Shown: in pieces, positions 1-64,000 of the stretch | Numbering within the stretch: position 1 is the stretch's first letter | Layout of the letters: every line of letters begins with the position of its first letter | IMG/VR virus record: IMGVR_UViG_3300008963_000727 | Coordinates: 62,001-126,000 of that record | Source of the DNA: a virus | Length of the DNA: 64,000 nucleotides | Strand: one strand, 5' to 3' | Position numbers and translations under genes: made by a program | Notes under the pieces: generated by a model | Seen by the model: the letters and a program-made list of their open reading frames with translations, nothing else | Databases searched by the model: none | Told to the model about the DNA's origin: nothing

Positions 1-31
1 GAGGCGGTAGAGGGTATGTTAGAGACAGGGG

Positions 32-60
32 TTGACACACTCTACTCAAGAGCATATACT
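32..60 (+). promoter_or_regulatory. sigma70-type promoter, early class
   Basis: TTGACA at 32-37 and TATACT at 55-60 with a 17-bp spacer, a near-perfect bacterial consensus. It lies 31 nt before the ATG at 92. The same architecture recurs at 266, 2837, 13205, 25999 and 53935. Confidence 0.85.
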
Positions 61-91
61 GTACACAGTTAGAGCAAAGAGGATAAACAGA

Positions 92-253
92 ATGATTTAC
101 CTAGTACTATTCGGATACAACTTGGAAGGCATGTGGAAGGACGATGCAAAGTCGTTCAGAGATGAGAACAAGGCCAAGGAGTACGGCGAGAGGATCCTGA
201 GCGAAAACTCACTCTACGACTTCTACGAAGTTATTCCTATGGAGGTAGAGTAA
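92..253 (+). CDS. small hypothetical phage protein (53 aa)
   Basis: I do not recognise this 53-residue protein. It starts MIYLVLFGYNLEGMWK and ends in an acidic tail (IPMEVE). The ATG at 92 is chosen because it follows AAAGAGG (a good ribosome binding site) and sits just downstream of the consensus promoter at 32-60; a longer reading frame from the TTG at 32 would start inside that promoter. It is probably a stand-alone early gene that takes control of some host function, but nothing in the sequence shows which. Confidence 0.65.
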   Translation: MIYLVLFGYNLEGMWKDDAKSFRDENKAKEYGERILSENSLYDFYEVIPMEVE

Positions 254-265
254 GAAGATCGTGGG

Positions 266-294
266 TTGACACACCCCCCACTCTCCCCTATACT
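266..294 (+). promoter_or_regulatory. sigma70-type promoter, early class
   Basis: TTGACA 266-271, 17-bp spacer, TATACT 289-294. The transcript would run into GGCAAAGAGAG and the ATG at 327. The stretch before the start codon resembles that of the 92, 2900 and 13256 genes. Confidence 0.85.
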
Positions 295-326
295 GTAGTC
301 CAACTTATGGCAAAGAGAGCGGAAAG

Positions 327-602
327 ATGGAATACACCTTTGAAATCTATAAAAAAGATGGTCGCACCAAAGCAGGTGAGCGGTTTCTGAAAGAGGTCAC
401 GGTTGACTGCGGAGATTCGGACGCCGGTGTTGTTAAGGCACAAAACGAAATCTCTGAAAAGTTTCCAGCACCATCTTATCGTATTGAGCAGCATGTAACT
501 TGGGTAACCCGCACTAATTTTATGTCGGGCAAAGAGTTCAAAGAGCGGTATGACACGCCTCATTATTGCTCACCCTCAAGCGAATCATACTGGAGTATGT
601 AA
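327..602 (+). CDS. hypothetical phage protein (91 aa)
   Basis: Unrecognised 91-residue soluble protein beginning MEYTFEIYKKDGRTKAGERF, with mixed charge and no membrane segment. It has its own consensus promoter and an AAAGAGAG ribosome binding site. The reading frame antisense to it is a shadow. It probably belongs to the early group of one-gene transcription units at the left end of the window. Confidence 0.6.
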   Translation: MEYTFEIYKKDGRTKAGERFLKEVTVDCGDSDAGVVKAQNEISEKFPAPSYRIEQHVTWVTRTNFMSGKEFKERYDTPHYCSPSSESYWSM

Positions 603-611
603 AAAACATAA

Positions 612-642
612 GTAAGAGGGGCACAAGGAAGTGCCTCCTTAC
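612..642 (+). terminator. hairpin after the 327 gene
   Basis: An imperfect inverted repeat pairs GTAAGAGGGGCAC (612-624) with GTGCCTCCTTAC (631-642) across a 6-nt loop. No T-run follows, so it may be an mRNA-stabilising or weak termination hairpin, not a classic intrinsic terminator. Confidence 0.35.
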
Positions 643-670
643 TACTAAATCTCAAAATCAATAGGTACCT

Positions 671-1069
671 ATGAATTTAGAATATGCTTTTATTCTGTTG
701 CTTGCATTTCAAATCAAGCATTTCGTTGCAGATTATCCGCTGCAAAACTATCAAATGGTAGTAGAAAAAGGTCATTATGGTAAAAAGGGTGGAATATATC
801 ATTCTCTTATCCATGCTGTTATGACATTTGCTGTGTTGGTGGCATTTGATTATCTCGTATTCCCCGTTGAATACACTGTAATGTTTGCTATAGCAGCAAT
901 AGAGTTTTTCGTGCATTATCATATTGATTGGGGCAAAATGCAGATGTCAAAGCAATTCACTCCGCAAGAAAAAGGGTTTTGGAACTGGATTGGTTTTGAT
1001 CAATTGTTACATCATCTTACTTACATAGTGTTTGTGTGGGTTATCATAGGATCAAAGTTGATTGTCTAA
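671..1069 (+). CDS. DUF3307-type membrane protein
   Basis: A 132-residue protein with three or four hydrophobic helices. Family signatures are the N-terminal HFVADYPLQ stretch, a central SLIHA, HYHIDWGK, and FDQLLHHLTY near the C-terminus. This pattern of conserved His, Asp and Gln in membrane helices matches DUF3307, a family of unknown function found in bacteria and phages. Length is normal for the single-domain form. The next gene overlaps its last 8 nt, so the two are probably translated together. Confidence 0.7.
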   Translation: MNLEYAFILLLAFQIKHFVADYPLQNYQMVVEKGHYGKKGGIYHSLIHAVMTFAVLVAFDYLVFPVEYTVMFAIAAIEFFVHYHIDWGKMQMSKQFTPQEKGFWNWIGFDQLLHHLTYIVFVWVIIGSKLIV

Positions 1070-1268
1070 TATAGAACACCGTCTGTACGATATAGAATTA
1101 TGGCAAGAAAACAATATTGTTGATCGCAAGATAATGTTGGCAACACCTGCACGTATAACTTGGTATGCACTCCAAGGCTATCAAATTTTTGATTATTCTC
1201 AAAAGTTAGAAATGGAACCAGAGTTTTTTGACACCGAACAAGAAACCGTAATAGTTGATAAACAATAA
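1062..1268 (+). CDS. hypothetical protein (68 aa)
   Basis: An unrecognised acidic 68-residue protein starting from a TTG codon that overlaps the end of the DUF3307 gene by 8 nt, so translational coupling is likely. The first in-frame ATG (residue 25) would leave a very short protein, which is why the TTG is preferred. No motif is visible. Confidence 0.5.
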   Translation: MSNIEHRLYDIELWQENNIVDRKIMLATPARITWYALQGYQIFDYSQKLEMEPEFFDTEQETVIVDKQ

Positions 1269-1314
1269 CTGATTGTATAAGTACGGTCCCGAGATATAAA
1301 CCCGGAGAAATATT

Positions 1315-2595
1315 ATGCAAAACACAAGCGAACACGAACATCATCTTTCCCCACTGCTACGCCAAACATCTGACGTTGTTGTAGATCATGCTGAAGGCAT
1401 GTATGTATGGGGAGAAGATGGCAAGGGATATATGGATTTTTCTTCGGGAATTGGCGTTTTAAGCACAGGGCATTCTCACCCAAAAGTTATTGAGGCTGCA
1501 AAGGATCAGATTGATAAAGTAGTGCATGCCCAGTATGCTATTATGAAGCATCGCCCTATTTTAGAATTGTCAGATCGAATTTGTGAATTATTGCCTGATT
1601 CTATAAATTCTGTATTCTTTTCAAGTGCAGGAACAGAGGCAGTGGAAGCATCAATCCGACTGGCACGACAGGCAACCGGCAAGCCAAATATTATTGCTTT
1701 CCGTGGCTGCTTCCACGGTAGGACTATGGGAAGTCTAAGCACAACTACCTCGAGTGCTGCTGTTCGTCAGGGTGTGCAGCCTATGATGGGTGGCGTTGTA
1801 ACGGCACCTTTCCCCGACACTAATTGGTATAATATGACAGAGGATGAGGCTGCAGACTTCTGTTTGCGTGAACTTGATTATATCCTGCAGGTGCAGAGTG
1901 TGCCTATGGAAACTGCTGCAATGCTGATAGAAAGCATTCAGGGAGAAGCAGGATATATCACTGCAAGCAAGCGTTTCATGCAGGGACTGGAAGAGCGTTG
2001 TAAAAAACACGGCATTTTGCTGATCATGGACGAAGTACAGGCAGGTAATGGCAGAACTGGTAAAATGTGGGGTTTTGAACACTATAATGTTACGCCCGAT
2101 GTGGTGGTATCTGCTAAAGGTGTTGCAAGCGGCTTTCAGTTATCATTCATGGCTGCACCACGAGAACTTATGAACAAAGCCTTTCCGGGATCTCAAGGTG
2201 GCACATATGGTGGTAATGCAGTGGCTTGTGCTGCAGGATTAGCCACTCTGGATGTTATTCGTGACGAAAACTTAGTAGAAAACGCTGCCAAGATGGGTGC
2301 TAAACTAAAAGAAAAATTGCTGTTCTTGCAGCGTAGGCACCCAGAAATTGTTGCTGTAACTGGCAAAGGTCTAATGATTGGAACTCACCTTGCGGATACA
2401 GATATTATGACCGGTGGTGAAAGAGCAGCTAAGATGCTGAAAATTCTTGAGCATAAAGGGTTAATCATGATCAAGTGTGGCCCTTGGGGTGGCAATGTTA
2501 TTCGCTGGATTCCACCACTCATTGTCACAGAAGATCAAATTGAATGGGCAGTGGATCAGTTTGCTGATGCATTAGAGGAAATAAAAAATGATTGA
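1315..2595 (+). CDS. class III PLP-dependent aminotransferase (GabT/ArgD-like)
   Basis: A 426-residue fold-type I aminotransferase. Visible marks are SAGTEAVEASIRLAR (phosphate-binding region), FRGCFHGRT, LIMDEVQAGNGRTGK (the PLP-interacting Asp) and SAKGVASGF, whose Lys268 is the expected Schiff-base lysine, followed by GGTYGGNAVACAAG. Length and motif order equal bacterial 4-aminobutyrate or acetylornithine aminotransferases, and nothing catalytic is missing. The family moves amino groups between omega-amino acids and 2-oxoglutarate; which substrate is used here cannot be read from sequence. A GGAG ribosome binding site precedes the ATG. It overlaps the Lar-like gene by 8 nt. As a phage gene it is probably an auxiliary metabolic gene for nitrogen or succinate supply. 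Confidence 0.9.
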   Translation: MQNTSEHEHHLSPLLRQTSDVVVDHAEGMYVWGEDGKGYMDFSSGIGVLSTGHSHPKVIEAAKDQIDKVVHAQYAIMKHRPILELSDRICELLPDSINSVFFSSAGTEAVEASIRLARQATGKPNIIAFRGCFHGRTMGSLSTTTSSAAVRQGVQPMMGGVVTAPFPDTNWYNMTEDEAADFCLRELDYILQVQSVPMETAAMLIESIQGEAGYITASKRFMQGLEERCKKHGILLIMDEVQAGNGRTGKMWGFEHYNVTPDVVVSAKGVASGFQLSFMAAPRELMNKAFPGSQGGTYGGNAVACAAGLATLDVIRDENLVENAAKMGAKLKEKLLFLQRRHPEIVAVTGKGLMIGTHLADTDIMTGGERAAKMLKILEHKGLIMIKCGPWGGNVIRWIPPLIVTEDQIEWAVDQFADALEEIKND

Positions 2596-2818
2596 CCCTT
2601 GCATCAAATGTGGTAAAGATTGGAATGCAAATTGGGAACTGATTGACACCCTTTATCCCAGTAAGCGTGATCATTCCACCGGCGATTTCACAGAATGGAA
2701 TGTGGTTTGTCAAATTCATAACACTGGTTGTGGCAGAATCGTTTATGGCTCCAGCAAGCAAGACGCAGTAGATCGCTGGAATGCGGGTAAGACAGACGAA
2801 ACTCTTTTTTCCTTATAA
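2588..2818 (+). CDS. Lar-like zinc-ribbon protein
   Basis: A 76-residue protein with CIKCG at the N-terminus, a second cysteine pair region (VVCQIHNTGCG) and the ending AVDRWN. This CxxC ... C...CG ... A...WN layout is typical of the Lar (restriction alleviation) family. Rac-prophage Lar modulates type I restriction; many phage homologues are untested. The ATG lies 8 nt inside the aminotransferase gene, so the two form an operon. Zinc binding is inferred from the four cysteines. Confidence 0.65.
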   Translation: MIDPCIKCGKDWNANWELIDTLYPSKRDHSTGDFTEWNVVCQIHNTGCGRIVYGSSKQDAVDRWNAGKTDETLFSL

Positions 2819-2836
2819 AATAGATAATATTTTTTC

Positions 2837-2866
2837 TTGACAGACTGCATCATAGTCTTCTATAAT
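2837..2866 (+). promoter_or_regulatory. sigma70-type promoter, early class
   Basis: TTGACA 2837-2842, 18-bp spacer, TATAAT 2861-2866, followed by GGCAAAAAGAG ahead of the ATG at 2900. Confidence 0.85.
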
Positions 2867-2899
2867 ACATTCACACTTTAGGCAAAAAGAGACATAGAC

Positions 2900-3202
2900 A
2901 TGGCTTACAAGTTTCACAGTGACGCAGGACATGGTTGGCTCGCAGTAAAAGTCGCAGAACTATATCGCTTGGGCATTGAATACAAGATTTCTCAGTTTTC
3001 GTACATCAAGGGCAAGACTGCATACTTGGAAGAAGATTGTGATCTTTCTCTTTTCCTTCGCACCAAGAAAGAGCGTGGAGAAACAGTAGAAATTGTAGAG
3101 GGAAAGCCACAGAAGTACTCTCCTGTCCGAAGTTATAACTGTTATACTGCCGGTCGTGCAAGTATTGTTCTTGCCCACAATCATACAAAGGTTGCTGCTT
3201 AG
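2900..3202 (+). CDS. conserved phage hypothetical protein (100 aa)
   Basis: A 100-residue protein opening MAYKFHSDAGHGWLAVK and containing GKTAYLEEDCDLS. I recognise this as a type of small protein widespread in tailed phages (HSD-GHGWL and YLEEDCD are its conserved parts), without a known function. It is driven by its own consensus promoter and an AAAAAGAG ribosome binding site, so it is probably early. Confidence 0.7.
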   Translation: MAYKFHSDAGHGWLAVKVAELYRLGIEYKISQFSYIKGKTAYLEEDCDLSLFLRTKKERGETVEIVEGKPQKYSPVRSYNCYTAGRASIVLAHNHTKVAA

Positions 3203-3229
3203 ACTGCAACTGTCAACGAGGAAAATACA

Positions 3230-3655
3230 ATGGCATTTCGGGATTACGAAAAACCAGATGAAATTGAAGATATTATTGGCGAGTATATGCGAAAGATTGA
3301 AGAAGTTTTGCCACAATACTTCTGCTTTCCAAATTACAGTAAAGAAGTTGACTATGCAGTAGATGCTTTGGCGTATCGGGTTCTTAACAATGAAGTATGG
3401 TGTGGCCCGATTGGTCGTCAAGTAGAATCTGTAGAGTACGAAACAGAAGTGCTGCAACTTCTTGAGTTGGGTATGAAAGATGATCCATCAGATCTCTCTA
3501 ATGGGAGTGGTGAAGATGAAGAAGCCCTAAAGATGCTTTGGCAGATTAGGGACGAGATGACAGGAGATTTGGGTGCAATGCAGCCAACTTCTATTCGTGA
3601 TTATGATAGTAATGATGCCGCTATTGATTATGAAATGAAAATGGAAATGTGGTGA
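3230..3655 (+). CDS. hypothetical acidic phage protein (141 aa)
   Basis: An unrecognised, strongly acidic 141-residue protein, probably helical, with a Gly/Ser/Asp/Glu-rich segment (SNGSGEDEE) near the middle. It follows the 2900 gene by 27 nt, has a GAGGAAA ribosome binding site, and is likely co-transcribed from the promoter at 2837. No function can be assigned. Confidence 0.6.
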   Translation: MAFRDYEKPDEIEDIIGEYMRKIEEVLPQYFCFPNYSKEVDYAVDALAYRVLNNEVWCGPIGRQVESVEYETEVLQLLELGMKDDPSDLSNGSGEDEEALKMLWQIRDEMTGDLGAMQPTSIRDYDSNDAAIDYEMKMEMW

Positions 3656-3708
3656 CATTAAGTCACTTTATTTAAATGTGTAATCGTTAAATTAAAGAGG
3701 AAACTAAA

Positions 3709-3855
3709 ATGACTATTGAAAATCTTAGGAACGAGCGTGACCGGATTAATGCTGAGATTCAAGACCTTGAGCGAAAAGTTTATGATCTTGAAGCCAAGAA
3801 GCGAGATATTGAGTGGGAACTTGCTGTAACTGAAGATGCAGCATTGACCAACTAA
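3709..3855 (+). CDS. short coiled-coil protein (48 aa)
   Basis: A 48-codon gene with an AAAGAGG ribosome binding site. The product runs MTIENLRNERDRINAEIQDL and onward in a clear heptad pattern of Leu/Ile with alternating Glu, Lys and Arg, so it should form one long coiled coil. It is too short for most gene finders. Function unknown; dimerisation or capping of a partner is plausible. Confidence 0.6.
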   Translation: MTIENLRNERDRINAEIQDLERKVYDLEAKKRDIEWELAVTEDAALTN

Positions 3856-3908
3856 TCTTATATCAAACAACCCACAAAAGTAAATACACTCCCAGTAAGG
3901 AGACTCGG

Positions 3909-4106
3909 ATGCAAAAAGAAAAGACAAAATCAGAACGACGATGGGAAACAATGATCAGTCGGTTTGCTGAGATTCCAGATAACCGAAAGACGGCGACGCC
4001 AGAAAATCTTCGGTGGTTTCTCCGCAATGGTGCCGTAATGATTCACAAGCATCCGGAAACAGAAGATGCAGTTTATTTTGCACAAAAGGCACTTGACGGT
4101 CAGTGA
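3909..4106 (+). CDS. hypothetical protein (65 aa)
   Basis: An unrecognised 65-residue basic, soluble protein beginning MQKEKTKSERRWETMISRF. A ribosome binding site (AAGGAG) precedes the ATG. Its stop overlaps the GTG start of the next gene, which suggests a small operon from 3709 to 4883. Confidence 0.55.
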   Translation: MQKEKTKSERRWETMISRFAEIPDNRKTATPENLRWFLRNGAVMIHKHPETEDAVYFAQKALDGQ

Positions 4107-4288
4107 TTAATAGAAAACCATCTGTTACTTATGACACAGTAACAGGCTGGGATCCTGAGCAAATTGCTCAGGATCATTTTAATATGCTGTTAGATGATTA
4201 TAATCAAGGACTACTTGAGTCTTATCTATCGGTTATAGAGTCTGATTGTCCCGAAATCAACATTGAAAAATATTATGACAACAACTGA
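4103..4288 (+). CDS. hypothetical protein (61 aa)
   Basis: An unrecognised acidic 61-residue protein started by a GTG that overlaps the previous stop codon (GTGA arrangement). Its 3' end overlaps the start of the HAD phosphatase gene by 14 nt. The dense overlap is typical of translationally coupled phage genes. Confidence 0.5.
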   Translation: MINRKPSVTYDTVTGWDPEQIAQDHFNMLLDDYNQGLLESYLSVIESDCPEINIEKYYDNN

Positions 4289-4883
4289 TATTGATTGGAT
4301 TAGTCCAGAACTTCTGCGAGAGAAAATTATTCTCGTAGATTGTGATGGTGTCTTGTTAGATTGGATACATTCTTTTGACACATGGATGCATGAAAATGGC
4401 TATCCAGTAAAAGACTCGGCTGCGTACAAAGCAGGTGACAGATATGGTTTGAAAGATGCTTATCAGATGATTGAATGGTTTAATCAATCTGCAATGATGG
4501 GTTTTCTTCCACCTTTTCGTGATGCTATTCACTATGTTCAAAAATTACATCGTGAGCATGGATATGTCTTTCACTGTATAACCAGTATGTCAGAAAACCG
4601 TTATTCACAAAAACTTCGCGTCATGAATTTAGAAAAACTATTTGGCGAAACAGTTTTTGAGAAGTATGTGTTTTTGCCATGCGGAGCCAATAAGTTTGAT
4701 GCTCTTCAACAGTATCGGGAAAGCAGGTGTTATTGGATTGAAGATAAGGCCAGCAATGCCGAAGATGGTCTTAAAGTAGGTTTGGATAGCATACTTCTTG
4801 CACATAACCACAACACAGATTATAATGGCAACGCAACTCGTGTCAAAAACTGGAAAGAAATTTATAATGTCATCGTAGGCTAA
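4275..4883 (+). CDS. HAD-superfamily 5'-nucleotidase-like hydrolase
   Basis: A 202-residue HAD protein. Motif I is VDCDGVLLD with catalytic Asp22 and Asp24; motif II is the Ser/Thr in HCITSMS; the motif III lysine is in ANKFDAL; motif IV is WIEDKASNAEDG. The order fits 5'(3')-deoxyribonucleotidase-type HAD enzymes that dephosphorylate nucleotides. The ATG at 4275 is preferred over the in-frame TTG at 4263. With the dCMP deaminase nearby it may tune nucleotide pools; the substrate is inferred, not shown. Confidence 0.75.
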   Translation: MTTTDIDWISPELLREKIILVDCDGVLLDWIHSFDTWMHENGYPVKDSAAYKAGDRYGLKDAYQMIEWFNQSAMMGFLPPFRDAIHYVQKLHREHGYVFHCITSMSENRYSQKLRVMNLEKLFGETVFEKYVFLPCGANKFDALQQYRESRCYWIEDKASNAEDGLKVGLDSILLAHNHNTDYNGNATRVKNWKEIYNVIVG

Positions 4884-4886
4884 TAT

Positions 4887-5084
4887 ATGCCAATATACAA
4901 AGTCTGCGAAAAGAAGAAGTATGCTTGGTTACCAAAAAAATGTTATGGAAAAAAGTGGTGCTGGCTTAGTCCATACTATTTGGTAATTGAATGGAACTCT
5001 ATGCCAATTCATGATCCCGCAAGGTCTGTTAGAAAATATACCACACAAGATTTTTTAATGAATAAATTACAAGGAACTTTGTAA
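4887..5084 (+). CDS. hypothetical protein, paralogue of the 5299 gene (65 aa)
   Basis: An unrecognised basic, aromatic-rich 65-residue protein (KKKYAWLPKKCYGKKWCW). It shares the pattern KK-[YF]-AW-[LF]-PKK, then P-I, then a C-terminal [FL]L-x2-KL with the gene at 5299, so the two look like diverged copies. It starts 4 nt after the HAD gene. Confidence 0.55.
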   Translation: MPIYKVCEKKKYAWLPKKCYGKKWCWLSPYYLVIEWNSMPIHDPARSVRKYTTQDFLMNKLQGTL

Positions 5085-5108
5085 TAAGCAAACCAAGAGG
5101 AGAGAAAA

Positions 5109-5288
5109 ATGACTCAAAAAACCACAGCATTTAGAGTATGGCTTAATCGCAAGTGGGTTGATTACCAAGACGAGTTATTTGAACTTGGACAGAAACCTGA
5201 CTGCCAAACCCCATCAGATTATTTTCGCAGACACCGTTGGTGGCTAAAAAATCAATTTAAATTAGAAAAAGAACTTGTTGGTAGATAA
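5109..5288 (+). CDS. hypothetical protein (59 aa)
   Basis: A 59-residue gene with a very strong ribosome binding site (AGAGGAGAG). The product begins MTQKTTAFRVWLNRKWVDYQ and is rich in Trp and basic residues. I do not recognise it. It sits between the two paralogues at 4887 and 5299. Confidence 0.6.
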   Translation: MTQKTTAFRVWLNRKWVDYQDELFELGQKPDCQTPSDYFRRHRWWLKNQFKLEKELVGR

Positions 5289-5298
5289 AGACCATATT

Positions 5299-5523
5299 AT
5301 GAAACATATATCTGCATTCTATGATTCTAAAGAAAAGTGGATCAAAAAGTTTGCATGGTTTCCTAAAAAAAGTACAATATCTGGAAAAACAATATGGTTC
5401 AAATTTTATTGGGAAAATTACATCTATATGGATGGTTGGGGTAAAGTGCCAATAAAAGGCCAATACTGGTGTAGAAATTTAACGCAACATGAACTACTAC
5501 TGGAAAAACTAAAAACCCCATAA
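5299..5523 (+). CDS. hypothetical protein, paralogue of the 4887 gene (74 aa)
   Basis: A 74-residue basic aromatic protein with KKFAWFPKK, a GKTIWFKFYW stretch, VPIKGQYW and a C-terminal LLLEKL, matching the spacing of the 4887 product. The ATG at 5299 is preferred over an in-frame TTG at 5275 that lies inside the preceding gene. No function is known to me. Confidence 0.55.
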   Translation: MKHISAFYDSKEKWIKKFAWFPKKSTISGKTIWFKFYWENYIYMDGWGKVPIKGQYWCRNLTQHELLLEKLKTP

Positions 5524-5533
5524 AACAAATAAA

Positions 5534-6034
5534 ATGAAAAAAAGAATACTCGACTTTTATATGAATGTGGCACGAGAATGTGCTAAGTTGTCGCGAGCCA
5601 AACGATTGCAAGTTGGTTCTATTATTGTTAAAAATGACAATATTGTATCATTCTCTTGGAATGGAACACCAAGTGGATGGGACAATAGTTGTGAAACTCG
5701 TATCTATATGGAGAATGACAGACCTAACTGGCAGGGTGTAGATAATCTATCTGAACAATATCCGTATATGGACAAGGACGGGAAAAATTATAGGTTAGAA
5801 ACAAAGCCAGAGGTATTACATGCTGAAATGAATGCACTAATGAAATTAACACAATCAACAGAAAGTGGAAAAGGTGCAACACTATTTGTGACTCATGCCC
5901 CTTGTATTGAATGTGCAAAGGGAATTCATCAGGCTGGCATTAAAGAAGTATATTATGAAAAAGTCTATCGTAATGCAAATGGTTTAGAATTTTTGGAACG
6001 CTCGGGAATCCCAACAACAAGATTAAATTACTGA
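5534..6034 (+). CDS. deoxycytidylate (dCMP) deaminase
   Basis: A 166-residue zinc-dependent deaminase. His96-Ala-Glu98 supplies a zinc ligand and the catalytic Glu, and PCIEC (Cys124, Cys127) gives the other zinc ligands; SWNGTPSGWDN near residue 45 is the family substrate loop. The enzyme converts dCMP to dUMP for dTMP synthesis, the same role as T4 cd, and suits phage DNA production from AT-rich pools. The size matches the phage and bacterial family. It ends at a strong intrinsic terminator. T4-type allosteric residues cannot be judged here. Confidence 0.88.
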   Translation: MKKRILDFYMNVARECAKLSRAKRLQVGSIIVKNDNIVSFSWNGTPSGWDNSCETRIYMENDRPNWQGVDNLSEQYPYMDKDGKNYRLETKPEVLHAEMNALMKLTQSTESGKGATLFVTHAPCIECAKGIHQAGIKEVYYEKVYRNANGLEFLERSGIPTTRLNY

Positions 6035-6038
6035 CATA

Positions 6039-6063
6039 AAAAAAGCGGCTAAGCCGCTTTTTT
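6039..6063. terminator. bidirectional intrinsic terminator
   Basis: GCGGC (6045-6049) pairs with GCCGC (6053-6057) around loop TAA, extended by six A:T pairs on both sides, giving U-runs in both directions. It separates the plus-strand dCMP deaminase operon from the convergent minus-strand genes. Confidence 0.9.
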
Positions 6064-6064
6064 A

Positions 6065-6190
6065 TTATTTGTGGTCAGATGAAAAATCTGGAAAAACTCT
6101 AAATGATCTGAGTTTATTCTGATACAAATTTTTCTTATATTGGCTTTCAGCCAATTCAATCTTTCTCTGCTTTTCTTCTACATTACTCAT
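6065..6190 (-). CDS. hypothetical protein (41 aa)
   Basis: A 41-residue minus-strand gene: MSNVEEKQRKIELAESQYKK followed by a basic segment and SDHK. It begins 6 nt after the next minus-strand gene and ends at the bidirectional terminator, so it is probably the last gene of a three-gene minus-strand unit. A short N-terminal helix is likely. Function unknown. Confidence 0.5.
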   Translation of the reverse strand: MSNVEEKQRKIELAESQYKKNLYQNKLRSFRVFPDFSSDHK

Positions 6191-6196
6191 ATTATC

Positions 6197-6433
6197 TTAC
6201 TTCTTTAACTCTTTAATCATTTGCTTTCTTTCTTCAGAAGAATGAAGATAATTTGTCATGACAGATCGTGCTTGTTCAGGACAATTTTGAGAGAACAAAT
6301 GTTGTGCCGCTCTTGCTGAACCAATGGTTTCACACATTGCAATTAACCGAATTGAAAAAATTTTAAAAAAAGTAGAAACTTTTTCAGAGATTGAATAATT
6401 TGTATCGTGTGATGTTTGTGTAATTGATGTCAT
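6197..6433 (-). CDS. hypothetical protein (78 aa)
   Basis: An unrecognised 78-residue protein with a central amphipathic helix and a charged C-terminus (SSEERKQMIKELKK). The reading frame has an AAAGGA ribosome binding site in its orientation. It may be expressed from the AT-rich region at 6434-6570, which holds an inverted repeat. Confidence 0.55.
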   Translation of the reverse strand: MTSITQTSHDTNYSISEKVSTFFKIFSIRLIAMCETIGSARAAQHLFSQNCPEQARSVMTNYLHSSEERKQMIKELKK

Positions 6434-6487
6434 GGTTGTAATTGATTCCTTTTTGAACTAATATATTGCATTGCAACACATAATATA

Positions 6488-6508
6488 TTTACATAAAAAA
6501 TATGTAAA
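6488..6508. promoter_or_regulatory. perfect inverted repeat, possible operator
   Basis: TTTACATA (6488-6495) and TATGTAAA (6501-6508) flank AAAAA. The palindrome lies about 55 nt upstream of the minus-strand start at 6433. A dimeric regulator could bind it; it could also form an AT-rich hairpin. Confidence 0.4.
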
Positions 6509-6574
6509 ATCAACCGATTACAGATAAAAACACCTGTGACCATAAAGAACAAATAAACAAAATTTACATACTAA

Positions 6575-6599
6575 AATGCCCTGCGGGAAACAGGGCATT
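6575..6599 (-). terminator. hairpin after the 6624 minus-strand gene
   Basis: AATGCCCTG (6575-6583) pairs with CAGGGCATT (6591-6599) around a 7-nt loop. Read on the minus strand it is followed by TTTTAG, a modest U-run. It would end or attenuate transcription of the 55-aa gene. No gene was found in 6434-6574. Confidence 0.6.
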
Positions 6600-6623
6600 G
6601 GGGATATCGAAGCCAGAAAGATT

Positions 6624-6791
6624 TTATACCTGTTCTGGCAATCGACCTGACTTTAATTGTGTCCACGCATAACTTGCGTTATTTTTATACTCTACTCTGG
6701 TCCATGTTTGTAGAGCAGTTTCTTTCCGTCTTTTGGGACTGATTGACACCGCTTCCACTAAAACACGACCAACACTATCAATATTGATCAT
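6624..6791 (-). CDS. hypothetical protein (55 aa)
   Basis: A 55-residue basic minus-strand gene beginning MINIDSVGRVLVEAVSISPK and ending LKSGRLPEQV, preceded by AAAGGA at good spacing. I do not recognise it. It is followed by its own hairpin and could be transcribed from the minus-strand ATAAATA motif at 6881-6887. Confidence 0.55.
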   Translation of the reverse strand: MINIDSVGRVLVEAVSISPKRRKETALQTWTRVEYKNNASYAWTQLKSGRLPEQV

Positions 6792-6880
6792 TTTTTAATT
6801 CCTTTAATGTAAAACGATGACTTGTAAGGCGGTCGCCCCGGTCTTTGCCAGATGTCAGGTAGAACTTATCTTTCCGCTTC

Positions 6881-6887
6881 TATTTAT
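6881..6887 (-). promoter_or_regulatory. possible minus-strand late promoter
   Basis: The minus strand reads ATAAATA here, back to back with a plus-strand copy at 6905. Its nearest minus-strand gene starts 89 nt away, so this is weaker evidence than for the other late motifs. Confidence 0.3.
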
Positions 6888-6904
6888 TGTTATGTTTATA
6901 ATTA

Positions 6905-6911
6905 ATAAATA
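6905..6911 (+). promoter_or_regulatory. T4-type late promoter motif
   Basis: ATAAATA ends 4 nt before the ATG at 6916, with no ribosome binding site between. T4 late promoters (TATAAATA, read by gp55 sigma with gp33 and gp45) start transcription about 6 nt downstream, which would fall at the start codon. Confidence 0.65.
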
Positions 6912-6915
6912 CTTT

Positions 6916-8466
6916 ATGCGTTCAAAAGAATTTCTTTTTGAGTATGACCGAGACAAAACCATTGAACAAATGGGTACTGCTATCGCGAATACTGCAAAAT
7001 TGGACAACCCACGAATTAAAGACGAAGAACTTGCACCAGAACAAATTTATGCTCTTAGTCAAAATGTTCTGAGTAGAATAGAATCCGTTGACCCCACCCC
7101 TAATAAAAAATATGTTCTATGGATTGTTCGTCAGTTTGTGAAAAATAGTTTGAAGCTTGAAGATATCAATGAGTTTTTACGCAATGATATCCAAGATTTT
7201 CACGAGTTACCAAAGCAAAGAAAGCAACAACTTGGTATTGAGACGGATATAAACAAATACACTTGGCGTGATTTGCGAGAAATTGCCACTAAACTCAAAA
7301 AAGCCACTGATTTAGAAGAACCAGTTGATGCGAATCTTGATTATGAACATATTGACGATATGGAGGTGCTTTATGTCGGAGATATGGGACAGTTAATTAT
7401 TCCACGTACTACCGAGGCTTCTTGTGAAATTGGTAGTGGTACTCGTTGGTGTACGGCTGCCACTCAGTCAGATAATATGTTTAGAAACTATTCAAAGCAA
7501 GGTCCTTTATATGTGTGGATTCCTTCACGCAAGATGCCAGAGAAAAAACAAAGCAACAAGTTCCAATTTCATTTTGGTGAAGATTTCCAATTCATGGACG
7601 AAAACGACGAAAGAATAGACTCTGAATTGCTGCAATATTTTAGAACCAAACATCCAGTGCTTAAAAAGGTATTTGCCAAAAGTGAAGAAGCGATTAAACA
7701 GGACCCAAGAAAAGCTTATTATTATGCCGATGACGCTATCGGTGGCAGATTTCCAGAGGGTGAAGAAGCGATTAAACAAAGCCCACAATATGCTTTTATG
7801 TATGCACGTGATTTTATCAAAGGTAGGTGGCCAGAAGGTGAAGAAGCGATTAAACAAAATCCATACTATGCTTTTGCGTATGCACGTGATTTTATCAAAG
7901 GTAGGTGGCCAGAAGCGGAAGAACAAATTAAACAATATCAACCACCTTGGAACAAGTACAAAGAATTTTTTGATATTGACGACGAAGTTCAAGAAGATGT
8001 TTCATCCACCTCAAGTGAAGAGTATGATGAATTAACACAAAAAAACTTTGGTGATAAATCTCCAGAAGTTGTTGATTTAGCCAAACAAAGCAAACAAGCA
8101 TTACAAGCGTTTTATCCTAATGGTGAATTAAAAACAATGAAGTCAGGCACTGGCAACTTTGTGACGCAATGGTATGAAACACCAGAAGAAATCTTTCTTA
8201 TCGGTATCAATAGTAAAAGTAGACGACTTCTTAAAAACGATATTGAAGATGTAAAAACATTTATCAATATGTTGATATCGGCAATGCAAAACGGCAAGAC
8301 TCTAATTACAAGTCCCCATAAAAAGTCAATGCAAATGTTAAATAATGTTCAGAAGATAGCAGAAAAGCGTGGCTTAAACTTCTCTATGGATGTTAGTGAT
8401 AGTGTTAGTTTTGGTGATGATGATCCTGAACTCGAATTCTTCCAAGTTCAAGCAGAAATAAATTAA
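6916..8466 (+). CDS. virion-type protein with WCTA motif and 26-residue repeats
   Basis: A 516-residue late protein. The ATG at 6916 is chosen over an upstream one at 6817 because the added segment overlaps the promoter and looks non-coding. The N-terminus MRSKEFLFE resembles a capsid-targeting peptide with an L-x-E cleavage site. Around residues 170-200 lies GSGTRWCTAA followed by GPLYVWIP, a motif I know from phage proteins of unknown function. Residues 256-333 are three tandem 26-residue units (GEEAIKQ...YARDFIKGRWPE) that should fold as helical hairpins. The C-terminal third is acidic. Function unknown; packaging into the head is inferred. Confidence 0.7.
   Translation: MRSKEFLFEYDRDKTIEQMGTAIANTAKLDNPRIKDEELAPEQIYALSQNVLSRIESVDPTPNKKYVLWIVRQFVKNSLKLEDINEFLRNDIQDFHELPKQRKQQLGIETDINKYTWRDLREIATKLKKATDLEEPVDANLDYEHIDDMEVLYVGDMGQLIIPRTTEASCEIGSGTRWCTAATQSDNMFRNYSKQGPLYVWIPSRKMPEKKQSNKFQFHFGEDFQFMDENDERIDSELLQYFRTKHPVLKKVFAKSEEAIKQDPRKAYYYADDAIGGRFPEGEEAIKQSPQYAFMYARDFIKGRWPEGEEAIKQNPYYAFAYARDFIKGRWPEAEEQIKQYQPPWNKYKEFFDIDDEVQEDVSSTSSEEYDELTQKNFGDKSPEVVDLAKQSKQALQAFYPNGELKTMKSGTGNFVTQWYETPEEIFLIGINSKSRRLLKNDIEDVKTFINMLISAMQNGKTLITSPHKKSMQMLNNVQKIAEKRGLNFSMDVSDSVSFGDDDPELEFFQVQAEIN
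7681..7914 (+). repeat. three tandem 78-bp coding repeats
   Basis: Units begin at 7681, 7759 and 7837, each encoding a 26-residue repeat that starts [SG]EEAIKQ and ends GR[WF]PE. The second and third differ at only a few bases, so expansion is recent; a partial fourth unit follows. Confidence 0.9.
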
Positions 8467-8470
8467 AATT

Positions 8471-9640
8471 ATGTTGTCTGAAACTTTTTGTAGTAAGCCA
8501 TGGAAAAACTTAGAAATTAATGCGGATGGTAGTGTAGCACCATGTTGTATTTGGGGTGATAGGCTTAAAGATAAAAACAATTTAGAATTTAATGTTAATA
8601 AAAATTCTTTTTATGAGATTTATAATAGCAATCATCTAAAAAAATTACGCTCTGATTTATCAAACAATAAAAAACCTATTTCCTGTGCTCAATGCTGGCA
8701 AGAAGAAGATAATGGTATTATGAGTTTGAGGCAAAAAGAAACTGATTTTAATGGTGATGTTCAAAGTCAATTTAGCAGTTTATCAATTGCATTTGGAAAC
8801 ATATGCAATTTGCGGTGTCGAATATGTGGGCCGTGGGCAAGTAGTATCTGGGCAAAAAATGAATTAAAAACCCATTCTGATGAAGAAAAACGCAGTTCGT
8901 TTGAATTTGAAATTCTTAAAAAAGGACAATGGCCTATAACATCAAAAGTATTTTGGGAGGATTTAGAAAATTACCTTCCATTATTATCCAAAATAAGTTT
9001 TTATGGTGGTGAACCGTTCCTGATAAATCAGCACTTTCAACTACTTGAAAAATTTTCAAATACTAGCGATGTTTCAAATATTGAAATAGACTATGTTACT
9101 AATGGAACAATATTACCAAATAAAGATATTATTGAAAGTTGGAAAAAATTCAAAAGTGTTGATATAATGGTTAGTATAGATAATATCTTTGAAAAATTTG
9201 AATATGAAAGATCAAAATCTGATTGGAATACATTAGTTAAAAACTTGGATGCATTTGAGCAGTTGGCTAATAAAAATACAAATATCTCATTATCATGTAA
9301 TATGACTGTCAGCGTTTTTAATATATTAGACTTTAAAAAAATTATAAGATGGATGAAAGAACATTATCCCCTAATGCATATTAATTGGAGTATGTTAATT
9401 GTTGAAGAACGATTTTGTGTCAAGTATCTGCCGCAAGACATAAAAGAAAAAATTGAAGAAGCCTTGTTACCTCACGATACCGATGATATTAATAATATTA
9501 TTAAATTTATGAATGATGGTGAATCTAATTTTGATTATTTTAATGAATTAAAATCTGAAATTAAAAGAATAGATTTATTTCGTGAAGAAAAATTAGTTGA
9601 TTCTCATCCTGAATTAAACAGTCTTCTCAAAATTTACTAA
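8471..9640 (+). CDS. radical SAM protein with N-terminal SPASM/twitch-like Cys cluster
   Basis: A 389-residue protein. Cys112, Cys116 and Cys119 (ICNLRCRICG) form the CxxxCxxC site for the SAM-bound 4Fe-4S cluster, and FYGGEPFL is the GGEP SAM-binding motif. Ahead of the core are Cys7, Cys25, Cys26, Cys72 and Cys75, with the phrase NADGSVAPCC typical of SPASM/twitch auxiliary-cluster segments, here placed at the N-terminus. Such enzymes modify peptides or small molecules by radical chemistry; the substrate is unknown. It begins 4 nt after the repeat protein and shares its late promoter. It is one of five radical SAM proteins in the window. Confidence 0.85.
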   Translation: MLSETFCSKPWKNLEINADGSVAPCCIWGDRLKDKNNLEFNVNKNSFYEIYNSNHLKKLRSDLSNNKKPISCAQCWQEEDNGIMSLRQKETDFNGDVQSQFSSLSIAFGNICNLRCRICGPWASSIWAKNELKTHSDEEKRSSFEFEILKKGQWPITSKVFWEDLENYLPLLSKISFYGGEPFLINQHFQLLEKFSNTSDVSNIEIDYVTNGTILPNKDIIESWKKFKSVDIMVSIDNIFEKFEYERSKSDWNTLVKNLDAFEQLANKNTNISLSCNMTVSVFNILDFKKIIRWMKEHYPLMHINWSMLIVEERFCVKYLPQDIKEKIEEALLPHDTDDINNIIKFMNDGESNFDYFNELKSEIKRIDLFREEKLVDSHPELNSLLKIY

Positions 9641-9645
9641 TTTAT

Positions 9646-10305
9646 TTACATTCCTCTAGTATAAAGTTTATAACCAACTGTATTTTGTTTTAAATTATAT
9701 CCCTTATTTTCAAGTTCTGGTATTCGCTGAAAACCACGTGAAGTCTGGACACCGTGTTTGCAAAACTCTAATATAGTTTCATCATTAAGCGTACCTTCTT
9801 CAAATGCCTCGCGTTCTTGTTCATTGGCAAACTGTTCTAAAAAGAAATTGCCAACCGTACTATCCTTTCTTATTAATGCTTTCTTAACTGATTGAAATAT
9901 ATCCATATTTCTTGTAATGTGTAAAATATTATTAGAGCGAGATTCTACATCACGCAATATTTGGTCTTCGGTTTTTTCTGGAACCACATTTAAAACATAA
10001 CTGGTAAATGCAATGTCAAATTTATTATCTGGAAGTGTTCCTGCAACACTATTCCAACCATCAGAGCCACTGCCGTGAAATGGGTCATAGGCATAGACAG
10101 TTCCACCGGCTGCTTTGATTGCTTCTGCATTTCTGCCATACTTTCCGGCACCATAATCAAGCACTGTTTTACCTTGGAATATTCCCTTGCCAGCAAGATT
10201 TTTGATGACTGGAGCAGCACCTTGTCCTTTAATAGATGTGCCACCTTTTTCAAGTGGGTCTCCAGAATAGGTTCTGTCTGCTTCAAATAATTCTTTAATA
10301 AGCAT
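9646..10305 (-). CDS. class I SAM-dependent methyltransferase with capsid-targeting-like N-terminus
   Basis: A 219-residue protein with KTVLDYGAGKYGRNA (SAM-binding motif I), VYAYDPF (acidic end of strand 2) and FDIAFTSYVLNVVP (motif IV region). The first residues, MLIKELFE-ADRTYSG, precede the methyltransferase fold and resemble a T4 capsid-targeting peptide with an L-F-E/A cleavage site. It has its own minus-strand late promoter 7 nt upstream and converges on the radical SAM gene. The methyl acceptor (DNA, protein or small molecule) is unknown. Packaging in the head is inferred. Confidence 0.75.
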   Translation of the reverse strand: MLIKELFEADRTYSGDPLEKGGTSIKGQGAAPVIKNLAGKGIFQGKTVLDYGAGKYGRNAEAIKAAGGTVYAYDPFHGSGSDGWNSVAGTLPDNKFDIAFTSYVLNVVPEKTEDQILRDVESRSNNILHITRNMDIFQSVKKALIRKDSTVGNFFLEQFANEQEREAFEEGTLNDETILEFCKHGVQTSRGFQRIPELENKGYNLKQNTVGYKLYTRGM

Positions 10306-10312
10306 TATGAGG

Positions 10313-10319
10313 TATTTAT
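10313..10319 (-). promoter_or_regulatory. T4-type late promoter motif (minus strand)
   Basis: ATAAATA on the minus strand ends 7 nt before the methyltransferase ATG at 10305, again without a ribosome binding site between motif and start. Confidence 0.65.
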
Positions 10320-10354
10320 TCCCTCTCTATTTTAGGATATAGTAATGGTATTGT

Positions 10355-10361
10355 CTAAATA
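10355..10361 (+). promoter_or_regulatory. variant late promoter motif before the oxidase genes
   Basis: CTAAATA, one base from the late motif, ends 7 nt before the DUF2244 ATG at 10369. If used, the oxidase genes are expressed late. An alternative weak TATAGT box lies at 10338-10343. Confidence 0.35.
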
Positions 10362-10368
10362 GTTCGTA

Positions 10369-10824
10369 ATGAATAAAACCTATGTTATTTCTCCGTCATT
10401 TCAATCTGATTGGCGGTTGTCAATAAGATTTTTGGCATTGTTAGGAATCGTTTTATTCTCTATATCTTTATATTTTTTTCAATTGGGCTTGTGGTTAATA
10501 GTGCCATTTGCTGGAGCAGAATTTTTACTTGTGGCTGCTAGTTTATGGTACTCAGCAGAAAAAAGTTTTGAGAAAAATGTACTGCATATAGACCGAACAA
10601 CAGTGACATTAGAAAAAGGAAGAAAAACAAAATCAAGTTCTATTTCTTTTGAAAAAATATGGTGCGAAGTAATATTAGAAAATGTACCAAGAAGGTGGAA
10701 ACACACAAGATTATTTTTACACTGTAAAAGTGATAAAGTAGAATTTGCAGAATTTTTAGACGCAGACGAGCAGAAGAGTCTTGCACGAGAATTAAAACAA
10801 TTTATAGGACCAGTAGGAGTCTAA
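10369..10824 (+). CDS. DUF2244 membrane protein, oxidase-associated
   Basis: A 151-residue protein with two adjacent membrane helices (about residues 22-64), including the LIVPFAGAEFLLVAASLWY stretch that marks DUF2244, followed by a soluble beta-rich tail. In bacteria DUF2244 genes often sit beside cytochrome c oxidase genes and are thought to help oxidase assembly or function. Here it lies 3 nt upstream of the subunit I gene, which repeats that bacterial neighbourhood and suggests both were acquired together from a host. Confidence 0.75.
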   Translation: MNKTYVISPSFQSDWRLSIRFLALLGIVLFSISLYFFQLGLWLIVPFAGAEFLLVAASLWYSAEKSFEKNVLHIDRTTVTLEKGRKTKSSSISFEKIWCEVILENVPRRWKHTRLFLHCKSDKVEFAEFLDADEQKSLARELKQFIGPVGV

Positions 10825-10827
10825 ACA

Positions 10828-12393
10828 ATGGATACCGTAGCACAACCAGAACACATAGAGCCGACCGGCATTAAACGATGGCTAACCACTACAAACCACA
10901 AAGAGATTGGATCAATGTACCTACTGTGGAGTTTGTTGATGTTCTTTGTTGGTGGTGCAATGGCAATGGTCATAAGAGCAGAACTTTTTATGCCCGGTAT
11001 GCAATTGGTTGATCCATTATTCTATAATCAAATGACCACTATGCACGCTCTTGTGATGATTTTTGGTGCGGTAATGCCAGCATTTACTGGCTTAGCAAAC
11101 TGGATGATACCCATGCAAATAGGGGCACCTGATATGGCCCTACCCCGGATGAATAACTGGAGTTTCTGGCTAATGCCATTTGCGTTTGCCGTACTACTTT
11201 CAACACTATTCATGCCCGGCGGTGGTCCTGCGGGAGGATGGACAATGTATCCTCCCCTTATGTTACAAACAGGCATGGCATTTCCATTTGTTATATTCTC
11301 AATACACATTTTAGGCATTTCATCAATTATGGGTTCAATTAATATTGTGGCTACCATATTAAACATGAGAGCACCCGGAATGACTCTCATGAAGATGCCT
11401 ATCTTTACATGGACTTGGTTGGTAACTGCATATCTTATGATTGCTGTTATGCCTGTGCTGTCTGGTGCTGTGACAATGCTATTAACCGACCAGTACTTTG
11501 GTACTTCATTTTTCTCTGCAGCCGGTGGTGGTGACCCAGTTCTTTATCAGCATATATTTTGGTTTTTTGGTCATCCAGAAGTCTATATTATGATACTGCC
11601 AGCATTTGGTATTATATCTACAATATTGCCTACATTTGCTCGTAAGCCACTGTTTGGATATAGTTCAATGGTTTATGCTACTGCTAGTATTGCGTTCCTG
11701 TCATTTATTGTGTGGGCACATCATATGTTTACTGTAGGAATGCCGCTCGCAGGAACACTTTTCTTCATGTATGCCACAATGTTGATATCAGTTCCCACTG
11801 GAGTGAAAGTCTTTAATTGGGTTGCCACAATGTGGCGTGGTGCTATGACATTTGAAACACCAATGCTATTCGCTCTTGCATTTGTATTCTTGTTTACAAT
11901 AGGTGGATTCTCTGGCTTAATGCTAGCAATTGCTCCTGCAGATTTTCAGTATCATGATACCTATTTCGTTGTAGCACACTTTCACTATGTCTTGGTAACT
12001 GGAGCGGTATTCGCAATATTAGCGGCGGCATATTACTGGCTCCCAAAGTGGTCGGGCACTCGTTATTCAGAAAGACTGGGTCAGTGGCACTTTTGGCTCA
12101 GCACAATATTTGTGAATGTACTGTTCTTCCCTCAACATTTTTTAGGATTAGCAGGAATGCCAAGACGCATACCAGACTATTCTGTTCAGTTTGCAGATTG
12201 GAATATGATTAGTTCAATAGGTGGATTTGGATTCGGTCTTACCCAACTATTGTTTCTTGCTATAGTATGGCAATGTATCCGAGGCAAAAATAATGCAGAT
12301 GCAAGAGCGTGGGAAGGGGCGGACGGTCTAGAGTGGGAAGTACCATCACCTGCACCAGCACACACATTTACAGTACCGCCAAGAATTGATTAA
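10828..12393 (+). CDS. ctaD: cytochrome c oxidase subunit I (heme-copper oxidase, A1 type)
   Basis: A 521-residue, twelve-helix membrane protein of full bacterial CtaD length. All key residues appear present: His73 and His386 for heme a, His384 for heme a3, His249, His298 and His299 for CuB, and Tyr253 in GHPEVY for the His-Tyr crosslink. Glu251 and Asp102 mark the D proton channel and Lys327 (PTGVKVFNW) the K channel. The enzyme reduces O2 to water and pumps protons in the host inner membrane. No subunit II or III gene is in the window, so it would have to combine with host or distant phage subunits. It is preceded by DUF2244. The flanking genes are typical phage genes, so it is not a chromosome fragment. 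A host origin by transfer is inferred. Confidence 0.95.
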
Positions 12394-12397
12394 AGTA

Positions 12398-13183
12398 CTA
12401 TCTTTGTAATACTTCTAAACCTTCGGCATGTCTCTCAAGATGTTTTACATAATCTGAGATACTGTGATCAGAAAATGAATCAATTTTTCCTTGCTTCCAT
12501 GCGAACCAATAACCACGAAACTTGTCTTTAATTCGTTGCCACAATGTGGGAGAACGAACATTTCCCCAAGCATTCAAATAATATTCAAATCCATGGTGTT
12601 TGTATCCCATTATGCGGGGCGGTAAGTATGCAACCGCGTCATTATTATTAACCCATCGCACATGGTTGATAGCAAGAGAATCAACATACTTCGGCCATCC
12701 TACTCTTGGAGAACCGAAAGTGTAGAGTTGAACTGGATCAGGAAGTGTCTCATCGTGTCGGCAACGAGACGCTAAAATTGTTGCCATTGCACCACCTAAT
12801 GAATGACCAGTAAACCAAACATTTAGGCCCTGTGCTTTTGCAGTTTCTAAATCAGCAACAATTTGCGGCCAAATCTTTGATACGTGCCACGAAAATCCAC
12901 TATGAACTCGACCACCAGATGACGACTTTTTAGGCCAAGCACGCAGGTCGGCTTTTAAATCAGCCCAACAATCGGGCTCTGTTCCTCTACACGCAACAAT
13001 TAAATCAGTTTCAGATATAAAACTAAATGCTTGAGAGCCATCGGTATCATATGAATTCATTAACCGAAATTCAGTATTTTCTAATTTATTAACCACATTA
13101 TCAACATCGTGATATACAATTGAACTCATACGTGCAAAAAGTGCACACCGCTCACGAAATTCTATCTTAATCACTTCTTGCAT
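12398..13183 (-). CDS. class 3 lipase (alpha/beta hydrolase)
   Basis: A 261-residue Lipase_3 protein. GHSLGG carries nucleophile Ser128, NNDAVAYLPP carries Asp182, and DHSISDY carries His240, so the triad looks complete; ACRGTEP near residue 65 provides the oxyanion-hole region. No signal peptide is visible, so it acts in the host cytoplasm or is carried in the virion. It has its own late-type promoter with a 5-nt gap to the ATG, and converges on the oxidase gene. It may attack host membrane lipids during lysis or be a delivered effector; this is inference. Confidence 0.85.
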   Translation of the reverse strand: MQEVIKIEFRERCALFARMSSIVYHDVDNVVNKLENTEFRLMNSYDTDGSQAFSFISETDLIVACRGTEPDCWADLKADLRAWPKKSSSGGRVHSGFSWHVSKIWPQIVADLETAKAQGLNVWFTGHSLGGAMATILASRCRHDETLPDPVQLYTFGSPRVGWPKYVDSLAINHVRWVNNNDAVAYLPPRIMGYKHHGFEYYLNAWGNVRSPTLWQRIKDKFRGYWFAWKQGKIDSFSDHSISDYVKHLERHAEGLEVLQR

Positions 13184-13188
13184 GAATT

Positions 13189-13195
13189 TATTTAT
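13189..13195 (-). promoter_or_regulatory. T4-type late promoter motif (minus strand)
   Basis: ATAAATA on the minus strand ends exactly 5 nt before the lipase ATG (13183). No ribosome binding site is visible between motif and start codon. Confidence 0.65.
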
Positions 13196-13204
13196 TCCAT
13201 TTTC

Positions 13205-13233
13205 TTGACATAGCAGTCTGCTGCTGATATATT
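13205..13233 (+). promoter_or_regulatory. sigma70-type promoter, early class
   Basis: TTGACA 13205-13210, 17-bp spacer, TATATT 13228-13233, followed by AAGGCAAAAA ahead of the ATG at 13256. It is divergent from the late promoter of the lipase only 10 bp away. Confidence 0.8.
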
Positions 13234-13255
13234 AGAAAAACATATAAGGCAAAAA

Positions 13256-13642
13256 ATGACTAACAAAAAGAAGACGAAAAGCAAACTAACAAAAAGTCAT
13301 CGTTCTCGCCTGTTAAATCAACACAGAGAACACAATCGCCGACTCAAGCAGTCTGGGCGACATAGTGAGTGCTTGTCTTTTGATGAGTATGTCAAATATG
13401 TTTTTGGTAAAAGTCAGGTAACAACCGCCAAACCAAAAACACACTACCGCCCCTCAGAAGGCTATCGTAGAGAAACACGCCATGTTCCCAGTCTTGGGCA
13501 TGGTGTTGGTAATGCTCGTCGTAGTGAAATTCCTGAGTACAATGGGGATTATATCAAAGGCATTGCCACAATGCATAAATCAAACTTAGTTCCGATTACC
13601 AATGGCGATCAGGCAAAAGATATATCGCGTATGAGACGTTAA
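13256..13642 (+). CDS. basic hypothetical phage protein (128 aa)
   Basis: A very basic 128-residue protein: the first 35 residues are Lys/Arg/His-rich (MTNKKKTKSKLTKSHRSRLL), followed by SFDEYVKYVFG and a glycine-containing middle (SLGHGVGNARRSEIPEYNGD). It looks like a nucleic-acid-binding protein, but no named domain is visible. It has a consensus early-type promoter of its own inside an otherwise late region. Confidence 0.6.
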   Translation: MTNKKKTKSKLTKSHRSRLLNQHREHNRRLKQSGRHSECLSFDEYVKYVFGKSQVTTAKPKTHYRPSEGYRRETRHVPSLGHGVGNARRSEIPEYNGDYIKGIATMHKSNLVPITNGDQAKDISRMRR

Positions 13643-13696
13643 GTATAGTGTTTAATTTTATATCCGTCACACTTAAATAAATGGATGATTTTTATT

Positions 13697-14239
13697 ATGA
13701 AAACATTTTTTGCAGTAGTAATTGCAATGGGATTCTGGATTTCTGCATTCTCTGCCAATAGTGATACATTGGTTAATGACACCGATTGGGAGATTGATGA
13801 AAGTCACGAGCAGATTCGCTGCCTTGCAAAAAACATTTATTTTGAAGCACGTTCTGACATGACAGCAGGACAATTTGCGGTTGCAGATGTTGTACTTAAT
13901 CGTGTTCGTGATACGCGGTGGCCAAATAATATCTGTGATGTTGTACAACAAGGACCAGTCTCTGAGTGGCACCTTGAAAACACTGGAAAAGAAGTACCTG
14001 TTAAACACCGTTGCCAATTTTCTTGGTTCTGTGATGGCAAGAGTGACGATCCAAAAGATCGGGAATCGTGGAGAAATGCACAAACTATTGCTTATCAAAT
14101 TCTAAAAAATAAAACATTTCGTGGAATAACTGAAGGTTCAACACATTATCATGCAGCCTATGTTAATCCATCATGGAACTTATCATTTCAGTACATCGGC
14201 CAAATTGGCGAGCATGTGTTCTATCGTGCTGATCAATAA
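13697..14239 (+). CDS. SleB-type cell wall hydrolase (Hydrolase_2)
   Basis: A 180-residue exported protein: a signal peptide of about 20 residues (MKTFFAVVIAMGFWISAFSA) and then the SleB catalytic domain with NIYFEAR (catalytic Glu region), AVADVVLNRV, CQFSWFCDG, THYHAAYVNPSW and GEHVFYR. The family cuts peptidoglycan. The ATG at 13697 is preferred over 13685 because it gives a cleaner signal peptide. With its leader it could act as a secreted endolysin or help late cell-wall breakdown; a second peptidoglycan enzyme lies at 31498. Confidence 0.85.
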   Translation: MKTFFAVVIAMGFWISAFSANSDTLVNDTDWEIDESHEQIRCLAKNIYFEARSDMTAGQFAVADVVLNRVRDTRWPNNICDVVQQGPVSEWHLENTGKEVPVKHRCQFSWFCDGKSDDPKDRESWRNAQTIAYQILKNKTFRGITEGSTHYHAAYVNPSWNLSFQYIGQIGEHVFYRADQ

Positions 14240-14295
14240 TTGATTTTCTCAATATTTCCCTTAACTCTTAACTATGGAGGCTTAATTATTAGGAT

Positions 14296-15075
14296 ATGAT
14301 TAATCAAGAAATTGCAAATAATATTTTTTATCACATTGGAAACTGCTGGGATTACAATTACCCAACAGGACAAGCATTAGAAACAGCCATTTCACGAGGG
14401 TTAGACCCATTTTTTAACACACAACAATTAGGGAGTCCAAACACTATTACAGATGTAAAAGCAGATGATGTTTCTATTGATGTTAAAGGCAACAAGACTT
14501 TAAAATTCATTAAAAAAATTAACTCAAGGACAAATATGGAAGATAATACACTTATTGATATTAGTATCGAAGGCACCCCGGTTCACCTAAGCGTTCCCAA
14601 GAGTATTATGACACAAGTCAGACGCCCAACCGTGGACTTACAGGGATATAATGGTGACCCAGAAGAAATTCTTTCTGAACAAATTTCAGAGTATGAGAAT
14701 TTTGTTTGGACCAAGAGTGAGCAAGATGGCTGTAATACTGTAATGAGTTTTATTGTTCAGTATGGTGAGCGTGATGGTATGAAGGCAATTACACTCACAA
14801 CAAATGAATTTGAAATTCCAGAAGCAGCAGACTTCCAAACGACTACCAATAAATCAGGAGAAAATAATGCATATGTTGCTTATGATTCTGAATATAATGA
14901 GATTTTTCGTTTGAGTAGTTTTAATCGTGGTTCAAGCAATATGTATAAGCGGTATCCTACTGAGAAGTTTTACTACAGAGTTTGGCAGGATAGTCCGTAT
15001 AAGTTTGAATACGACCAACAGGCAGTGGTAGAAGACTTTTCAATGTCAAAAAGTATTGCAGACTATTTTGATTAG
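14296..15075 (+). CDS. hypothetical protein, weak PD-(D/E)xK nuclease resemblance
   Basis: A 259-residue soluble protein. The N-terminal third contains TITDVKADDVSIDVKGNKT, where an Asp followed by a strand with D-V-K resembles the D...[DE]xK site of restriction-like nucleases, and an upstream TGQALE helix. I cannot confirm the fold by eye. The rest shows no motif. It is preceded by GGAGG. Alternatives are a virion or DNA-modification-related protein. Confidence 0.5.
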   Translation: MINQEIANNIFYHIGNCWDYNYPTGQALETAISRGLDPFFNTQQLGSPNTITDVKADDVSIDVKGNKTLKFIKKINSRTNMEDNTLIDISIEGTPVHLSVPKSIMTQVRRPTVDLQGYNGDPEEILSEQISEYENFVWTKSEQDGCNTVMSFIVQYGERDGMKAITLTTNEFEIPEAADFQTTTNKSGENNAYVAYDSEYNEIFRLSSFNRGSSNMYKRYPTEKFYYRVWQDSPYKFEYDQQAVVEDFSMSKSIADYFD

Positions 15076-15121
15076 TTGCATATAAATTAATAGCCACAAC
15101 AAATAGGACATAACTACTATC

Positions 15122-15406
15122 ATGTCAAATGCATATAACGAGAACGTTGATCAAAAAGTAGTCGAAGAATTCCAAGATGTAATTGTTGAAATTTTTCAAG
15201 TATTACGCACTTTTGGGATAGAAGAACTTAATGTTGGTGGCCTTATGAGAATGCTAGGTGTATCACAAGAAGTTGCTGAGTTATATGATAACCACATAAT
15301 GGTTGCATCAGACTTGGAAAACGCGACTGATTCTGAATTTGATATAGATTTAGATGATATACCTTCATCTAACATTATTAATAATTCAAATACTAAACTT
15401 CACTAA
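15122..15406 (+). CDS. hypothetical acidic protein (94 aa)
   Basis: A 94-residue protein with a helical N-terminal two-thirds (QDVIVEIFQVLRTFGIEELN, then LMRMLGVSQEVAELYD) and an acidic, Asn-rich tail. The middle part could be a small helix-turn-helix-like unit, but this is weak. It is followed 3 nt later by a membrane protein gene. Confidence 0.55.
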   Translation: MSNAYNENVDQKVVEEFQDVIVEIFQVLRTFGIEELNVGGLMRMLGVSQEVAELYDNHIMVASDLENATDSEFDIDLDDIPSSNIINNSNTKLH

Positions 15407-15409
15407 TTA

Positions 15410-15694
15410 ATGAAAAATAAAATAATCAATTTTTGGAAAAACAGTTATAAATCTGACCGAATTGCATTTGGTTTTGAACTGGTCAGTTTTGTTTTTACAG
15501 TTAGTGCCAGTTTATCATTAGCACTAACTGCTCGTGATCCAAATATGATGCTTGTTTATCCGTTCTTTTTTATTGGTAGTACAACACAATGTTATGCTGC
15601 GGTAAGAAGAGGATCAGCATGGGTTATGCTATTAACTGGCTATTTTAGTTTCATTAATGTTTTCGGATTCGGTGTTGCAGCCGGATGGTGGTGA
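15410..15694 (+). CDS. small membrane protein, three TM helices
   Basis: A 94-residue protein with a basic N-terminus and three hydrophobic helices (about residues 20-40, 47-64 and 71-93). I know similar proteins as unassigned small membrane proteins of marine T4-like phages. It has no signal for lysis and no holin-like charged tail, though a holin role cannot be excluded. Confidence 0.6.
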   Translation: MKNKIINFWKNSYKSDRIAFGFELVSFVFTVSASLSLALTARDPNMMLVYPFFFIGSTTQCYAAVRRGSAWVMLLTGYFSFINVFGFGVAAGWW

Positions 15695-15723
15695 AGTAAT
15701 TAAAAACACATAGGAGAAAAAAA

Positions 15724-15909
15724 GTGTCAAATAATCATAAAACAATCGAAGAAGCCTTCCAGACATATCTGGATGAAAATGCTAAACTAACAGAAAAGGG
15801 CGTTAAGGCGTCTGCCGCTCGTGCAAGAAAAGCACTACAGGATATGGCAGGGGCAATTAAAGAACGCCGCAAAGAAATTATGGAAGAGAAAAACGCTCTC
15901 GACAAGTAA
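15724..15909 (+). CDS. histone H1-like (Hc1-type) small protein
   Basis: A 61-residue helical protein with a GTG start after TAGGAGAAAA. The segment GVKASAARARKALQDMAG and the following KERRKEIMEEK match the short Hc1/histone H1-like proteins found in many T4-like marine phages. It probably binds DNA or helps nucleoid compaction; the evidence is family resemblance only. An intrinsic terminator follows. Confidence 0.65.
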   Translation: MSNNHKTIEEAFQTYLDENAKLTEKGVKASAARARKALQDMAGAIKERRKEIMEEKNALDK

Positions 15910-15927
15910 TCCATAATGACTACTATG

Positions 15928-15955
15928 AATGCAGACTCTGAGTCTGCATTTTTTT
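15928..15955 (+). terminator. intrinsic terminator
   Basis: AATGCAGACT (15928-15937) pairs perfectly with AGTCTGCATT (15941-15950) around loop CTG, followed by a run of seven T. It ends the histone-like gene unit just before the late promoter of the superoxide dismutase. Confidence 0.92.
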
Positions 15956-15967
15956 ATTCAATAGACA

Positions 15968-15974
15968 ATAAATA
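15968..15974 (+). promoter_or_regulatory. T4-type late promoter motif
   Basis: ATAAATA lies 13 nt after the terminator T-run and exactly 5 nt before the GTG start at 15980. There is no ribosome binding site in the gap. Confidence 0.7.
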
Positions 15975-15979
15975 TTATC

Positions 15980-16549
15980 GTGAATATAGCAAACAATATC
16001 CGTAACGAACTAAATTTAATTGAGGCAGTTGAGAAGCCAAAGCGTCTTGATACTGCACCTCTGCCGTATGAAAGGGATGCCCTTGAGCCGGTAATGAGTG
16101 AAGATACCATAAGATATCATTATGATACACTGGCCAAAAACTATGCAAAAAAGTACAATGCTGGCGAAGGTGACCCTGAATTCAATCGTGCTGGCAGTTA
16201 TCTGCATAATCTTTTCTTTCCACAATTACAGGCACCCAGAAAAAACAATCGACCAACTGGTTCTGCATTGGCACTAATCCATGACAAACACGGAAGCTTT
16301 GAAGATTTCAAAGAAGAATGGCTTAAAACTGCTATGTCAATCCAAGGGTCTGGATGGGTGTATCTTTCACGCTCAGGTGATATTAAAACAATCAAAAATC
16401 ACGCTGTCAGAAATGATGTATTGCTTCCGCTTGATATGTGGGAACATTCATTTGCATTAGATTATCGTGCGGACAAAAAGAAATATGTCAATAATTTTTG
16501 GCGTATTGTCAATTGGGATGCTATTAATATCCGTCTTAATGACTACTAA
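15980..16549 (+). CDS. sodB: Fe/Mn superoxide dismutase with capsid-targeting-like N-terminus
   Basis: A 189-residue protein. The SOD fold starts near residue 26 (APLPYERDALEPVMSEDTI). Metal ligands are all present: His47, His76, Asp152 and His156 (DMWEHSFALDY), with GSGWVYL before them. The usual second-shell HH after the first ligand is replaced by Leu-Ala-Lys, so activity may differ. The first 15 residues (MNIANNIRNELNLIE) are extra compared with normal SODs and end in L-I-E/A, the form of a T4 prohead-protease site. The enzyme converts superoxide to H2O2 and O2. GTG is the only sensible start. It forms a unit with heme oxygenase and a glycosyltransferase. Packaging in the head is inferred. 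Confidence 0.85.
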   Translation: MNIANNIRNELNLIEAVEKPKRLDTAPLPYERDALEPVMSEDTIRYHYDTLAKNYAKKYNAGEGDPEFNRAGSYLHNLFFPQLQAPRKNNRPTGSALALIHDKHGSFEDFKEEWLKTAMSIQGSGWVYLSRSGDIKTIKNHAVRNDVLLPLDMWEHSFALDYRADKKKYVNNFWRIVNWDAINIRLNDY

Positions 16550-16554
16550 TTTTT

Positions 16555-17106
16555 ATGAGTATTCTTCGCGAGGCAACTTTAGAAAAACACAAACAAGTTG
16601 AGGCACTGCCATTCATTCAATATTTGATGCATGGCACAGTCACCGAAAAAAATTATATAATATATTTGGCAGAAATGCTCTCTATATATGAGCATCTTGA
16701 ACATCTTGCAGAACAGGCTGGATTATTTGAGGACATTGAAGATCTCCCCCGTGCTGTTAAAATGAAACAAGATTTAGAAGAGTTATCGCCAAATCACCAA
16801 ACCGAATTATCACCAAGCACCGAAGAATATCTAAACTATCTTACAACGCTTTACAACTCTGATAGAAAAAATTATCTATTTTCTCATGTATATGTCAGGC
16901 ATCTTGGTGATATGTACGGCGGTAAAGTAATATCCAAGAAAATACCCGGTAGTGGCAACTGGTATAAGTTTGAAAATCGTGGATCACTTAACAAGCGATT
17001 TACATCAAAACTTTATCCAGAATTAGCAGATGAAGCACTTGTGGCATTTGGTCACTTTGAGAATATTTTTCAGGATTTATACGAAAGAATAGATATTGGT
17101 ATATGA
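16555..17106 (+). CDS. heme oxygenase (HO-1 type)
   Basis: A 183-residue heme oxygenase. His12 (LREATLEKHKQVE) is the proximal heme ligand and VRHLGDMYGGKVISKK is the distal helix with the flexible glycine region. Length is normal. The reaction opens heme to biliverdin, CO and free iron using reductant from the host. Cyanophages use similar genes for bilins; in a non-phototrophic host, iron release is the more likely benefit. It starts 5 nt after the SOD gene and overlaps the next gene by 4 nt, so all three share one late promoter. Confidence 0.88.
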   Translation: MSILREATLEKHKQVEALPFIQYLMHGTVTEKNYIIYLAEMLSIYEHLEHLAEQAGLFEDIEDLPRAVKMKQDLEELSPNHQTELSPSTEEYLNYLTTLYNSDRKNYLFSHVYVRHLGDMYGGKVISKKIPGSGNWYKFENRGSLNKRFTSKLYPELADEALVAFGHFENIFQDLYERIDIGI

Positions 17107-18221
17107 GATTTCACATACTGGGATTGCCCCACACCGTTAGTTCCAAAGAATACAATGCATGTGCTTATACCCAAAAAGTTGTAAAATTCGGCAAAATGAT
17201 GACTCGTCGTGGACACGAAGTAATTCATTATGGCCACGAAGATAGTGACTTAGAATGCACAGAACACGTCACTGTCACTACCAATGATGATTTGCAAAAA
17301 GCATACGGCAATTATGATTGGCGTAAAAACTTCTATAAGTTTGATATGAATGACCATGCTTATCAAACATTCTTCAAAAATGCTATTGCAGAAGTTGGAA
17401 AACGCAAGCAACAACATGACTTTATTTTGCCGTTTTGGGGAGCAGGTGTAAGACCTGTCTGTGATGCCCACCCAGATATGATTTGTGTTGAGCCGGGTAT
17501 AGGATATGCTGGTGGTCATTGGGCAAGGTGGAAAATTTTTGAAAGTTATGCAATTTACCACGCTTATCTTGGATTGGGTGCTGTCGGTGGGTGTCAGCAG
17601 GATTGGTACGATGTAGTAATACCAAACTACTTTGACCCAGATGATTTTGATTTTGAAGATAAAAAACAAGATTACTTTTTATTTTTAGGGCGTGTTTATA
17701 GCGGCAAAGGAATTGAAATAGCAGTCCAAGCAACACAGGAGATTGGTGCTACTTTAGTTGTAGCAGGACAAAATCCTGACAATCTTACATTCCCACCTCA
17801 TGTAAAATTTGCTGGATATGCAGACGTAGAAACCCGCCGAACACTAATGAAAAATGCTAAAGGTGCATTTGTCGCCAGTCAATATCTTGAGCCATTTGGT
17901 GGTGTGCAGATTGAAATGTTATTCTCTGGTACTCCTACCATTACCACTGATTGGGGATCTTTTACAGAGAACAATATCCATGGCGTTACTGGCTACCGCT
18001 GTAGATCTTTTGAACAATTCTGTTGGGCTGCGGAAAACATTGATTCAATAGACCCACACAATTGTCGTCAGTGGGCAGAAAACTTCACGTTAGACGAAGT
18101 TGCCCCAATGTATGAAGAATATTTCCAAAGTGTTTTAAATGTTTATACAGGCAATGGCTGGTATGAACGCAACAAAAATCGCAATGAACTCAACTGGTTA
18201 AAACGCAATTATCCAGTTTAA
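17103..18221 (+). CDS. GT-B glycosyltransferase (GT4-like)
   Basis: A 372-residue protein. The N-terminal half starts MRFHILGLPHT and includes a His-rich region; the C-terminal half has FLFLGRVYSGKGIEIAVQA, FAGYADVETRRTLMKNAKG and EPFGGVQIEMLFSGTPTITT, the donor-sugar binding E-x7-E region of GT4-type enzymes. It transfers a sugar from an activated donor; acceptor unknown (host surface glycan, virion protein or DNA base). It overlaps heme oxygenase by an ATGA. Confidence 0.8.
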   Translation: MRFHILGLPHTVSSKEYNACAYTQKVVKFGKMMTRRGHEVIHYGHEDSDLECTEHVTVTTNDDLQKAYGNYDWRKNFYKFDMNDHAYQTFFKNAIAEVGKRKQQHDFILPFWGAGVRPVCDAHPDMICVEPGIGYAGGHWARWKIFESYAIYHAYLGLGAVGGCQQDWYDVVIPNYFDPDDFDFEDKKQDYFLFLGRVYSGKGIEIAVQATQEIGATLVVAGQNPDNLTFPPHVKFAGYADVETRRTLMKNAKGAFVASQYLEPFGGVQIEMLFSGTPTITTDWGSFTENNIHGVTGYRCRSFEQFCWAAENIDSIDPHNCRQWAENFTLDEVAPMYEEYFQSVLNVYTGNGWYERNKNRNELNWLKRNYPV

Positions 18222-18258
18222 AACTAAAAATTCCAAGCAAAAGAGTTAAAGTTCTGGC

Positions 18259-18265
18259 ATAAATA
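18259..18265 (+). promoter_or_regulatory. T4-type late promoter motif
   Basis: ATAAATA lies 21 nt before the ATG at 18287, leaving room for AAAAGGA. This is the conventional leader arrangement, in contrast to the 4-7 nt class. Confidence 0.7.
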
Positions 18266-18286
18266 ATTCGAAAAGGAATTATTCTT

Positions 18287-19582
18287 ATGGGCCAGCAGTT
18301 TATCGATATTGGTTTTGCACCTAATGACAAATTAGGCGATCCAATTCGTGAGGCATTTGACAAAACAAACCAAAACTTTAACGAGTTATATAATAGACAG
18401 TTGGGTGGTGTAGCAGAAAATGTCTATTATGTTTCTAAAAACGGTGATGATTCCAACAATGGTGATTCACTTGGCAAAGCATTCTTAACGGTTAAACGTG
18501 CTGTACAAGTAGCAACCGCATTTTTAGATGAAAATACTGATAGACGTGCTTGTATATTTGTCAAATCAGGGGATTACACAGAAGATAACCCAATTGTTTG
18601 TCCTCCACGATTGAGTATCGTAGGCGATAGTCTTCGTAGTGTCACTATAAGACCAGAAATCACAGACCAAGATATATTTCATATACAAAACGCTGATTAT
18701 ATCGCCAATATGACTTTTAGAGATCATGTCTCCCCGGCTTCTGCAATTGCTTATCCCAGCGGAGGTGCAGGATCAATTAATACCAGCCCATATGTTCAAA
18801 ACTGTTCCAGTATTACTACAACTGGTACTGGTATGCGAATAGACGGTAGTTTGGCCCAAGGCAACAGATCAATGGTTGCAGATGCCTTTACACAATTTAA
18901 CTCCGGTGGCACAGGTGTTCATCTTCTTAATCAAGGTTATGCACAATTAGTTAGTATTTTTACTATTTGCACACAGATAGGAATATTATGCGAAAGTGGT
19001 GGTTTATGCAGTTTGACAAATAGTAACACCAGTTTCGGAACCTTTGGATTACTTTCCAGAGGAAAAGTTGATATGGAAAATGACGGTGCTACAAATGGTG
19101 TTGATCAGTTTGGCAGAACATTTGTTATTGATGGTTTAGATGAACGCCCCAACATAGATCAATCCGTGAGTTTTGATGGTGGAACCACGATTTTTAATGT
19201 TATTGATACTACAGAATTAGACAATGGCGAAGTGACAATCACAATAGGCGATACAATCGTAAATCCGATTTCTGATAATACACCTGTAAAATTTTATAAA
19301 AGAAGCACAATTACAGCCAGTTCTCATACGTTTGAGTTTGTGGGGGCAGGAAACCAATTACAAGATGCACTACCACAAACTGGTGGTATAGCAATACAAG
19401 AAAATGAAGTGGTTACAGAAGATGGTGGAACTGTAATATATTCCAGCACAGATCACCGAGGAAATTTCCAAATTGGTGATGACCTTACCATTAACGGCAG
19501 AACAGGAACACTTGAAGGGGATGCATTTGACCGAGCACTCTTCGCCGTATTAACACCATACATACTATCGATTGAAGGATAA
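18287..19582 (+). CDS. tail fibre or baseplate protein with beta-helix
   Basis: A 431-residue structural protein. The N-terminus (GFAPNDKLGDPIREAFDKTN followed by NFNELY) is the attachment module common to T4-like marine tail fibre proteins. The middle has repeated short strands with Asn and Gly (YYVSKNGDDSNNGDS, VKRAVQVATAF, IFVKSGDYTEDNPI), typical of a right-handed beta-helix. The C-terminal part has SHTFEFVGAGNQLQDALPQ, a motif known from gp10-like and fibre proteins. It heads a run of five fibre genes from one late promoter. Confidence 0.75.
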   Translation: MGQQFIDIGFAPNDKLGDPIREAFDKTNQNFNELYNRQLGGVAENVYYVSKNGDDSNNGDSLGKAFLTVKRAVQVATAFLDENTDRRACIFVKSGDYTEDNPIVCPPRLSIVGDSLRSVTIRPEITDQDIFHIQNADYIANMTFRDHVSPASAIAYPSGGAGSINTSPYVQNCSSITTTGTGMRIDGSLAQGNRSMVADAFTQFNSGGTGVHLLNQGYAQLVSIFTICTQIGILCESGGLCSLTNSNTSFGTFGLLSRGKVDMENDGATNGVDQFGRTFVIDGLDERPNIDQSVSFDGGTTIFNVIDTTELDNGEVTITIGDTIVNPISDNTPVKFYKRSTITASSHTFEFVGAGNQLQDALPQTGGIAIQENEVVTEDGGTVIYSSTDHRGNFQIGDDLTINGRTGTLEGDAFDRALFAVLTPYILSIEG

Positions 19583-19585
19583 AAG

Positions 19586-19912
19586 ATGGCTCTTAACAGA
19601 TTTGAAAACGTTAGACATAGCGTAACAGACACAACTGAAACAATATATACAGCACCGATTGGATTTAGTGCAATAGTTATATTAGCTCAAGCCACAAATG
19701 TAACGTCTGATACATCTAATATAACATTAGCACTTGAAACATCAGGTGGCAGTACAACTTATTTGGCTTTTGAAAGTGGCATTCCAAGTAATGATTCTTC
19801 TGGATTATTGACGGGGAAATTGGTACTAAAGGAAAGCCAAAGTATATCCGTATCTGGCAGCCAAAATAATGCGATACAGTTGGTGTTAAGCATATTAGAA
19901 TCAGAAAATTAA
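19586..19912 (+). CDS. small virion-type beta protein (108 aa)
   Basis: A 108-residue Ser/Thr-rich, beta-strand-rich protein (VRHSVTDTTETIYTAPIGFS, GLLTGKLVLKESQSISVSG). It lies 3 nt after the fibre gene and 6 nt before the collagen-like fibre gene, so it is likely a tail or fibre component. Similar small proteins occur beside fibre genes in marine myoviruses; exact role unknown. Confidence 0.6.
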   Translation: MALNRFENVRHSVTDTTETIYTAPIGFSAIVILAQATNVTSDTSNITLALETSGGSTTYLAFESGIPSNDSSGLLTGKLVLKESQSISVSGSQNNAIQLVLSILESEN

Positions 19913-19918
19913 TAAACT

Positions 19919-21787
19919 ATGTCAAAATTATTATCAGGAAAAGTCAAAAAAATATCACCCACTGAAGTCAGTGAAGACCGGTATGAATTTTTAGATTTGG
20001 CACAAGCAGAGCCAGATCTTGGGGTACCCCCGGGACCCGGGTTTTTTATAACCAGTGACACAGATGGCAACCGTGCTTGGCAATCTGGTGTAGGTGCAAC
20101 AGGTGCAACTGGTCCAACAGGACCTGAAGGAGACCAAGGTGCTACCGGACTACAGGGGGGCATCGGTGCAACTGGGGCAGAAGGTCCAACAGGGGCAACT
20201 GGTGTTGAGGGACCAGTTGGTGATCAATACTCAACATCCTCAACAACAGAATTGACTATTGGCACTGGATCAAAAACATTAACAGTAGATACAGATTTAG
20301 CGTGGTCTTCAGGGCAACCAGTCATAATAGTTCATGATTTGAGCAATGATATGACTGGTGTTGTTTCAAGTTATGATGAAGCAACAGGATCAATGACGGC
20401 TGAAATTGATATAGCAAATGGCTCTGGAACTTATTCTGAGTGGACGGTTAATTTATCTGGTGCTGCAGGTGTCCCGGGTGCAACAGGCCCACAAGGACAA
20501 ACGGGGGCAACAGGTCTAACCGGTGCAACCGGAGCACAAGGTGCCACAGGTGCCCAAGGCTCCACAGGACTTGGTGCCACTGGCTTAACAGGACCACAGG
20601 GTGCAACTGGACCACAAGGTGCAACTGGTGCAGGTGCTACTGGTGCAACTGGTCCAACGGGTGCGACAGGGGTAATGGGTGCAACAGGCGACCCGGGAAC
20701 AATCGGTGCGACAGGGCCTCAGGGTGACCCCGGCGGTGCTACCGGTGCCACGGGTGCCACAGGTCTTGGTGCCACGGGTGCGACTGGACCTATCGGGCTA
20801 ACTGGTGCGACGGGGCCTCAGGGTGACCCCGGCGGTGCCACAGGTGCTACAGGACCCGAGGGAGAAGTGGGGCCAACAGGTGCCACAGGGGTTGGTGCCA
20901 CTGGTGCCACTGGCCCAGAAGGCCCACAAGGCGACCCCGGCGGTGCTACTGGTGCCACAGGCTCCACCGGTCCAACCGGTGCCACAGGGATCCCGGGCGA
21001 GTTTGCTGCTGAAGGTGCTACTGGTGCCACAGGTGCAACTGGTATCGAGGGCCCGCAAGGCTCCATTGGCCCAGAGGGCGAAACTGGTGCGACAGGACCC
21101 GAGGGCCCAACAGGTGCTACTGGCCCAGAGGGTTTGTCAGGTTCGGACGGTCCAGTAGGTGCTACAGGTGCAACTGGTATAGAAGGACCGCAAGGTGCAA
21201 CCGGACCCCAAGGTGCCACAGGGCCCGGGAGTGAGGTTCCGATTGAAGACACATCAGCATTTGCAAACTTCTTTGTGCCATTCTTGATTGGTTCATCTGG
21301 AGATGTAGATACTTTATTTGTTGATAGCCCGGGTTTTATTTACAATCCATCAACTTCAACACTTAGTGCGTCAATTTTCGCTGGAACATCTACAACTGCT
21401 CAATATGCGGACTTAGCCGAAAACTATCTTTCTGATCGTGAATATTCTCAGGGAACTGTGGTCTCCTTTGGTGGAGAAAGTGAAGTCACAGTATCCAAAA
21501 TAGATTCAGATGCAGCAGTAGCAGGTGTAATATCTACAAATCCAGCATATCTTATGAACACAGCATTAGAATCTGACAACAAAAGTTTTTCTCTCCCTGT
21601 AGCACTACAAGGACGAGTACCTTGTTTGGTTACTGGAAAAATTAAAAAAGGATCAATTCTTGTTTCAAATGGGGATGGACACGCCAGAGCAGAAGAAAAC
21701 CCCAAACCCGGAACCATAATAGGTAAATCATTAGAAAATTTTGAAGGCAATAGCGGAACAGTTGAGATTGCAGTCGGGAGGGTATAA
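19919..21787 (+). CDS. collagen-like tail fibre protein
   Basis: A 622-residue fibre. Residues 1-56 form a short N-terminal domain, then come two Gly-X-Y blocks: about 57-103 and 184-437. They are separated by a beta domain of about 80 residues. The triplets are mostly [12 protein letters not shown] and GDP, so a collagen triple helix is expected. The C-terminal 150 residues contain [33 protein letters not shown] and [12 protein letters not shown], the conserved tail-fibre tip domain of marine T4-like phages. It probably recognises the host surface. The start of the next gene overlaps its stop by 1 nt. Confidence 0.85.
20468..21229 (+). repeat. collagen-like Gly-X-Y coding repeat
   Basis: A run of about 250 residues of Gly-X-Y triplets, broken several times by TGLGATG, TGAGATG or TGVGATG steps that shift the register. 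A shorter block of the same type is at 20087-20227. Nucleotide repetition here makes length changes by recombination likely. Confidence 0.92.
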
Positions 21788-24177
21788 TGTCTGCAGTACT
21801 TAGTTGGGTAACGAATTCTGGTTCTTTGGGAACAATTCCCGAAAGTGTTATCTATAGCAAAATTTTAGAAGCAGAGTCAGAAAGTTCAGTATCTTATGCT
21901 ATAATATCTGGAGAGTTACCTCCGGGATTGACACTTAGATCTGATGGTAGAATTTCTGGAATTCCAGATTTAGTTTCAAAAAATGTTGTTTCTACTTTTG
22001 TTGTTAGAGCGACCGATGAATCTGGAAATATAGCAGATAGAACATTTAACCTTACGGTTCAAGGACAAGATGAACCAGAATTTATAACATCATCTGGCAG
22101 AATAGGCACATTCTATGATGGTAGTAAAGTTGATATTACAGTTGATTATACAGACACTGATCCGGGTGAAACTCTAACTGTAGATCTTTTATCAGGAGAA
22201 TTGCCACCGGGCCTAACACTAAGTTCGGATGGTAACATTTCAGGGTTTATTGAGCCGTTTCGCCGTCCGTCAGAAGGGGATGGATATGACGTTACTGCAT
22301 TTGATGAATTTGATTTTGATTTCAGTAATAACAGTGTTTCAAAAAATTACGAATTTACATTAGAGGTTTCTGATGGGAAACAATCAAACATAAGAACATT
22401 TGAAATATTTGTATATGCAGTTGATGCTATGACATCAGATAATACAAATAATACTGGTGACAATACATTCATAACTGCCGATGTTATTCCAGAAAGACCG
22501 CCGGTTTTGACCACAACCGAAACCGACTTAGGAACTGTTCGTGCAGACAACTATTATGCGTTTAAATTTGATGCATTAGATTTTGATGGTGATCCAATTG
22601 AATTTATTTTAGATGGTACTATACCAGATGGCTTAGAATTTGAAGGATCAACTGGTTGGTTGTACGGATATCTACCTAGCCAAGGTGCAGTTGAGCGTAA
22701 TTTTTCATTTGATGTGACTGTCACAAAAGCAAATTCAATTTTTTATGAGATTGTTCTTGATGACGATATTGTTGTTAATGTTCAAAGTGGATATTATGTT
22801 TCTCAGGATGGAGTTAGTGTATCAGGAGAAACACCAACAGGAGTAGTAACCAGTTCTCCAAAATCAAATACGCTCGTAGTCCAAAAAACATCTTCTGTAG
22901 AGTTTGTAGAAGGCGAAGAACTCAAAATCAGAAAAGTTGATGATGGACCTATATTAGATAGTGCAACAATTGTATCGTCTGAAAAATACTTTGTTAAACC
23001 AAGAGTTTTCAATGGAGAAGAATGGGTTGATGCAGAACCGAACACATTTACACTAAGAGTTATTGGTGAGATAGAGAAGTTTATAACTTGGCTATCGCCA
23101 GAAAACTTGGGTACTGTGAATTCTGGTGTGATAAGTGAGTTAGAAACGGTAGCAGAATCATCTTATGATGAACCACTGTTTTATCGCCTAAATCAAGGAA
23201 GTTTGCCACCGGGAACAACACTACTTTCAACTGGCGAGATTGCTGGTATATTTAATGGTGTTGGTTCAGTGATTGACCCTGACTCATCTTTATTAAAAGA
23301 TTACGCATTTACGGTAGAAGTTTTCACACAAGATGGATTTATATCTACCCTTAGAGATTTTTCTGTAACAGTAGATTATTCTGATGCGGTTCCACAGCAA
23401 TCAATATACATTAAAGCACTTCCTCCACGCAATGATCGTGATTTGATTGATGGTTTATTGTTTAACCGTGATGTTATTCCGCCTGATTCCGTTTATCGCA
23501 GAAATGACCCAAATTTTGGTATTGCAGATTCTGTAATCTATCAACACGCATTTGGGCTAAATCCAAAAACATTAGATGAATATGTCACGGCATTGTCCCA
23601 AAATCATTTTCGGAAACGTATTGTGTTAGGTTCAATAAAAACAGCAAGAGCATTAAATGATGATGGCACAGTGAAATATGAAGTTATCTATAGTGAGATA
23701 AATGATCTTGCTCTTAACCGCGATTTAGAAAGTATTCCAGAAGAAATTGAATGGCCAAATACAGTTACATTACGTGATGGAAGCCAAACAGATACACTGT
23801 ATCCAAACAGTCTTGTAAATATGCGTAATCAACTATTTGATTCTATCGGACTGCGTGATTTTGTGTTGCCTGACTGGATGACGAGCAAACAAGAAGATGG
23901 TCGTCCGCTGGGCTTTGTCCCAGCGTGGGTTATAGCATATGTAAAACCGGGTGAAGGAGAAAAACTCGCTTATCGCATACGTGAATTTATTGGACGCGAA
24001 CTCAACAAAGTTGATTTTGATGTAGAGCGTTATGTATTAGAAGGTGCAGGAACACAATTCTGGGATGCTGAAACACAGACGTGGAATGAAGTCAGTAGTA
24101 TAGATGAAGTTTCGTATATAGATGATGATCGTCTGGATAAGTATTTGTTGTTCCCAGATCAAACAATTTTGGGGTGA
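21787..24177 (+). CDS. tail fibre protein with putative Ig-like (He_PIG) repeats
   Basis: A 796-residue structural protein with at least four units of the putative-Ig type: GELPPGLTLRSDGRISGIP, GELPPGLTLSSDGNISGF, a diverged IPDGLEFEGSTGWLYGYLP and GSLPPGTTLLSTGEIAGIF. Each forms a beta-sandwich of about 90 residues. The C-terminal 250 residues are different and include WPNTVTLRDG and FVPAWVIAYVKPGEGEKLAY, perhaps the virion attachment end. Probable role: long fibre or baseplate spike. It follows the collagen-like fibre with TAATG overlap. Confidence 0.75.
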   Translation: MSAVLSWVTNSGSLGTIPESVIYSKILEAESESSVSYAIISGELPPGLTLRSDGRISGIPDLVSKNVVSTFVVRATDESGNIADRTFNLTVQGQDEPEFITSSGRIGTFYDGSKVDITVDYTDTDPGETLTVDLLSGELPPGLTLSSDGNISGFIEPFRRPSEGDGYDVTAFDEFDFDFSNNSVSKNYEFTLEVSDGKQSNIRTFEIFVYAVDAMTSDNTNNTGDNTFITADVIPERPPVLTTTETDLGTVRADNYYAFKFDALDFDGDPIEFILDGTIPDGLEFEGSTGWLYGYLPSQGAVERNFSFDVTVTKANSIFYEIVLDDDIVVNVQSGYYVSQDGVSVSGETPTGVVTSSPKSNTLVVQKTSSVEFVEGEELKIRKVDDGPILDSATIVSSEKYFVKPRVFNGEEWVDAEPNTFTLRVIGEIEKFITWLSPENLGTVNSGVISELETVAESSYDEPLFYRLNQGSLPPGTTLLSTGEIAGIFNGVGSVIDPDSSLLKDYAFTVEVFTQDGFISTLRDFSVTVDYSDAVPQQSIYIKALPPRNDRDLIDGLLFNRDVIPPDSVYRRNDPNFGIADSVIYQHAFGLNPKTLDEYVTALSQNHFRKRIVLGSIKTARALNDDGTVKYEVIYSEINDLALNRDLESIPEEIEWPNTVTLRDGSQTDTLYPNSLVNMRNQLFDSIGLRDFVLPDWMTSKQEDGRPLGFVPAWVIAYVKPGEGEKLAYRIREFIGRELNKVDFDVERYVLEGAGTQFWDAETQTWNEVSSIDEVSYIDDDRLDKYLLFPDQTILG

Positions 24178-24181
24178 TAAA

Positions 24182-24346
24182 ATGAAACAAAATAAAATTC
24201 TAAAAGAAATGTATAAAGCCAGCCTTGGTAATGATAAATCAAAGTTGAAAGAATTATATAAAACAGAGATCGCAAAAATTTTAGAAAAAAGAAGAGAAGG
24301 CAAAATGACATTCTGTTCTAAATGGTTGGTCACTGACGAACGATAA
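24182..24346 (+). CDS. hypothetical protein (54 aa)
   Basis: A 54-residue basic helical protein (MKQNKILKEMYKASLGNDKS). The ATG at 24182 lies 4 nt after the stop of the fibre gene; a longer frame running back into that gene is a shadow. It sits between two fibre genes, so it may be a fibre chaperone, but there is no direct evidence. Confidence 0.5.
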   Translation: MKQNKILKEMYKASLGNDKSKLKELYKTEIAKILEKRREGKMTFCSKWLVTDER

Positions 24347-24366
24347 ACACATTTTAAGGTAAAACA

Positions 24367-25992
24367 ATGACAAGCAATATCAACGCTTCCAATATAGATG
24401 GCAATTATCCAGTTGCGGGACAAGACAATAATAGTCAAGGGTTCCGCGACAATTTTAGTAGTATAAAGACTAATCTCGCTGCAGCCGCTGATGAAATTTC
24501 TGACTTACAGCAAAAAGCCATATTGAAAAGTGCATTGGTTGACGGCGAACTGAATAATGATTTTGATGGTGCTGTCATTGAAAACGCAGAACTACGCGGC
24601 ACGAGAGAAACAGTTGTTAATTTAGGAACGGTAACCGGTACACAAAGTATAGATTTTTCGGCTGGATCATACTTTTCTTTTACAACAGATGATGATGTAA
24701 CACTGGAATTTGAAAACTTGTCTCCAGTTGATACGCTATGCTCATTTATAGTTCAGATAACGGTTGCAGATACCGACCATACTGTTGTACTGCCGTCTTC
24801 TATCGGAGCAGGAGCATCTGAAACTTCAGTAGAATATATTATAGGATTAGATACAAGTAATAACAATATTACATTCTCTGAAACTGGTACCTATATATTT
24901 AAATTTACTACAATTGACAACGGTTCAAGCGTTTTTATTAGCGATCTTATTAGAAGTGACATTGATACTGATATAGAGAATATAGTTGGAAATTTAAGTG
25001 CATTATCAGACGTAGAAATTTCAGATCTCACAGACAATGAGTTTTTAGTTTATAATTCTGGAAATTCTCAATGGGAAAACTCTTCTCTCTCAATTGATAA
25101 TATAACAGATATAGAATTAACAGAACCACAAGATAGTGATTTTTTACTTTTTAATTCTGGGAATTCTCAGTGGGAAAATGGATCTATAGAATTAAATAAT
25201 TTAACAGATATCAATACAACATCCCCATCAACTGGAGACTTTCTACGTTTTGAAAACGATGAATGGATAAATGTTTCCGACAATTTTATATATCCAGCAA
25301 CAAATCTTGATGTCACAGTTGATGATGATGGTAGTGGTCTCCAAGAAGTTTTTTATATAAATGATACACCAATAAAAGACTCTTCAGAAAACACTTTAAG
25401 TTTGACTTTTGAGCAAAATAGACGGTATCGGTTTGATATCTCTGATCCAAGCAACGAAGATGCTCCTTTAAGATTTTCAACTGAGCCAGACACCACTGTT
25501 GAACCAAATGATGGTGGAACAATATCCCCATATACTGATAATGTTGTTGTTTCCGGGGATGCAGGAACCGATGGAGCATATGTAGAAATACTAATAACAG
25601 AAAATACTCCATCACCACTTTATTTGTATGGACAAGAAGTCAGCGAACTTGACACATCAAAAATAGGCGGAACCGTTCCCATTTATGTTGGAAAACCCAT
25701 ATACTATTATGGATTTGAAGAAATATCATCAAATGGTAATATAAGTTTGAATTCTTCTGTTAGCGTTGTTACTACATCTGACGATTTGGAACTAACGCTA
25801 AATGAAGGTGTTGATGGACAAAATAAAACAATTGTGTATGGAAATTCCTCGGTAGGAAATACCAATGTTACTGTTAATGGGTCAATTTGGGGAGGCAACT
25901 TAGCATTGTCCAATGTTGGTTCAACTGTGACTCTTCAATATATTAATTCTAACTGGTATTGTGTTGGAAAAAATGACATTACCTTTACGTAA
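24367..25992 (+). CDS. tail fibre protein
   Basis: A 541-residue fibre. The start MTSNINASNIDGNYPVAGQD followed by GFRDNFSSIKTNLAAAADEI is the T4-like marine fibre N-terminal module. Two imperfect internal repeats (YNSGNSQWENSSLSIDNITD and FNSGNSQWENGSIELNNLTD) at about residues 226-282 suggest stacked beta units. The C-terminal region is Asn/Ser-rich beta structure. It closes the fibre cluster; a new early-type promoter follows directly. Confidence 0.78.
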   Translation: MTSNINASNIDGNYPVAGQDNNSQGFRDNFSSIKTNLAAAADEISDLQQKAILKSALVDGELNNDFDGAVIENAELRGTRETVVNLGTVTGTQSIDFSAGSYFSFTTDDDVTLEFENLSPVDTLCSFIVQITVADTDHTVVLPSSIGAGASETSVEYIIGLDTSNNNITFSETGTYIFKFTTIDNGSSVFISDLIRSDIDTDIENIVGNLSALSDVEISDLTDNEFLVYNSGNSQWENSSLSIDNITDIELTEPQDSDFLLFNSGNSQWENGSIELNNLTDINTTSPSTGDFLRFENDEWINVSDNFIYPATNLDVTVDDDGSGLQEVFYINDTPIKDSSENTLSLTFEQNRRYRFDISDPSNEDAPLRFSTEPDTTVEPNDGGTISPYTDNVVVSGDAGTDGAYVEILITENTPSPLYLYGQEVSELDTSKIGGTVPIYVGKPIYYYGFEEISSNGNISLNSSVSVVTTSDDLELTLNEGVDGQNKTIVYGNSSVGNTNVTVNGSIWGGNLALSNVGSTVTLQYINSNWYCVGKNDITFT

Positions 25993-25998
25993 TTTTCA

Positions 25999-26027
25999 TT
26001 GACAAAACATTCTATATTGTATATAAT
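25999..26027 (+). promoter_or_regulatory. sigma70-type promoter, early class
   Basis: TTGACA 25999-26004, 17-bp spacer, TATAAT 26022-26027, a full consensus. TAGGAG follows before the ATG at 26048. Confidence 0.88.
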
Positions 26028-26047
26028 AATCAATATAGGAGATATAA

Positions 26048-26275
26048 ATGCAACATCCGTTCATCGGAAACCTTGACGAGTTATCTACCCAAGAACTATC
26101 CGAAAAAATAAACGACCTTTACACCAGACTCCGCATTGCTATGACAAGTGGTAATGCACACCTTTGCAACCAGATTAAAATGGCCATTGAGTCATATGAA
26201 ACAAAATACCAAACGCGTTTGCGAGAAGAAAGCGGAGACGATGACAGTTACCAAGACAACGTTGATATATCATGA
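26048..26275 (+). CDS. conserved phage hypothetical protein (75 aa)
   Basis: A 75-residue helical protein (HPFIGNLDELSTQELSEKIN, then RLRIAMTSGNAHLCNQIKMA) of a type I associate with marine T4-like phages. No enzymatic motif is visible. It is the first gene of an operon that continues through Pol III-like, GroES-like and gp44 genes; its stop overlaps the next start (ATGA). Confidence 0.65.
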   Translation: MQHPFIGNLDELSTQELSEKINDLYTRLRIAMTSGNAHLCNQIKMAIESYETKYQTRLREESGDDDSYQDNVDIS

Positions 26276-26937
26276 ATGTGAGAATTAAATCTAATTTTAC
26301 CATCTTTTCAAACATTTTTTATAATGACCATTTACAAGCAAACCGTTACGAAATATCGGTTGAATTCTTAACAAAAAGCGAAAACCCAGACCACTACAAT
26401 ATTGCAATAGACAGAGCAGTATATTTCATTCAAGCCGTTTGTGACAACGCAATTTTTGTGGATGAAAATACTATTTTCGTATATCCTGAAATTGATAATA
26501 TGGGGTGTGATGTTGTTGTCCTGCCCGAAGAGCCAAGTGATCAAATTATTGGTTTGATGCTTTATTGCAAATTAAATGCAATAATGGAGGGCGTAATTCA
26601 AGTTACTGATGTTGCCATCAAGAGTCATGTTGGTGGAGAATATGAATATCTTCACAATGAAAATGAATTAATTGGTCCTTTTGAAGAAGAAGGATGGTGG
26701 CACGAGTCTGTTGCTAGTATCAGAGACTCTGAGCAACTAACAGAAGAACAACAAGAAGTATATTTTGAAACTCTGCCAAAATGGGAAATTCTTGGACTTG
26801 ATTGGGATAAATCATATCTTGACAGTGATATCAAAGATACTGAACAACCAAAAACAAATAGAAAACAATCTACAAACAAAAATGGTGAAGTAGTTTTTGT
26901 TGATTTTGGTAAAAATCCTGATAAATCAGACAAGTAA
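26272..26937 (+). CDS. hypothetical phage protein (221 aa)
   Basis: An unrecognised 221-residue protein: a folded N-terminal 150 residues (IFSNIFYNDHLQANRYEISV, HVGGEYEYLHNENE) followed by an acidic and then Asn/Lys-rich tail ending VVFVDFGKNPDKSDK. It is coupled to the previous gene by ATGA and lies 2 nt from the next, in an early/replication operon. Confidence 0.6.
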   Translation: MNVRIKSNFTIFSNIFYNDHLQANRYEISVEFLTKSENPDHYNIAIDRAVYFIQAVCDNAIFVDENTIFVYPEIDNMGCDVVVLPEEPSDQIIGLMLYCKLNAIMEGVIQVTDVAIKSHVGGEYEYLHNENELIGPFEEEGWWHESVASIRDSEQLTEEQQEVYFETLPKWEILGLDWDKSYLDSDIKDTEQPKTNRKQSTNKNGEVVFVDFGKNPDKSDK

Positions 26938-26939
26938 AT

Positions 26940-27452
26940 ATGCATAAAGACCAATATGGGCACCTAATTTTTAATGATAAAGACCTTTGCAACTTAATAA
27001 TGCAAGGCAACAATCTTGGTGAATTTGGTGGTCTCATAGTTGATGAATCAGTTGATTATGACAACATTTCATCTGTTACAGAAGAACCTATAAATCTTGT
27101 TCCGTATAAAGAACCAGATGTAAGCGTTGAAGAATTTGATGCAGCGTGTCAATCTAACTGGCATATGCCGGAAGAGTATCGCAATTTAGATATTGCAGAA
27201 CATGTACTGTCACTGTGTGATTCACAAGCAGAATTACAACGATGCGGACATGAACTTTTATTATTTCAAAAAAAAGGACTTTTTGACCTCTTGTGTTATT
27301 TGAAATATCTTGTTGATGTTATGAAAGAAAATGACATTATATGGGGTATTGGGAGGGGATCAAGTGTTGCAAGTTATGTTCTTTATAAGTTAGGCGTTCA
27401 TGGCATTGACAGTATGTATTATGATTTAAAGCCAGAAGAATTTCTGCGTTAA
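26940..27452 (+). CDS. DNA polymerase III alpha-like fragment
   Basis: A 170-residue protein whose C-terminal 80 residues match the bacterial DnaE region at the start of the palm: ELLLFQKKGLFDLLCYLKYL, then IWGIGRGSSVASYVLYKLG, then GIDSMYYDLKPEEFLR. In DnaE the GRGS...SLVAYALGI...DPL..DLLFERFLN stretch lies just before the catalytic Asp motif; here the protein stops right there, so the catalytic aspartates are missing. It cannot be a polymerase. It could be a decoy or adaptor for host Pol III or a nucleotide-binding remnant. The position in a replication operon is consistent. Confidence 0.7.
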   Translation: MHKDQYGHLIFNDKDLCNLIMQGNNLGEFGGLIVDESVDYDNISSVTEEPINLVPYKEPDVSVEEFDAACQSNWHMPEEYRNLDIAEHVLSLCDSQAELQRCGHELLLFQKKGLFDLLCYLKYLVDVMKENDIIWGIGRGSSVASYVLYKLGVHGIDSMYYDLKPEEFLR

Positions 27453-27476
27453 ATACACACATATTAGGAGAATAAT

Positions 27477-27944
27477 ATGGCAAATAAAAATTATCGTTCT
27501 GCGAATAATCGCACAATTGATATGGATACACTAAGACTGAAAAACGAAGAAGTTCGTGCAGTAGGTAATATGAATGTTAACGCTAGAGGTGACCGATTGG
27601 ACAATAATAACAAAACAGTAGATAGCAGAAATCGCCGTGTAGGGCGACAGTACAAAAAGCAGACTAATGTCGTAGACCAGCCCGTGGCAGACAGTATTGA
27701 AGAGGCCAAAAAGTACGCTGAATTGTATCAACAACAAGAACCCGAAAATTCTAACAATACCAAAACCACCGAAAAAACTGCTGATACTGTTGATGAAACA
27801 ATACATAATGAAAATCAGGAAGAACCAACTGATGAACCACAGGGACTTGCTGCAGCAATTGCTCGTGCCAGAGAAGTAAAGCAGGAAGAGGTTGTTCCAC
27901 CAAGAAAAGCATCACAACAAAAGCCGGGAGTTAAAAAGATTTAA
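27477..27944 (+). CDS. disordered-tail conserved phage protein (155 aa)
   Basis: A 155-residue protein with a conserved-looking start (YRSANNRTIDMDTLRLKNEE, VRAVGNMNVNARGD) and a long low-complexity tail rich in Gln, Glu, Asn and Thr. The front part resembles a protein common in marine T4-like phages. The tail should be disordered. An AGGAG ribosome binding site is present, and the last base of the stop codon overlaps the GroES-like start. Function unknown. Confidence 0.6.
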   Translation: MANKNYRSANNRTIDMDTLRLKNEEVRAVGNMNVNARGDRLDNNNKTVDSRNRRVGRQYKKQTNVVDQPVADSIEEAKKYAELYQQQEPENSNNTKTTEKTADTVDETIHNENQEEPTDEPQGLAAAIARAREVKQEEVVPPRKASQQKPGVKKI

Positions 27945-28321
27945 TGGCACAAGAGATTCAAACAACACAAACAACTTATTTTGCTGTTAATGTAGGTAAT
28001 GTATATGCAATCAAGGATTGGGTCATTATCAGTGATATGCAGTTTGACGAACGCCAAACTGCTGGAGGCATTGTTCTCCTAAATGATAACGGCACAGATG
28101 AAGGAATTCGTGCTCGTTGGGGATATGTCAGAGTTGTTGGGCCAGAACAAGAGGATGTAGAGGCTGGTCAATGGGTTCTCGTTGATCATGGACGCTGGAC
28201 TCGTGGCGTAGAAATTATAGATGGTTCAGGCGAAGAAATGGTTATTCGTCGGGTAGACCCAAAAGATATTCTTATGGTATCGGATGAAGAGCCTGTTTAT
28301 AATGAAACATTCCGCGTATAA
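27944..28321 (+). CDS. GroES-like co-chaperonin (gp31 analogue)
   Basis: A 125-residue beta protein. The order DWVIISDMQFDERQTAGGIV (the mobile-loop region with GGI-hydrophobic), RWGYVRVVGPEQEDVEAGQW, VLVDHGRWTRG and IRRVDPKDILMV follows the GroES barrel. T4 gp31 replaces GroES so that host GroEL can fold the major capsid protein gp23; a similar use is likely here. It sits just ahead of gp44. Confidence 0.78.
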   Translation: MAQEIQTTQTTYFAVNVGNVYAIKDWVIISDMQFDERQTAGGIVLLNDNGTDEGIRARWGYVRVVGPEQEDVEAGQWVLVDHGRWTRGVEIIDGSGEEMVIRRVDPKDILMVSDEEPVYNETFRV

Positions 28322-28353
28322 TAACATTCACTAATAATATCGGAGTTGAATAA

Positions 28354-29271
28354 ATGCAGAGTCTTTGGGTAGAATCTTATCGCCCCAAAACAGTAGATGA
28401 CTATGTCTTTCGGGATGAAGACCAAAAAAAGCAAGTTAAAGAGTGGGTAGATTCTAATTCAATACCACATCTATTGTTTTCTGGTTCTCCCGGTGTTGGT
28501 AAGACCACGCTGGCTAGAGTTCTTGTTAATGAGTTAAGCGTTGATGAGTTTGACATATTAGAAATTAATGCCAGCCGCGAAAACTCTGTTGATACTATTA
28601 GGGAAAAAATTACTTCTTTTGCTGAGACAATGCCATTTGGTGATTTCAAGGTAATTTTATTGGACGAAGCAGACTATATTTCTCCAAACGGACAAGCGGC
28701 ACTGCGTGGTGTTATGGAGACATATCATGCATCAGCCCGATTTATACTAACATGTAACTACCCTAACAAGATTATTCCTGCATTGCATAGTCGTTGTCAG
28801 GGATTTCATATTGATCGTATTGATATGACAGAATTTACTGCAAGGGTGGCTACTGTTCTTGTGGAAGAAGGAGTAGATTTTAACCTTGAAACATTAGACA
28901 CATATGTGAAGGCCACATACCCAGATTTACGCAAATGTCTAAACACATGTCAAATGAATACCACAGATAATAAATTATCAAAACCATCTGGCGATGAAGG
29001 AAGCAGCCAAGATTATCGCTTAGCAGTTGTTGATCTTTTTAAAGAGGGAAAGATTTTAGAGGCCAGAAATTTACTATGCAGTAGTGTTCGTGCAGATGAA
29101 ATGGATGAAATTTTTAGATGGATGTATGATAATTTAGACCTGTGGGGCAGTAATCAAGAAAAACAAGACCAAGCAATTCTTATTATTAGAGATGGGTTAG
29201 TAAATCATACACTCGTCGCTGACCCTGAAATAAATCTATCTGCAACCTTATGTGAATTAACAAGTTTATGA
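28354..29271 (+). CDS. 44: sliding clamp loader large subunit (gp44)
   Basis: A 305-residue AAA+ ATPase of RFC/gp44 type. Walker A is SGSPGVGKTTLA with Lys50, Walker B is VILLDEADYIS, sensor 1 is ILTCNYPN and the SRC arginine-finger motif is in HSRCQGF. It loads the gp45 clamp on primed DNA for the polymerase. The small subunit gp62 was not recognised in the window. Size is close to T4 gp44 (319 aa). The next gene overlaps by ATGA. Confidence 0.92.
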   Translation: MQSLWVESYRPKTVDDYVFRDEDQKKQVKEWVDSNSIPHLLFSGSPGVGKTTLARVLVNELSVDEFDILEINASRENSVDTIREKITSFAETMPFGDFKVILLDEADYISPNGQAALRGVMETYHASARFILTCNYPNKIIPALHSRCQGFHIDRIDMTEFTARVATVLVEEGVDFNLETLDTYVKATYPDLRKCLNTCQMNTTDNKLSKPSGDEGSSQDYRLAVVDLFKEGKILEARNLLCSSVRADEMDEIFRWMYDNLDLWGSNQEKQDQAILIIRDGLVNHTLVADPEINLSATLCELTSL

Positions 29272-29531
29272 GATATCTTATTGTAACATATATAAAAAGA
29301 CCAAACGGTCAAGTAGATGAAACTGTAGAAGTTGAATCAAAATACCGTAGTCGTCACAAAGAGACAGCAAATGTTGTTTTAGACTTTGCTAAAAAAGAAA
29401 TCCTAAAATGCCGTATGGATGGCAAATTAGGATCTCATGATTGGCAACATGTCCGAGATTACTACTACAAACATTACCAGAATGTAGTAGATGATCTAGA
29501 AAAACAATATTCTATTGACTATTCTGAATAA
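29268..29531 (+). CDS. hypothetical phage protein (87 aa)
   Basis: An 87-residue protein starting MRYLIVTYIKRPNGQVDETV, rich in charged and aromatic residues. It directly follows gp44 where T4 has gp62, but it is too short and shows no gp62 likeness I can see. Its 3' end overlaps the convergent phoH gene by 13 nt. Confidence 0.55.
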   Translation: MRYLIVTYIKRPNGQVDETVEVESKYRSRHKETANVVLDFAKKEILKCRMDGKLGSHDWQHVRDYYYKHYQNVVDDLEKQYSIDYSE

Positions 29532-30253
29532 AGATCAAGAACAGTATCTATAATGGGATGGCGTTGTATGTCTCTTCCTTGAAGACGATTTACACCTATC
29601 CCATTGCATTCTTGACTTTCTAATCTTGAACAAAGATCAAGCAATCCATTTTTTGCACCAAAACGATCAGCTTGTTCAATATCTCCTGTGACTACTATTC
29701 TTGAATGTTCTCCAATTCTTGTTAATAGCATCTTGCATTGCTCAGGTGTGGCATTCTGCATTTCGTCAGCAACAATCCAAGAGTTTTTGAATGTTCGGCC
29801 TCTCATATATGCTAATGGTGCAATCTCTATTGTTTCATTTTCAATCATCTGCAAGACTTCTTTAGCAGAATAATATTCTTTCATAACATCAAGCAATGGT
29901 CTTGTCCATGGTTCCATTTTTGAGGTAAGGTCTCCGGGCAAAAATCCGTGTTGTTCTCCCTCAACGCCAACTGCTGGTCGTGTTAATACTATTTTTTCAC
30001 AGCGACCTTCTTTAAAGTTTTTAAGGGCTGCTAACATAGCCAGATAAGTCTTGCCTGTCCCAGCAGGACCAACTGCGACTGTTATTGATTGTGCTGAATT
30101 AGTTAAATCAAGGATAAGTTTTTCTTGACCTAGAGATTTGGGGACGAGTTCTATATGTCGGGGGCGATTTCGGCGATTGTGATTAAAATCTATTGTATTT
30201 GGTGAATCATTATAATTGGTTTTGCGTTGTGTGGAATGCTTTGCTTTACCCAA
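29519..30253 (-). CDS. phoH: PhoH-like ATPase
   Basis: A 244-residue P-loop ATPase. VGPAGTGKTYLA (Lys68) is Walker A and IVADEMQNATPEQ is Walker B, followed by RIVVTGDIEQAD. PhoH is widespread in marine phages; proposed roles include RNA-related NTPase or helicase-like activity, and its link to phosphate starvation in phages is unproven. The start is a TTG at 30251-30253, chosen because a strong GGAGGAA lies 7 nt upstream on the minus strand. Confidence 0.9.
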   Translation of the reverse strand: MGKAKHSTQRKTNYNDSPNTIDFNHNRRNRPRHIELVPKSLGQEKLILDLTNSAQSITVAVGPAGTGKTYLAMLAALKNFKEGRCEKIVLTRPAVGVEGEQHGFLPGDLTSKMEPWTRPLLDVMKEYYSAKEVLQMIENETIEIAPLAYMRGRTFKNSWIVADEMQNATPEQCKMLLTRIGEHSRIVVTGDIEQADRFGAKNGLLDLCSRLESQECNGIGVNRLQGRDIQRHPIIDTVLDLYSE

Positions 30254-30347
30254 GTTGTTTCCTCCTATATAAGAATGACCGGGGTCAATTGTATTTAGAG
30301 GATAGTTTCCAGATAATAGTAGTCTGATAAATTTTATAAGACCATAG

Positions 30348-30354
30348 ATAAATA
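30348..30354 (+). promoter_or_regulatory. extra ATAAATA copy upstream of the 30408 gene
   Basis: The sequence ATAGATAAATA occurs at 30344-30354 and again at 30392-30402. The first copy is not close to a start codon and may be a second, weaker late promoter or a duplicated binding site. Confidence 0.35.
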
Positions 30355-30395
30355 TCCCGCTGATGAAAACTCTTATCTAATATTAAAAACTATAG

Positions 30396-30402
30396 ATAAA
30401 TA
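30396..30402 (+). promoter_or_regulatory. T4-type late promoter motif
   Basis: ATAAATA ends exactly 5 nt (CCTTT) before the ATG at 30408; no ribosome binding site is present. Confidence 0.7.
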
Positions 30403-30407
30403 CCTTT

Positions 30408-30962
30408 ATGAGTACAGATATTTTTGCTGGCCCTACAGACTATTGGCGGATTGCCGAAAACAATCGTAACCTATATATGAGTCAAGGTGCCTTATTAACA
30501 CTTCTTGATTTTGAACGCGTCCTTGATGATTTAGATGTATATGCTTTCCGTAATTGGGAGTTGGGCGAATTAGTTAAGGGTCCTGAAATAGGCAGATACC
30601 GTGTCGCCTGTATCTTTATGTGGCCTGAGAAAAAAATGCCAGACCCACGTGCTGGAAAAAGATTAATTCCGTTTGATTGTGAAGTCAGCTACAAAAAAAC
30701 AACAATAGAAATTCCAGTCAAAGTTGAACAACCCAGTGATTATAGACCCGGAACACGTAAGCCTAAGTTAGTAAATGAAACAATTTGGTTAGTTGAAATT
30801 TCTATGCCAAGAGAACTTATGAATGATATAAGAACAGGTAGTATTGAACTCGCCGACCAAACAATTGATTTGGAGGAACTTGATTCTGCTTACGAAGAAG
30901 ATTTAGATCAAGAAGCATACAACGACAGCGTTAATGATACAGAGGAACAAGATGAAGTTTAA
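30408..30962 (+). CDS. virion-type hypothetical protein (184 aa)
   Basis: A 184-residue protein starting MSTDIFAGPTDYWRIAENNR, with a basic central region and a very acidic tail of about 30 residues. It is driven by a late promoter and leads into a lysis cassette, so it is late and may be a tail or head completion protein. I know similar unnamed proteins in marine T4-like phages. The next gene starts 11 nt before its end. Confidence 0.65.
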   Translation: MSTDIFAGPTDYWRIAENNRNLYMSQGALLTLLDFERVLDDLDVYAFRNWELGELVKGPEIGRYRVACIFMWPEKKMPDPRAGKRLIPFDCEVSYKKTTIEIPVKVEQPSDYRPGTRKPKLVNETIWLVEISMPRELMNDIRTGSIELADQTIDLEELDSAYEEDLDQEAYNDSVNDTEEQDEV

Positions 30963-31485
30963 CGAAGGACTGGGCTATAAAGACCTTGAAAAAATGCTTA
31001 AACCAGAAATTCACATTGATGAATTTGCCAGCAAAATGGGTGATGATGATAAAATTTCCGTCTTAAGTTTTCTTACAAAATCACAAGCTGCCGCAGCAGA
31101 TTTAATTAATTGGTTTGAGTCGGGTTATGATTTTGTAATGGACGCCGACAAAAGCCCGGGCGAAATAAAACACAATCGCTATGTTGTTTATGTTGAAATG
31201 CAAAGAAGAACAAGCTTGCCTGAAAGGGTTGAAGAACTTCTTGATGATTTACAGACTCTCACTGAATTTGAACCCAAAGATTGGACAGTGGTATATGGTG
31301 ATCAAGAAATGCCCTTTAGTGTTGAGGCTATTGAGCAAATGGTCCCCCTGAGCCCAAAAAAATATAGAGAAAGAACTGAAACAGGCTTAAATAGCGTCAG
31401 AGAGGCTGCTGGCATCCCACCTGTATCTGTTTACGAAAAAAATCAAACCACAACCGATATACAAGAACAAGCCGGTATAATATAA
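30952..31485 (+). CDS. virion-type hypothetical protein (177 aa)
   Basis: A 177-residue protein. The ATG at 30952 (MKFNEGLGYKDLEKMLKPEI) is taken because it overlaps the previous stop; a start at 30934 would add six residues of the other frame. It contains SFLTKSQAAAADLINWFESG and a charged C-terminal half. Likely a late structural or assembly factor paired with the 30408 product. Confidence 0.6.
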   Translation: MKFNEGLGYKDLEKMLKPEIHIDEFASKMGDDDKISVLSFLTKSQAAAADLINWFESGYDFVMDADKSPGEIKHNRYVVYVEMQRRTSLPERVEELLDDLQTLTEFEPKDWTVVYGDQEMPFSVEAIEQMVPLSPKKYRERTETGLNSVREAAGIPPVSVYEKNQTTTDIQEQAGII

Positions 31486-31497
31486 AAGGATTAAAGA

Positions 31498-31962
31498 ATG
31501 AAATTATCAGAAAACTTTTCACTAAGTGAATACACAAAAAGTCAAACTGCATCACGCAAAGGTATCGACAACACCCCGGGAGATGAACATTTAGAGGCTG
31601 CAAAAGCACTATTTGAGAATGTTGCACAGCCAATCAGAGACCATTTTGGTCCAACTGTCATCACTTCTGGGTATCGTTCCACTGAATTAAATGAAGCAAT
31701 TGGTGGTTCTGCCACATCACAGCATTCTAAGGGTGAAGCAGTTGATTTAGAAGTAATGGGAACAAGCACTGCGGAAGTATGCGAGTGGATTGCTGATAAT
31801 CTTGACTTTGATCAGTTAATTCTTGAGTTTTATACTCCGGGAGATACAAACTCAGGCTGGGTTCATGTTTCATACAAGGCAGATGGTTCAAACCGAAAAG
31901 AATGTCTAACCGCATCCAAGGTTGATGGTAAAACACAATACTCACACGGATTAAATTACTGA
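31498..31962 (+). CDS. M15-family peptidase, probable endolysin
   Basis: A 154-residue zinc peptidase of the Peptidase_M15_3 type. SQHSKGEAVDLE supplies zinc ligands His76 and Asp83 and GWVHVSY supplies His123; ITSGYRSTELN is the conserved front. The N-terminal MKLSENFSLSEYTKS is the usual opening of this group. It would cut peptide crosslinks in peptidoglycan. No signal peptide is present, so it needs a holin. It lies 1 nt ahead of the spanin genes, a clear lysis cassette. Confidence 0.85.
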   Translation: MKLSENFSLSEYTKSQTASRKGIDNTPGDEHLEAAKALFENVAQPIRDHFGPTVITSGYRSTELNEAIGGSATSQHSKGEAVDLEVMGTSTAEVCEWIADNLDFDQLILEFYTPGDTNSGWVHVSYKADGSNRKECLTASKVDGKTQYSHGLNY

Positions 31963-31963
31963 T

Positions 31964-32425
31964 ATGGGATTAAAGATCACAGCGGTTTTGGGGGCTGTTA
32001 TGCTCGCTATGTCCGCTGGATTTTATTGGTATTATCAAGATTCGCAAGAAAGAATACAGATTCTTTCCGAAAATAACGCGAAGTTAGAAAATGCAGTTGA
32101 TATGAATGAACAGACTATCGATACGCTGCAAGAAAATTATGAACAGTCCAGAGAAGAATTACGCAAAGTAAATGAAGATTTTGCAAATATTCGCAAACAA
32201 AATAATGTTCTTGCTGAGAAACTTCGCCGTCATGATTTAGGTGTATTAGGAAACGCTAAACCGGGATTAGTAAGTAATATCGTTAATAGTGCAACTAATG
32301 ATACAAATCGCTGTTTTGAAATACTATCGGGTGCAGAACTAACAGAGGAGGAACGCAATGCAGACACAGCAGAAAAAGCAAATTCTGAGTGTCCTTGGTT
32401 GTTTGAGTCTCGCAATTCTGATTAG
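31964..32425 (+). CDS. Rz-like inner-membrane spanin (i-spanin)
   Basis: A 153-residue protein with one N-terminal membrane helix (residues 3-25), then a long coiled coil of about 70 residues rich in Glu, Asn and Gln, and a Cys-containing C-terminal part (DTNRCFEILSGAELTEEERN). This is the Rz i-spanin layout. It would span the periplasm together with the lipoprotein encoded by the overlapping downstream gene and fuse the two membranes in the last lysis step. Confidence 0.75.
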   Translation: MGLKITAVLGAVMLAMSAGFYWYYQDSQERIQILSENNAKLENAVDMNEQTIDTLQENYEQSREELRKVNEDFANIRKQNNVLAEKLRRHDLGVLGNAKPGLVSNIVNSATNDTNRCFEILSGAELTEEERNADTAEKANSECPWLFESRNSD

Positions 32426-32780
32426 TGGATGCTCGTTATTAGACTCTAAACCTGATTCAGTTAATGTTTCAACGGAACCAGTAGAGAAACCGGGTCTTGA
32501 ATTGCCTGAAGCAGATGAAATTAATCTTCGAGATGTGGAATGGCAATTGATAACTCCAGAAAACGCAGAAGAAATATTTACAGAAGTTGAAGAAACTGGA
32601 AGACCAGTGGTGTTTTTTTCGCTAACAGACAAAGGATATGAAAACCTTGGTTTGAATATCTCAGATATCAGAGCGTACATTCAACAGCAAAAAACAATAA
32701 TTGCAGCCTACGAAAGTTATTACGAAAAATCTCAGGAAGCATTAGACGGTGCTGTAAAAACTCAAGATAATAATAATTAA
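32358..32780 (+). CDS. o-spanin-like outer-membrane lipoprotein
   Basis: A 140-residue lipoprotein: signal peptide with lipobox LISGC (Cys25), a Pro/Glu-rich linker, and then a folded domain (DVEWQLITPENAEEIFTEVE, RPVVFFSLTDKGYENLGL) and a C-terminal helix. Its first 68 nt lie inside the Rz-like gene in another frame, as in Rz/Rz1 pairs. It is much longer than most Rz1 proteins and carries an extra domain of unknown role. Confidence 0.7.
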   Translation: MQTQQKKQILSVLGCLSLAILISGCSLLDSKPDSVNVSTEPVEKPGLELPEADEINLRDVEWQLITPENAEEIFTEVEETGRPVVFFSLTDKGYENLGLNISDIRAYIQQQKTIIAAYESYYEKSQEALDGAVKTQDNNN

Positions 32781-32819
32781 TTCTTTACTATCCCCGATTA
32801 GTTTGATATAATTACATTT

Positions 32820-33617
32820 GTGAAAGATTATTATTCTGTTCTCGGTGTAAGTCGCTCAGCATCAGATGATGAAATTAAATCATCTTATAGAAAATTAGCC
32901 AGAAAATATCACCCAGATCGCGGTGGTGATACCGCAAAGTTTCAAGAAATACAAGAAGCCTATTCAATATTGGGTGATCCAGACAAAAGACGGCAATATG
33001 ATAATCCCAGAAAATCTGGCGTTCATTATGGTGACTTTGGTGATTTTAGCGACATAGATCCACAAGACATTTTTGATATGTTTGGTGTTCATGTTCATAG
33101 ACGTGGGAACGCAAGAAGACAATCCGCTGTAACAATGTCACTCTGGATAACTTTAGAAGATGTTGCACGGGCTGATAGAAAAATACTTTCTGTAAATAAT
33201 GGCAGACATAACGAGCACGTTGAAATTGACATCCCCCCAGCAATAGATGATGGTTCATCAGTAAGATACCCAAAATTAATCAAAGGCGAAAGAGATTTAA
33301 TTGTTAATTTTAAAATCATGCCAGACAAAAAATGGGAGAGGCACGGACTCGATTTATTAACCGAAAAATCAGTTAATGTTTGGGATTTAATATTAGGCAC
33401 ATCAATTACGGTTGAAACCATACTTAATTCACAGATAAAACTCACAATACCTGCTGAGACACAACCAAACACAATGATGAGAATTAATAAACACGGATTA
33501 AAAGACCGTAATGAAAAAACAGGTGATATGTTTGTTCGGATAAATGCTTATATTCCAAAAAACATTCCTGATTCTTTAAAACAAACAATTGAAGATTACC
33601 GAGGCAAAGAAAACTAA
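32820..33617 (+). CDS. DnaJ-like co-chaperone (type II)
   Basis: A 265-residue protein with a GTG start. The J domain (residues 1-65) carries the HPD motif at 31-33 (KYHPDRGG). A short Gly/Phe/Asp region ([19 protein letters not shown]) follows, then C-terminal substrate domains with [18 protein letters not shown]. The Cys-rich zinc fingers of classical DnaJ are missing, so it is CbpA/type II-like. It could direct host DnaK towards phage proteins. It precedes the ClpA-like gene, forming a chaperone pair. Confidence 0.88.
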
Positions 33618-33690
33618 ATATTTTTAGTTATCCAGAATCGCGAAATGTCAGCCGACATCATACAATTTTAAACAACAAAGTAGAGATATT

Positions 33691-35976
33691 ATGCAAAATA
33701 ACCAAGAAATAGAACAGATAATTGAACAGGCTACCCGAATCGCAAAAGAGAAAAGTCATGAGTATGTGCTGCTTGAACATTTGCTTCTGGCATTAATGAG
33801 ACACACACCATTTAGAAATGTCATTGACAAATTTGGCGTGGATTCTGCAGCAATGGATGCTGAGGTTGAGGCATATGTTGATAGTCAAATTGGGATAACA
33901 ATAACAAGTCAAAAAACGGTTGAGCCTGTCAAAACCCATGCGTTAGAAAGAGTTTTTAACCGGGCACTGACGCAAGTTCTTTTTACTGGGCGTCGCAAGG
34001 TCACAACTGGTGATCTTTATCTAGCAATAATGTCTGAAACAAACAGTCATGCACAATACTTTCTACTAAAATATGGAATTGCCAAAGAAGAATTTGTTGA
34101 GTTTTGGCAGACACATTATCGTAAAGCAGACTTCAAACTTAATGAAGAACAAGCAGAAGAAATCCTTGCTGAACATTGCACCAACTTAACTGAGATGGCT
34201 GCTAATGACCAAATTGAACCAATGATCGGCAGAAGTGAAGAACTTGAAGAAATGGTTGAAGTTCTGGCTCGTAAGTTTAAAAGTAATGTTCTAATGGTAG
34301 GTGATGCTGGTGTTGGAAAGACCGCAATTGTTGATGGACTAGCACAGCGTATAATTGACGAAGAAGTGCCTAGATTCCTTAAAGACCATACTGTGTGGAG
34401 TCTTGAGATAGGAAGCTTACTTGCTGGTTGTAAGCATCGTGGAGAATTTGAAGAAAAGTTAAAGAATATTATTTCTGCTCTTGAAGCAAGAAAAACTGCA
34501 ATTCTTTTTATTGACGAGGCACACACAATGAAAGGAGCAGGTGCAGGAAGTTCTAGTAGTCTAGACTTTGCAAATATGCTTAAGCCAGCTATTACACGCG
34601 GATCTTTTAAGGTTATTGCTTCTACAACGTGGGAGGAATTTTATGAGAGTTTTGAAAAGGACAGAGCACTTATGCGTCGGTTCCACCGCGTATCAATAGA
34701 TGAACCAAGTGACGAGACTACTAAAAAGATACTAGTAGGATTAAGCCCAAGATTAGAATATTTCCATGATGTTGAAATAGAAACTGATGCAATTGAGTCT
34801 GCAGTTCGTCTAAGTGCAAGATATATTCATGATCGTAAGAATCCTGACAAGAGCATTGATTTAATTGATGGTGCGTGTGCAAGAGAACGTGCTAAAGACA
34901 ACAAAGCGTATAAAGTATCTCAACAAGATATTGAAAATCAATTATCCAAGGCGGCAGGAATTCCGGTTGATCATCTTCAAGAAAAACACAATGAGAAGAT
35001 TAGAAACCTTGAAAGTACAATTAAAACAAAACTATACGGGCAAGATGAAGCAGTTGATACCGTTCTAGAAAGAATTTATGTGAATTTTGCTGGATTGGGT
35101 TCTCCGACACGTCCAATTGCAAGTTTTGTTTTCTTAGGTCCAACGGGAACCGGCAAGACAGAGTTGGCACGATTGTTGTCAGAAAATCTTGATATGCCAC
35201 TTATGAAATATGATATGAGTGAGTACCAAGAAAAACATACTGTTTCTGGCTTGATTGGTGCACCTCCGGGATATGTTGGATTTGAAGATAGTAATCTAGG
35301 CGGTGGTCGTTTAATTTCTGATGTAAGCAAAAATCCTTATTCGGTATTACTTTTTGATGAGGTTGAAAAAGCACACCCTGATGTTACCAACATTTTCTTA
35401 CAGATGCTTGATGAAGGGAAAATAACTGGGTCAAATGGAAAGCAAGTTGATGTTAGAAATTGCATTGTTATTATGACATCCAATCTTGGCTCAACAGAAA
35501 ACGAGAAGAACAACATTGGCTTTGGCAAGAGTCTAGAGCGTAGTGGCGAAGAAGACAAGGCAATGCGAGAATTCTTTAAGCCAGAGTTGAGAAACCGCAT
35601 TGATGCTACCTGTAAGTTTGCCAAACTTGATACACTTTCAATCAAGAAGATTGTTGTCAAATTTATTGATGAATTAAAAGCATCACTTGAAGATAAAAAT
35701 ATTAAGTTTAATTTATCAGAAGCGGTAATAGATCGCCTTGCTGAAGATGGCTATGATCCTAAGATGGGTGCACGACCATTGTCTAGAAAAATTGACGAAA
35801 TGATTTCAGTTCCGCTAGGTCGCCGTATATTATTTGATAATCTTTCTGATTGCATTGTTCGTGCTGACCTTGTTGATGATGAAGTAAAATTTGACATTGA
35901 AAATATTGCCAATCCTAGAATTAGTGAGTCTGGTCATGTTGTGTTAGATGATGAAGATACAACAGAAATCAACTAA
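33691..35976 (+). CDS. clpA: ClpA-like AAA+ unfoldase
   Basis: A 761-residue double-AAA+ protein, ClpA-sized (E. coli ClpA 758). It has the N-terminal Clp-N repeats (about 1-140), D1 with Walker A GDAGVGKTA (Lys210) and FIDEAH, and D2 with GPTGTGKTE (Lys489), LFDEVEKAH and the C-terminal GARPLSR. No ClpB-type middle coiled coil is present. The D2 loop contains Ile609-Gly-Phe611, equivalent to the IGL/IGF loop that docks ClpA and ClpX on ClpP. So it could use host ClpP to degrade chosen proteins. No phage ClpP or ClpS is seen in the window. Confidence 0.92.
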   Translation: MQNNQEIEQIIEQATRIAKEKSHEYVLLEHLLLALMRHTPFRNVIDKFGVDSAAMDAEVEAYVDSQIGITITSQKTVEPVKTHALERVFNRALTQVLFTGRRKVTTGDLYLAIMSETNSHAQYFLLKYGIAKEEFVEFWQTHYRKADFKLNEEQAEEILAEHCTNLTEMAANDQIEPMIGRSEELEEMVEVLARKFKSNVLMVGDAGVGKTAIVDGLAQRIIDEEVPRFLKDHTVWSLEIGSLLAGCKHRGEFEEKLKNIISALEARKTAILFIDEAHTMKGAGAGSSSSLDFANMLKPAITRGSFKVIASTTWEEFYESFEKDRALMRRFHRVSIDEPSDETTKKILVGLSPRLEYFHDVEIETDAIESAVRLSARYIHDRKNPDKSIDLIDGACARERAKDNKAYKVSQQDIENQLSKAAGIPVDHLQEKHNEKIRNLESTIKTKLYGQDEAVDTVLERIYVNFAGLGSPTRPIASFVFLGPTGTGKTELARLLSENLDMPLMKYDMSEYQEKHTVSGLIGAPPGYVGFEDSNLGGGRLISDVSKNPYSVLLFDEVEKAHPDVTNIFLQMLDEGKITGSNGKQVDVRNCIVIMTSNLGSTENEKNNIGFGKSLERSGEEDKAMREFFKPELRNRIDATCKFAKLDTLSIKKIVVKFIDELKASLEDKNIKFNLSEAVIDRLAEDGYDPKMGARPLSRKIDEMISVPLGRRILFDNLSDCIVRADLVDDEVKFDIENIANPRISESGHVVLDDEDTTEIN

Positions 35977-36715
35977 TCGTCTTTTCTTTAACCAATACCG
36001 GTTCAGTGTCACTCTAAGCACTGCCGGTATTGGATTGCTTCGTCACCGGAGTCATGAAACCATAGACCGGATTATTGAAAAAAATAATAAATGTATTAAA
36101 AATGCAGAGGAAACAAGTACCTACACAGGAGGGATTCGTCCTATAGGAGGTATTAGTACTATTTTTGATAGTTTTGCAGTAACTGAAACAAAAACACTGC
36201 ACGAGATATTAGATTTTATTACAGAAGAACCAGATACACGCCTTGTACACGCTGGTTGGCTCATAGCAAGATTATATTTTAATGATATTTCAATAGTTGA
36301 TAAGTTAAAAAAGATTAACAATCTACACCTTTCAAATTTAACTGAAAGAATCATTGACCATCCTGTTAATTCTATTGTATTAAAAAATTCTGATTTTAAA
36401 TTTAGAAGCTATTTGTCGCAAACAAAATCTTTTGATTACACTTTAGAAAGTAACATAAGAGCATTTTTAGAGACACAACCGCCTGAAGATTTTAAGCCTA
36501 GTCCATTATTAAAAAAATGGATTAATAATAAAAAGTTGTCAGATAACACTCAGCAACAACAGGTTATGATTTTTAGTAGAATATTCTATCCCAGACCGTC
36601 AATTATTGAGGATCAAATGTTTTTAGACCACAACAATAAATCAATAATTAGTATGATGAATTTAATTCGCCCCGGCACAATTCGTAAGACAGTAGATATA
36701 ATAGTAGATAAATAA
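35948..36715 (+). CDS. hypothetical phage protein (255 aa)
   Basis: An unrecognised 255-residue protein overlapping the clpA end by 29 nt. It has no membrane helix; it contains TYTGGIRPIGGISTIFDSFA and several Lys/Asn-rich helices. The ATGATG start leaves a choice of 35948 or 35951. The overlap implies translation coupled to clpA. Confidence 0.6.
   Translation: MMKIQQKSTNRLFFNQYRFSVTLSTAGIGLLRHRSHETIDRIIEKNNKCIKNAEETSTYTGGIRPIGGISTIFDSFAVTETKTLHEILDFITEEPDTRLVHAGWLIARLYFNDISIVDKLKKINNLHLSNLTERIIDHPVNSIVLKNSDFKFRSYLSQTKSFDYTLESNIRAFLETQPPEDFKPSPLLKKWINNKKLSDNTQQQQVMIFSRIFYPRPSIIEDQMFLDHNNKSIISMMNLIRPGTIRKTVDIIVDK
36708..36714 (+). promoter_or_regulatory. T4-type late promoter motif
   Basis: ATAAATA overlaps the end of the preceding gene and ends exactly 5 nt (ATACT) before the ATG at 36720, the same 12-nt string as at 51072-51083. 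No ribosome binding site. Confidence 0.7.
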
Positions 36716-36719
36716 TACT

Positions 36720-36893
36720 ATGGCTAAAATACAAGAACAGAAATTAACAATTAAAATAAGCAAGTTAATCAAGGATACTGATCCCGAAAACTCTGAACTA
36801 CTTGGTAGCGAAGATATTCAAAGTCTTGAGGCTGTTATTCGTGAATTAACTGAACAAGGCGTTTTAATTGAAATTGAAAAAGATCAAGAATGA
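36720..36893 (+). CDS. hypothetical protein (57 aa)
   Basis: A 57-residue gene between the 35948 and 36890 genes. The product begins MAKIQEQKLTIKISKLIKDT and ends ELTEQGVLIEIEKDQE; it looks like a small alpha/beta fold. The stop overlaps the next ATG (ATGA). The position right after a late motif makes it a probable first cistron of a late operon. Confidence 0.6.
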   Translation: MAKIQEQKLTIKISKLIKDTDPENSELLGSEDIQSLEAVIRELTEQGVLIEIEKDQE

Positions 36894-37255
36894 GTATCAA
36901 TAATTTTAAGTTGATATCAGAAACTGTTTATGGTACCGCTGTTGAAAATTATGATGGCGTGTCTAATCAGTTTAATGGTGTTCCACAAAAAGCAGCCGGT
37001 TATTACCACGGTCGGAAAGCACTGCAAACTGTATCTGCTTCTTTTGACAACTTCACGGGACAAGTAATCATACAAGGCACTCTTGAAGATTATCCAGAAA
37101 CTGACAATTGGGTTGATTTAAGAACTATTGGGGAAACTGATAGCACGCCTGTAAATAACACAAGCAGTACTATAGTAGGAAATTTTGTCTGGTTACGGGC
37201 AACAGTATCTGGCTTTACTGGTGGGTCAATCCTCTCTATTGACTTAACTTACTAA
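36890..37255 (+). CDS. virion-type beta protein (121 aa)
   Basis: A 121-residue Ser/Thr/Gly-rich protein with alternating strands: QKAAGYYHGRKALQTVSASF, GQVIIQGTLEDYP, FVWLRATVSGFTGGSILSID. I recognise this as a type of protein seen near tail genes of T4-like marine phages. It is probably a beta-sandwich decoration or fibre-associated protein; the exact role is unknown. Confidence 0.6.
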   Translation: MSINNFKLISETVYGTAVENYDGVSNQFNGVPQKAAGYYHGRKALQTVSASFDNFTGQVIIQGTLEDYPETDNWVDLRTIGETDSTPVNNTSSTIVGNFVWLRATVSGFTGGSILSIDLTY

Positions 37256-37259
37256 TATT

Positions 37260-37694
37260 ATGACTGAACTTACCGATATAACATTCACGGCAAAATCCAC
37301 CAACAAACCACTTGAATTAGAAGTAAAATTTGATTCTGAGGGGGTATTTAATCAAAGTATTGATAACACTGGTCATCCAGTAAAAATCAGTATTGATGAT
37401 GAAGTAGAAGGTTCTCACACATTAGAATTCATAATGAAAGGCAAAACTATTGATCACACAACTGTAGATGATGATGGAAATATTTTGGAAGATTCCGAAT
37501 TAGTATTTTCTGATATTGAGGTTGATGGAATAAACATTGAAGAATTATTTTGGTTTCAAGCAGAATATTCTCATGATTTTAATGGCACCGGTGAATTGAC
37601 GGTTGAAAATTTTTATGGTTCAATGGGTTGCAACGGAACAATCAAGATTGATATCACTACACCCATCTATTTGTGGTTGCTTGAGAATCTTTAA
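37260..37694 (+). CDS. virion-type beta protein (144 aa)
   Basis: A 144-residue acidic beta-rich protein: PLELEVKFDSEGVFNQSID, HTLEFIMKGKTIDHTTVDDD, and a C-terminal YSHDFNGTGELTVENFYGSM and GTIKIDITTPIYLWLLENL. The look is that of a small carbohydrate-binding-type sandwich. It follows the 36890 gene by 4 nt in the same late unit. Confidence 0.55.
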   Translation: MTELTDITFTAKSTNKPLELEVKFDSEGVFNQSIDNTGHPVKISIDDEVEGSHTLEFIMKGKTIDHTTVDDDGNILEDSELVFSDIEVDGINIEELFWFQAEYSHDFNGTGELTVENFYGSMGCNGTIKIDITTPIYLWLLENL

Positions 37695-37720
37695 AACAAT
37701 AGATGCAGTTTAATTGATTG

Positions 37721-38893
37721 ATGCCTATGTTTTCTACTTTAAAACAAAAATATAAAAGAAGGTTTGAACTTTTTAAACAAACAAATCATTTTTGTAGTGT
37801 TCCATGGAATTTACTCTATGTTAACATGACAGGGGAAATATACTCGTGTACAAACGGCAATTACCAACTAGGTGATTTGAAAACAAATTCTATGGAAGAA
37901 ATTATCGGCAATGCAGAAAGAAAAAAAATCAAAGAATACATCATTAAAGACAAAAAGACGAAAAATTGTAAGAATTGTTTAAAATTAGAAAATCTTCAAG
38001 AAAGTAAAAAATACAATCATTTGCGGGGAATGTATAACAATCTCTTTAAAAAAAATGATATAGACTATGATGATACAAACTCTTTCACTTTGGGTGGATT
38101 AGATTTACACTGGAGCAGTGTATGTAATTTAAAATGTGTTACTTGCTGGGCTGGACAAAGTAGCCTTATAGCAAAAGAGCAAGGGCTTCCAGTTCAACAT
38201 ACTCCACCAGAAGCCGCTGCAAAATTAATTGACTGGGTTGAAAATAATCAAGATAATTTAAGAGAAGTATATTTGAGTGGTGGCGAACCCACATATATTA
38301 ATTATAACTTAGATCTTCTAAAGAAATTGGAAAAACGTCCAGACTTGCTTATTAGAGTAAATTCTAATATGATGTGGGAAAAAAATAATAAAATTTTATC
38401 AGAAATATTAAAGTTCCCAAATGTATTATTCACGTGTAGTGCAGATTCAATAGATAAAAAATTTGAGTACATAAGACGTGGGGCCAAATGGGATAAATTT
38501 GTTGATAACATAAATTTTTTGCAATCACAAAAAAATGTAAAAGTAAGAATAAATTTAGTATTTTTTGTCTTGAACGGAACTTCTATTACTGATATAATAG
38601 ATTTTTTCCATGACAATATAGGCGTAAGAGATTTTACAATTAATCAGTGTCAGATGGGTCATACTTACTTGAGATGTAGAAATTTACCAGATGAAAGCAA
38701 AAAAAAGGCTAAAGAAAATCTTTTAGCGGCAAAAGAAAAATATTCACATGATTTGAATTTGGTAGGGCAATTTACTAATTGCTTAAATGAGTTAGAAAAC
38801 GACAAATCTGAAAATTATAACAATTATTTAAATCATATTGATAACATAGCTGGGTCTAATTGGAAAAATGTGTTCTGGGATCTATCTCTATGA
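37721..38893 (+). CDS. radical SAM protein with N-terminal SPASM/twitch-like Cys cluster
   Basis: A 390-residue protein. Cys135, Cys139 and Cys142 (VCNLKCVTCWAG) bind the radical SAM cluster and YLSGGEPTYI is the GGEP motif. The N-terminal part has Cys25, Cys43, Cys83 and Cys86 in a NMTGEIYSCTNG setting, like the protein at 8471, so the two are related. The ATG at 37721 is used. The SDR-like gene follows with an ATGA overlap, suggesting the two act on one substrate. Substrate unknown. Confidence 0.82.
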   Translation: MPMFSTLKQKYKRRFELFKQTNHFCSVPWNLLYVNMTGEIYSCTNGNYQLGDLKTNSMEEIIGNAERKKIKEYIIKDKKTKNCKNCLKLENLQESKKYNHLRGMYNNLFKKNDIDYDDTNSFTLGGLDLHWSSVCNLKCVTCWAGQSSLIAKEQGLPVQHTPPEAAAKLIDWVENNQDNLREVYLSGGEPTYINYNLDLLKKLEKRPDLLIRVNSNMMWEKNNKILSEILKFPNVLFTCSADSIDKKFEYIRRGAKWDKFVDNINFLQSQKNVKVRINLVFFVLNGTSITDIIDFFHDNIGVRDFTINQCQMGHTYLRCRNLPDESKKKAKENLLAAKEKYSHDLNLVGQFTNCLNELENDKSENYNNYLNHIDNIAGSNWKNVFWDLSL

Positions 38894-39516
38894 GAAAAAA
38901 TGCATTAGTATTTGGTTGCGGAAACAAAAATGGAAAATCTATAATTGATGTATTGCTTGAAAACAACTTTAATGTTACCAATATTGGACAGAATCCACAT
39001 ACATCTTCACATGTAAAAAATATTAATATTTCATGGAAAGATTTGAATATTAAAAAAATACATGATATTTGTTTAATCGATGACCCGATTCATTTTCTAT
39101 TTTTCAATCAGAATAGTAGTAGCCTTTCTATAGACGATTTTGCCACTAACAACTACAGAAAATTAACTCACTGGAAAAGAATTAAAGATTGGTCCAACAG
39201 TCTTTGGCTTAGTTGTCAACTTCCATATATTACTATTCATAACCTAGAAAAAAACTTATCAAAAGATTCAACTGTCGGATGCATGGTTAGCAGTTATATA
39301 GATTATAATAAAGTAGGAACTGAAAATCATCCTGATTATAGTTCGTTTAAATATTTCAACTATTTGTCAATGAAATGTTTTGGAGAAAAAAATAATTTCA
39401 AGACTTTTGGAATTCAACCAGATTTTAGCATTGAAAACTCTGAAACTGCATTGAGAAATATAATTAATGAAATCTTGGTTAATCAAAAAAACAATTTTGA
39501 ATTATATAAATTTTGA
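38890..39516 (+). CDS. SDR/Rossmann-like NAD(P)-binding protein
   Basis: A 208-residue protein starting MRKNALVFGCGNKNGKSIID, a beta-alpha-beta opening with GxxxxxGxS-like glycines, then NVTNIGQNPH at the end of strand 2, resembling a short-chain dehydrogenase or epimerase. A clear YxxxK catalytic pair is not obvious, though YFNYLSMK near residue 158-165 is a candidate. It is coupled to the radical SAM gene at 37721. Confidence 0.5.
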   Translation: MRKNALVFGCGNKNGKSIIDVLLENNFNVTNIGQNPHTSSHVKNINISWKDLNIKKIHDICLIDDPIHFLFFNQNSSSLSIDDFATNNYRKLTHWKRIKDWSNSLWLSCQLPYITIHNLEKNLSKDSTVGCMVSSYIDYNKVGTENHPDYSSFKYFNYLSMKCFGEKNNFKTFGIQPDFSIENSETALRNIINEILVNQKNNFELYKF

Positions 39517-39548
39517 ATAATACATTGCCAGCCATAATATTGTGATAG

Positions 39549-39556
39549 TATAAATA
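39549..39556 (+). promoter_or_regulatory. T4-type late promoter, full TATAAATA
   Basis: TATAAATA matches the T4 late consensus completely and ends 6 nt before the ATG at 39563; no ribosome binding site in between. Confidence 0.75.
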
Positions 39557-39562
39557 TTATAC

Positions 39563-41185
39563 ATGAAACAGCTTGTTATCATTCCCGGTGGATTTCATCC
39601 ATTTCATAAAGGCCACAAAAGTCTTTACGATGCAGCACTAAAAGCATTTCCACAAGCTGATATTTACATTGCTGCTACTGCAGATACATCAACTCGTCCG
39701 TTTCCGTTTGAATTAAAGAAAAAGTTAGCACAATTGGGAGGTATTCCAAAAGAGAGATTTGTTGAAGTTAAATCTCCGTTCAGGCCACAAGAAATCACAA
39801 AGCATTACGATCCACAAAACACTGCACTAATCTATGTGCGTAGTGAAAAAGATCGGGATACAAGCCCACAGCCTGACCAAACAAAAAAAGATGGCGAACC
39901 GTCGTATCTACAATCAATACACGGTCTAAAAAAAAGTGAGTTACAACCACTAAGCACACACGGCTATATGGCATATCTGCCTACTATAACATTTGGATCG
40001 GCGGATATGACATCCAGTACAGAGATTCGGAATAAGTGGCCAGAATACAGTGACGAACAAAAATCCGAATTAATTCAGACACTGTACCCAGTTACTACAA
40101 GAGATGATCGCTTAGAGAAGAAAGTCATACAGTTATTTGATCAAGTCCTTGGTTCAGAACAATTGTCAGAGAAGTGGAGTAAAAAATACAAAGATAGTAT
40201 TGATTGCTCTAATCCCAAAGGATTTTCACAACGAGCACATTGTCAGGGCAAAAAGAAAAAACAAAATGAAGATGTAGAACATTTTCCTAATGATAATTTA
40301 GAGTATATTGGTAATTGCACAGAAGATGAATGTATTGATGAAATATTTGGAGATGTGAATGAATTTGCTCGTTTAGTGGATGAATACGGCGATGAATTTG
40401 AAATTAAAGATTTAGTTGTAAAATATGATGAAGATCAAGATATACACCATTTTTATTGGAAGAATATATCAGAAAACTTAACCCATAGTTTTAAAATTAA
40501 AAAAAAGAAACAAAACAAAAGTTCTGTCATGGAAGCACTCAAGCCTGTGTTAAAGGATGCAGTAACTGAATTCAAAAATGGTAATACAGAAAATCTTGGA
40601 GAATTTTTTTCTGATTGGGATAAAATGAATGCCATCGTTAGTGAGTTAAGAAAAACAACAAAATTCTCAGAGGATGAATCAGGATCTTACCCTGATTACA
40701 TTAGCGAGAAATCAAGTGATTCTGAAGTAATTCAAGAAATATTTGACAAGCCAGCAGAAATTGAAAAAACAAACGACGAAGAAAGTTTTGTTAGGTATGA
40801 TGGCTTTGTTTCTGGCGAACAAATTGTTGTTTTTATGAAAGAATTAGAATTTGCAGACAATCTTTGGAGAATAGAGTTTAGAGTTGGCGGCAGACAAGAT
40901 GCCAGAGGGGATAAATCAGGTGATGAAATCTCTATATTCTCAACTGTATTCTCTGCTATCAAACAATTTGTAGAAGAGCGTAACCCAGCAACACTGGTCT
41001 TCACTGCAGTAAAAGAAGAATTCGGGCAAGCGACAAATAGAGCAAATCTTTATAAAAGAATGATTGACAGATTTGCAAACAAATATGGGTATGTGGATCA
41101 AGTTATAGATAAACCAAATGATTCAGTTTTTGTTTTGAAAAGAGCAGATACAGTTCTTCATAACACTGGAAAACCCGCCGAATAA
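39563..41185 (+). CDS. cytidylyltransferase-like nucleotidyltransferase with C-terminal extensions
   Basis: A 540-residue late protein. Residues 1-180 are an HIGH-type nucleotidyltransferase: IIPGGFHPFHKGHKS has the HxGH site (His15-His18) and MTSSTEIRNKWP resembles the ISST-R motif. Around residues 201-230 lies L-S-E/KWSKKYKDSIDC and GFSQRAHCQGKKKK, a basic Cys-pair module. The remaining 300 residues are acidic and unrecognised. The modular build and late promoter suggest a virion protein that may be processed at L-x-E sites. Confidence 0.7.
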   Translation: MKQLVIIPGGFHPFHKGHKSLYDAALKAFPQADIYIAATADTSTRPFPFELKKKLAQLGGIPKERFVEVKSPFRPQEITKHYDPQNTALIYVRSEKDRDTSPQPDQTKKDGEPSYLQSIHGLKKSELQPLSTHGYMAYLPTITFGSADMTSSTEIRNKWPEYSDEQKSELIQTLYPVTTRDDRLEKKVIQLFDQVLGSEQLSEKWSKKYKDSIDCSNPKGFSQRAHCQGKKKKQNEDVEHFPNDNLEYIGNCTEDECIDEIFGDVNEFARLVDEYGDEFEIKDLVVKYDEDQDIHHFYWKNISENLTHSFKIKKKKQNKSSVMEALKPVLKDAVTEFKNGNTENLGEFFSDWDKMNAIVSELRKTTKFSEDESGSYPDYISEKSSDSEVIQEIFDKPAEIEKTNDEESFVRYDGFVSGEQIVVFMKELEFADNLWRIEFRVGGRQDARGDKSGDEISIFSTVFSAIKQFVEERNPATLVFTAVKEEFGQATNRANLYKRMIDRFANKYGYVDQVIDKPNDSVFVLKRADTVLHNTGKPAE

Positions 41186-41238
41186 AATATTTGTGATTCC
41201 CACCCGGGTTTAAATAGTCAAAACAAAAGAGGAAATAG

Positions 41239-42129
41239 ATGGCTGAACAACAGCAATATCAAATTCAAGTTAATACTGAACGATTAAAAAACTCTCGTGT
41301 TCATTTTTGTCTGCCTTGTTATGGAGGAATGCTCACTGAACAAACTTTTATGAGTTTTATTAAGTGGAGCAATACTGCAAAACAATTGGGAATTGAGTGG
41401 GCAATTGAGACAATGACCAATGAGAGTCTTATTAGTCGTGGTCGTAATACACTTACTGCAAAGTTTTTGAACAATACAGAAAGCACTCACTTAATGTTTA
41501 TAGACTCTGATATTGGCTGGGAACCTTGGCATGTATTGGCAATGCTTGACAGAGATGTTGATGTAATTGGTGGGCTTTATCCGATGAAGACTATGCCTAT
41601 CAAATGGGTTGTTAATGGCTTTGATGGTGCCGAACAAGGCGAAGATGGATTACAAGAAGTATCCAAAACCGGAACTGGTTTTATGCTAATCAAGCGTCAT
41701 GTATTTGAAGAAATGAAAGCACACCCTGCCGTCAAGCCCTTTAAGTCTGATATTGGTCTTGATCCAGAACTTGATAAGCATATGAGAACATATTTTGATA
41801 CTGCTGTCCGGGACAACAGATATTATTCTGAAGACTGGACATTCTGTGAAAACTGGAGAGATTTAGGTGGCAAAATCTGGGTTGATAAAAGAGTTATGTT
41901 GAGACATACGGGTTCATATGTATTTGATCAGAATGCCCAAAATGAATTATACAACGGTTATAAACAACAAATTCTGTCAGAAGCACAGGAAAAGGTTGTC
42001 GCTAACCCAGAAATAGTAGCATCTAGTGAGTCCAGTGATGTGGATGACAGCACAGAAAAAACAGAAACGCCCAAGGCTAATAGCAGCAAAAAGAAAACCA
42101 CAACAAAGAAAAAATCAACGACAAAATAA
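41239..42129 (+). CDS. GT-A type glycosyltransferase with Lys-rich tail
   Basis: A 296-residue protein. The GT-A fold is shown by RVHFCLPCYGGM, SRGRNTLTAKFL and HLMFIDSDIGWEPWH, where Asp89-x-Asp91 is the metal-binding DxD motif; DWTFCENWRDLGGKIW matches the acceptor-side ED motif. The last 45 residues are low-complexity Ser/Lys/Thr ending KKKTTTKKKSTTK, likely nucleic-acid or membrane associated. It uses a nucleotide sugar; the target is unknown. GAGGAA precedes the ATG, and a terminator follows. Confidence 0.8.
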   Translation: MAEQQQYQIQVNTERLKNSRVHFCLPCYGGMLTEQTFMSFIKWSNTAKQLGIEWAIETMTNESLISRGRNTLTAKFLNNTESTHLMFIDSDIGWEPWHVLAMLDRDVDVIGGLYPMKTMPIKWVVNGFDGAEQGEDGLQEVSKTGTGFMLIKRHVFEEMKAHPAVKPFKSDIGLDPELDKHMRTYFDTAVRDNRYYSEDWTFCENWRDLGGKIWVDKRVMLRHTGSYVFDQNAQNELYNGYKQQILSEAQEKVVANPEIVASSESSDVDDSTEKTETPKANSSKKKTTTKKKSTTK

Positions 42130-42164
42130 CTTACGATTAACTATAAATTATTCATCATTAAAAG

Positions 42165-42191
42165 AAAAGCCCATTCAGCGTGGGCTTTTTT
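42165..42191 (+). terminator. intrinsic terminator
   Basis: AAAAGCCCA (42165-42173) pairs with TGGGCTTTT (42181-42189) around a 7-nt loop, followed by T residues. The late motif of the next gene starts right after it. Confidence 0.9.
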
Positions 42192-42192
42192 A

Positions 42193-42199
42193 ATAAATA
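42193..42199 (+). promoter_or_regulatory. T4-type late promoter motif
   Basis: ATAAATA begins 2 nt after the terminator and ends 10 nt before the ATG at 42210. Terminator and promoter together insulate the next gene. Confidence 0.65.
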
Positions 42200-42209
42200 C
42201 CTTCAAATT

Positions 42210-43961
42210 ATGAAGTTAAAAAGCCTCAAAGAATATCATCTTGGTGATGTTGTCAAATTCAATCAAGAACTCAATCCAGCATTATGGGAAAAGAACGAAA
42301 CGCTTCGCCCCAAAGTTCGTGATACATTACTACAAATAGCAGAAGATTTTCAAGAATTTCTTGGTGTAAATGGTTATGAACTTGATGACATTACTATCTC
42401 TGGTTCAAATGCGGCATACACATATACAGAAAACTCTGATATTGATTTACACTTAGTTGCTGATATGTCAAAGTCTAAAAAATCAGAAATATACCGAGAG
42501 TTATTTGATGCAAAAAAATATCAGTATAATGATTTACATGATTATAAAATAGGTTCTCATGAGGTAGAGGTTTATGTACAAGACGCAGACCAAGAGCATA
42601 TTAGTCAAGGAATATATTCTATTTTAAATGATGAGTGGGTATCTGTTCCAACCCGCCGCCAAATAGAAATTGATGATATGTCAGTATCCAGTAAGTTTGA
42701 GGATGTTAAAAACAGAATTAAAACAGCAATTGATTCTGGTGACTTAGAACACATGAATCGCATTGCAAAAAAGATTGGTGAGATGCGGCGTTCAGGATTG
42801 TCAAAAACTGGAGAGTTTGGCCCTGAAAATTTGTCATTCAAAATCCTACGAAATACTGGTTGGTTAGAAAAACTAAAAGACGCACGAAATGATGCTAAAG
42901 ACAGAAAACTAAGCATTCAAGAAGAAGCCAATAAAAAGCACGTTGAAGAGAATATAAGAGACTTTATTGACTTTTGCATTAGATGGTTGAACTTGGACAA
43001 TACCCCAAAAATTGATACGGTTCATGATGCAAAGTGGTCTGCGGATAAAGGGACATTTGGACAATTTAATTCTCGTGATGGCCAGATAACGGTAAGCATA
43101 GGTGGCAGACACCCTGTTGATGCTATGAGAACAATAGCACACGAGTTGGTACATTATGCACAGAACGAACAACAATCTTTACCGCCCGGGGCAGGTGAAA
43201 CAGGCAGTCGTTGGGAAAATGATGCAAACGCAACCGCTGGGCAAATTATGCGAGACTATGTTGATGTCAATCCCAATGCATTTTCAGATAATCTAACCGA
43301 AGCATCTGGGTATATTCCTAAGAATAACAAAGAAGCAAGCGACCCTCGGTTCAGTCATGGATTAACTGTTGATATAAAGCCGGGTGAGATACAACGCCAA
43401 GCAGCAAAATTAGGCTTAACAACAGATTCTGCAGGAGTTCCACCTCTGCTGGGCAAAAAGAAAAATAAAAGAAAGTCAAACCTTAAAGAAAATTTGCGAG
43501 TAGATGTACCAAATGATGAATGGTTAAACAAGAAAATTCGCAAGGCAAAAGAGGAAGGCAGAGACAATTTTGGTGCTCCTTATACAGGAACAATAACTGC
43601 ATATTTCCCAGGCACAGTAAAACTGCCTGTTGATTTACTAAAACGATTGCCGGGTATGCGAGGAGAACAAAAAAATGTTCGCCGAGAAGATTTAGAAAAA
43701 ATTATGCAGGTCATGAAAGACACTGGAAAATTGCCCCTAACGGCTTTTGGTAGGGAATATGCCCCGTTTGTACAAGTTGCATGGAATGGTGAGGCTTGGG
43801 TGAATGAAGGAAACCACCGAATCATGGCTGCTGATGCATTAGGGTGGGAATACCTTCCTGTAGAATTGCGATATTATGATGGCGGCGAGCGTGTTGAAAG
43901 TGGAGTATTGTATCCACAAAAACTAGGTTTGAATGAAAACCTTGTAGATGGTGTGAAGTAA
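42210..43961 (+). CDS. multi-domain virion-type protein: nucleotidyltransferase, HExxH protease-like, ParB-like
   Basis: A 583-residue late protein built from three parts. Residues 25-135 are a polymerase-beta-type nucleotidyltransferase (GSNAAYTYTENSDIDLH: Gly65-Ser66, Asp77, Asp79). Residues 245-350 carry a zinc-protease-like HELVH (His311-His315). Residues 366-416 carry the phage motif SGYIPKNNKEASDPRFSHGL. Residues 428-583 resemble ParB/Srx nucleases (VNEGNHRIMAADALGWEYLP). The start at 42210 gives MKLKSLKEYHLG, similar to a capsid-targeting peptide. Sites of L-x-E or I-x-E form lie at or near the domain borders (residues 238, 364, 427). Processing by a prohead protease into separate injected proteins is inferred. 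Confidence 0.72.
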   Translation: MKLKSLKEYHLGDVVKFNQELNPALWEKNETLRPKVRDTLLQIAEDFQEFLGVNGYELDDITISGSNAAYTYTENSDIDLHLVADMSKSKKSEIYRELFDAKKYQYNDLHDYKIGSHEVEVYVQDADQEHISQGIYSILNDEWVSVPTRRQIEIDDMSVSSKFEDVKNRIKTAIDSGDLEHMNRIAKKIGEMRRSGLSKTGEFGPENLSFKILRNTGWLEKLKDARNDAKDRKLSIQEEANKKHVEENIRDFIDFCIRWLNLDNTPKIDTVHDAKWSADKGTFGQFNSRDGQITVSIGGRHPVDAMRTIAHELVHYAQNEQQSLPPGAGETGSRWENDANATAGQIMRDYVDVNPNAFSDNLTEASGYIPKNNKEASDPRFSHGLTVDIKPGEIQRQAAKLGLTTDSAGVPPLLGKKKNKRKSNLKENLRVDVPNDEWLNKKIRKAKEEGRDNFGAPYTGTITAYFPGTVKLPVDLLKRLPGMRGEQKNVRREDLEKIMQVMKDTGKLPLTAFGREYAPFVQVAWNGEAWVNEGNHRIMAADALGWEYLPVELRYYDGGERVESGVLYPQKLGLNENLVDGVK

Positions 43962-43969
43962 TTTAAACT

Positions 43970-45913
43970 ATGAAAAATGCCATACTTGTCCAAGTAGTAG
44001 ATTCATACGGACCAAACAAATTTCTTCCCTTAGCGATTGCATATCAGTGGCTTAATGCTTTAAAAGACCCCCATATAGCCAATCAATGGCAATTACAAGA
44101 TGTTCTAATAGAAAAAGTCAATATAGATGAATATGTAGATTCTATACAACACGAGCCAGATATGATGGCAATGAGTTGTTATGTTTGGAACTGGGAGTAC
44201 AATTGTCGTTTAGCGAAAAAAATAAAAGAAAGATGGCCAGAATGTAAAATTATAATTGGTGGACCACAAGTAAGCAAGACTGATGAAAATCTTCTATACA
44301 CACACGACTACTTTGATGTTGCTATACTCGGTGAAAACGAGATTGGATTTAACGAAGTAGTCAAAAACTTAGACACTGGTGAATTTGACCATATCCCCGG
44401 CATATCAATTCCCGGATTGATTACTAACCAGCCTGTCAGAACCAAAGACTTGAATGAATTGCCAAGCCCTATCCTTTCTGGATTTTATGACTGGATAATG
44501 TCTCGCTATGACGACCCTGACATTATGTGGCAGGTGACCTATGAAACAATGCGAGGATGTCCGTATCAATGTGGTTTTTGTGATATTGGTGACAAGTATT
44601 GGAATAAAACAATTTCATTTGATATAGACCGCGTGCATGAAGAAATAGATTGGATGAGTGATAGACAAATTGAGTATGTCAGTGTTTGCGATTCTAATTG
44701 GGGCATATGGGAGCGTGACCTTGACATAACAAAATATGTTATTGACAAAAAAGTTAAAAACGGATATCCAAAATTTTGGGATGTTACATGGGCAAAGAAC
44801 AACACAGAACGCATAAAACAAATGGCTATTGCTGATAAAGAAGCAGGTACCAATTTGTTTAAAGGCATAACATTTGCTGTTCAGAGCATGAATAAGCCAA
44901 CTTTAGATGCTACAAAAAGATTTAATCTAAAAGAAAATGTCATAGAAGGTGCAATGGAGTTTTATCGCCAAAACGACATTCCCACATACTCCGAAATGAT
45001 ATGGCCTATGCCCAACGAAACTGTTAATAGTCTTTTAGAGGGTATGCAAAAGTTAATTGATATGGGCCAGAAAGATTTCTTAATGGTGCATCCACTTGTC
45101 CTAACGCCAAACGCATTGATGGGACAAAGTAACTATATCAGGATGAATGGTTTGAAATATGAAACAGTTCCGCTGGATACTTTTTGGTTGAATGACGAAG
45201 ACAATGGTCGTGTTCCCGAATATGTTGATGCAGTATGGGGAACAAATACTGCTGATTACGAAGAGATGCTTTCAGGACATTTGCATGCTCACTGGTTGAT
45301 AACGCTATACTACTATGGCTGGGGACATGTACTGATGGATTACATAAACAAAAAGCACGATATAAGTCATACACAGTTCATCAAAATGTTTATTGAAAGT
45401 TTACTTGAATACCCAGACACACTAATTTATAAAGAGCATATTGAGACTGACCAATCAATCAGAGATGTGTTTGAACACAAAGAATTGTGGGGGCGGAAGA
45501 TTGACAACATATTCTGGGAGTATAAAAGTGCAACCAGTGTTAATTTTCATAGAAATAGGCAACAGTTACTTGAAGAAATGAAACAAATTGTTGATAACTT
45601 TGCAGAGGTTCCTGATAAAGTCTATGAAATTAATAGTAGAATATGTGCCGATTGGCGTGAAACATATCCATTTACTATAGAGATTGAGCCTGATTTGTGC
45701 CAGACATTATTTGAAGTTGATGCTGATAATATAGAAATATCACATTTAGATTGTAATACTATACAGAGCGAATCAGAGTTTGTCCGTGTAGCATATCATT
45801 TCCAGAGAAAGAATCGTTACTGGCGGTGTTCTATTCAACCGGCTGAACAAATACAGTCACACCAACCTTCTCAGAGTGGCCGCTCCCGGCTGCGTGTAGT
45901 TGGCGGCGACTAA
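43970..45913 (+). CDS. B12-binding-domain radical SAM protein
   Basis: A 647-residue protein. The N-terminal 180 residues resemble the cobalamin-binding fold (MAMSCYVWNWEYNCRLAKKI, IIIGGPQVSKTDENLL, FDVAILGENE). The radical SAM core has Cys197, Cys201 and Cys204 in MRGCPYQCGFCDIG. The C-terminal 200 residues are unassigned. Such class B enzymes often methylate unreactive carbons; the substrate here is unknown. Its last 83 nt overlap the convergent dioxygenase gene, so the two transcripts are antisense to each other at their ends. Confidence 0.85.
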   Translation: MKNAILVQVVDSYGPNKFLPLAIAYQWLNALKDPHIANQWQLQDVLIEKVNIDEYVDSIQHEPDMMAMSCYVWNWEYNCRLAKKIKERWPECKIIIGGPQVSKTDENLLYTHDYFDVAILGENEIGFNEVVKNLDTGEFDHIPGISIPGLITNQPVRTKDLNELPSPILSGFYDWIMSRYDDPDIMWQVTYETMRGCPYQCGFCDIGDKYWNKTISFDIDRVHEEIDWMSDRQIEYVSVCDSNWGIWERDLDITKYVIDKKVKNGYPKFWDVTWAKNNTERIKQMAIADKEAGTNLFKGITFAVQSMNKPTLDATKRFNLKENVIEGAMEFYRQNDIPTYSEMIWPMPNETVNSLLEGMQKLIDMGQKDFLMVHPLVLTPNALMGQSNYIRMNGLKYETVPLDTFWLNDEDNGRVPEYVDAVWGTNTADYEEMLSGHLHAHWLITLYYYGWGHVLMDYINKKHDISHTQFIKMFIESLLEYPDTLIYKEHIETDQSIRDVFEHKELWGRKIDNIFWEYKSATSVNFHRNRQQLLEEMKQIVDNFAEVPDKVYEINSRICADWRETYPFTIEIEPDLCQTLFEVDADNIEISHLDCNTIQSESEFVRVAYHFQRKNRYWRCSIQPAEQIQSHQPSQSGRSRLRVVGGD

Positions 45914-46637
45914 AACGAATACAATCACCCGGGTTCCATTGTGCTGCACTTTCAATAGTAAGACCATGAAGGCTTTCTATTCCTATATGTGAAAGATACT
46001 TTTCGTGTAGTTCTGGATCAAAAGTGGCCTCTGGATCATAATTTTCTACATCACTGTAGTCGTATGTTCTGCCATCTACTTTGCTAAGTTTTTGATTAGA
46101 CCTTGCCTCAACAAGATTTTCTAATTCTTTAATAAAATCTGCATCAACATCAAAATCAACAACGCTATCGGGATTATTAACACAAGTGTTAAGAAGTTCT
46201 CTTATATCTGGTACATATTGCCACTCACCATCTTTGTTAGGAAGGCGATACTCAAATGGGAGTATTTCTTCTTTGCTGAATTTTGTACTATCTCCATACC
46301 AATAGTTGTCAAAGAAGACCGTATGTGATGGGCCATCAGTGTATAGAGGAATTAAGACTGCATGTCCTCGCCGTGCTCTCTCGTCTTTTCCGGAATCAGC
46401 ATGTAAGCGAAAACTAATTTTGCTTCTATTGAAAATAACCTCTTCCACTTCATACTCATAGTCTAAACAACTATCTAATGCTTTTTTGACTATGTGTTGT
46501 GGCCACTCGTCAGTGTCCCATCGTGGATGTTTGCTAACAACATCAGGACGTGCATCTGTTCTGTCATCATGGACAATTTCGTATTCATTGAGTTGAATTA
46601 AATCTTCGTTGGAGAGTACATTTTCAAAATACTTCAT
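45831..46637 (-). CDS. 2-oxoglutarate/Fe(II)-dependent dioxygenase-like protein
   Basis: A 268-residue protein with the jelly-roll iron site: His79-x-Asp81 (SFRLHADSG), followed by RRGHAVLIPLYTDGPSHTVF and a distal His in RRQLHAAGSGHSEKVGVTVF, where the Arg/Lys would hold 2-oxoglutarate. Such enzymes hydroxylate proteins, nucleic acids or small molecules. Prolyl hydroxylase-like forms are common in marine phages. It is alone on the minus strand. No clear late motif precedes it in its own orientation. Confidence 0.75.
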   Translation of the reverse strand: MKYFENVLSNEDLIQLNEYEIVHDDRTDARPDVVSKHPRWDTDEWPQHIVKKALDSCLDYEYEVEEVIFNRSKISFRLHADSGKDERARRGHAVLIPLYTDGPSHTVFFDNYWYGDSTKFSKEEILPFEYRLPNKDGEWQYVPDIRELLNTCVNNPDSVVDFDVDADFIKELENLVEARSNQKLSKVDGRTYDYSDVENYDPEATFDPELHEKYLSHIGIESLHGLTIESAAQWNPGDCIRFSRRQLHAAGSGHSEKVGVTVFVQPVE

Positions 46638-46646
46638 GTTAATCCC

Positions 46647-46654
46647 TATAAATA
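46647..46654 (+). promoter_or_regulatory. T4-type late promoter, full TATAAATA
   Basis: TATAAATA on the plus strand, 22 nt before the ATG at 46677. It lies in the short divergent gap between the dioxygenase and the 46677 gene. Confidence 0.65.
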
Positions 46655-46676
46655 TTTGATATTGGTAGTATTTAAT

Positions 46677-46976
46677 ATGACTGAGGTAGATAATAAAAAA
46701 TTCGTAACAGTAACAATTGATATTTATTGCGAGTGGTTGAGCGAAGCCCCTGAATATCGTTTGTATGTCAATGATGAGTTGTTTGCAGACAGAACATTTC
46801 GTTGGAATAAAGAAAAATATTTACAAGAAGTAGTTCAATTACATGCTCCCCCCGGAAAATATACAATAACCGTTGAGCCACTAACAGAAAAATTATTGAA
46901 ATTTGAGGCAAATAATCTTCAAATTGAAAAAGGAAAGGCTAAACGAATTGGTGACCGCGAGTTTGAAATAAGATAA
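46677..46976 (+). CDS. hypothetical beta protein (99 aa)
   Basis: A 99-residue beta-rich protein (KFVTVTIDIYCEWLSEAPEY, YRLYVNDELFADRTFRW, GKYTITVEPLTEK). The ATG at 46677 is preferred to an in-frame TTG at 46656, which is nearly at the promoter. It resembles a small carbohydrate-binding or decoration-type fold, unassigned. Late expression is inferred from the promoter. Confidence 0.55.
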   Translation: MTEVDNKKFVTVTIDIYCEWLSEAPEYRLYVNDELFADRTFRWNKEKYLQEVVQLHAPPGKYTITVEPLTEKLLKFEANNLQIEKGKAKRIGDREFEIR

Positions 46977-47005
46977 GAACTACAATTAAAATGTGTAGTT
47001 TTATC

Positions 47006-47012
47006 ATAAATA
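47006..47012 (+). promoter_or_regulatory. T4-type late promoter motif
   Basis: ATAAATA, 24 nt before the ATG at 47037. It would drive the unit from the Dps-like gene through at least 49235. Confidence 0.65.
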
Positions 47013-47036
47013 CCCCATACGCAAATTGCAGCAAAA

Positions 47037-47483
47037 ATGTACATAGATAAACTAAAACAATTTCTGTCTTCACAATATGCTTTTATGGCAAAGTGTCACT
47101 TTTTTCACTGGAATGTAGAAGGACCTGAATTCAAACAATTACATGATTTTTTTCAGGAACTTTATGAAGATATCTTTAATAATGCCGTTGACCAGACTGC
47201 AGAACATATCAGAATGTTAGGAGGATATGCTCCGGGAAGTTTTGAGAGATTTTTAGAGTTAAGTCGCATTAATGGTCAGACAAAAATACCACGAGCCAGA
47301 ATAATGCTCTCAGAAATAAAAAATGATATTGATATTCTGTTAGAGTTGGCTAACGAAATAGTTGCATTTGCACCCGAACAAGAAAATTCTGATCCATCGT
47401 CAGGGTTTGTATCTGAACGCATTCACGTCATGATGAAATATCGCTGGATGATTCAGAGTATGCTCAAAGAGAATAGAACTTAA
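47037..47483 (+). CDS. Dps/ferritin-like protein
   Basis: A 148-residue four-helix protein. The signature FFHWNVEGPEFKQLHDFFQE is the Dps ferroxidase region, with His, Asp and Glu residues in the expected spacing, and DQTAEHIRMLGGYAPGSF follows. Dps stores iron and protects DNA from Fenton chemistry. Length is slightly below bacterial Dps (about 160). It heads a late unit of virion-like proteins, so it may be packaged or act on host iron late in infection. Confidence 0.75.
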   Translation: MYIDKLKQFLSSQYAFMAKCHFFHWNVEGPEFKQLHDFFQELYEDIFNNAVDQTAEHIRMLGGYAPGSFERFLELSRINGQTKIPRARIMLSEIKNDIDILLELANEIVAFAPEQENSDPSSGFVSERIHVMMKYRWMIQSMLKENRT

Positions 47484-47492
47484 GGAAAAATT

Positions 47493-47753
47493 ATGAGTAG
47501 CAATGACATTAAAAATTTAATGGATAAATTAGACAATCTCACAGAGGGCGAAAACATAACCGAGAGTGGTCAAGTTTTATATGAAGACGCACTTCTAACA
47601 GAAGAAGAGTTTGATGAGGCTGCTGGTGAAAAAGACGCTTGCTATCACAAAGTAAAATCACGCTACAAAGTTTGGCCAAGTGCTTATGCATCGGGTGCGT
47701 TAGTACAATGCAGAAAAGTTGGTGCTGAGAATTGGGGCAACAAGGACGACTAA
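47493..47753 (+). CDS. small virion-type protein with L-T-E sites and Cys-pair module (86 aa)
   Basis: An 86-residue protein. The acidic N-terminal half contains NLMDKLDNLTE/GENITE/SG, two sites of L/I-x-E type followed by Gly or Ser. The basic C-terminal half (KDACYHKVKSRYKVWPSAYA, then LVQCRKVGAENWG) has one Cys pair, Cys50 and Cys73, in a motif I know from marine phage proteins. It is probably cut by the prohead protease to release the C-terminal module inside the head (inference). Confidence 0.6.
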   Translation: MSSNDIKNLMDKLDNLTEGENITESGQVLYEDALLTEEEFDEAAGEKDACYHKVKSRYKVWPSAYASGALVQCRKVGAENWGNKDD

Positions 47754-47754
47754 C

Positions 47755-48801
47755 GTGAAAATTAACGAACTTTTTGAAAGTGCATATAGTGCAGGTGTCT
47801 CGGACGGGATGCGAGGACAGCGAGATCCCAGAGCATCTGCCAAATATGGACCCGAAGCCAGTGAGTATGTCAAAGGATACAGTGCTGGCTTAAGAAAGGG
47901 CGAAGAAGAAAGAGAAAAAAGAGGGCAACAAAGAGACGCCGAATTGGCACCATACAGAAGTATGGATGAAAAAGAATTGCTTAATCTTGAAAAAGAACTC
48001 TTGTCCCGAAGAAAAGAGATAGCAGACATAGCCCAGAAAAAAAGAGGCGTTTCTTTAGATTTTGATCCCCAAAAGCACGGCCTCTCAGACGAATTAAAAC
48101 AAGAAAATAAAGACATTTTAACAAAGTTACGTCTTATTGACATTGCAAAAGATGAGAAGGGCATAGAAATCACTGAAGGTACTCGCTGCCAGAAAGGCTA
48201 TGAAAAAAAAGGTATGAAGACCCATTATGGAAAGCGTGTTCCTAATTGTGTCAAAAAAGAAGGCATTGAGGTAGACGATGAAGGTGCGATTGCTATAGTA
48301 AACTTTAAGAAAAAGTTTGATTGGGACAAAGTATCTAACTTAGCAGATAGGTTCGGTATTGGCATGGATGTCTTAGATAACAATACAACGCACGGTGAAC
48401 CCGGTAAATATTATTTACAAGCAGATTTTTATGATGATATTGATGAGTTTGGTGAAATTCTCTACTTTAAATATGATAACGAATTAATATCTATGGATGA
48501 ACTAACAGAAGATCTAAAAAAATGGTTTGGTGATGGTAAAAAAGGTGGTGCCGGTGGTGGCGGCTGGGATGCTTATAATAGCAAAGGTGAGCGTATCGGC
48601 AAATGTGGTGAAACCGATGGTAGAGCCAAACCCAAATGTTTAAGTAAAAGCAAAGCCGCAAGTTTGAGAAATTCTGATGCCAACGATGATGGTAAAAAAG
48701 ATGGCAAAGCCGGTATTGCAAGAGCGGTTAAAAGAAAAAGAAGAAAAGACCCCAATCCAGATCGTGAAGGCAAAGCCAAAAATGTTAAAAACAAGTCATA
48801 G
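47755..48801 (+). CDS. modular virion-type protein with capsid-targeting-like N-terminus
   Basis: A 348-residue protein beginning at a GTG 1 nt after the previous stop; longer frames would overlap that gene. It starts MKINELFE/SAYSAGVSDG, the best capsid-targeting look-alike in the window. A helical, charged part covers about 45-135, then I-T-E/G at 139-142 and a basic Cys module (TRCQKGYEKKGMKTHYGKRV, PNC). An acidic globular part and a C-terminal basic module (YNSKGERIGKCGETDGRAKP, then KCLSKSKAA) end it, with a Lys/Arg-rich tail. DNA contact inside the head is plausible. Confidence 0.6.
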   Translation: MKINELFESAYSAGVSDGMRGQRDPRASAKYGPEASEYVKGYSAGLRKGEEEREKRGQQRDAELAPYRSMDEKELLNLEKELLSRRKEIADIAQKKRGVSLDFDPQKHGLSDELKQENKDILTKLRLIDIAKDEKGIEITEGTRCQKGYEKKGMKTHYGKRVPNCVKKEGIEVDDEGAIAIVNFKKKFDWDKVSNLADRFGIGMDVLDNNTTHGEPGKYYLQADFYDDIDEFGEILYFKYDNELISMDELTEDLKKWFGDGKKGGAGGGGWDAYNSKGERIGKCGETDGRAKPKCLSKSKAASLRNSDANDDGKKDGKAGIARAVKRKRRKDPNPDREGKAKNVKNKS

Positions 48802-48812
48802 GAACGACAACG

Positions 48813-49235
48813 ATGAGTAGTGATTTTTTCAGAAATTTAGACGAAAAATTAAACATAATATGCGAAAACGATGATTCGCAGAATGATGAAACTTCAGATT
48901 CAGGCGAAATTGTTGTAGATGACTATCAAACACGCCATTATGATATGTGTCCCAGTGCAACTAAACTATATAATGACATTGAAGATCGTGTAGATGATAT
49001 GGATTTAGCAAGAAGAACAGCAAAAATGCAAGATGTTCTTTTTTATCTGGAAAAACACACCGTTAAAGAAATGAAATCAGCCACTCAAGAAGATGTGATG
49101 ATGGCTGAAAATTTAGCAGAACAAATAATGGCAATGGCTAAGATGATGAACCTTGAAAGCGAGCACGATTATATCCAAAGCCATGTTGCTGCAATAAAAA
49201 GAGTACTGAATAACGCACGTACACATGGATATTGA
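48813..49235 (+). CDS. virion-type hypothetical protein (140 aa)
   Basis: A 140-residue protein: an N-terminal MSSDFFRNLDEKLNIICEND that resembles the leaders of the 47493 and 51084 products, an acidic linker, and a helical C-terminal domain (LARRTAKMQDVLFYLEKHTV, MMAENLAEQIMAMAKMMN). The next gene starts 11 nt before its end. Probably part of the same late virion set; function unknown. Confidence 0.55.
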   Translation: MSSDFFRNLDEKLNIICENDDSQNDETSDSGEIVVDDYQTRHYDMCPSATKLYNDIEDRVDDMDLARRTAKMQDVLFYLEKHTVKEMKSATQEDVMMAENLAEQIMAMAKMMNLESEHDYIQSHVAAIKRVLNNARTHGY

Positions 49236-49686
49236 TTATCAAAAACTCGCTATTGTTGTGATGGACGTTTGCGATCCTAAAGCATCTTATGCTTATTTTG
49301 ACGAAGAAAAAACTAATAATTATTTTGTGCTTTATCTTAATAGCAGGTTAAAAGACTTACAAAGCAAGGGTTCTAAAATAATTGAAATAAATTATTTGAA
49401 ACATACCCATCCTTATCTAGATGTTAATTTTGATTTCATTACAACCAATAAAGATGACCTTGAAAAGTATTTAAAAGAAGAAAAGATAAACCATCTTAAT
49501 TATACAGGATTTCATTATGGAGTATGTACACATTTTGCTAGAGAATTATCAAGTTATAATATCACAGACTGGGAATTTTTAACAAGAATAAGCATCTCTC
49601 CATTCCTTACTAGAGCACTTCCTGATTTTTATGGTGATCCTATTACAAGAAATACTCGAACTAGAGTTGAAAAAATATCGCTATAA
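49225..49686 (+). CDS. cysteine-hydrolase (isochorismatase)-like protein, uncertain
   Basis: A 153-residue protein with KLAIVVMDVCDPKASYAYFD at the front and NYTGFHYGVCTHFARELSSY near residue 92-111. The Asp in VMD and the Cys six residues after the Gly copy the isochorismatase-fold pattern, but the catalytic Lys region is not clear and the C-terminal part is diverged. Call it isochorismatase-like with caution. It overlaps the previous gene by 11 nt. Confidence 0.45.
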   Translation: MDIDYQKLAIVVMDVCDPKASYAYFDEEKTNNYFVLYLNSRLKDLQSKGSKIIEINYLKHTHPYLDVNFDFITTNKDDLEKYLKEEKINHLNYTGFHYGVCTHFARELSSYNITDWEFLTRISISPFLTRALPDFYGDPITRNTRTRVEKISL

Positions 49687-49687
49687 T

Positions 49688-50923
49688 ATGATTAATTTAT
49701 TTTTTGATAACGAAGTTCATAATTCCGATAATATAATCAAAAATCTTTCTGATCATTCTGTTATGAATCTCCCTAACAGTGAAATTCATAGAGAGTTAAA
49801 AGCATTAGATATACCATACTCTATTAATCAAATAGGAGTTGATTTTCCAGTTGAAGGAGAGAAAAATATATATCCCGTAGAAAATTTTTTGCCAAAAGGC
49901 GGTAAAGACGGATTAAGATCATTATTTGATGTCATACCAGAACAAACCAAAGTTCTCTTACGAGATAAAAAAATTGATATATTAATATTTTTTCCTTATG
50001 AAGGATTTGATTTAATGTTGAATGATTGGTCAGACAATTTGGAATTGTCATTTAGAAATAATGATTTAGAAAATGCCAATAAAATATTAATTTTCGGCAA
50101 CTTAGAAATTGAATCTTTATACAACCAATCAAAATCTAAAAATTTTTGGGATAAAACGATAGGTATTGATTATTGGCAGTACAGTTATGCAGATGATTAC
50201 AAAATACGAACACACTCAGATAAATGTGAAGAAGAAATAAAAATTGAAGACATTTTTAAAATTAAACACAAAGATTATCTTTGTTTCAATGGTAGTATGC
50301 GACCACCCAGAATTCTTTTTCACTCGGAATTGAAAAGAAACAAATTAGATAAAATAGGATATATTAGTGCTTTAGAACGTAATTTTAATAAAAATTATTT
50401 TGATGAAGCACATGATTATATCAAAAACAATCCAGAAAAATCTCATTATCTTGAGACTTATTTTAAAAATTGGGAACCATGTGTTTTGGATGTATCTACA
50501 GATACTTTAATTGAAGATGATAGAAAAAAAGACAAAAATCTTTACTGTAATAGCTATTATAGTATGGTTACTGAAACTTGTGTGCAAGACGGTATTTTTG
50601 TAACTGAAAAAACATTTAAGCCAATCGTAAATCTTCATCCTTTTATGGTTCTAGGGTGCCCTAGATTGTTAGAGTATTTGAGAAAACAAGGATATTATAC
50701 ATTCCCAGAATTATTTGATGAAGATTATGATTATGAAACAGATGTAGAAAAGAGAATTGAAATAATTTTAGAAAACATGCGTCAGTTTTCAAATTTATTA
50801 CCAAAAGAAAAAGATCATAAATTAAGATCTGTTAGAAAAAAACTAATTCATAACAGAGAAACATTTTTAAACGAAAATAATAAAAATAAAAAAACTCTCC
50901 GAAAACTGTTTCAGGAATTATAG
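49688..50923 (+). CDS. glycosyltransferase-like phage protein (411 aa)
   Basis: A 411-residue protein. The C-terminal half has CFNGSMRPPRILFHSEL, SYYSMVTETC, GIFVTEKTFKPIVNLHPFMV and LGCPRLLEYLRKQGYYTFPE. The TEKTFKPI...HPF...G.P..L..LR..G motif is shared with a group of phage and bacterial glycosyltransferases (GT-B, fucosyltransferase-like). The start at 49688 is 1 nt after the preceding stop; a longer frame from 49631 would overlap it. Acceptor unknown. Confidence 0.6.
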   Translation: MINLFFDNEVHNSDNIIKNLSDHSVMNLPNSEIHRELKALDIPYSINQIGVDFPVEGEKNIYPVENFLPKGGKDGLRSLFDVIPEQTKVLLRDKKIDILIFFPYEGFDLMLNDWSDNLELSFRNNDLENANKILIFGNLEIESLYNQSKSKNFWDKTIGIDYWQYSYADDYKIRTHSDKCEEEIKIEDIFKIKHKDYLCFNGSMRPPRILFHSELKRNKLDKIGYISALERNFNKNYFDEAHDYIKNNPEKSHYLETYFKNWEPCVLDVSTDTLIEDDRKKDKNLYCNSYYSMVTETCVQDGIFVTEKTFKPIVNLHPFMVLGCPRLLEYLRKQGYYTFPELFDEDYDYETDVEKRIEIILENMRQFSNLLPKEKDHKLRSVRKKLIHNRETFLNENNKNKKTLRKLFQEL

Positions 50924-51071
50924 GCAATATAAAGTAAAGAAAAAATGAATTTTGCAAATATATACGAAGTCCATATAGAAAAGAATTTGGCTTGGCGAGT
51001 CGAATGTTAGGGAAAGTTAAAGTTATATTAATAAGTGATAAGGAATTCACAAGAACTTTTTAAAATATAAC

Positions 51072-51078
51072 ATAAATA
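51072..51078 (+). promoter_or_regulatory. T4-type late promoter motif
   Basis: ATAAATA ends exactly 5 nt (ATACT) before the ATG at 51084, the same 12-nt string as at 36708-36719. The gap 50924-51071 holds no convincing gene, only a 21-codon frame. Confidence 0.7.
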
Positions 51079-51083
51079 ATACT

Positions 51084-51905
51084 ATGACTGATCCAATTTA
51101 TAATGCAATTAATGCCCTAGATGATATTTCTAATGGCAAAAAAGTAGATAATAATAAATCTATGAGCGAAGATGGTACAAAAGATATTACTAATATCTTG
51201 AATCGTTTTGATACACTTACTGAAGGTAGGGCAACCCAAGAGGCAAGACAAGTACCGGAGGCAAACCAACTGCCGGGCGATTTTGAGCCTGAAAACATTT
51301 CTCCAGTAATTGGTGAGCCAGAGAAAGACCATCCTACTAAAGGGTACTTTGTTGGTGGCGAAAGCGAACACGATAGTAGCAATGATACAACCGAAGCAGT
51401 TAAAAATGCAATCATACGCAGAATAGCCATGAAACATGTTGATCTTTTAAGTAAGTATGGACCAGAAGCAGTAATGAGTGAAGTTGATTCCATAGCAGAA
51501 ATGATGAATGATTTGGATGAAATCGGTTCCTCTGATGTTTCAGGATGGGTTAGCAGCATTGAGAAAAATTTAGAAAGATCTGAAAATATGCAGACGCAAG
51601 AAGATGTTGTTTCTGATCAACCCATGCAGTTAGGCGATTATCTTGACAGTTTGGCAAGTACTATTAATAAAGATGCTGAGCTAAAAAGTGCCGAAGTATC
51701 AAGAACAGACCCCGGCAGCATCGGACCATCTGTTAAAACTTACACTACAGATGATGGTCAGGAAATTAAGATTCATGGCAATGAAGATGATGGTTTTCGT
51801 ATTTCTATTAAAGGAAAACCAGCCAAAAGCACGTTTTCTGAATTAGACGAGGCGGCAAAGGCTTGTGAGGCATATGTTTCTCGCAAATCTACAAACAACA
51901 TGTAA
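51084..51905 (+). CDS. virion-type protein with L-T-E leader (273 aa)
   Basis: A 273-residue protein. The leader contains DITNILNRFDTLTE/GRATQEA (site after residue 47), very like the NLMDKLDNLTE/G leader of the 47493 product. The middle part is conserved in marine T4-like phages as I recall it (IIRRIAMKHVDLLSKYGPEA, VDSIAEMMNDLDEIGSSDVS). The C-terminus carries TDDGQEIKIHGNEDDGFRIS. It is probably a head or internal protein processed during maturation (inference). Confidence 0.62.
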   Translation: MTDPIYNAINALDDISNGKKVDNNKSMSEDGTKDITNILNRFDTLTEGRATQEARQVPEANQLPGDFEPENISPVIGEPEKDHPTKGYFVGGESEHDSSNDTTEAVKNAIIRRIAMKHVDLLSKYGPEAVMSEVDSIAEMMNDLDEIGSSDVSGWVSSIEKNLERSENMQTQEDVVSDQPMQLGDYLDSLASTINKDAELKSAEVSRTDPGSIGPSVKTYTTDDGQEIKIHGNEDDGFRISIKGKPAKSTFSELDEAAKACEAYVSRKSTNNM

Positions 51906-51914
51906 ATGTCATAA

Positions 51915-53114
51915 ATGTCTGATAATAGAGAATTCATTGACTATGTAGAGTTTTATATAACGCATACCTGTAATTTTAATTGTGAAGGCTGTAATAGGTT
52001 CAACAATTATGCATTTACTGGTCATCAACGATGGAGTGATTATAAAGACATTTACGAAAAGTGGTCAAAAAGACTAAAATTTAATGATTATTATATTTTA
52101 GGTGGTGAGCCAATGAGCAACCCAGACCTACTTGAATGGATTTCGGGAATTAGACATCTATGGGGAGAAACTAATAATGCAACGCTGGTGACTAATGGAA
52201 GCTATGAAAAAAAATTTAACCAAGAACTGTATAAAACTTTATTAGAAAACAAAACAAATGTTAGCATTGGACTGCATAATGTAGATCGTCGTGATCACAT
52301 ATTAGAAACAGTTCTTTCATTTTTGCATCATCCAGTTAAAATCTTTCAAACACCCGCATATGATTTTCTCCCAAAATTAACTCATACAAATGATATTTGC
52401 TCTGGATTGCCTGAATTAAATAAAATGTTTCATCATGAATTAGAGTTTTTAGTAAAAACATTTTATTTTTGGAAAAGCATTAATGATCGTTACCAACAAA
52501 TAAAGCCAAGTAAAGAATGGGTATCAAAAATCACATCAATGAATGAATGGAACAATCTTGAAGAAAGATTTAAAAAAGAAGCAACAGAGCGATATGATTT
52601 TAATGTAGATGAAGAAAAGCATCACCAGACTGAATATTTAATAATTGATAAAAACCACGTCAAAGTAAAAATTTGCTTAGAAGATTTTTTTCATCAAGGA
52701 GCATTAAAAATTAAGCCGGAAACAAATAGTTTTACACTACATGACAGCGATCCAGTAAAAGCACATGAAATTTGCCACACCAAACATTCTCATCACTTCA
52801 TAAATGGAAAACTAAACAAGTGTGGAACCTCAGTAATTTTTAGTGAATTTGATAAACAATTTAATTTAGATTTGTCAGAAAAAGATAGAGAATTAATTTA
52901 TACAGCCCCAGTGGGACACATTGATATGACAGATGAACAACTATCAGAGTTTGTTGGCAATTTAAAAAATCACATTCCACAATGTAAATTTTGTCCTCAA
53001 AATTACGAATACAAAAAAATTTACTCGTCTTCAAAAAAGAGTACATTTGGAAGAAAAAGAAAACTAAATACCACAATCAAAGAACACAAGTATGAATATA
53101 CAAGACCTTTTTGA
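51915..53114 (+). CDS. radical SAM protein
   Basis: A 399-residue protein with Cys19, Cys23 and Cys26 (ITHTCNFNCEGCNRFNNY) very near the N-terminus and YYILGGEPMSNP as the GGEP-type motif. The C-terminal part has further Cys in ICHTKHSHHFINGKLNKCGT and QCKFCPQNY, possibly auxiliary-cluster ligands, and ends in a very basic tail. It starts 9 nt after the 51084 gene; the 53092 gene starts within its last 23 nt. Substrate unknown. Confidence 0.8.
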   Translation: MSDNREFIDYVEFYITHTCNFNCEGCNRFNNYAFTGHQRWSDYKDIYEKWSKRLKFNDYYILGGEPMSNPDLLEWISGIRHLWGETNNATLVTNGSYEKKFNQELYKTLLENKTNVSIGLHNVDRRDHILETVLSFLHHPVKIFQTPAYDFLPKLTHTNDICSGLPELNKMFHHELEFLVKTFYFWKSINDRYQQIKPSKEWVSKITSMNEWNNLEERFKKEATERYDFNVDEEKHHQTEYLIIDKNHVKVKICLEDFFHQGALKIKPETNSFTLHDSDPVKAHEICHTKHSHHFINGKLNKCGTSVIFSEFDKQFNLDLSEKDRELIYTAPVGHIDMTDEQLSEFVGNLKNHIPQCKFCPQNYEYKKIYSSSKKSTFGRKRKLNTTIKEHKYEYTRPF

Positions 53115-53577
53115 AGACGAAGAAAAAAGTCCAGCGACTGGTGTAGCAACATCTGATCGTATGGAGCGTATTCTTCGCCAATTGCGGGTTAGAAATCCCG
53201 GTGCTCAAAATGATCTTGAAGCCTTATTATATGACTTTGACAGAAGTCAGAAAATGGATCGCCGTGACATATCACGATTAAGTCAAGAAAATGAAACTGC
53301 TGAGCAAACAATTGATCGCATTCAACAAGAGTTAGACCAACTTAAATCCCAGCGTGGGATGAACGAGGCTTCCCAAATGCGTGGCAAACCAAAAAATGTT
53401 GCTATAGAAATAAATGGCAAAGTGTGGAAAGTTATTCCCGGTGAATCAGATTTTTCACCTATTGCAATGAATCGTGCAGAAAAAATGGCAACCAAAATTA
53501 AACAAAATGCAAAAGAAAAATCTAAGCCAGAACCCAAAATAAAAGTCTATTTGACCACCAGTAAAGCAACAGATTAA
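53092..53577 (+). CDS. virion-type coiled-coil protein with capsid-targeting-like N-terminus
   Basis: A 161-residue protein starting MNIQDLFE/DEEKSPATG, close to the MKINELFE and MLIKELFE leaders elsewhere. A coiled coil (RLSQENETAEQTIDRIQQEL) occupies about residues 62-90. The C-terminal part, after a GMNEASQMRG linker, contains a short beta segment (NVAIEINGKVWKVIPGESDF) and Lys-rich helices. It may bind packaged DNA. It overlaps the radical SAM gene by 23 nt. Confidence 0.58.
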   Translation: MNIQDLFEDEEKSPATGVATSDRMERILRQLRVRNPGAQNDLEALLYDFDRSQKMDRRDISRLSQENETAEQTIDRIQQELDQLKSQRGMNEASQMRGKPKNVAIEINGKVWKVIPGESDFSPIAMNRAEKMATKIKQNAKEKSKPEPKIKVYLTTSKATD

Positions 53578-53583
53578 TTTATT

Positions 53584-53829
53584 ATGGCACAGGTTGGCAC
53601 TCCAACATCAGAAAAAATCCGTTACATCTATGAAAGTACAGATGGTGGGCGAACTGTTTATCGTCGGGAACCGGGAAGTAGTTTACGCAAAAAAATATCT
53701 GTCACCACAAACGAACAAAAAATAGATTACGAAACATTTCTAAAAATTTCTGAATTGGCAAAAACAGATCCTGCAATGCAAAACATACTTGATCAGTTAC
53801 ACACATATTGGCTTTTAAGATATTCATAG
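53584..53829 (+). CDS. hypothetical protein (81 aa)
   Basis: An unrecognised 81-residue basic protein (RYIYESTDGGRTVYRREPGS) with a helical C-terminus ending LHTYWLLRYS. It starts 6 nt after the 53092 gene and closes the late run. A hairpin of CAACCC with GGGTTG follows at 53834-53856. Confidence 0.55.
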   Translation: MAQVGTPTSEKIRYIYESTDGGRTVYRREPGSSLRKKISVTTNEQKIDYETFLKISELAKTDPAMQNILDQLHTYWLLRYS

Positions 53830-53860
53830 TTTCAACCCTTAGGACCGTTTGGGTTGTGAA
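53830..53860 (+). terminator. hairpin after the 53584 gene
   Basis: CAACCC and GGGTTG form a 6-bp stem around a 12-nt loop, extendable by flanking TTT/AAA. There is no T-run, so it may be a weak terminator or RNA-stabilising hairpin before the early promoter of dsbA. The rest of 53861-53934 shows no gene. Confidence 0.4.
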
Positions 53861-53934
53861 AAGGCGGCTGCTGCCAGTAAAATAGACTGCTACCCTGTTT
53901 TACAAAGTGAGCACTTTATTCACTAAAAAATCAA

Positions 53935-53963
53935 TTGACATTATTAACACAATACTATATACT
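53935..53963 (+). promoter_or_regulatory. sigma70-type promoter of dsbA
   Basis: TTGACA 53935-53940, 17-bp spacer, TATACT 53958-53963. The transcript has AAGAGGAAAA before the ATG at 53996. Confidence 0.87.
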
Positions 53964-53995
53964 CTTGCAATTATATTACTGATAAGAGGAAAAAT

Positions 53996-54253
53996 ATGTC
54001 ACACCACTTCGACCAAGAGCAAAAAACCAAGATTGTTCAAATTATCAATGAAGGCATGCAAGTCATGCACGAAGTTGAATCCCTTAACTCTGGCCTTACT
54101 GATACTGTTAAAGCAGTTGCAGAAGAACTTGATATTAAGCCGTCTGTTCTCAAGAAGGCCATTCGCCTTGCACATAAAGCAAGTTTCACACAAGAACAAG
54201 AAGATCATGAACTTGTTGAAACAATCCTAACTACTGCTGGCAAAACTCTTTAA
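53996..54253 (+). CDS. dsbA: DsbA-like dsDNA-binding late-transcription factor
   Basis: An 85-residue helical protein: INEGMQVMHEVESLNSGLTD, then VKAVAEELDIKPSVLKKAIR and LAHKASFTQEQEDHELVETI. The order of a coiled helix followed by a DNA-binding helix with SVLKKAIRLAHK resembles T4 DsbA (89 aa), which binds DNA at late promoters. This suits the late motifs seen across the window. It has a consensus early promoter, so it would be made before the late genes. It precedes the polymerase gene. Confidence 0.75.
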   Translation: MSHHFDQEQKTKIVQIINEGMQVMHEVESLNSGLTDTVKAVAEELDIKPSVLKKAIRLAHKASFTQEQEDHELVETILTTAGKTL

Positions 54254-54273
54254 ATTAACACGCATTATATTGG

Positions 54274-54323
54274 GTCGCTCACATTACGAATATGAATCAT
54301 GGTATTAGTCGGCCATAAGCGAC
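54274..54323 (+). promoter_or_regulatory. leader hairpin upstream of the polymerase gene
   Basis: GTCGCT (54274-54279) can pair with AGCGAC (54318-54323), enclosing a smaller ATGG/CCAT stem. It abuts the AAAAGGA ribosome binding site of the polymerase. In T4 and RB69, gp43 represses its own translation by binding a hairpin at its ribosome binding site, so a similar operator is possible. The sequence itself is not the T4 operator. Confidence 0.35.
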
Positions 54324-54335
54324 AAAAGGATAAGA

Positions 54336-56513
54336 ATGTCTTATATTGATTGTTTATTTGATCGTAAACGAGATCGCATTCACGTAGTCGGCAGAGAAGG
54401 TAATGAAAGATATTATACAGAATATCCAGCCTCTTATGTGTTTTACTATGATGACCCAAAAGGAAAGTTCCGTAGCATTTACGGCACTCCTGTAAGCCGA
54501 TTCAGCACAAAAAGCAATAAAGAATTTAGAAGAGAGCAAAACTCACACGCTGGAAAACAGTTGTATGAGGCTGATATTAACCCTGTGTTTCGGTGTTTAG
54601 CAGATAATTATTTAAACGCTGAAGCACCAACTCTTCATACTGCATTTTTTGACATTGAGGTTGATTTTGATCCCGAGCGGGGTTACTCGCGTCCAGACGA
54701 TCCATTCACGCCTATCACTGCCATTACCGTTTACCTAGACTGGCTAGACAGATTGGTAACGTTTGCTATGCCACCAAAGCATATGAGTATGGAGACTGCA
54801 ACAGAAATCGGTGATAAGTTTGACGACACGTTTATGTTTGAGCGTGAAGAAGATTTACTTGAGGCGTTTTTAGAAGTTATTCAAGATGCCGATGTTCTCT
54901 CTGGGTGGAACTCAGAGGGATATGATATTCCATACACTGTCCTTCGTATAACAAAAGTCCTAAGCAAAGATGATACGCGAAAACTATGTCTATGGGATCA
55001 ATTGCCAAAGCAAAGAGAGTTTGAAAGGTTCGGTGCTGAACAAGTTACATTTGACCTTGTTGGTCGGGTGCATATGGACTATATGCAGTTGTATCGGAAA
55101 TACACATACGAAGAAAGGCATAGTTACAGTCTTGATGCCATATTGGATTACGAAGATCTTGGCTCCAAAACTGTATATGAAGGGACTCTTGATCAACTAT
55201 ATAATCAAAACTTTGAAACATTCATTGAATATAATAGACAGGATGTTCGTGGCCTTGCACAGATTGACAAAAAGTTAAGATTCTTAGATCTTGCAAACAA
55301 ACTAGCACACGAAAACACTGTTCTTCTACCTACTACAATGGGTGCTGTTGCCGTTACAGAACAGGCAATTATTAACGAAGCACATGAAAGGGGACTAGTA
55401 GTTCCCAACCGTAAAAAAGATTTATCTACTGAAGAAATGCAAGCCGCTGGTGCATATGTGGCACACCCGAAGCGTGGAATGCATGATTGGATTGGTTCTG
55501 TTGATATTAACAGTCTGTACCCATCAGTCATTCGGGCGTTGAACATGGGTCCAGAAACAATCGCAGGTCAACTTCGTCCTATTATGACTGACCAATTAAT
55601 AAAAAGTCGCATGGAAAAAGGAATGGGATTTGCTGCTGCATGGGAGGGACTTTTTGCTACCTTAGAATATACTGCAGTTATGGATCAAGAAATAGGAACC
55701 GAAATTACTATTGACTGGGAGTCAGGTGAATCAGAAACATATAGTGCTGCAGAAATTTGGAAGTTAATTTTTGATTCAAACAAACCATGGGCATTAAGTG
55801 CCAATGGAACCATTTTTACATATGAGTTTGATGGCGTTATACCCGGTCTTTTGCAGAGATGGTATGCAGAAAGAAAAGAGTTACAGAAAAAATTAGGTGA
55901 GGCCAACACAGAAGCTGATACTGAATATTGGGATAAGCGACAGTTGGTTAAGAAGATTAATCTTAACTCTCTCTATGGTGCCATTCTAAACCCGGGATGT
56001 AGATTTTTTGATAAGCGTATTGGACAATCTACGACACTGACAGGAAGATCAATTGCCAAGCATATGGATGCCTATACCAATGAGTGTATTACTGGAGAAT
56101 ATGACCATATTGGTGATGCAATAATATACGGAGATAGTGTCACTGGCGATACACTAATTAAAATTTCCGATGGTAGCTCTATTCCTATAGAGAAATTATT
56201 TAATCAAATTTCATATAAAGTAATTCAAGATGGAAATAAGGAATATGCTATCCCCACTTCTGATTATGATTCTTATGAAGTCTTGGGTTACAATAGTCAC
56301 GATGATCAGGCGGTATGGCGTAAAATATCTTATGTCATGAGGCATGAAACAAAAAAGAAAAAATATAAAGTGACTAGTGAAACTGGAAAAGAAATAATTG
56401 TTACTGAAGACCATAGTTTAATAATTGATCGAGATGGATTTACACTAGAAGTTTCTCCCTTAGAATTGAAAACTGATGACTATCTTATAACATACACAGA
56501 TGAAAAAAATTAA
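54336..56513 (+). CDS. 43: family B DNA polymerase gp43, N-terminal part, fused to N-intein
   Basis: A 725-residue protein: residues 1-600 are the polymerase N-extein, residues 601-725 an N-terminal intein. The exonuclease shows HTAFFDIEVDFD; polymerase motif A is SVDINSLYPSVIRA and motif B is KKINLNSLYGAILNPG. The extein stops at IIYGD, exactly inside motif C (YGDTDS). The intein starts Ser-Val-Thr-Gly-Asp-Thr-Leu (block A) and includes IIVTEDHSLI (block B with T-x-x-H). The rest of motif C and the thumb come from the gene at 57670. Joined, the polymerase is 885 residues, close to T4 gp43 (898). Confidence 0.93.
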   Translation: MSYIDCLFDRKRDRIHVVGREGNERYYTEYPASYVFYYDDPKGKFRSIYGTPVSRFSTKSNKEFRREQNSHAGKQLYEADINPVFRCLADNYLNAEAPTLHTAFFDIEVDFDPERGYSRPDDPFTPITAITVYLDWLDRLVTFAMPPKHMSMETATEIGDKFDDTFMFEREEDLLEAFLEVIQDADVLSGWNSEGYDIPYTVLRITKVLSKDDTRKLCLWDQLPKQREFERFGAEQVTFDLVGRVHMDYMQLYRKYTYEERHSYSLDAILDYEDLGSKTVYEGTLDQLYNQNFETFIEYNRQDVRGLAQIDKKLRFLDLANKLAHENTVLLPTTMGAVAVTEQAIINEAHERGLVVPNRKKDLSTEEMQAAGAYVAHPKRGMHDWIGSVDINSLYPSVIRALNMGPETIAGQLRPIMTDQLIKSRMEKGMGFAAAWEGLFATLEYTAVMDQEIGTEITIDWESGESETYSAAEIWKLIFDSNKPWALSANGTIFTYEFDGVIPGLLQRWYAERKELQKKLGEANTEADTEYWDKRQLVKKINLNSLYGAILNPGCRFFDKRIGQSTTLTGRSIAKHMDAYTNECITGEYDHIGDAIIYGDSVTGDTLIKISDGSSIPIEKLFNQISYKVIQDGNKEYAIPTSDYDSYEVLGYNSHDDQAVWRKISYVMRHETKKKKYKVTSETGKEIIVTEDHSLIIDRDGFTLEVSPLELKTDDYLITYTDEKN
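56136..56510 (+). other. N-terminal half of a split intein
   Basis: This part encodes 125 residues from nucleophile Ser601 to the stop. Blocks A (SVTGDTLIKISDG) and B (VTEDHSLI) are present; no endonuclease motifs are seen. The insertion point corresponds to the known pol-c site in family B polymerases. Confidence 0.9.
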
Positions 56514-56555
56514 AAAGAATAAAAATTCTATTTTTTAAAAAACTAAGTATTTTGT

Positions 56556-57659
56556 ATGTCAGTTCAACTTAATAATATTGTTTCTATAAGTTCTCTTGAA
56601 AGCCCAGAACATGCCAAAAATAAAGATCCAAAAGTTTTAACAGTCAGTTGGATGATTGGGAAACGATGTAATTATGATTGCTCATATTGTCCTTCATGGT
56701 CCCATGATTCATTTAGCCCACACTTACCAATAGAAGATATTAAAAAAACCATAGATAGTATAAGTCATTGGACGATATTAAATGACAAAAAATTTAAAAT
56801 AGATTTTACGGGCGGTGAACCATTCATTCATCCTGACTTTTTAGATGTACTAAAATATATTGATAGCAAAAATAATACATATTCAATTGGAGTAGTCACT
56901 AATGGAAGTGCAGAGTTGGGCACATACTTAGAGGCTAGTAGATATTTATCCAATATGACAATTAGCTTACACATAGAAGAATCTGAAGAAATTATAGAAA
57001 AAACTATAGAAAAAATAGTTTATATTAACAATAATACATCTATGTTTATAAATGTCAATGTAATGGCTGCAGCAGGAAAAGTTAAAAATATTCCTGATAT
57101 TGTTAAATTTTTCAATGAAAAACAAATAAATTTTACTATCAACAAAATCAATCTGCCTGAAATTGACCCTGACCGTGAGAAAAAAATATCTAGAAAACAA
57201 TATAAAGAAAAAAAGAAATATTTTGATATAAAAACTAACGTTTACAAAAATTTACATAGATTAAAATCGTCAAATAAAAAAATAAAAGAATATTATACAA
57301 AAGAAGAATTAAAAATAATAGAAAAATATCAAAGTTTGAAGGAATGGCAAGATACACGGGTACATTACAAATCACACACAGAAGAAAAAAATTCTCTTGT
57401 ATTATTGAGCAATGGTTTGGCAAATTTTATGGGGTGGCATTGTTACATTGGTATTGATTGTATTTATATAAATTATGATGGATTTATATACAGAGGATTC
57501 TGTTATGCTGGTGGTCCTATTGGACGCATATCTGACTTCGATATAAGATGGCCTGATAAAACGATCACCTGTCCTCATAGCATATGCTCTTGTAACTCAG
57601 ATATACGCACCAGAAAAGCAAAAAACACACAATATTTAAATAAAATAACTGGTAATTAG
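56556..57659 (+). CDS. radical SAM protein located in the polymerase break
   Basis: A 367-residue protein with Cys38, Cys42 and Cys45 (KRCNYDCSYCPSW) and DFTGGEPFIHPDF. The middle has a long Lys-rich helical region, and the C-terminal part has further Cys (GWHCYIGIDC, YRGFCYAGG, CPHSICSCN) that look like SPASM-type auxiliary cluster ligands. It lies in the same direction between the two polymerase genes, 42 nt after the first and 10 nt before the second. Homing endonuclease motifs (LAGLIDADG, GIY-YIG, HNH) are absent. It is AT-richer than the polymerase parts by eye. Substrate unknown. Confidence 0.82.
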   Translation: MSVQLNNIVSISSLESPEHAKNKDPKVLTVSWMIGKRCNYDCSYCPSWSHDSFSPHLPIEDIKKTIDSISHWTILNDKKFKIDFTGGEPFIHPDFLDVLKYIDSKNNTYSIGVVTNGSAELGTYLEASRYLSNMTISLHIEESEEIIEKTIEKIVYINNNTSMFINVNVMAAAGKVKNIPDIVKFFNEKQINFTINKINLPEIDPDREKKISRKQYKEKKKYFDIKTNVYKNLHRLKSSNKKIKEYYTKEELKIIEKYQSLKEWQDTRVHYKSHTEEKNSLVLLSNGLANFMGWHCYIGIDCIYINYDGFIYRGFCYAGGPIGRISDFDIRWPDKTITCPHSICSCNSDIRTRKAKNTQYLNKITGN

Positions 57660-57669
57660 GCTAGTACAC

Positions 57670-57798
57670 ATGAATATAGTACGAGAAAAAATAAAATCCA
57701 TTGAAGAGATTAAAAGTAACGACGAAGAATATGTTTATGATATAAGCATTGCGAATGGTGATCCATTTTTCTTCGGCAATGACGTACTTTTACATAAT
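57670..57798 (+). other. C-terminal half of a split intein
   Basis: A 43-residue C-intein ending Leu-Leu-His-Asn, with Thr as the +1 residue of the C-extein. The His-Asn pair and hydroxyl +1 residue are as needed for splicing. Confidence 0.9.
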
Positions 57799-58656
57799 AC
57801 TGATAGTTGTTATTTTACAGCATGGCCGATGGTTAAAAACGAAGTTGAATCTGGCGAGATGTCTTGGGATAAAGAAACTGTTATCCAACTTTATGATGGC
57901 ATTGCTGATCAAGTAAGCAGCAGTTTCCCTGCATTTATGGAACAAGCATTCCACAGTCCTCGCCATATGGGGCAACTTATAAAGTGTGCTCGTGAAATTG
58001 TCGCTTCTCGTGGATTGTTTATTAAAAAGAAACGGTATGCAGTCATGGTGGTAGACAATGAAGGCAAGCGACTTGATAAAAATGGTAAGCCGGGCAAGGT
58101 AAAACCAATGGGTTTGGATCTTAAAAGGTCAGACACGCCCAAGGTGATACAAGACTTTTTAAGTGAAGTACTTGCTACAGTTCTAGATGCAGCAACAACA
58201 GAAGAAGTCATTGAGAGAATTCGTGATTTCAAGAAAGAGTTTACACAGCGACCGGGCTGGGAAAAAGGTTCACCCAAGCGTGTTAATAACCTGACTATGT
58301 ACAGTCAGCGTGAGAAGCGTAATGGAAAGACAAATATGCCGGGTCATGTTCGTGCTGCAATGAACTGGAACGATATGAAAAAGATGAATTCAGACAATTA
58401 CAGTATGAGTATCATGGACGGTATGAAGGTTATTGTTTGTAAATTAAAGACCAACGCACTTGGATGGACTTCTATTGCATATCCAACAGATGAGTCAAGG
58501 TTGCCTGACTGGTTCAAAGAATTGCCGTTTGATGATGCTGATATGGAAGCAACAGTTATTGATAAAAAACTAGACAACTTACTGGGTGTTCTAGAGTGGG
58601 ATTTGTCTAGTACCACAAACACAGAAAATACATTTCAGGATATGTTTGAATTCTAA
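57670..58656 (+). CDS. 43: family B DNA polymerase gp43, C-terminal part, fused to C-intein
   Basis: A 328-residue protein. Residues 1-43 are the C-terminal intein (block F YVYDISIANG, block G VLLHN), residues 44-328 the C-extein, starting TDSCYFTAWP, which completes YGD-TDS. The palm and thumb follow (KKKRYAVMVVDNEG, MGLDLKRSDTPK). The last residues, FQDMFEF, match the clamp-binding tail of T4-like gp43 (T4-type LFDMFDF), so the C-terminus is intact. Trans-splicing would give the full enzyme. The next gene overlaps its stop by TAATG. Confidence 0.93.
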   Translation: MNIVREKIKSIEEIKSNDEEYVYDISIANGDPFFFGNDVLLHNTDSCYFTAWPMVKNEVESGEMSWDKETVIQLYDGIADQVSSSFPAFMEQAFHSPRHMGQLIKCAREIVASRGLFIKKKRYAVMVVDNEGKRLDKNGKPGKVKPMGLDLKRSDTPKVIQDFLSEVLATVLDAATTEEVIERIRDFKKEFTQRPGWEKGSPKRVNNLTMYSQREKRNGKTNMPGHVRAAMNWNDMKKMNSDNYSMSIMDGMKVIVCKLKTNALGWTSIAYPTDESRLPDWFKELPFDDADMEATVIDKKLDNLLGVLEWDLSSTTNTENTFQDMFEF

Positions 58657-59615
58657 TGGAAAAAGTCAGTGAATTAATCAATTTAAAAAACTTATTGCTT
58701 GACACTAAATGGCAAATTTCTGTCAGAGAGTTTTCCGACAGCATTGAAAAATTTAAATCATATATAGATTTTGTTAAATCAAAAACCAAAATTGATAACT
58801 CTAATTTAAATGCAACACTCACTGATATACAAAGTAAATCAAGCGACTCAGTAGATGCACTTGATGAATATATCAAAAATATTGACTCTCTTATACGAGA
58901 CTGTGATGGCGAACTTAGGGAAATGAGCGTTAAATTAGACCAAGCATCTAATACAGATTCACCAGAACAAATATTAAAGAAGATTTCTGACAGAGAAAAA
59001 ACACACCACGAATTTACAAAATCTTTATTCATTGAAAGATGTAAAATATATAGTAACTGGGAATATCCCGGTATGCACATAAGACCGGGCAACGGAACAT
59101 GGACAAGAAATATAGTTGACTTAGACCCACTATATTTGGTAGATATACACCAAGAGTTGCTTGAACCTATTAAAAAGACTTTTAATGAACACTACCGTTC
59201 ACGGTTGAGATTTAAAACAATATCAGATATAGATAAACCCATATTTGAACAGTTTCCTGATAATCAATTTGGGTTGATAGTCGCAACAGAATTTTTTAAT
59301 CAAAAATCATTAGGAACAATTAAACGATACCTTAACGAAGTTTTTTCATTACTCAAAGATGGCGGAATGTTTATATTTACATTTAACAACTGCGACTTTC
59401 CTGAAGGGGCTAGGAACAGTGAGCATAACTATGACTGTTATACGCCGGGAAATGAAGTAAAAGAAATCGCAAAAACCATTGGATTTGAAATTATTGACAA
59501 TGTCACTTCTAACGGAACGCTGTCATGGATTGAGGTGCGTCGACCGGGGGTACTAAATTCACTAAGAGGCGGTCAACCACTGGCTCGGATTAAACAAAAC
59601 CACAAAAACAATTAA
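58656..59615 (+). CDS. coiled-coil plus SAM-dependent methyltransferase-like protein
   Basis: A 319-residue protein. Residues 1-120 form a coiled coil or helical bundle. Residues 130-290 look like a class I methyltransferase: YSNWEYPGMHIRPGNGTWTR, PLYLVDIHQELLEPI (acidic strand-2 end), FPDNQFGLIVATEFFNQKSL (motif IV), LLKDGGMFIFTFNNCDF (motif VI). A canonical GxGxG loop is not obvious, so activity is uncertain. It lies between the polymerase and the clamp with TAATG overlap, an unusual place for a methyltransferase, and might act in replication. Confidence 0.65.
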   Translation: MEKVSELINLKNLLLDTKWQISVREFSDSIEKFKSYIDFVKSKTKIDNSNLNATLTDIQSKSSDSVDALDEYIKNIDSLIRDCDGELREMSVKLDQASNTDSPEQILKKISDREKTHHEFTKSLFIERCKIYSNWEYPGMHIRPGNGTWTRNIVDLDPLYLVDIHQELLEPIKKTFNEHYRSRLRFKTISDIDKPIFEQFPDNQFGLIVATEFFNQKSLGTIKRYLNEVFSLLKDGGMFIFTFNNCDFPEGARNSEHNYDCYTPGNEVKEIAKTIGFEIIDNVTSNGTLSWIEVRRPGVLNSLRGGQPLARIKQNHKNN

Positions 59616-59629
59616 TATTTGGAGAAAAA

Positions 59630-60361
59630 ATGAGAGATCAATTATTAGATCTAGTACAACATACATACGACCTTGGCTGCATTGACCTTGTTAAAATCAC
59701 AGGCTCAGCAAGTGATACCACTATTAGTGCAGTTGCTGAAGATAGGTCTGTTGTTGTGGATGCAAAATATTCACAGCCTATGAGCGAGTTTCAGGGAACA
59801 TTTGGTATGCCAAACCTCGCAAAACTAAAGATTTTGCTTAACCTATCTGAGTATCGTGACAACGCTAATATAGAGGTTAGTCATCAGAATCGCAATGGCG
59901 AGAGCGTTCCAGTCGGAATTCACTTTGAAAATGCGATTGGTGACTTTAAAAACGATTATCGTTTCATGGCACAAGAGGTTATTGCAGAGAAACTAAAAAC
60001 GCCTAAGTTCAAAGGTGCAAATTGGGACGTGGAATTTGAACCAACGATGGCTGGTATTCAGCGTCTCAAAATGCAAGCACAAGCCAACTCGGAAGAACCA
60101 AATTTTCAAGTCGCTACAGACTCTGGAAATTTAAAGTTTCTGTTTGGTGACCGTAGTACTCACGCAGGTGAATTTGTTTTTCATCCCGGGGTCACTGGCA
60201 ATCTTAAAGGACGCTGGCTTTATAAAGTAAAACAAGTAATTAGTATATTAGATTTGGTTGGCGACAAGACTATGCGTATTAGTGATAGTGGAGTTGCACA
60301 AATCACTGTAAATTCTGGTATTGCAGAATACAACTATATTCTGCCAGCATATACACAATAA
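59630..60361 (+). CDS. 45: sliding clamp (gp45-like)
   Basis: A 243-residue beta-rich protein. SEFQGTFGMPNLAKLKILLN resembles the FGI-NL-L region of T4-type clamps, and the C-terminal half has NLKFLFGDRSTHAGEFVFHP, LKGRWLYKVKQVISILDLVG and a final YNYILPAYTQ, consistent with a clamp fold. T4 gp45 is 228 residues. Clamps also switch on late transcription in T4 with gp33 and gp55. The neighbourhood (polymerase; clamp loader elsewhere in the window) agrees. GGAG precedes the ATG. Confidence 0.75.
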   Translation: MRDQLLDLVQHTYDLGCIDLVKITGSASDTTISAVAEDRSVVVDAKYSQPMSEFQGTFGMPNLAKLKILLNLSEYRDNANIEVSHQNRNGESVPVGIHFENAIGDFKNDYRFMAQEVIAEKLKTPKFKGANWDVEFEPTMAGIQRLKMQAQANSEEPNFQVATDSGNLKFLFGDRSTHAGEFVFHPGVTGNLKGRWLYKVKQVISILDLVGDKTMRISDSGVAQITVNSGIAEYNYILPAYTQ

Positions 60362-61008
60362 TGTTAGATTTTTATATTGAGCGTAGAGATTTTGGGTATG
60401 GCAGTGGATTCATATCTCCAGATGCGACACAATTTTATATTAACATTCCAAAAAGTGCTAGTAGTTTTATTACTTCTTGGATGTTCTTGTCTGGGTGGAC
60501 ATCAACAACAGTAGGAAGATGTGTAATTGATTGGAATAATGTTAATGAAATTATAATTGTAATGCGAGACCCACTTGATAGATGGATTTCAGGTATTTCA
60601 CAATATATAAAAGGAAATATTTTAGAATCTGATGATCCAGAAGGTTTTGGAGAATTTAAAATAAAATATACAGATTTAACAGAAAAAATTATAAAAGATA
60701 ATTTAGATATATTTGATGATCACGTATGGCCCCAGCACTGTTTTTTTGAAAACATTTTACCCGATGCTAAAAGAAAATATATGTATATTGGAAATAATTT
60801 TGAACAATATTTGAAACAAGAGTTAAATTTAGTATATCCCATCCCACCTGACGTTGATTTTAACAAAAGCGAAGATGACCAACAACAAAAAGAACTAAAA
60901 CAGTTTTTTACTGAACGTGTTCAAAAAGATAATAATCTTCGTAATGCAATACAGAATACATACAAGCGAGACTATGAAATTATAAAAAATAATTGCTTAG
61001 TCCGTTAA
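60361..61008 (+). CDS. sulfotransferase-family protein
   Basis: A 215-residue protein with FYINIPKSASSFITSWM, the 5'-phosphosulfate-binding loop (PKSAS instead of PKTGS), and IIVMRDPLDRWISGISQYI, the 3'-phosphate-binding motif. It would move sulfate from PAPS to a glycan or small molecule. It overlaps the clamp stop by TAATG but is probably grouped with the sugar genes to its right. Confidence 0.7.
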   Translation: MLDFYIERRDFGYGSGFISPDATQFYINIPKSASSFITSWMFLSGWTSTTVGRCVIDWNNVNEIIIVMRDPLDRWISGISQYIKGNILESDDPEGFGEFKIKYTDLTEKIIKDNLDIFDDHVWPQHCFFENILPDAKRKYMYIGNNFEQYLKQELNLVYPIPPDVDFNKSEDDQQQKELKQFFTERVQKDNNLRNAIQNTYKRDYEIIKNNCLVR

Positions 61009-61036
61009 ACTCACCAATAACTTAAAAGAGGAAAAA

Positions 61037-61228
61037 ATGAGTGAAGCAGTAGATAAAATCTTTGACGATTTAGATAATTTTAAAGACTTTTGCCGAGATT
61101 ATGGCTATCGGTACAACGAAAAAGATCTTTATAATTGGAAGAGTTATGCATGGCAACAGTATAACAAACTCCTTAGTGGAAAGAACGTCAAAGACATGTG
61201 GGAACAAGATCGCAAAAGATTTGCGTAA
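61037..61228 (+). CDS. hypothetical protein (63 aa)
   Basis: A 63-residue charged, aromatic-rich helical protein (KDFCRDYGYRYNEKDLYNWK, then WEQDRKRFA) with a strong AAAAGAGGAAAAA ribosome binding site. I do not recognise it. Confidence 0.55.
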   Translation: MSEAVDKIFDDLDNFKDFCRDYGYRYNEKDLYNWKSYAWQQYNKLLSGKNVKDMWEQDRKRFA

Positions 61229-61254
61229 TCAAAAAATAATAAAAGGAATTACAT

Positions 61255-62241
61255 ATGAGTCGTGCAACTGATACCCCATCAGTTGTAGTTACAGGAGCCG
61301 CCGGTTACATCGGCGGCCAAACTGTACTTGAATTTTCAGATGCTGGATATTCTGTTCTTGGTATTGATACTAAAGATCCCAGCCAGAATATCTTGACTCA
61401 TCTAACTAAATTTATACCAGCCGATTTTTCAACAGACCGTGCGGTAGAAGAAATGATAGCGTTTTCCCCAGATGCTATTATACATTGTGCTGGATCAAGT
61501 TTAGTAGAGCCAAGCATAAAAGATCCTGAATCATATTTCAGAAATAACTTTGTTAAAACAAAAAAACTATTAGATAATCTATTAGAAATACAATTTAAAA
61601 CAAAATTTATTTTTAGTTCAAGTGCAGCGGTATATGGAAACCCCTCTCAAACGCCAATTTCTGAATCTGATTGTTGTTCACCTATTTCTCCATATGGGAA
61701 AAGCAAACTAATGATAGAAATGCTGTTGTCAGCATATCATAGAGCGTATGGATTGGATTATGTTGCTTTTAGATATTTTAATGCGTGTGGTGCTGATGTT
61801 AATGGTAGACACGGACAAGATGGAGATGCAACACACATTATCGCCAAAGTTGTTGAAAGTTTAAAAAACGATAAACAATTCGTTGTTAATGGAAAAAATT
61901 ACGATACGCCGGATGGAACATGTATTAGAGATTACATTCATGTTTCTGATATTGCATATGCTCATAGACTTGCAGTTGAAAAAGATATTGACTGTCAACC
62001 ATATAATCTTGGGAACAACGTAGGCAAAAGCAATATTGACATTGTGAAAACTGCACAACGCGTTATTAATAAAAAATTAGTATGGAAATATGGCAAAGAA
62101 CGTGAAGGAGACCCAGCAACTCTTTTGACAGATTATCAAACGTTTAAAAATGCTTCGGGGTGGCAACCAAGATGGAAACTTGAAGATATAATAGAACACG
62201 TGTGGAATTGGCGAAATAACTATGCCGATAGAGTTGCCTGA
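61255..62241 (+). CDS. galE: UDP-glucose 4-epimerase (GalE-like)
   Basis: A 328-residue extended SDR. VVTGAAGYIGG (residues 11-21) is the NAD-binding loop; SSSAAVYG (Ser123 region) and Tyr147-x3-Lys151 (SPYGKSK) are catalytic; RYFNACGAD, CIRDYIHVSDIAYAH and YNLGNNVGKSN follow in GalE order. It interconverts UDP-glucose and UDP-galactose (or the N-acetyl forms). Length is near E. coli GalE (338). It would feed the glycosyltransferases at 17103, 41239 and 49688. AAAAGGA precedes the ATG; the next gene overlaps by 20 nt. Confidence 0.9.
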   Translation: MSRATDTPSVVVTGAAGYIGGQTVLEFSDAGYSVLGIDTKDPSQNILTHLTKFIPADFSTDRAVEEMIAFSPDAIIHCAGSSLVEPSIKDPESYFRNNFVKTKKLLDNLLEIQFKTKFIFSSSAAVYGNPSQTPISESDCCSPISPYGKSKLMIEMLLSAYHRAYGLDYVAFRYFNACGADVNGRHGQDGDATHIIAKVVESLKNDKQFVVNGKNYDTPDGTCIRDYIHVSDIAYAHRLAVEKDIDCQPYNLGNNVGKSNIDIVKTAQRVINKKLVWKYGKEREGDPATLLTDYQTFKNASGWQPRWKLEDIIEHVWNWRNNYADRVA

Positions 62242-62458
62242 CTTTTTACCCGGGTCTGATAAAACAGAATTTGTTGCTATATGGGCAAATGAAGATGTTA
62301 ATGATCATCATACTCGGATAGCCAATTGGTGCATAGAACAAAATATCAATTCTGAATTCATCGGTATGTGGATGGTAGCCGATGGGACAAACCAATGTTC
62401 TCTATGGAAAATTAACGATCCACAAGAAAGAACAATTTTTAGACTAAAATGGGCTTAG
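62222..62458 (+). CDS. hypothetical protein (78 aa)
   Basis: A 78-residue protein starting MPIELPDFLPGSDKTEFVAI within the galE 3' end, with Trp-rich and acidic segments (WANEDVNDHHTRIANWCIEQ). No motif is recognised. The 20-nt overlap implies coupling to galE. Confidence 0.5.
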   Translation: MPIELPDFLPGSDKTEFVAIWANEDVNDHHTRIANWCIEQNINSEFIGMWMVADGTNQCSLWKINDPQERTIFRLKWA

Positions 62459-62459
62459 T

Positions 62460-62720
62460 ATGGAAGTCATAGTGCATGAATTTGATATGGCTGGCGTTGA
62501 TGACCCTGATCTTTATGCTGCTGAACCCTTGTATAATTGGGAGAAAAGTCAAGAAGGACAGTGGGTCATCAAACATTCCAAAATAACACCTTCGTGGCAT
62601 AAATGTCACTTTGGTAATCCATTTGGTTGGAAGTATATCGTAAAAGCCGAACTTGAAGGTGCTGCACTAACAGAGTGGTTATTAAAACACGGACCAATAA
62701 AATCCAAACATAAGTATTAA
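62460..62720 (+). CDS. conserved phage hypothetical protein (86 aa)
   Basis: An 86-residue protein with DMAGVDDPDLYAAEPLYNWE and SQEGQWVIKHSKITPSWH, a pattern I associate with small proteins of marine T4-like phages, and a C-terminal ALTEWLLKHG. It starts 1 nt after the preceding stop. No function is known to me. Confidence 0.58.
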   Translation: MEVIVHEFDMAGVDDPDLYAAEPLYNWEKSQEGQWVIKHSKITPSWHKCHFGNPFGWKYIVKAELEGAALTEWLLKHGPIKSKHKY

Positions 62721-62723
62721 TTA

Positions 62724-63344
62724 ATGAGTTACGAAACCCTTTTTAAATTTGAAAAAAAATTAGCAGAATATACCGGTGCTCCATACGCAGTTGCTACAGA
62801 TTGTTGCACACACGCAATTGAACTATGTATGATTTATGATGAGGTAAAAACCACACAATTTACCTCGCGAACCTATCTTTCTGTTCCAATGACTCTATAT
62901 CGTTTGGGTATAAAATTTGATATGTTTGACCATATATGGACAGGTGAATATAAATTTTTACAAACGCGTATATGGGATTCAGCAAGAAGATTAGAGCCGG
63001 GGATGTATCGTGAGGGACAAATGCAGTGCCTGAGTTTTGGCTATTCAAAACCAATGCATCTTGGAAGGTGTGGTGCTATTTTATTAGATGATGAAGCAGC
63101 ATATCATGCTCTTAGTGAAATGAGGGCAGATGGGCGAGCACTTGAATATTCTACGTGGTCATCTCAAAAACGTTTCTATAGTGGATTTCATTATTGTCCA
63201 ACATTAGAAACGTGTCAATTAGGCATAGAAAAACTGGATAAAGTAGCACCACAGTGCCAAATGAGTAACTATCCTGACTGTAGAGAATGCTTTTTTACAG
63301 AACGAACAAATTATTCTCAGTCTATGCAACTCAGTTTATTTTAG
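62724..63344 (+). CDS. DegT/DnrJ/EryC1-type aminotransferase, short form
   Basis: A 206-residue protein with FEKKLAEYTGAPYAVATDCCTHAIELC (PLP-phosphate region), FTSRTYLSVPMTLYRLGIKF, DSARRLEPGMYREGQMQCLS and FGYSKPMHLGRCGAILLDDE, where the Lys in SFGYSKP is the expected PLP lysine. DegT enzymes are usually near 370 residues; this one lacks most of the C-terminal domain but has an orderly end with several Cys. So it is either a compact phage form or an inactive relative. It probably works on a nucleotide sugar along with GalE. Confidence 0.7.
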   Translation: MSYETLFKFEKKLAEYTGAPYAVATDCCTHAIELCMIYDEVKTTQFTSRTYLSVPMTLYRLGIKFDMFDHIWTGEYKFLQTRIWDSARRLEPGMYREGQMQCLSFGYSKPMHLGRCGAILLDDEAAYHALSEMRADGRALEYSTWSSQKRFYSGFHYCPTLETCQLGIEKLDKVAPQCQMSNYPDCRECFFTERTNYSQSMQLSLF

Positions 63345-63355
63345 CATTTTAAATT

Positions 63356-63383
63356 TGACAATATTTTTCTAATAATATAGACT
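63356..63383 (+). promoter_or_regulatory. probable sigma70-type promoter
   Basis: TTGACA 63356-63361 with TAGACT at 63378-63383 and a 16-bp spacer. The -10 is weaker than in the other early promoters. It precedes the lipoprotein gene at 63415. Confidence 0.5.
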
Positions 63384-63414
63384 GTCCAAGTCTTTAGAAA
63401 AAGTTAAATCAAAA

Positions 63415-64000
63415 ATGAAAAAATACAATGTTGTTCTTTTCTTAGCACTTCCCGTTCTTGCTGCTTGTGGTGGCAGCGGTGGGGGGACTGGTGGTTCCAC
63501 CTCCTCCAGCCCTAATGGACATAGTATGAAGCCAGTCCTCATAGATAGTTATGAGCCTCTATCTGGAGACGACCGTGGTCCAATTGACGACATCTATGTC
63601 CAAGACCTAACTCGTGATGGCGTAGAAGAGGTAGTAATTGCAGGAAGGCTGACGCAGCCTTCAACCATAGAAGACTGGCAAGAATATGATATGCAAATAT
63701 ATGGTTGGAACAGTGGCTCTTTCAAAAGCGAGACAAAAACGTGGTTCAACAACGCCACTAATCAGATTCTAGGCACAGAGCCCAGTGTGCACTTTGGCGA
63801 TTTTGACGGCGATGGGCACACAGATATGTCTGTTGCTCATAGTATGGATATGGCTGCGTATGGTCCGAGTTATGTCTATTTCAACGACGGTAACAGATTT
63901 GACAGAAGGGTCGGCATAACACACGAAACTAACGCCCACGATTCTTCCGTTGGCGATTTTAATAATGATGGGTTTGACGATTTACTGCTTGGTGGTGACG
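63415..64000 (+). CDS. FG-GAP/VCBS-repeat lipoprotein, partial
   Basis: An open frame of 195 codons running off the window. It begins MKKYNVVLFLALPVLAACGG: a signal peptide with lipobox LAAC (Cys18), then a Gly/Ser/Thr-rich linker, so it is a membrane-anchored lipoprotein. Two calcium-binding-type motifs, FGDFDGDGHTDMSV and VGDFNNDGFDDLLL, mark FG-GAP/VCBS beta-propeller repeats. Base composition is visibly more GC-rich than most neighbours, which hints at recent gain. It has its own promoter. A surface role, such as changing adsorption or superinfection, is inferred. Confidence 0.78.
   Translation, partial: MKKYNVVLFLALPVLAACGGSGGGTGGSTSSSPNGHSMKPVLIDSYEPLSGDDRGPIDDIYVQDLTRDGVEEVVIAGRLTQPSTIEDWQEYDMQIYGWNSGSFKSETKTWFNNATNQILGTEPSVHFGDFDGDGHTDMSVAHSMDMAAYGPSYVYFNDGNRFDRRVGITHETNAHDSSVGDFNNDGFDDLLLGGD

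What the first reader, a model, noticed from the sequence alone, without database searches (positions are those of the whole stretch)
54336..58656. Split-intein DNA polymerase with a radical SAM gene in the break
Gene 43 is broken inside motif C. The first gene ends as IIYGD plus an N-intein (blocks A and B) and the second starts with a 43-aa C-intein (LLHN) followed by TDSCYF. Joining gives YGDTDS and an 885-aa polymerase, with the clamp-binding tail FQDMFEF intact. Fractured genes with split inteins and a free-standing homing endonuclease in the gap are known from marine phage metagenomes (gp41, NrdA, NrdJ types). Here the gap gene (56556-57659) is a radical SAM enzyme, not an endonuclease. 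It may be passenger cargo, a replacement for a lost endonuclease, or linked to polymerase function.
Basis: partly seen in the sequence, partly recalled or inferred. Interest (0 to 1): 0.93.

Follow-up and report, generated by a model that had tools for sequence, protein, structure and literature searches.

The report
Radical SAM gene inside split polymerase
A T4-like phage makes its DNA polymerase as two proteins that a split intein should join, which is a known arrangement; the slot between the halves, normally held by a homing nuclease, here holds an unrelated radical SAM enzyme gene that is most likely passenger cargo.

Summary
A T4-type PolB gene (gp43) is split at motif C. The first ORF ends IIYGD plus a 125-aa N-intein; the second begins with a 43-aa C-intein (LLHN) followed by TDSCYF. 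The predicted spliced product is 885 aa with all exonuclease, polymerase and clamp motifs. Both intein pieces match intein profiles, and no second polB was found in the 194.5-kb record. The intein has no cysteine and carries the Ser1/Thr+1 signatures.

The arrangement is known. Split PolB inteins at motif C occur in Aeromonas Aes123/508, Tenacibaculum PTm1, Campylobacter CP21 and Pseudomonas PA5oct/MIJ3, with a homing-type endonuclease in the gap. In my census of 113 contigs, 80 are split with endonuclease sequence, 20 split without an endonuclease ORF (many with remnants), 11 cis, and only 2 carry another gene: the window (radical SAM) and L097 (cytosine C5 methylase).

The gap gene belongs to a widespread phage/bacterial radical SAM family. 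None of the ~140 viral relatives fetched lies near a polymerase. The phage carries about 13 radical SAM genes, and this one has their AT-rich composition. Best reading: a functional split-intein polymerase whose endonuclease slot holds passenger cargo. Novelty: new variant of a known kind, moderate interest.

The parts
54336..56135 (+). N-extein: exonuclease domain and polymerase motifs A and B, ending ...IIYGD (first half of motif C), 600 aa
   Evidence: PF03104 1.3e-15, PF00136 1.4e-25, phrog_262 2.1e-138; motif positions
56136..56510 (+). N-intein, 125 aa, Ser1, no Cys; block A SVTGDT, motif NX RH (R69 H70), block B TEDH
   Evidence: PF14890 1.9e-8, TIGR01445 49.2 bits over cut-off 24.5, 9HTH 2.8e-13, alignments A1/A4
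56514..56555 (+). 42-bp 5' gap, 12% GC, between N-half stop and radical SAM start; no endonuclease remnant
56556..57659 (+). gap gene: 367-aa radical SAM enzyme (C38-C42-C45 cluster site; C-terminal C296, C316, C339, C344), probable passenger cargo
   Evidence: PF04055 1e-10, family alignment A7, AlphaFold model pLDDT 82 matching MoaA/TigE/EpeE/SkfB/SuiB-type folds
57660..57669 (+). 10-bp 3' gap between radical SAM stop and C-half ATG
57670..57798 (+). C-intein, 43 aa, block F YVYDISI...PFFF, block G VLLHN, no Cys
   Evidence: PF14890 1.2e-4, alignment A5
57799..58656 (+). C-extein: TDSCYF (rest of motif C, Thr+1), KKKRY, clamp-binding tail FQDMFEF, 285 aa
   Evidence: phrog_262 positions 576-853, motif positions

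Best explanation
This is a fractured PolB (gp43) gene of the kind known from T4-like and jumbo phages. Two precursor proteins are made from adjacent ORFs. The cysteine-less Ser1/Thr+1 split intein halves associate, excise themselves and ligate YGD to TDS, giving one active 885-aa polymerase (inferred from intact motifs; splicing not shown). The slot between the halves, which in most relatives holds a Vsr-type homing endonuclease that probably spread the intein, here holds a radical SAM gene. That gene is passenger cargo from the pool of about 13 radical SAM genes (plus glycosyltransferase, sulfotransferase and methyltransferase genes) scattered between core genes of this phage. It is probably an enzyme that modifies a peptide or another substrate, with no role in splicing or replication. 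Shown: anatomy, intactness, distribution, decay series in relatives, family. Inferred: splicing, order of events, cargo status, substrate class.
For: Anatomy and motifs; no second polB. Same split in many relatives: of 113 de-duplicated contigs or records with both intein halves, 80 split with endonuclease sequence in the gap, 20 split without an endonuclease ORF, 11 cis, 2 with another gene. Decay series: gaps of 29-36 bp with nothing, gaps of about 100-370 bp with recognisable endonuclease remnants. Cultured phages show the same arrangement with a Vsr endonuclease (Aes123, Aes508, PTm1) or no gap gene (Aes516). A second non-nuclease occupant exists: L097, cytosine C5 methylase, E 1.3e-49. 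The radical SAM family has relatives in phages and bacteria. None of 140 viral loci holds polB nearby, and none of the second set of 80 holds this intein nearby. The genome has 13 radical SAM places. GC of the gap gene is 0.286, against exteins 0.40 and other radical SAM genes in the window 0.28-0.30. In L003 two cargo-type genes sit just upstream of polB where the window has none. [quoted passage not shown]
Against: Splicing is not demonstrated. No endonuclease remnant survives in the window, so prior occupancy of this very copy by an endonuclease is inferred from relatives. The window's exteins group with intact polymerases, so the intein could have arrived by homing with the radical SAM gene already in place. 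Only one contig shows this junction.
Confidence: 0.82

Rival explanations
1. The radical SAM gene rides as cargo of a still mobile intein. An endonuclease supplied in trans by a co-infecting phage cuts intein-less polB, and repair copies both intein halves together with the radical SAM gene (collaborative homing).
For: Close polymerase relatives are mostly intact, so targets abound. Intein and extein relationships disagree: nearest intein L234 at 57%, nearest exteins intact. Two different cargo genes occur in such gaps.
Against: No relative with the same radical SAM gene in the gap was found. The phage record holds no endonuclease of this family (an empty search without a positive control in that genome).
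Confidence: 0.12
2. The radical SAM enzyme has a functional tie to the polymerase or to splicing, for example modifying a residue of the precursor or a DNA base.
For: Co-location inside an essential replication gene; the gene is intact with family cysteines conserved.
Against: None of the viral family loci fetched is near polB. Many split polymerases have no gap gene or an endonuclease. In the bacterial set, genes near family members include HlyD and peptidase C39 ABC exporters and glycosyltransferases; in phages other radical SAM genes are common neighbours.
Confidence: 0.03
3. The split is an assembly artefact or a dying gene, and no functional polymerase is made from it.
For: Reads are not available; single contig.
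Against: All polymerase and intein motifs intact, no other polB in the record; the split in relatives falls at the same intein position.
Confidence: 0.03

Closest known systems
Aes123 PolB1 / Aes508 / Aes516 split gp43 (Aeromonas phages; structure 9HTH)
   Same: T4-like PolB broken at motif C by a Ser1 split intein of canonical split (Aes123 PolB1 is cysteine-less), with a Vsr endonuclease in the gap (Aes123, Aes508) or no gap gene (Aes516)
   Different: Intein sits after YIDTD with Ser+1, two residues downstream of the window's YGD|TDS with Thr+1; about 32% N-intein identity; gap gene is an endonuclease or absent
Split PolB intein of Pseudomonas phages PA5oct/MIJ3 (PMC6892783)
   Same: PolB split by N- and C-intein halves around a free-standing gap ORF
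   Different: Site YGDTD|S; gap ORF is a Hef/HNH-annotated homing endonuclease
Klebsiella phage KP13-7 split polB
   Same: Same insertion site YGD|S...HN|TDS
   Different: Gap ORF is a Vsr-like endonuclease; the C-half has an extra N-terminal stretch before the C-intein
Fractured genes of marine metagenomes (gp41, NrdA, NrdJ; Dassa et al. 2009, not held in the library, known by citation and memory only)
   Same: Gene split at an intein, halves adjacent, gap between
   Different: Endonuclease in the gap in the type cases; here a radical SAM enzyme
L097 polB with cytosine C5 methylase in the gap (this work)
   Same: Split intein at motif C with a non-nuclease gene in the gap
   Different: Very diverged polymerase, site TD|S, different cargo
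Radical SAM peptide-modifying enzymes (EpeE, SkfB, SuiB, TigE) and MoaA
   Same: Radical SAM core plus C-terminal cysteine-rich extension; best structural matches
   Different: TM-scores only 0.37-0.48 to the query; no Pfam SPASM hit in the window protein; substrate unknown

Membership tests
Class 1 split intein (cysteine-less, Ser1) | Block A with nucleophile at residue 1 | tested here: met
   SVTGDT directly after YGD
Class 1 split intein (cysteine-less, Ser1) | Block B TxxH and motif NX (R/K)H | tested here: met
   TEDH and R69-H70 aligned as invariant columns; NX defined in PMC10189870
Class 1 split intein (cysteine-less, Ser1) | Block F/G ending HN with Ser/Thr+1 | tested here: met
   YVYDISI...DVLLHN|TDS
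Class 1 split intein (cysteine-less, Ser1) | Intein pieces on two separate ORFs, split at the endonuclease-domain position | tested here: met
   125 + 43 aa on two ORFs; no Cys in either; canonical split position described in PMC13014065
Class 1 split intein (cysteine-less, Ser1) | Trans-splicing activity | not testable with these tools
   needs expression
Aes123 PolB1 intein allele | Same insertion point | tested here: not met
   window YGD|TDS; Aes123 YIDTD|S
Fractured gene with free-standing homing endonuclease | Gene split at an intein with halves in order and close together | tested here: met
Fractured gene with free-standing homing endonuclease | Homing endonuclease gene in the gap | tested here: not met
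   gap ORF is radical SAM; no endonuclease remnant
T4-type PolB (gp43) | Exo I-III, motifs A, B, C, KxY, clamp tail after joining | tested here: met
   phrog_262 hits
Radical SAM superfamily | CxxxCxxC cluster motif and core fold | tested here: met
   CNYDCSYC; PF04055 1e-10; model and fold search
Radical SAM/SPASM peptide maturase | SPASM domain detectable by profile | tested here: not met
   no PF13186 hit; a conserved C-terminal cysteine set exists
Radical SAM/SPASM peptide maturase | Precursor peptide gene next to it | not tested
   no search for a precursor gene was made
Viperin (antiviral ddhCTP synthase) | Score above the curated cut-off | tested here: not met
   54.3 bits against 180 for NF038283

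The most novel reading that the evidence does not exclude
Split-intein gaps in phage polymerase genes act as cargo ports. Once the gap endonuclease is lost, non-nuclease genes such as radical SAM enzymes or DNA methylases settle between the halves, are kept because losing either flank kills the polymerase, and can spread with the intein into intein-less relatives when another phage supplies the endonuclease.
Probability: 0.15. Interest if true: 0.7.

Novelty: new variant of a known kind. Interest (0 to 1): 0.45.

Why it matters
It shows that the slot in a fractured phage gene is not reserved for homing endonucleases: 2 of 113 sampled loci hold a metabolic or DNA-modifying gene instead. That makes a testable model of how selfish-element scars become landing places for cargo. 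It also supplies a natural cysteine-less Ser1/Thr+1 split intein, a rare class wanted for protein ligation under oxidising conditions, at a site different from the Aes123 one, along with dozens of natural relatives for comparison.

Tried and rejected
Direct scans with the radical SAM protein in viral and genome collections found nothing, and a first motif pattern was mis-spaced by one residue. A corrected C-terminal motif found the family. A single-sequence fold was poor (pLDDT 38); the family alignment fixed it. The idea that the gap gene is a viperin was rejected on score and because the match covers only the core. An endonuclease of the gap family elsewhere in the genome was sought and not found. 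Promoter and terminator scans were at chance level. The tree positions of L097, L098, L019 and L020 rest on very long branches and were not used.

Full report
What is there. ORF 54336-56513 encodes 725 aa, of which 600 are polymerase (exonuclease domain, motifs A and B) ending IIYGD, and 125 are an N-intein starting SVTGDT. ORF 57670-58656 encodes 328 aa: a 43-aa C-intein ending LLHN, then 285 aa of polymerase starting TDSCYF. Joining YGD to TDS gives 885 aa with Exo I (106), Exo II (192), Exo III (299), motif A (390), motif B (540), motif C (598), KKKRY (676) and FQDMFEF (879) all present. Without joining, the two aspartates of motif C lie on different proteins. No other polB was found in the 194,522-bp virus record.

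Is it an intein? Pfam Intein_splicing matches model positions 18-94 in the first protein and 117-155 in the second. Each half scores under that model's whole-protein gathering score, as expected for halves, while the NCBIfam N-terminal intein model is well over its cut-off (49.2 against 24.5 bits). The best solved relative is 9HTH, the Aes123 PolB1 intein. Ser1, block B TEDH, motif NX RH, the terminal HN and Thr+1 are all present; Ser1, the block B His, the NX RH pair and the terminal HN are conserved in the relatives aligned. Neither piece holds a cysteine. Motif NX is the signature of cysteine-less inteins (PMC10189870).

What is known. Split PolB inteins in T4-like phages are described: Aes123 PolB1, CP21 PolB1, LCGC14 PolB2 and GOM-OPS-1 PolB2 (PMC12707363; PMC11923092), and MIJ3 with a homing endonuclease between the halves (PMC6892783). 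GenBank records show Aes123, Aes508 and PTm1 with a Vsr endonuclease in the gap and Aes516 with none. Unannotated gap ORFs of CP21, Lak-B5, Lak-A1 and VPALA match an endonuclease profile built here from other phages (E 1.6e-41 to 1.9e-60). Aes123 is cut at YIDTD|S, two residues downstream of the window's YGD|TDS. KP13-7 and SCTP-2 share the window's site.

Census of gaps. Two intein scans of IMG/VR, plus phage records, gave 113 de-duplicated loci with both intein pieces: 80 split with endonuclease sequence in the gap, 20 split without an endonuclease ORF, 11 cis, 2 with another gene. A few of the 80 hold only fragments of 53-83 aa. Among split loci without an endonuclease ORF, several gaps still encode pieces of the endonuclease (for example 68 residues at 94-100% identity in L044/L046, 149 residues in L058), and others have only 29-36 bp left. 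One gap holds an IS605 OrfB/TnpB gene next to a shortened endonuclease (L086). The two non-nuclease occupants are the window's radical SAM gene and a full-length cytosine C5 methylase in L097. Full-length endonuclease ORFs typically start about 28 bp after the N-half stop and overlap the C-half start by about 25 bp; the radical SAM gene starts 42 bp after the stop and ends 10 bp before the C-half, with no endonuclease trace.

Descent. In a tree of the exteins the window groups with intact polymerases, while its intein is closest to split inteins of other lineages (L234 57%, L021, L022). L022 and L089 have nearly identical exteins but inteins at different sites. This fits a history of horizontal movement by homing. 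The tree method was the quick one, and several rows are long-branched.

The gap gene. Close-relative scans failed. A pattern made from its C-terminal cysteine region recovered 60 viral and 55 genome loci; 107 ORFs in the set of loci then searched match at E<1e-8, the best ones over 300 or more residues. Alignment of 44 members shows invariant C38, C42, C45 and near-invariant C296, C316, C339 and C344, so the window copy looks functional. The AlphaFold model (pLDDT 82) resembles MoaA and peptide-modifying radical SAM enzymes such as TigE, EpeE, SkfB and SuiB. Genes near family members in phages are often other radical SAM genes (19 of 46 neighbours); in the bacterial set they include glycosyltransferases, HlyD proteins and C39-peptidase ABC exporters, which suggests peptide modification and export. 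The nearest relative found (40%, L369) stands alone near nrd genes. In none of the 140 viral loci from the two searches was a polymerase found within the DNA held; in the second set of 80 no PolB intein was found either. The phage has 13 radical SAM places, and the gap gene shares their low GC (0.286 against 0.40 for the exteins).

Conclusion. The polymerase is almost certainly assembled by trans-splicing (inferred, not shown). The radical SAM gene most likely is passenger cargo in the slot usually held by the endonuclease. Whether it came in after endonuclease loss, replaced it in one step, or arrived with the intein cannot be told from one contig. A link to polymerase function is not supported. 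The wider idea that such gaps serve as cargo ports rests on two cases and needs more sampling.

Noticed in passing
L369 9267-10920 (-): Fractured NrdA with a Cys1 split intein whose two ORFs overlap and have no gap gene; a second radical SAM gene (8037-9260) sits between the nrdA C-half and nrdB.
   Followed up: partly
G000 157-168 kb (L180) and window 8471-9640, 37718-38893, 51915-53114: About 13 radical SAM genes in one phage genome, with a cluster of about seven on the minus strand; role unknown, probably peptide or glycan modification.
   Followed up: partly
L097 8336-9382: Cytosine C5 DNA methylase gene between the halves of a split-intein polB: second example of non-nuclease cargo.
   Followed up: yes
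L086 8416-10149: IS605 OrfB/TnpB gene in the polB gap next to a shortened (178 aa) gap endonuclease: a mobile element nested in another.
   Followed up: partly
L022 and L089: Nearly identical polymerase exteins carry inteins at different points of motif C (YGD|TDS and YGDTD|S).
   Followed up: partly
L204 and L308 (same contig 3300022839_000007): A phage with a split-intein polB without a gap endonuclease ORF and, elsewhere in the genome, a relative of the window's gap radical SAM gene.
   Followed up: no
L329, L336, L319, L326 (Vibrio, Photobacterium): Bacterial relatives of the gap enzyme; neighbouring genes in the bacterial set include HlyD and peptidase C39 ABC exporters and glycosyltransferases: a possible undescribed peptide-modification system.
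   Followed up: partly
window 58656-59615, 60361-61008: Methyltransferase and sulfotransferase genes interleaved with replication core genes, AT-rich like the radical SAM cargo.
   Followed up: no
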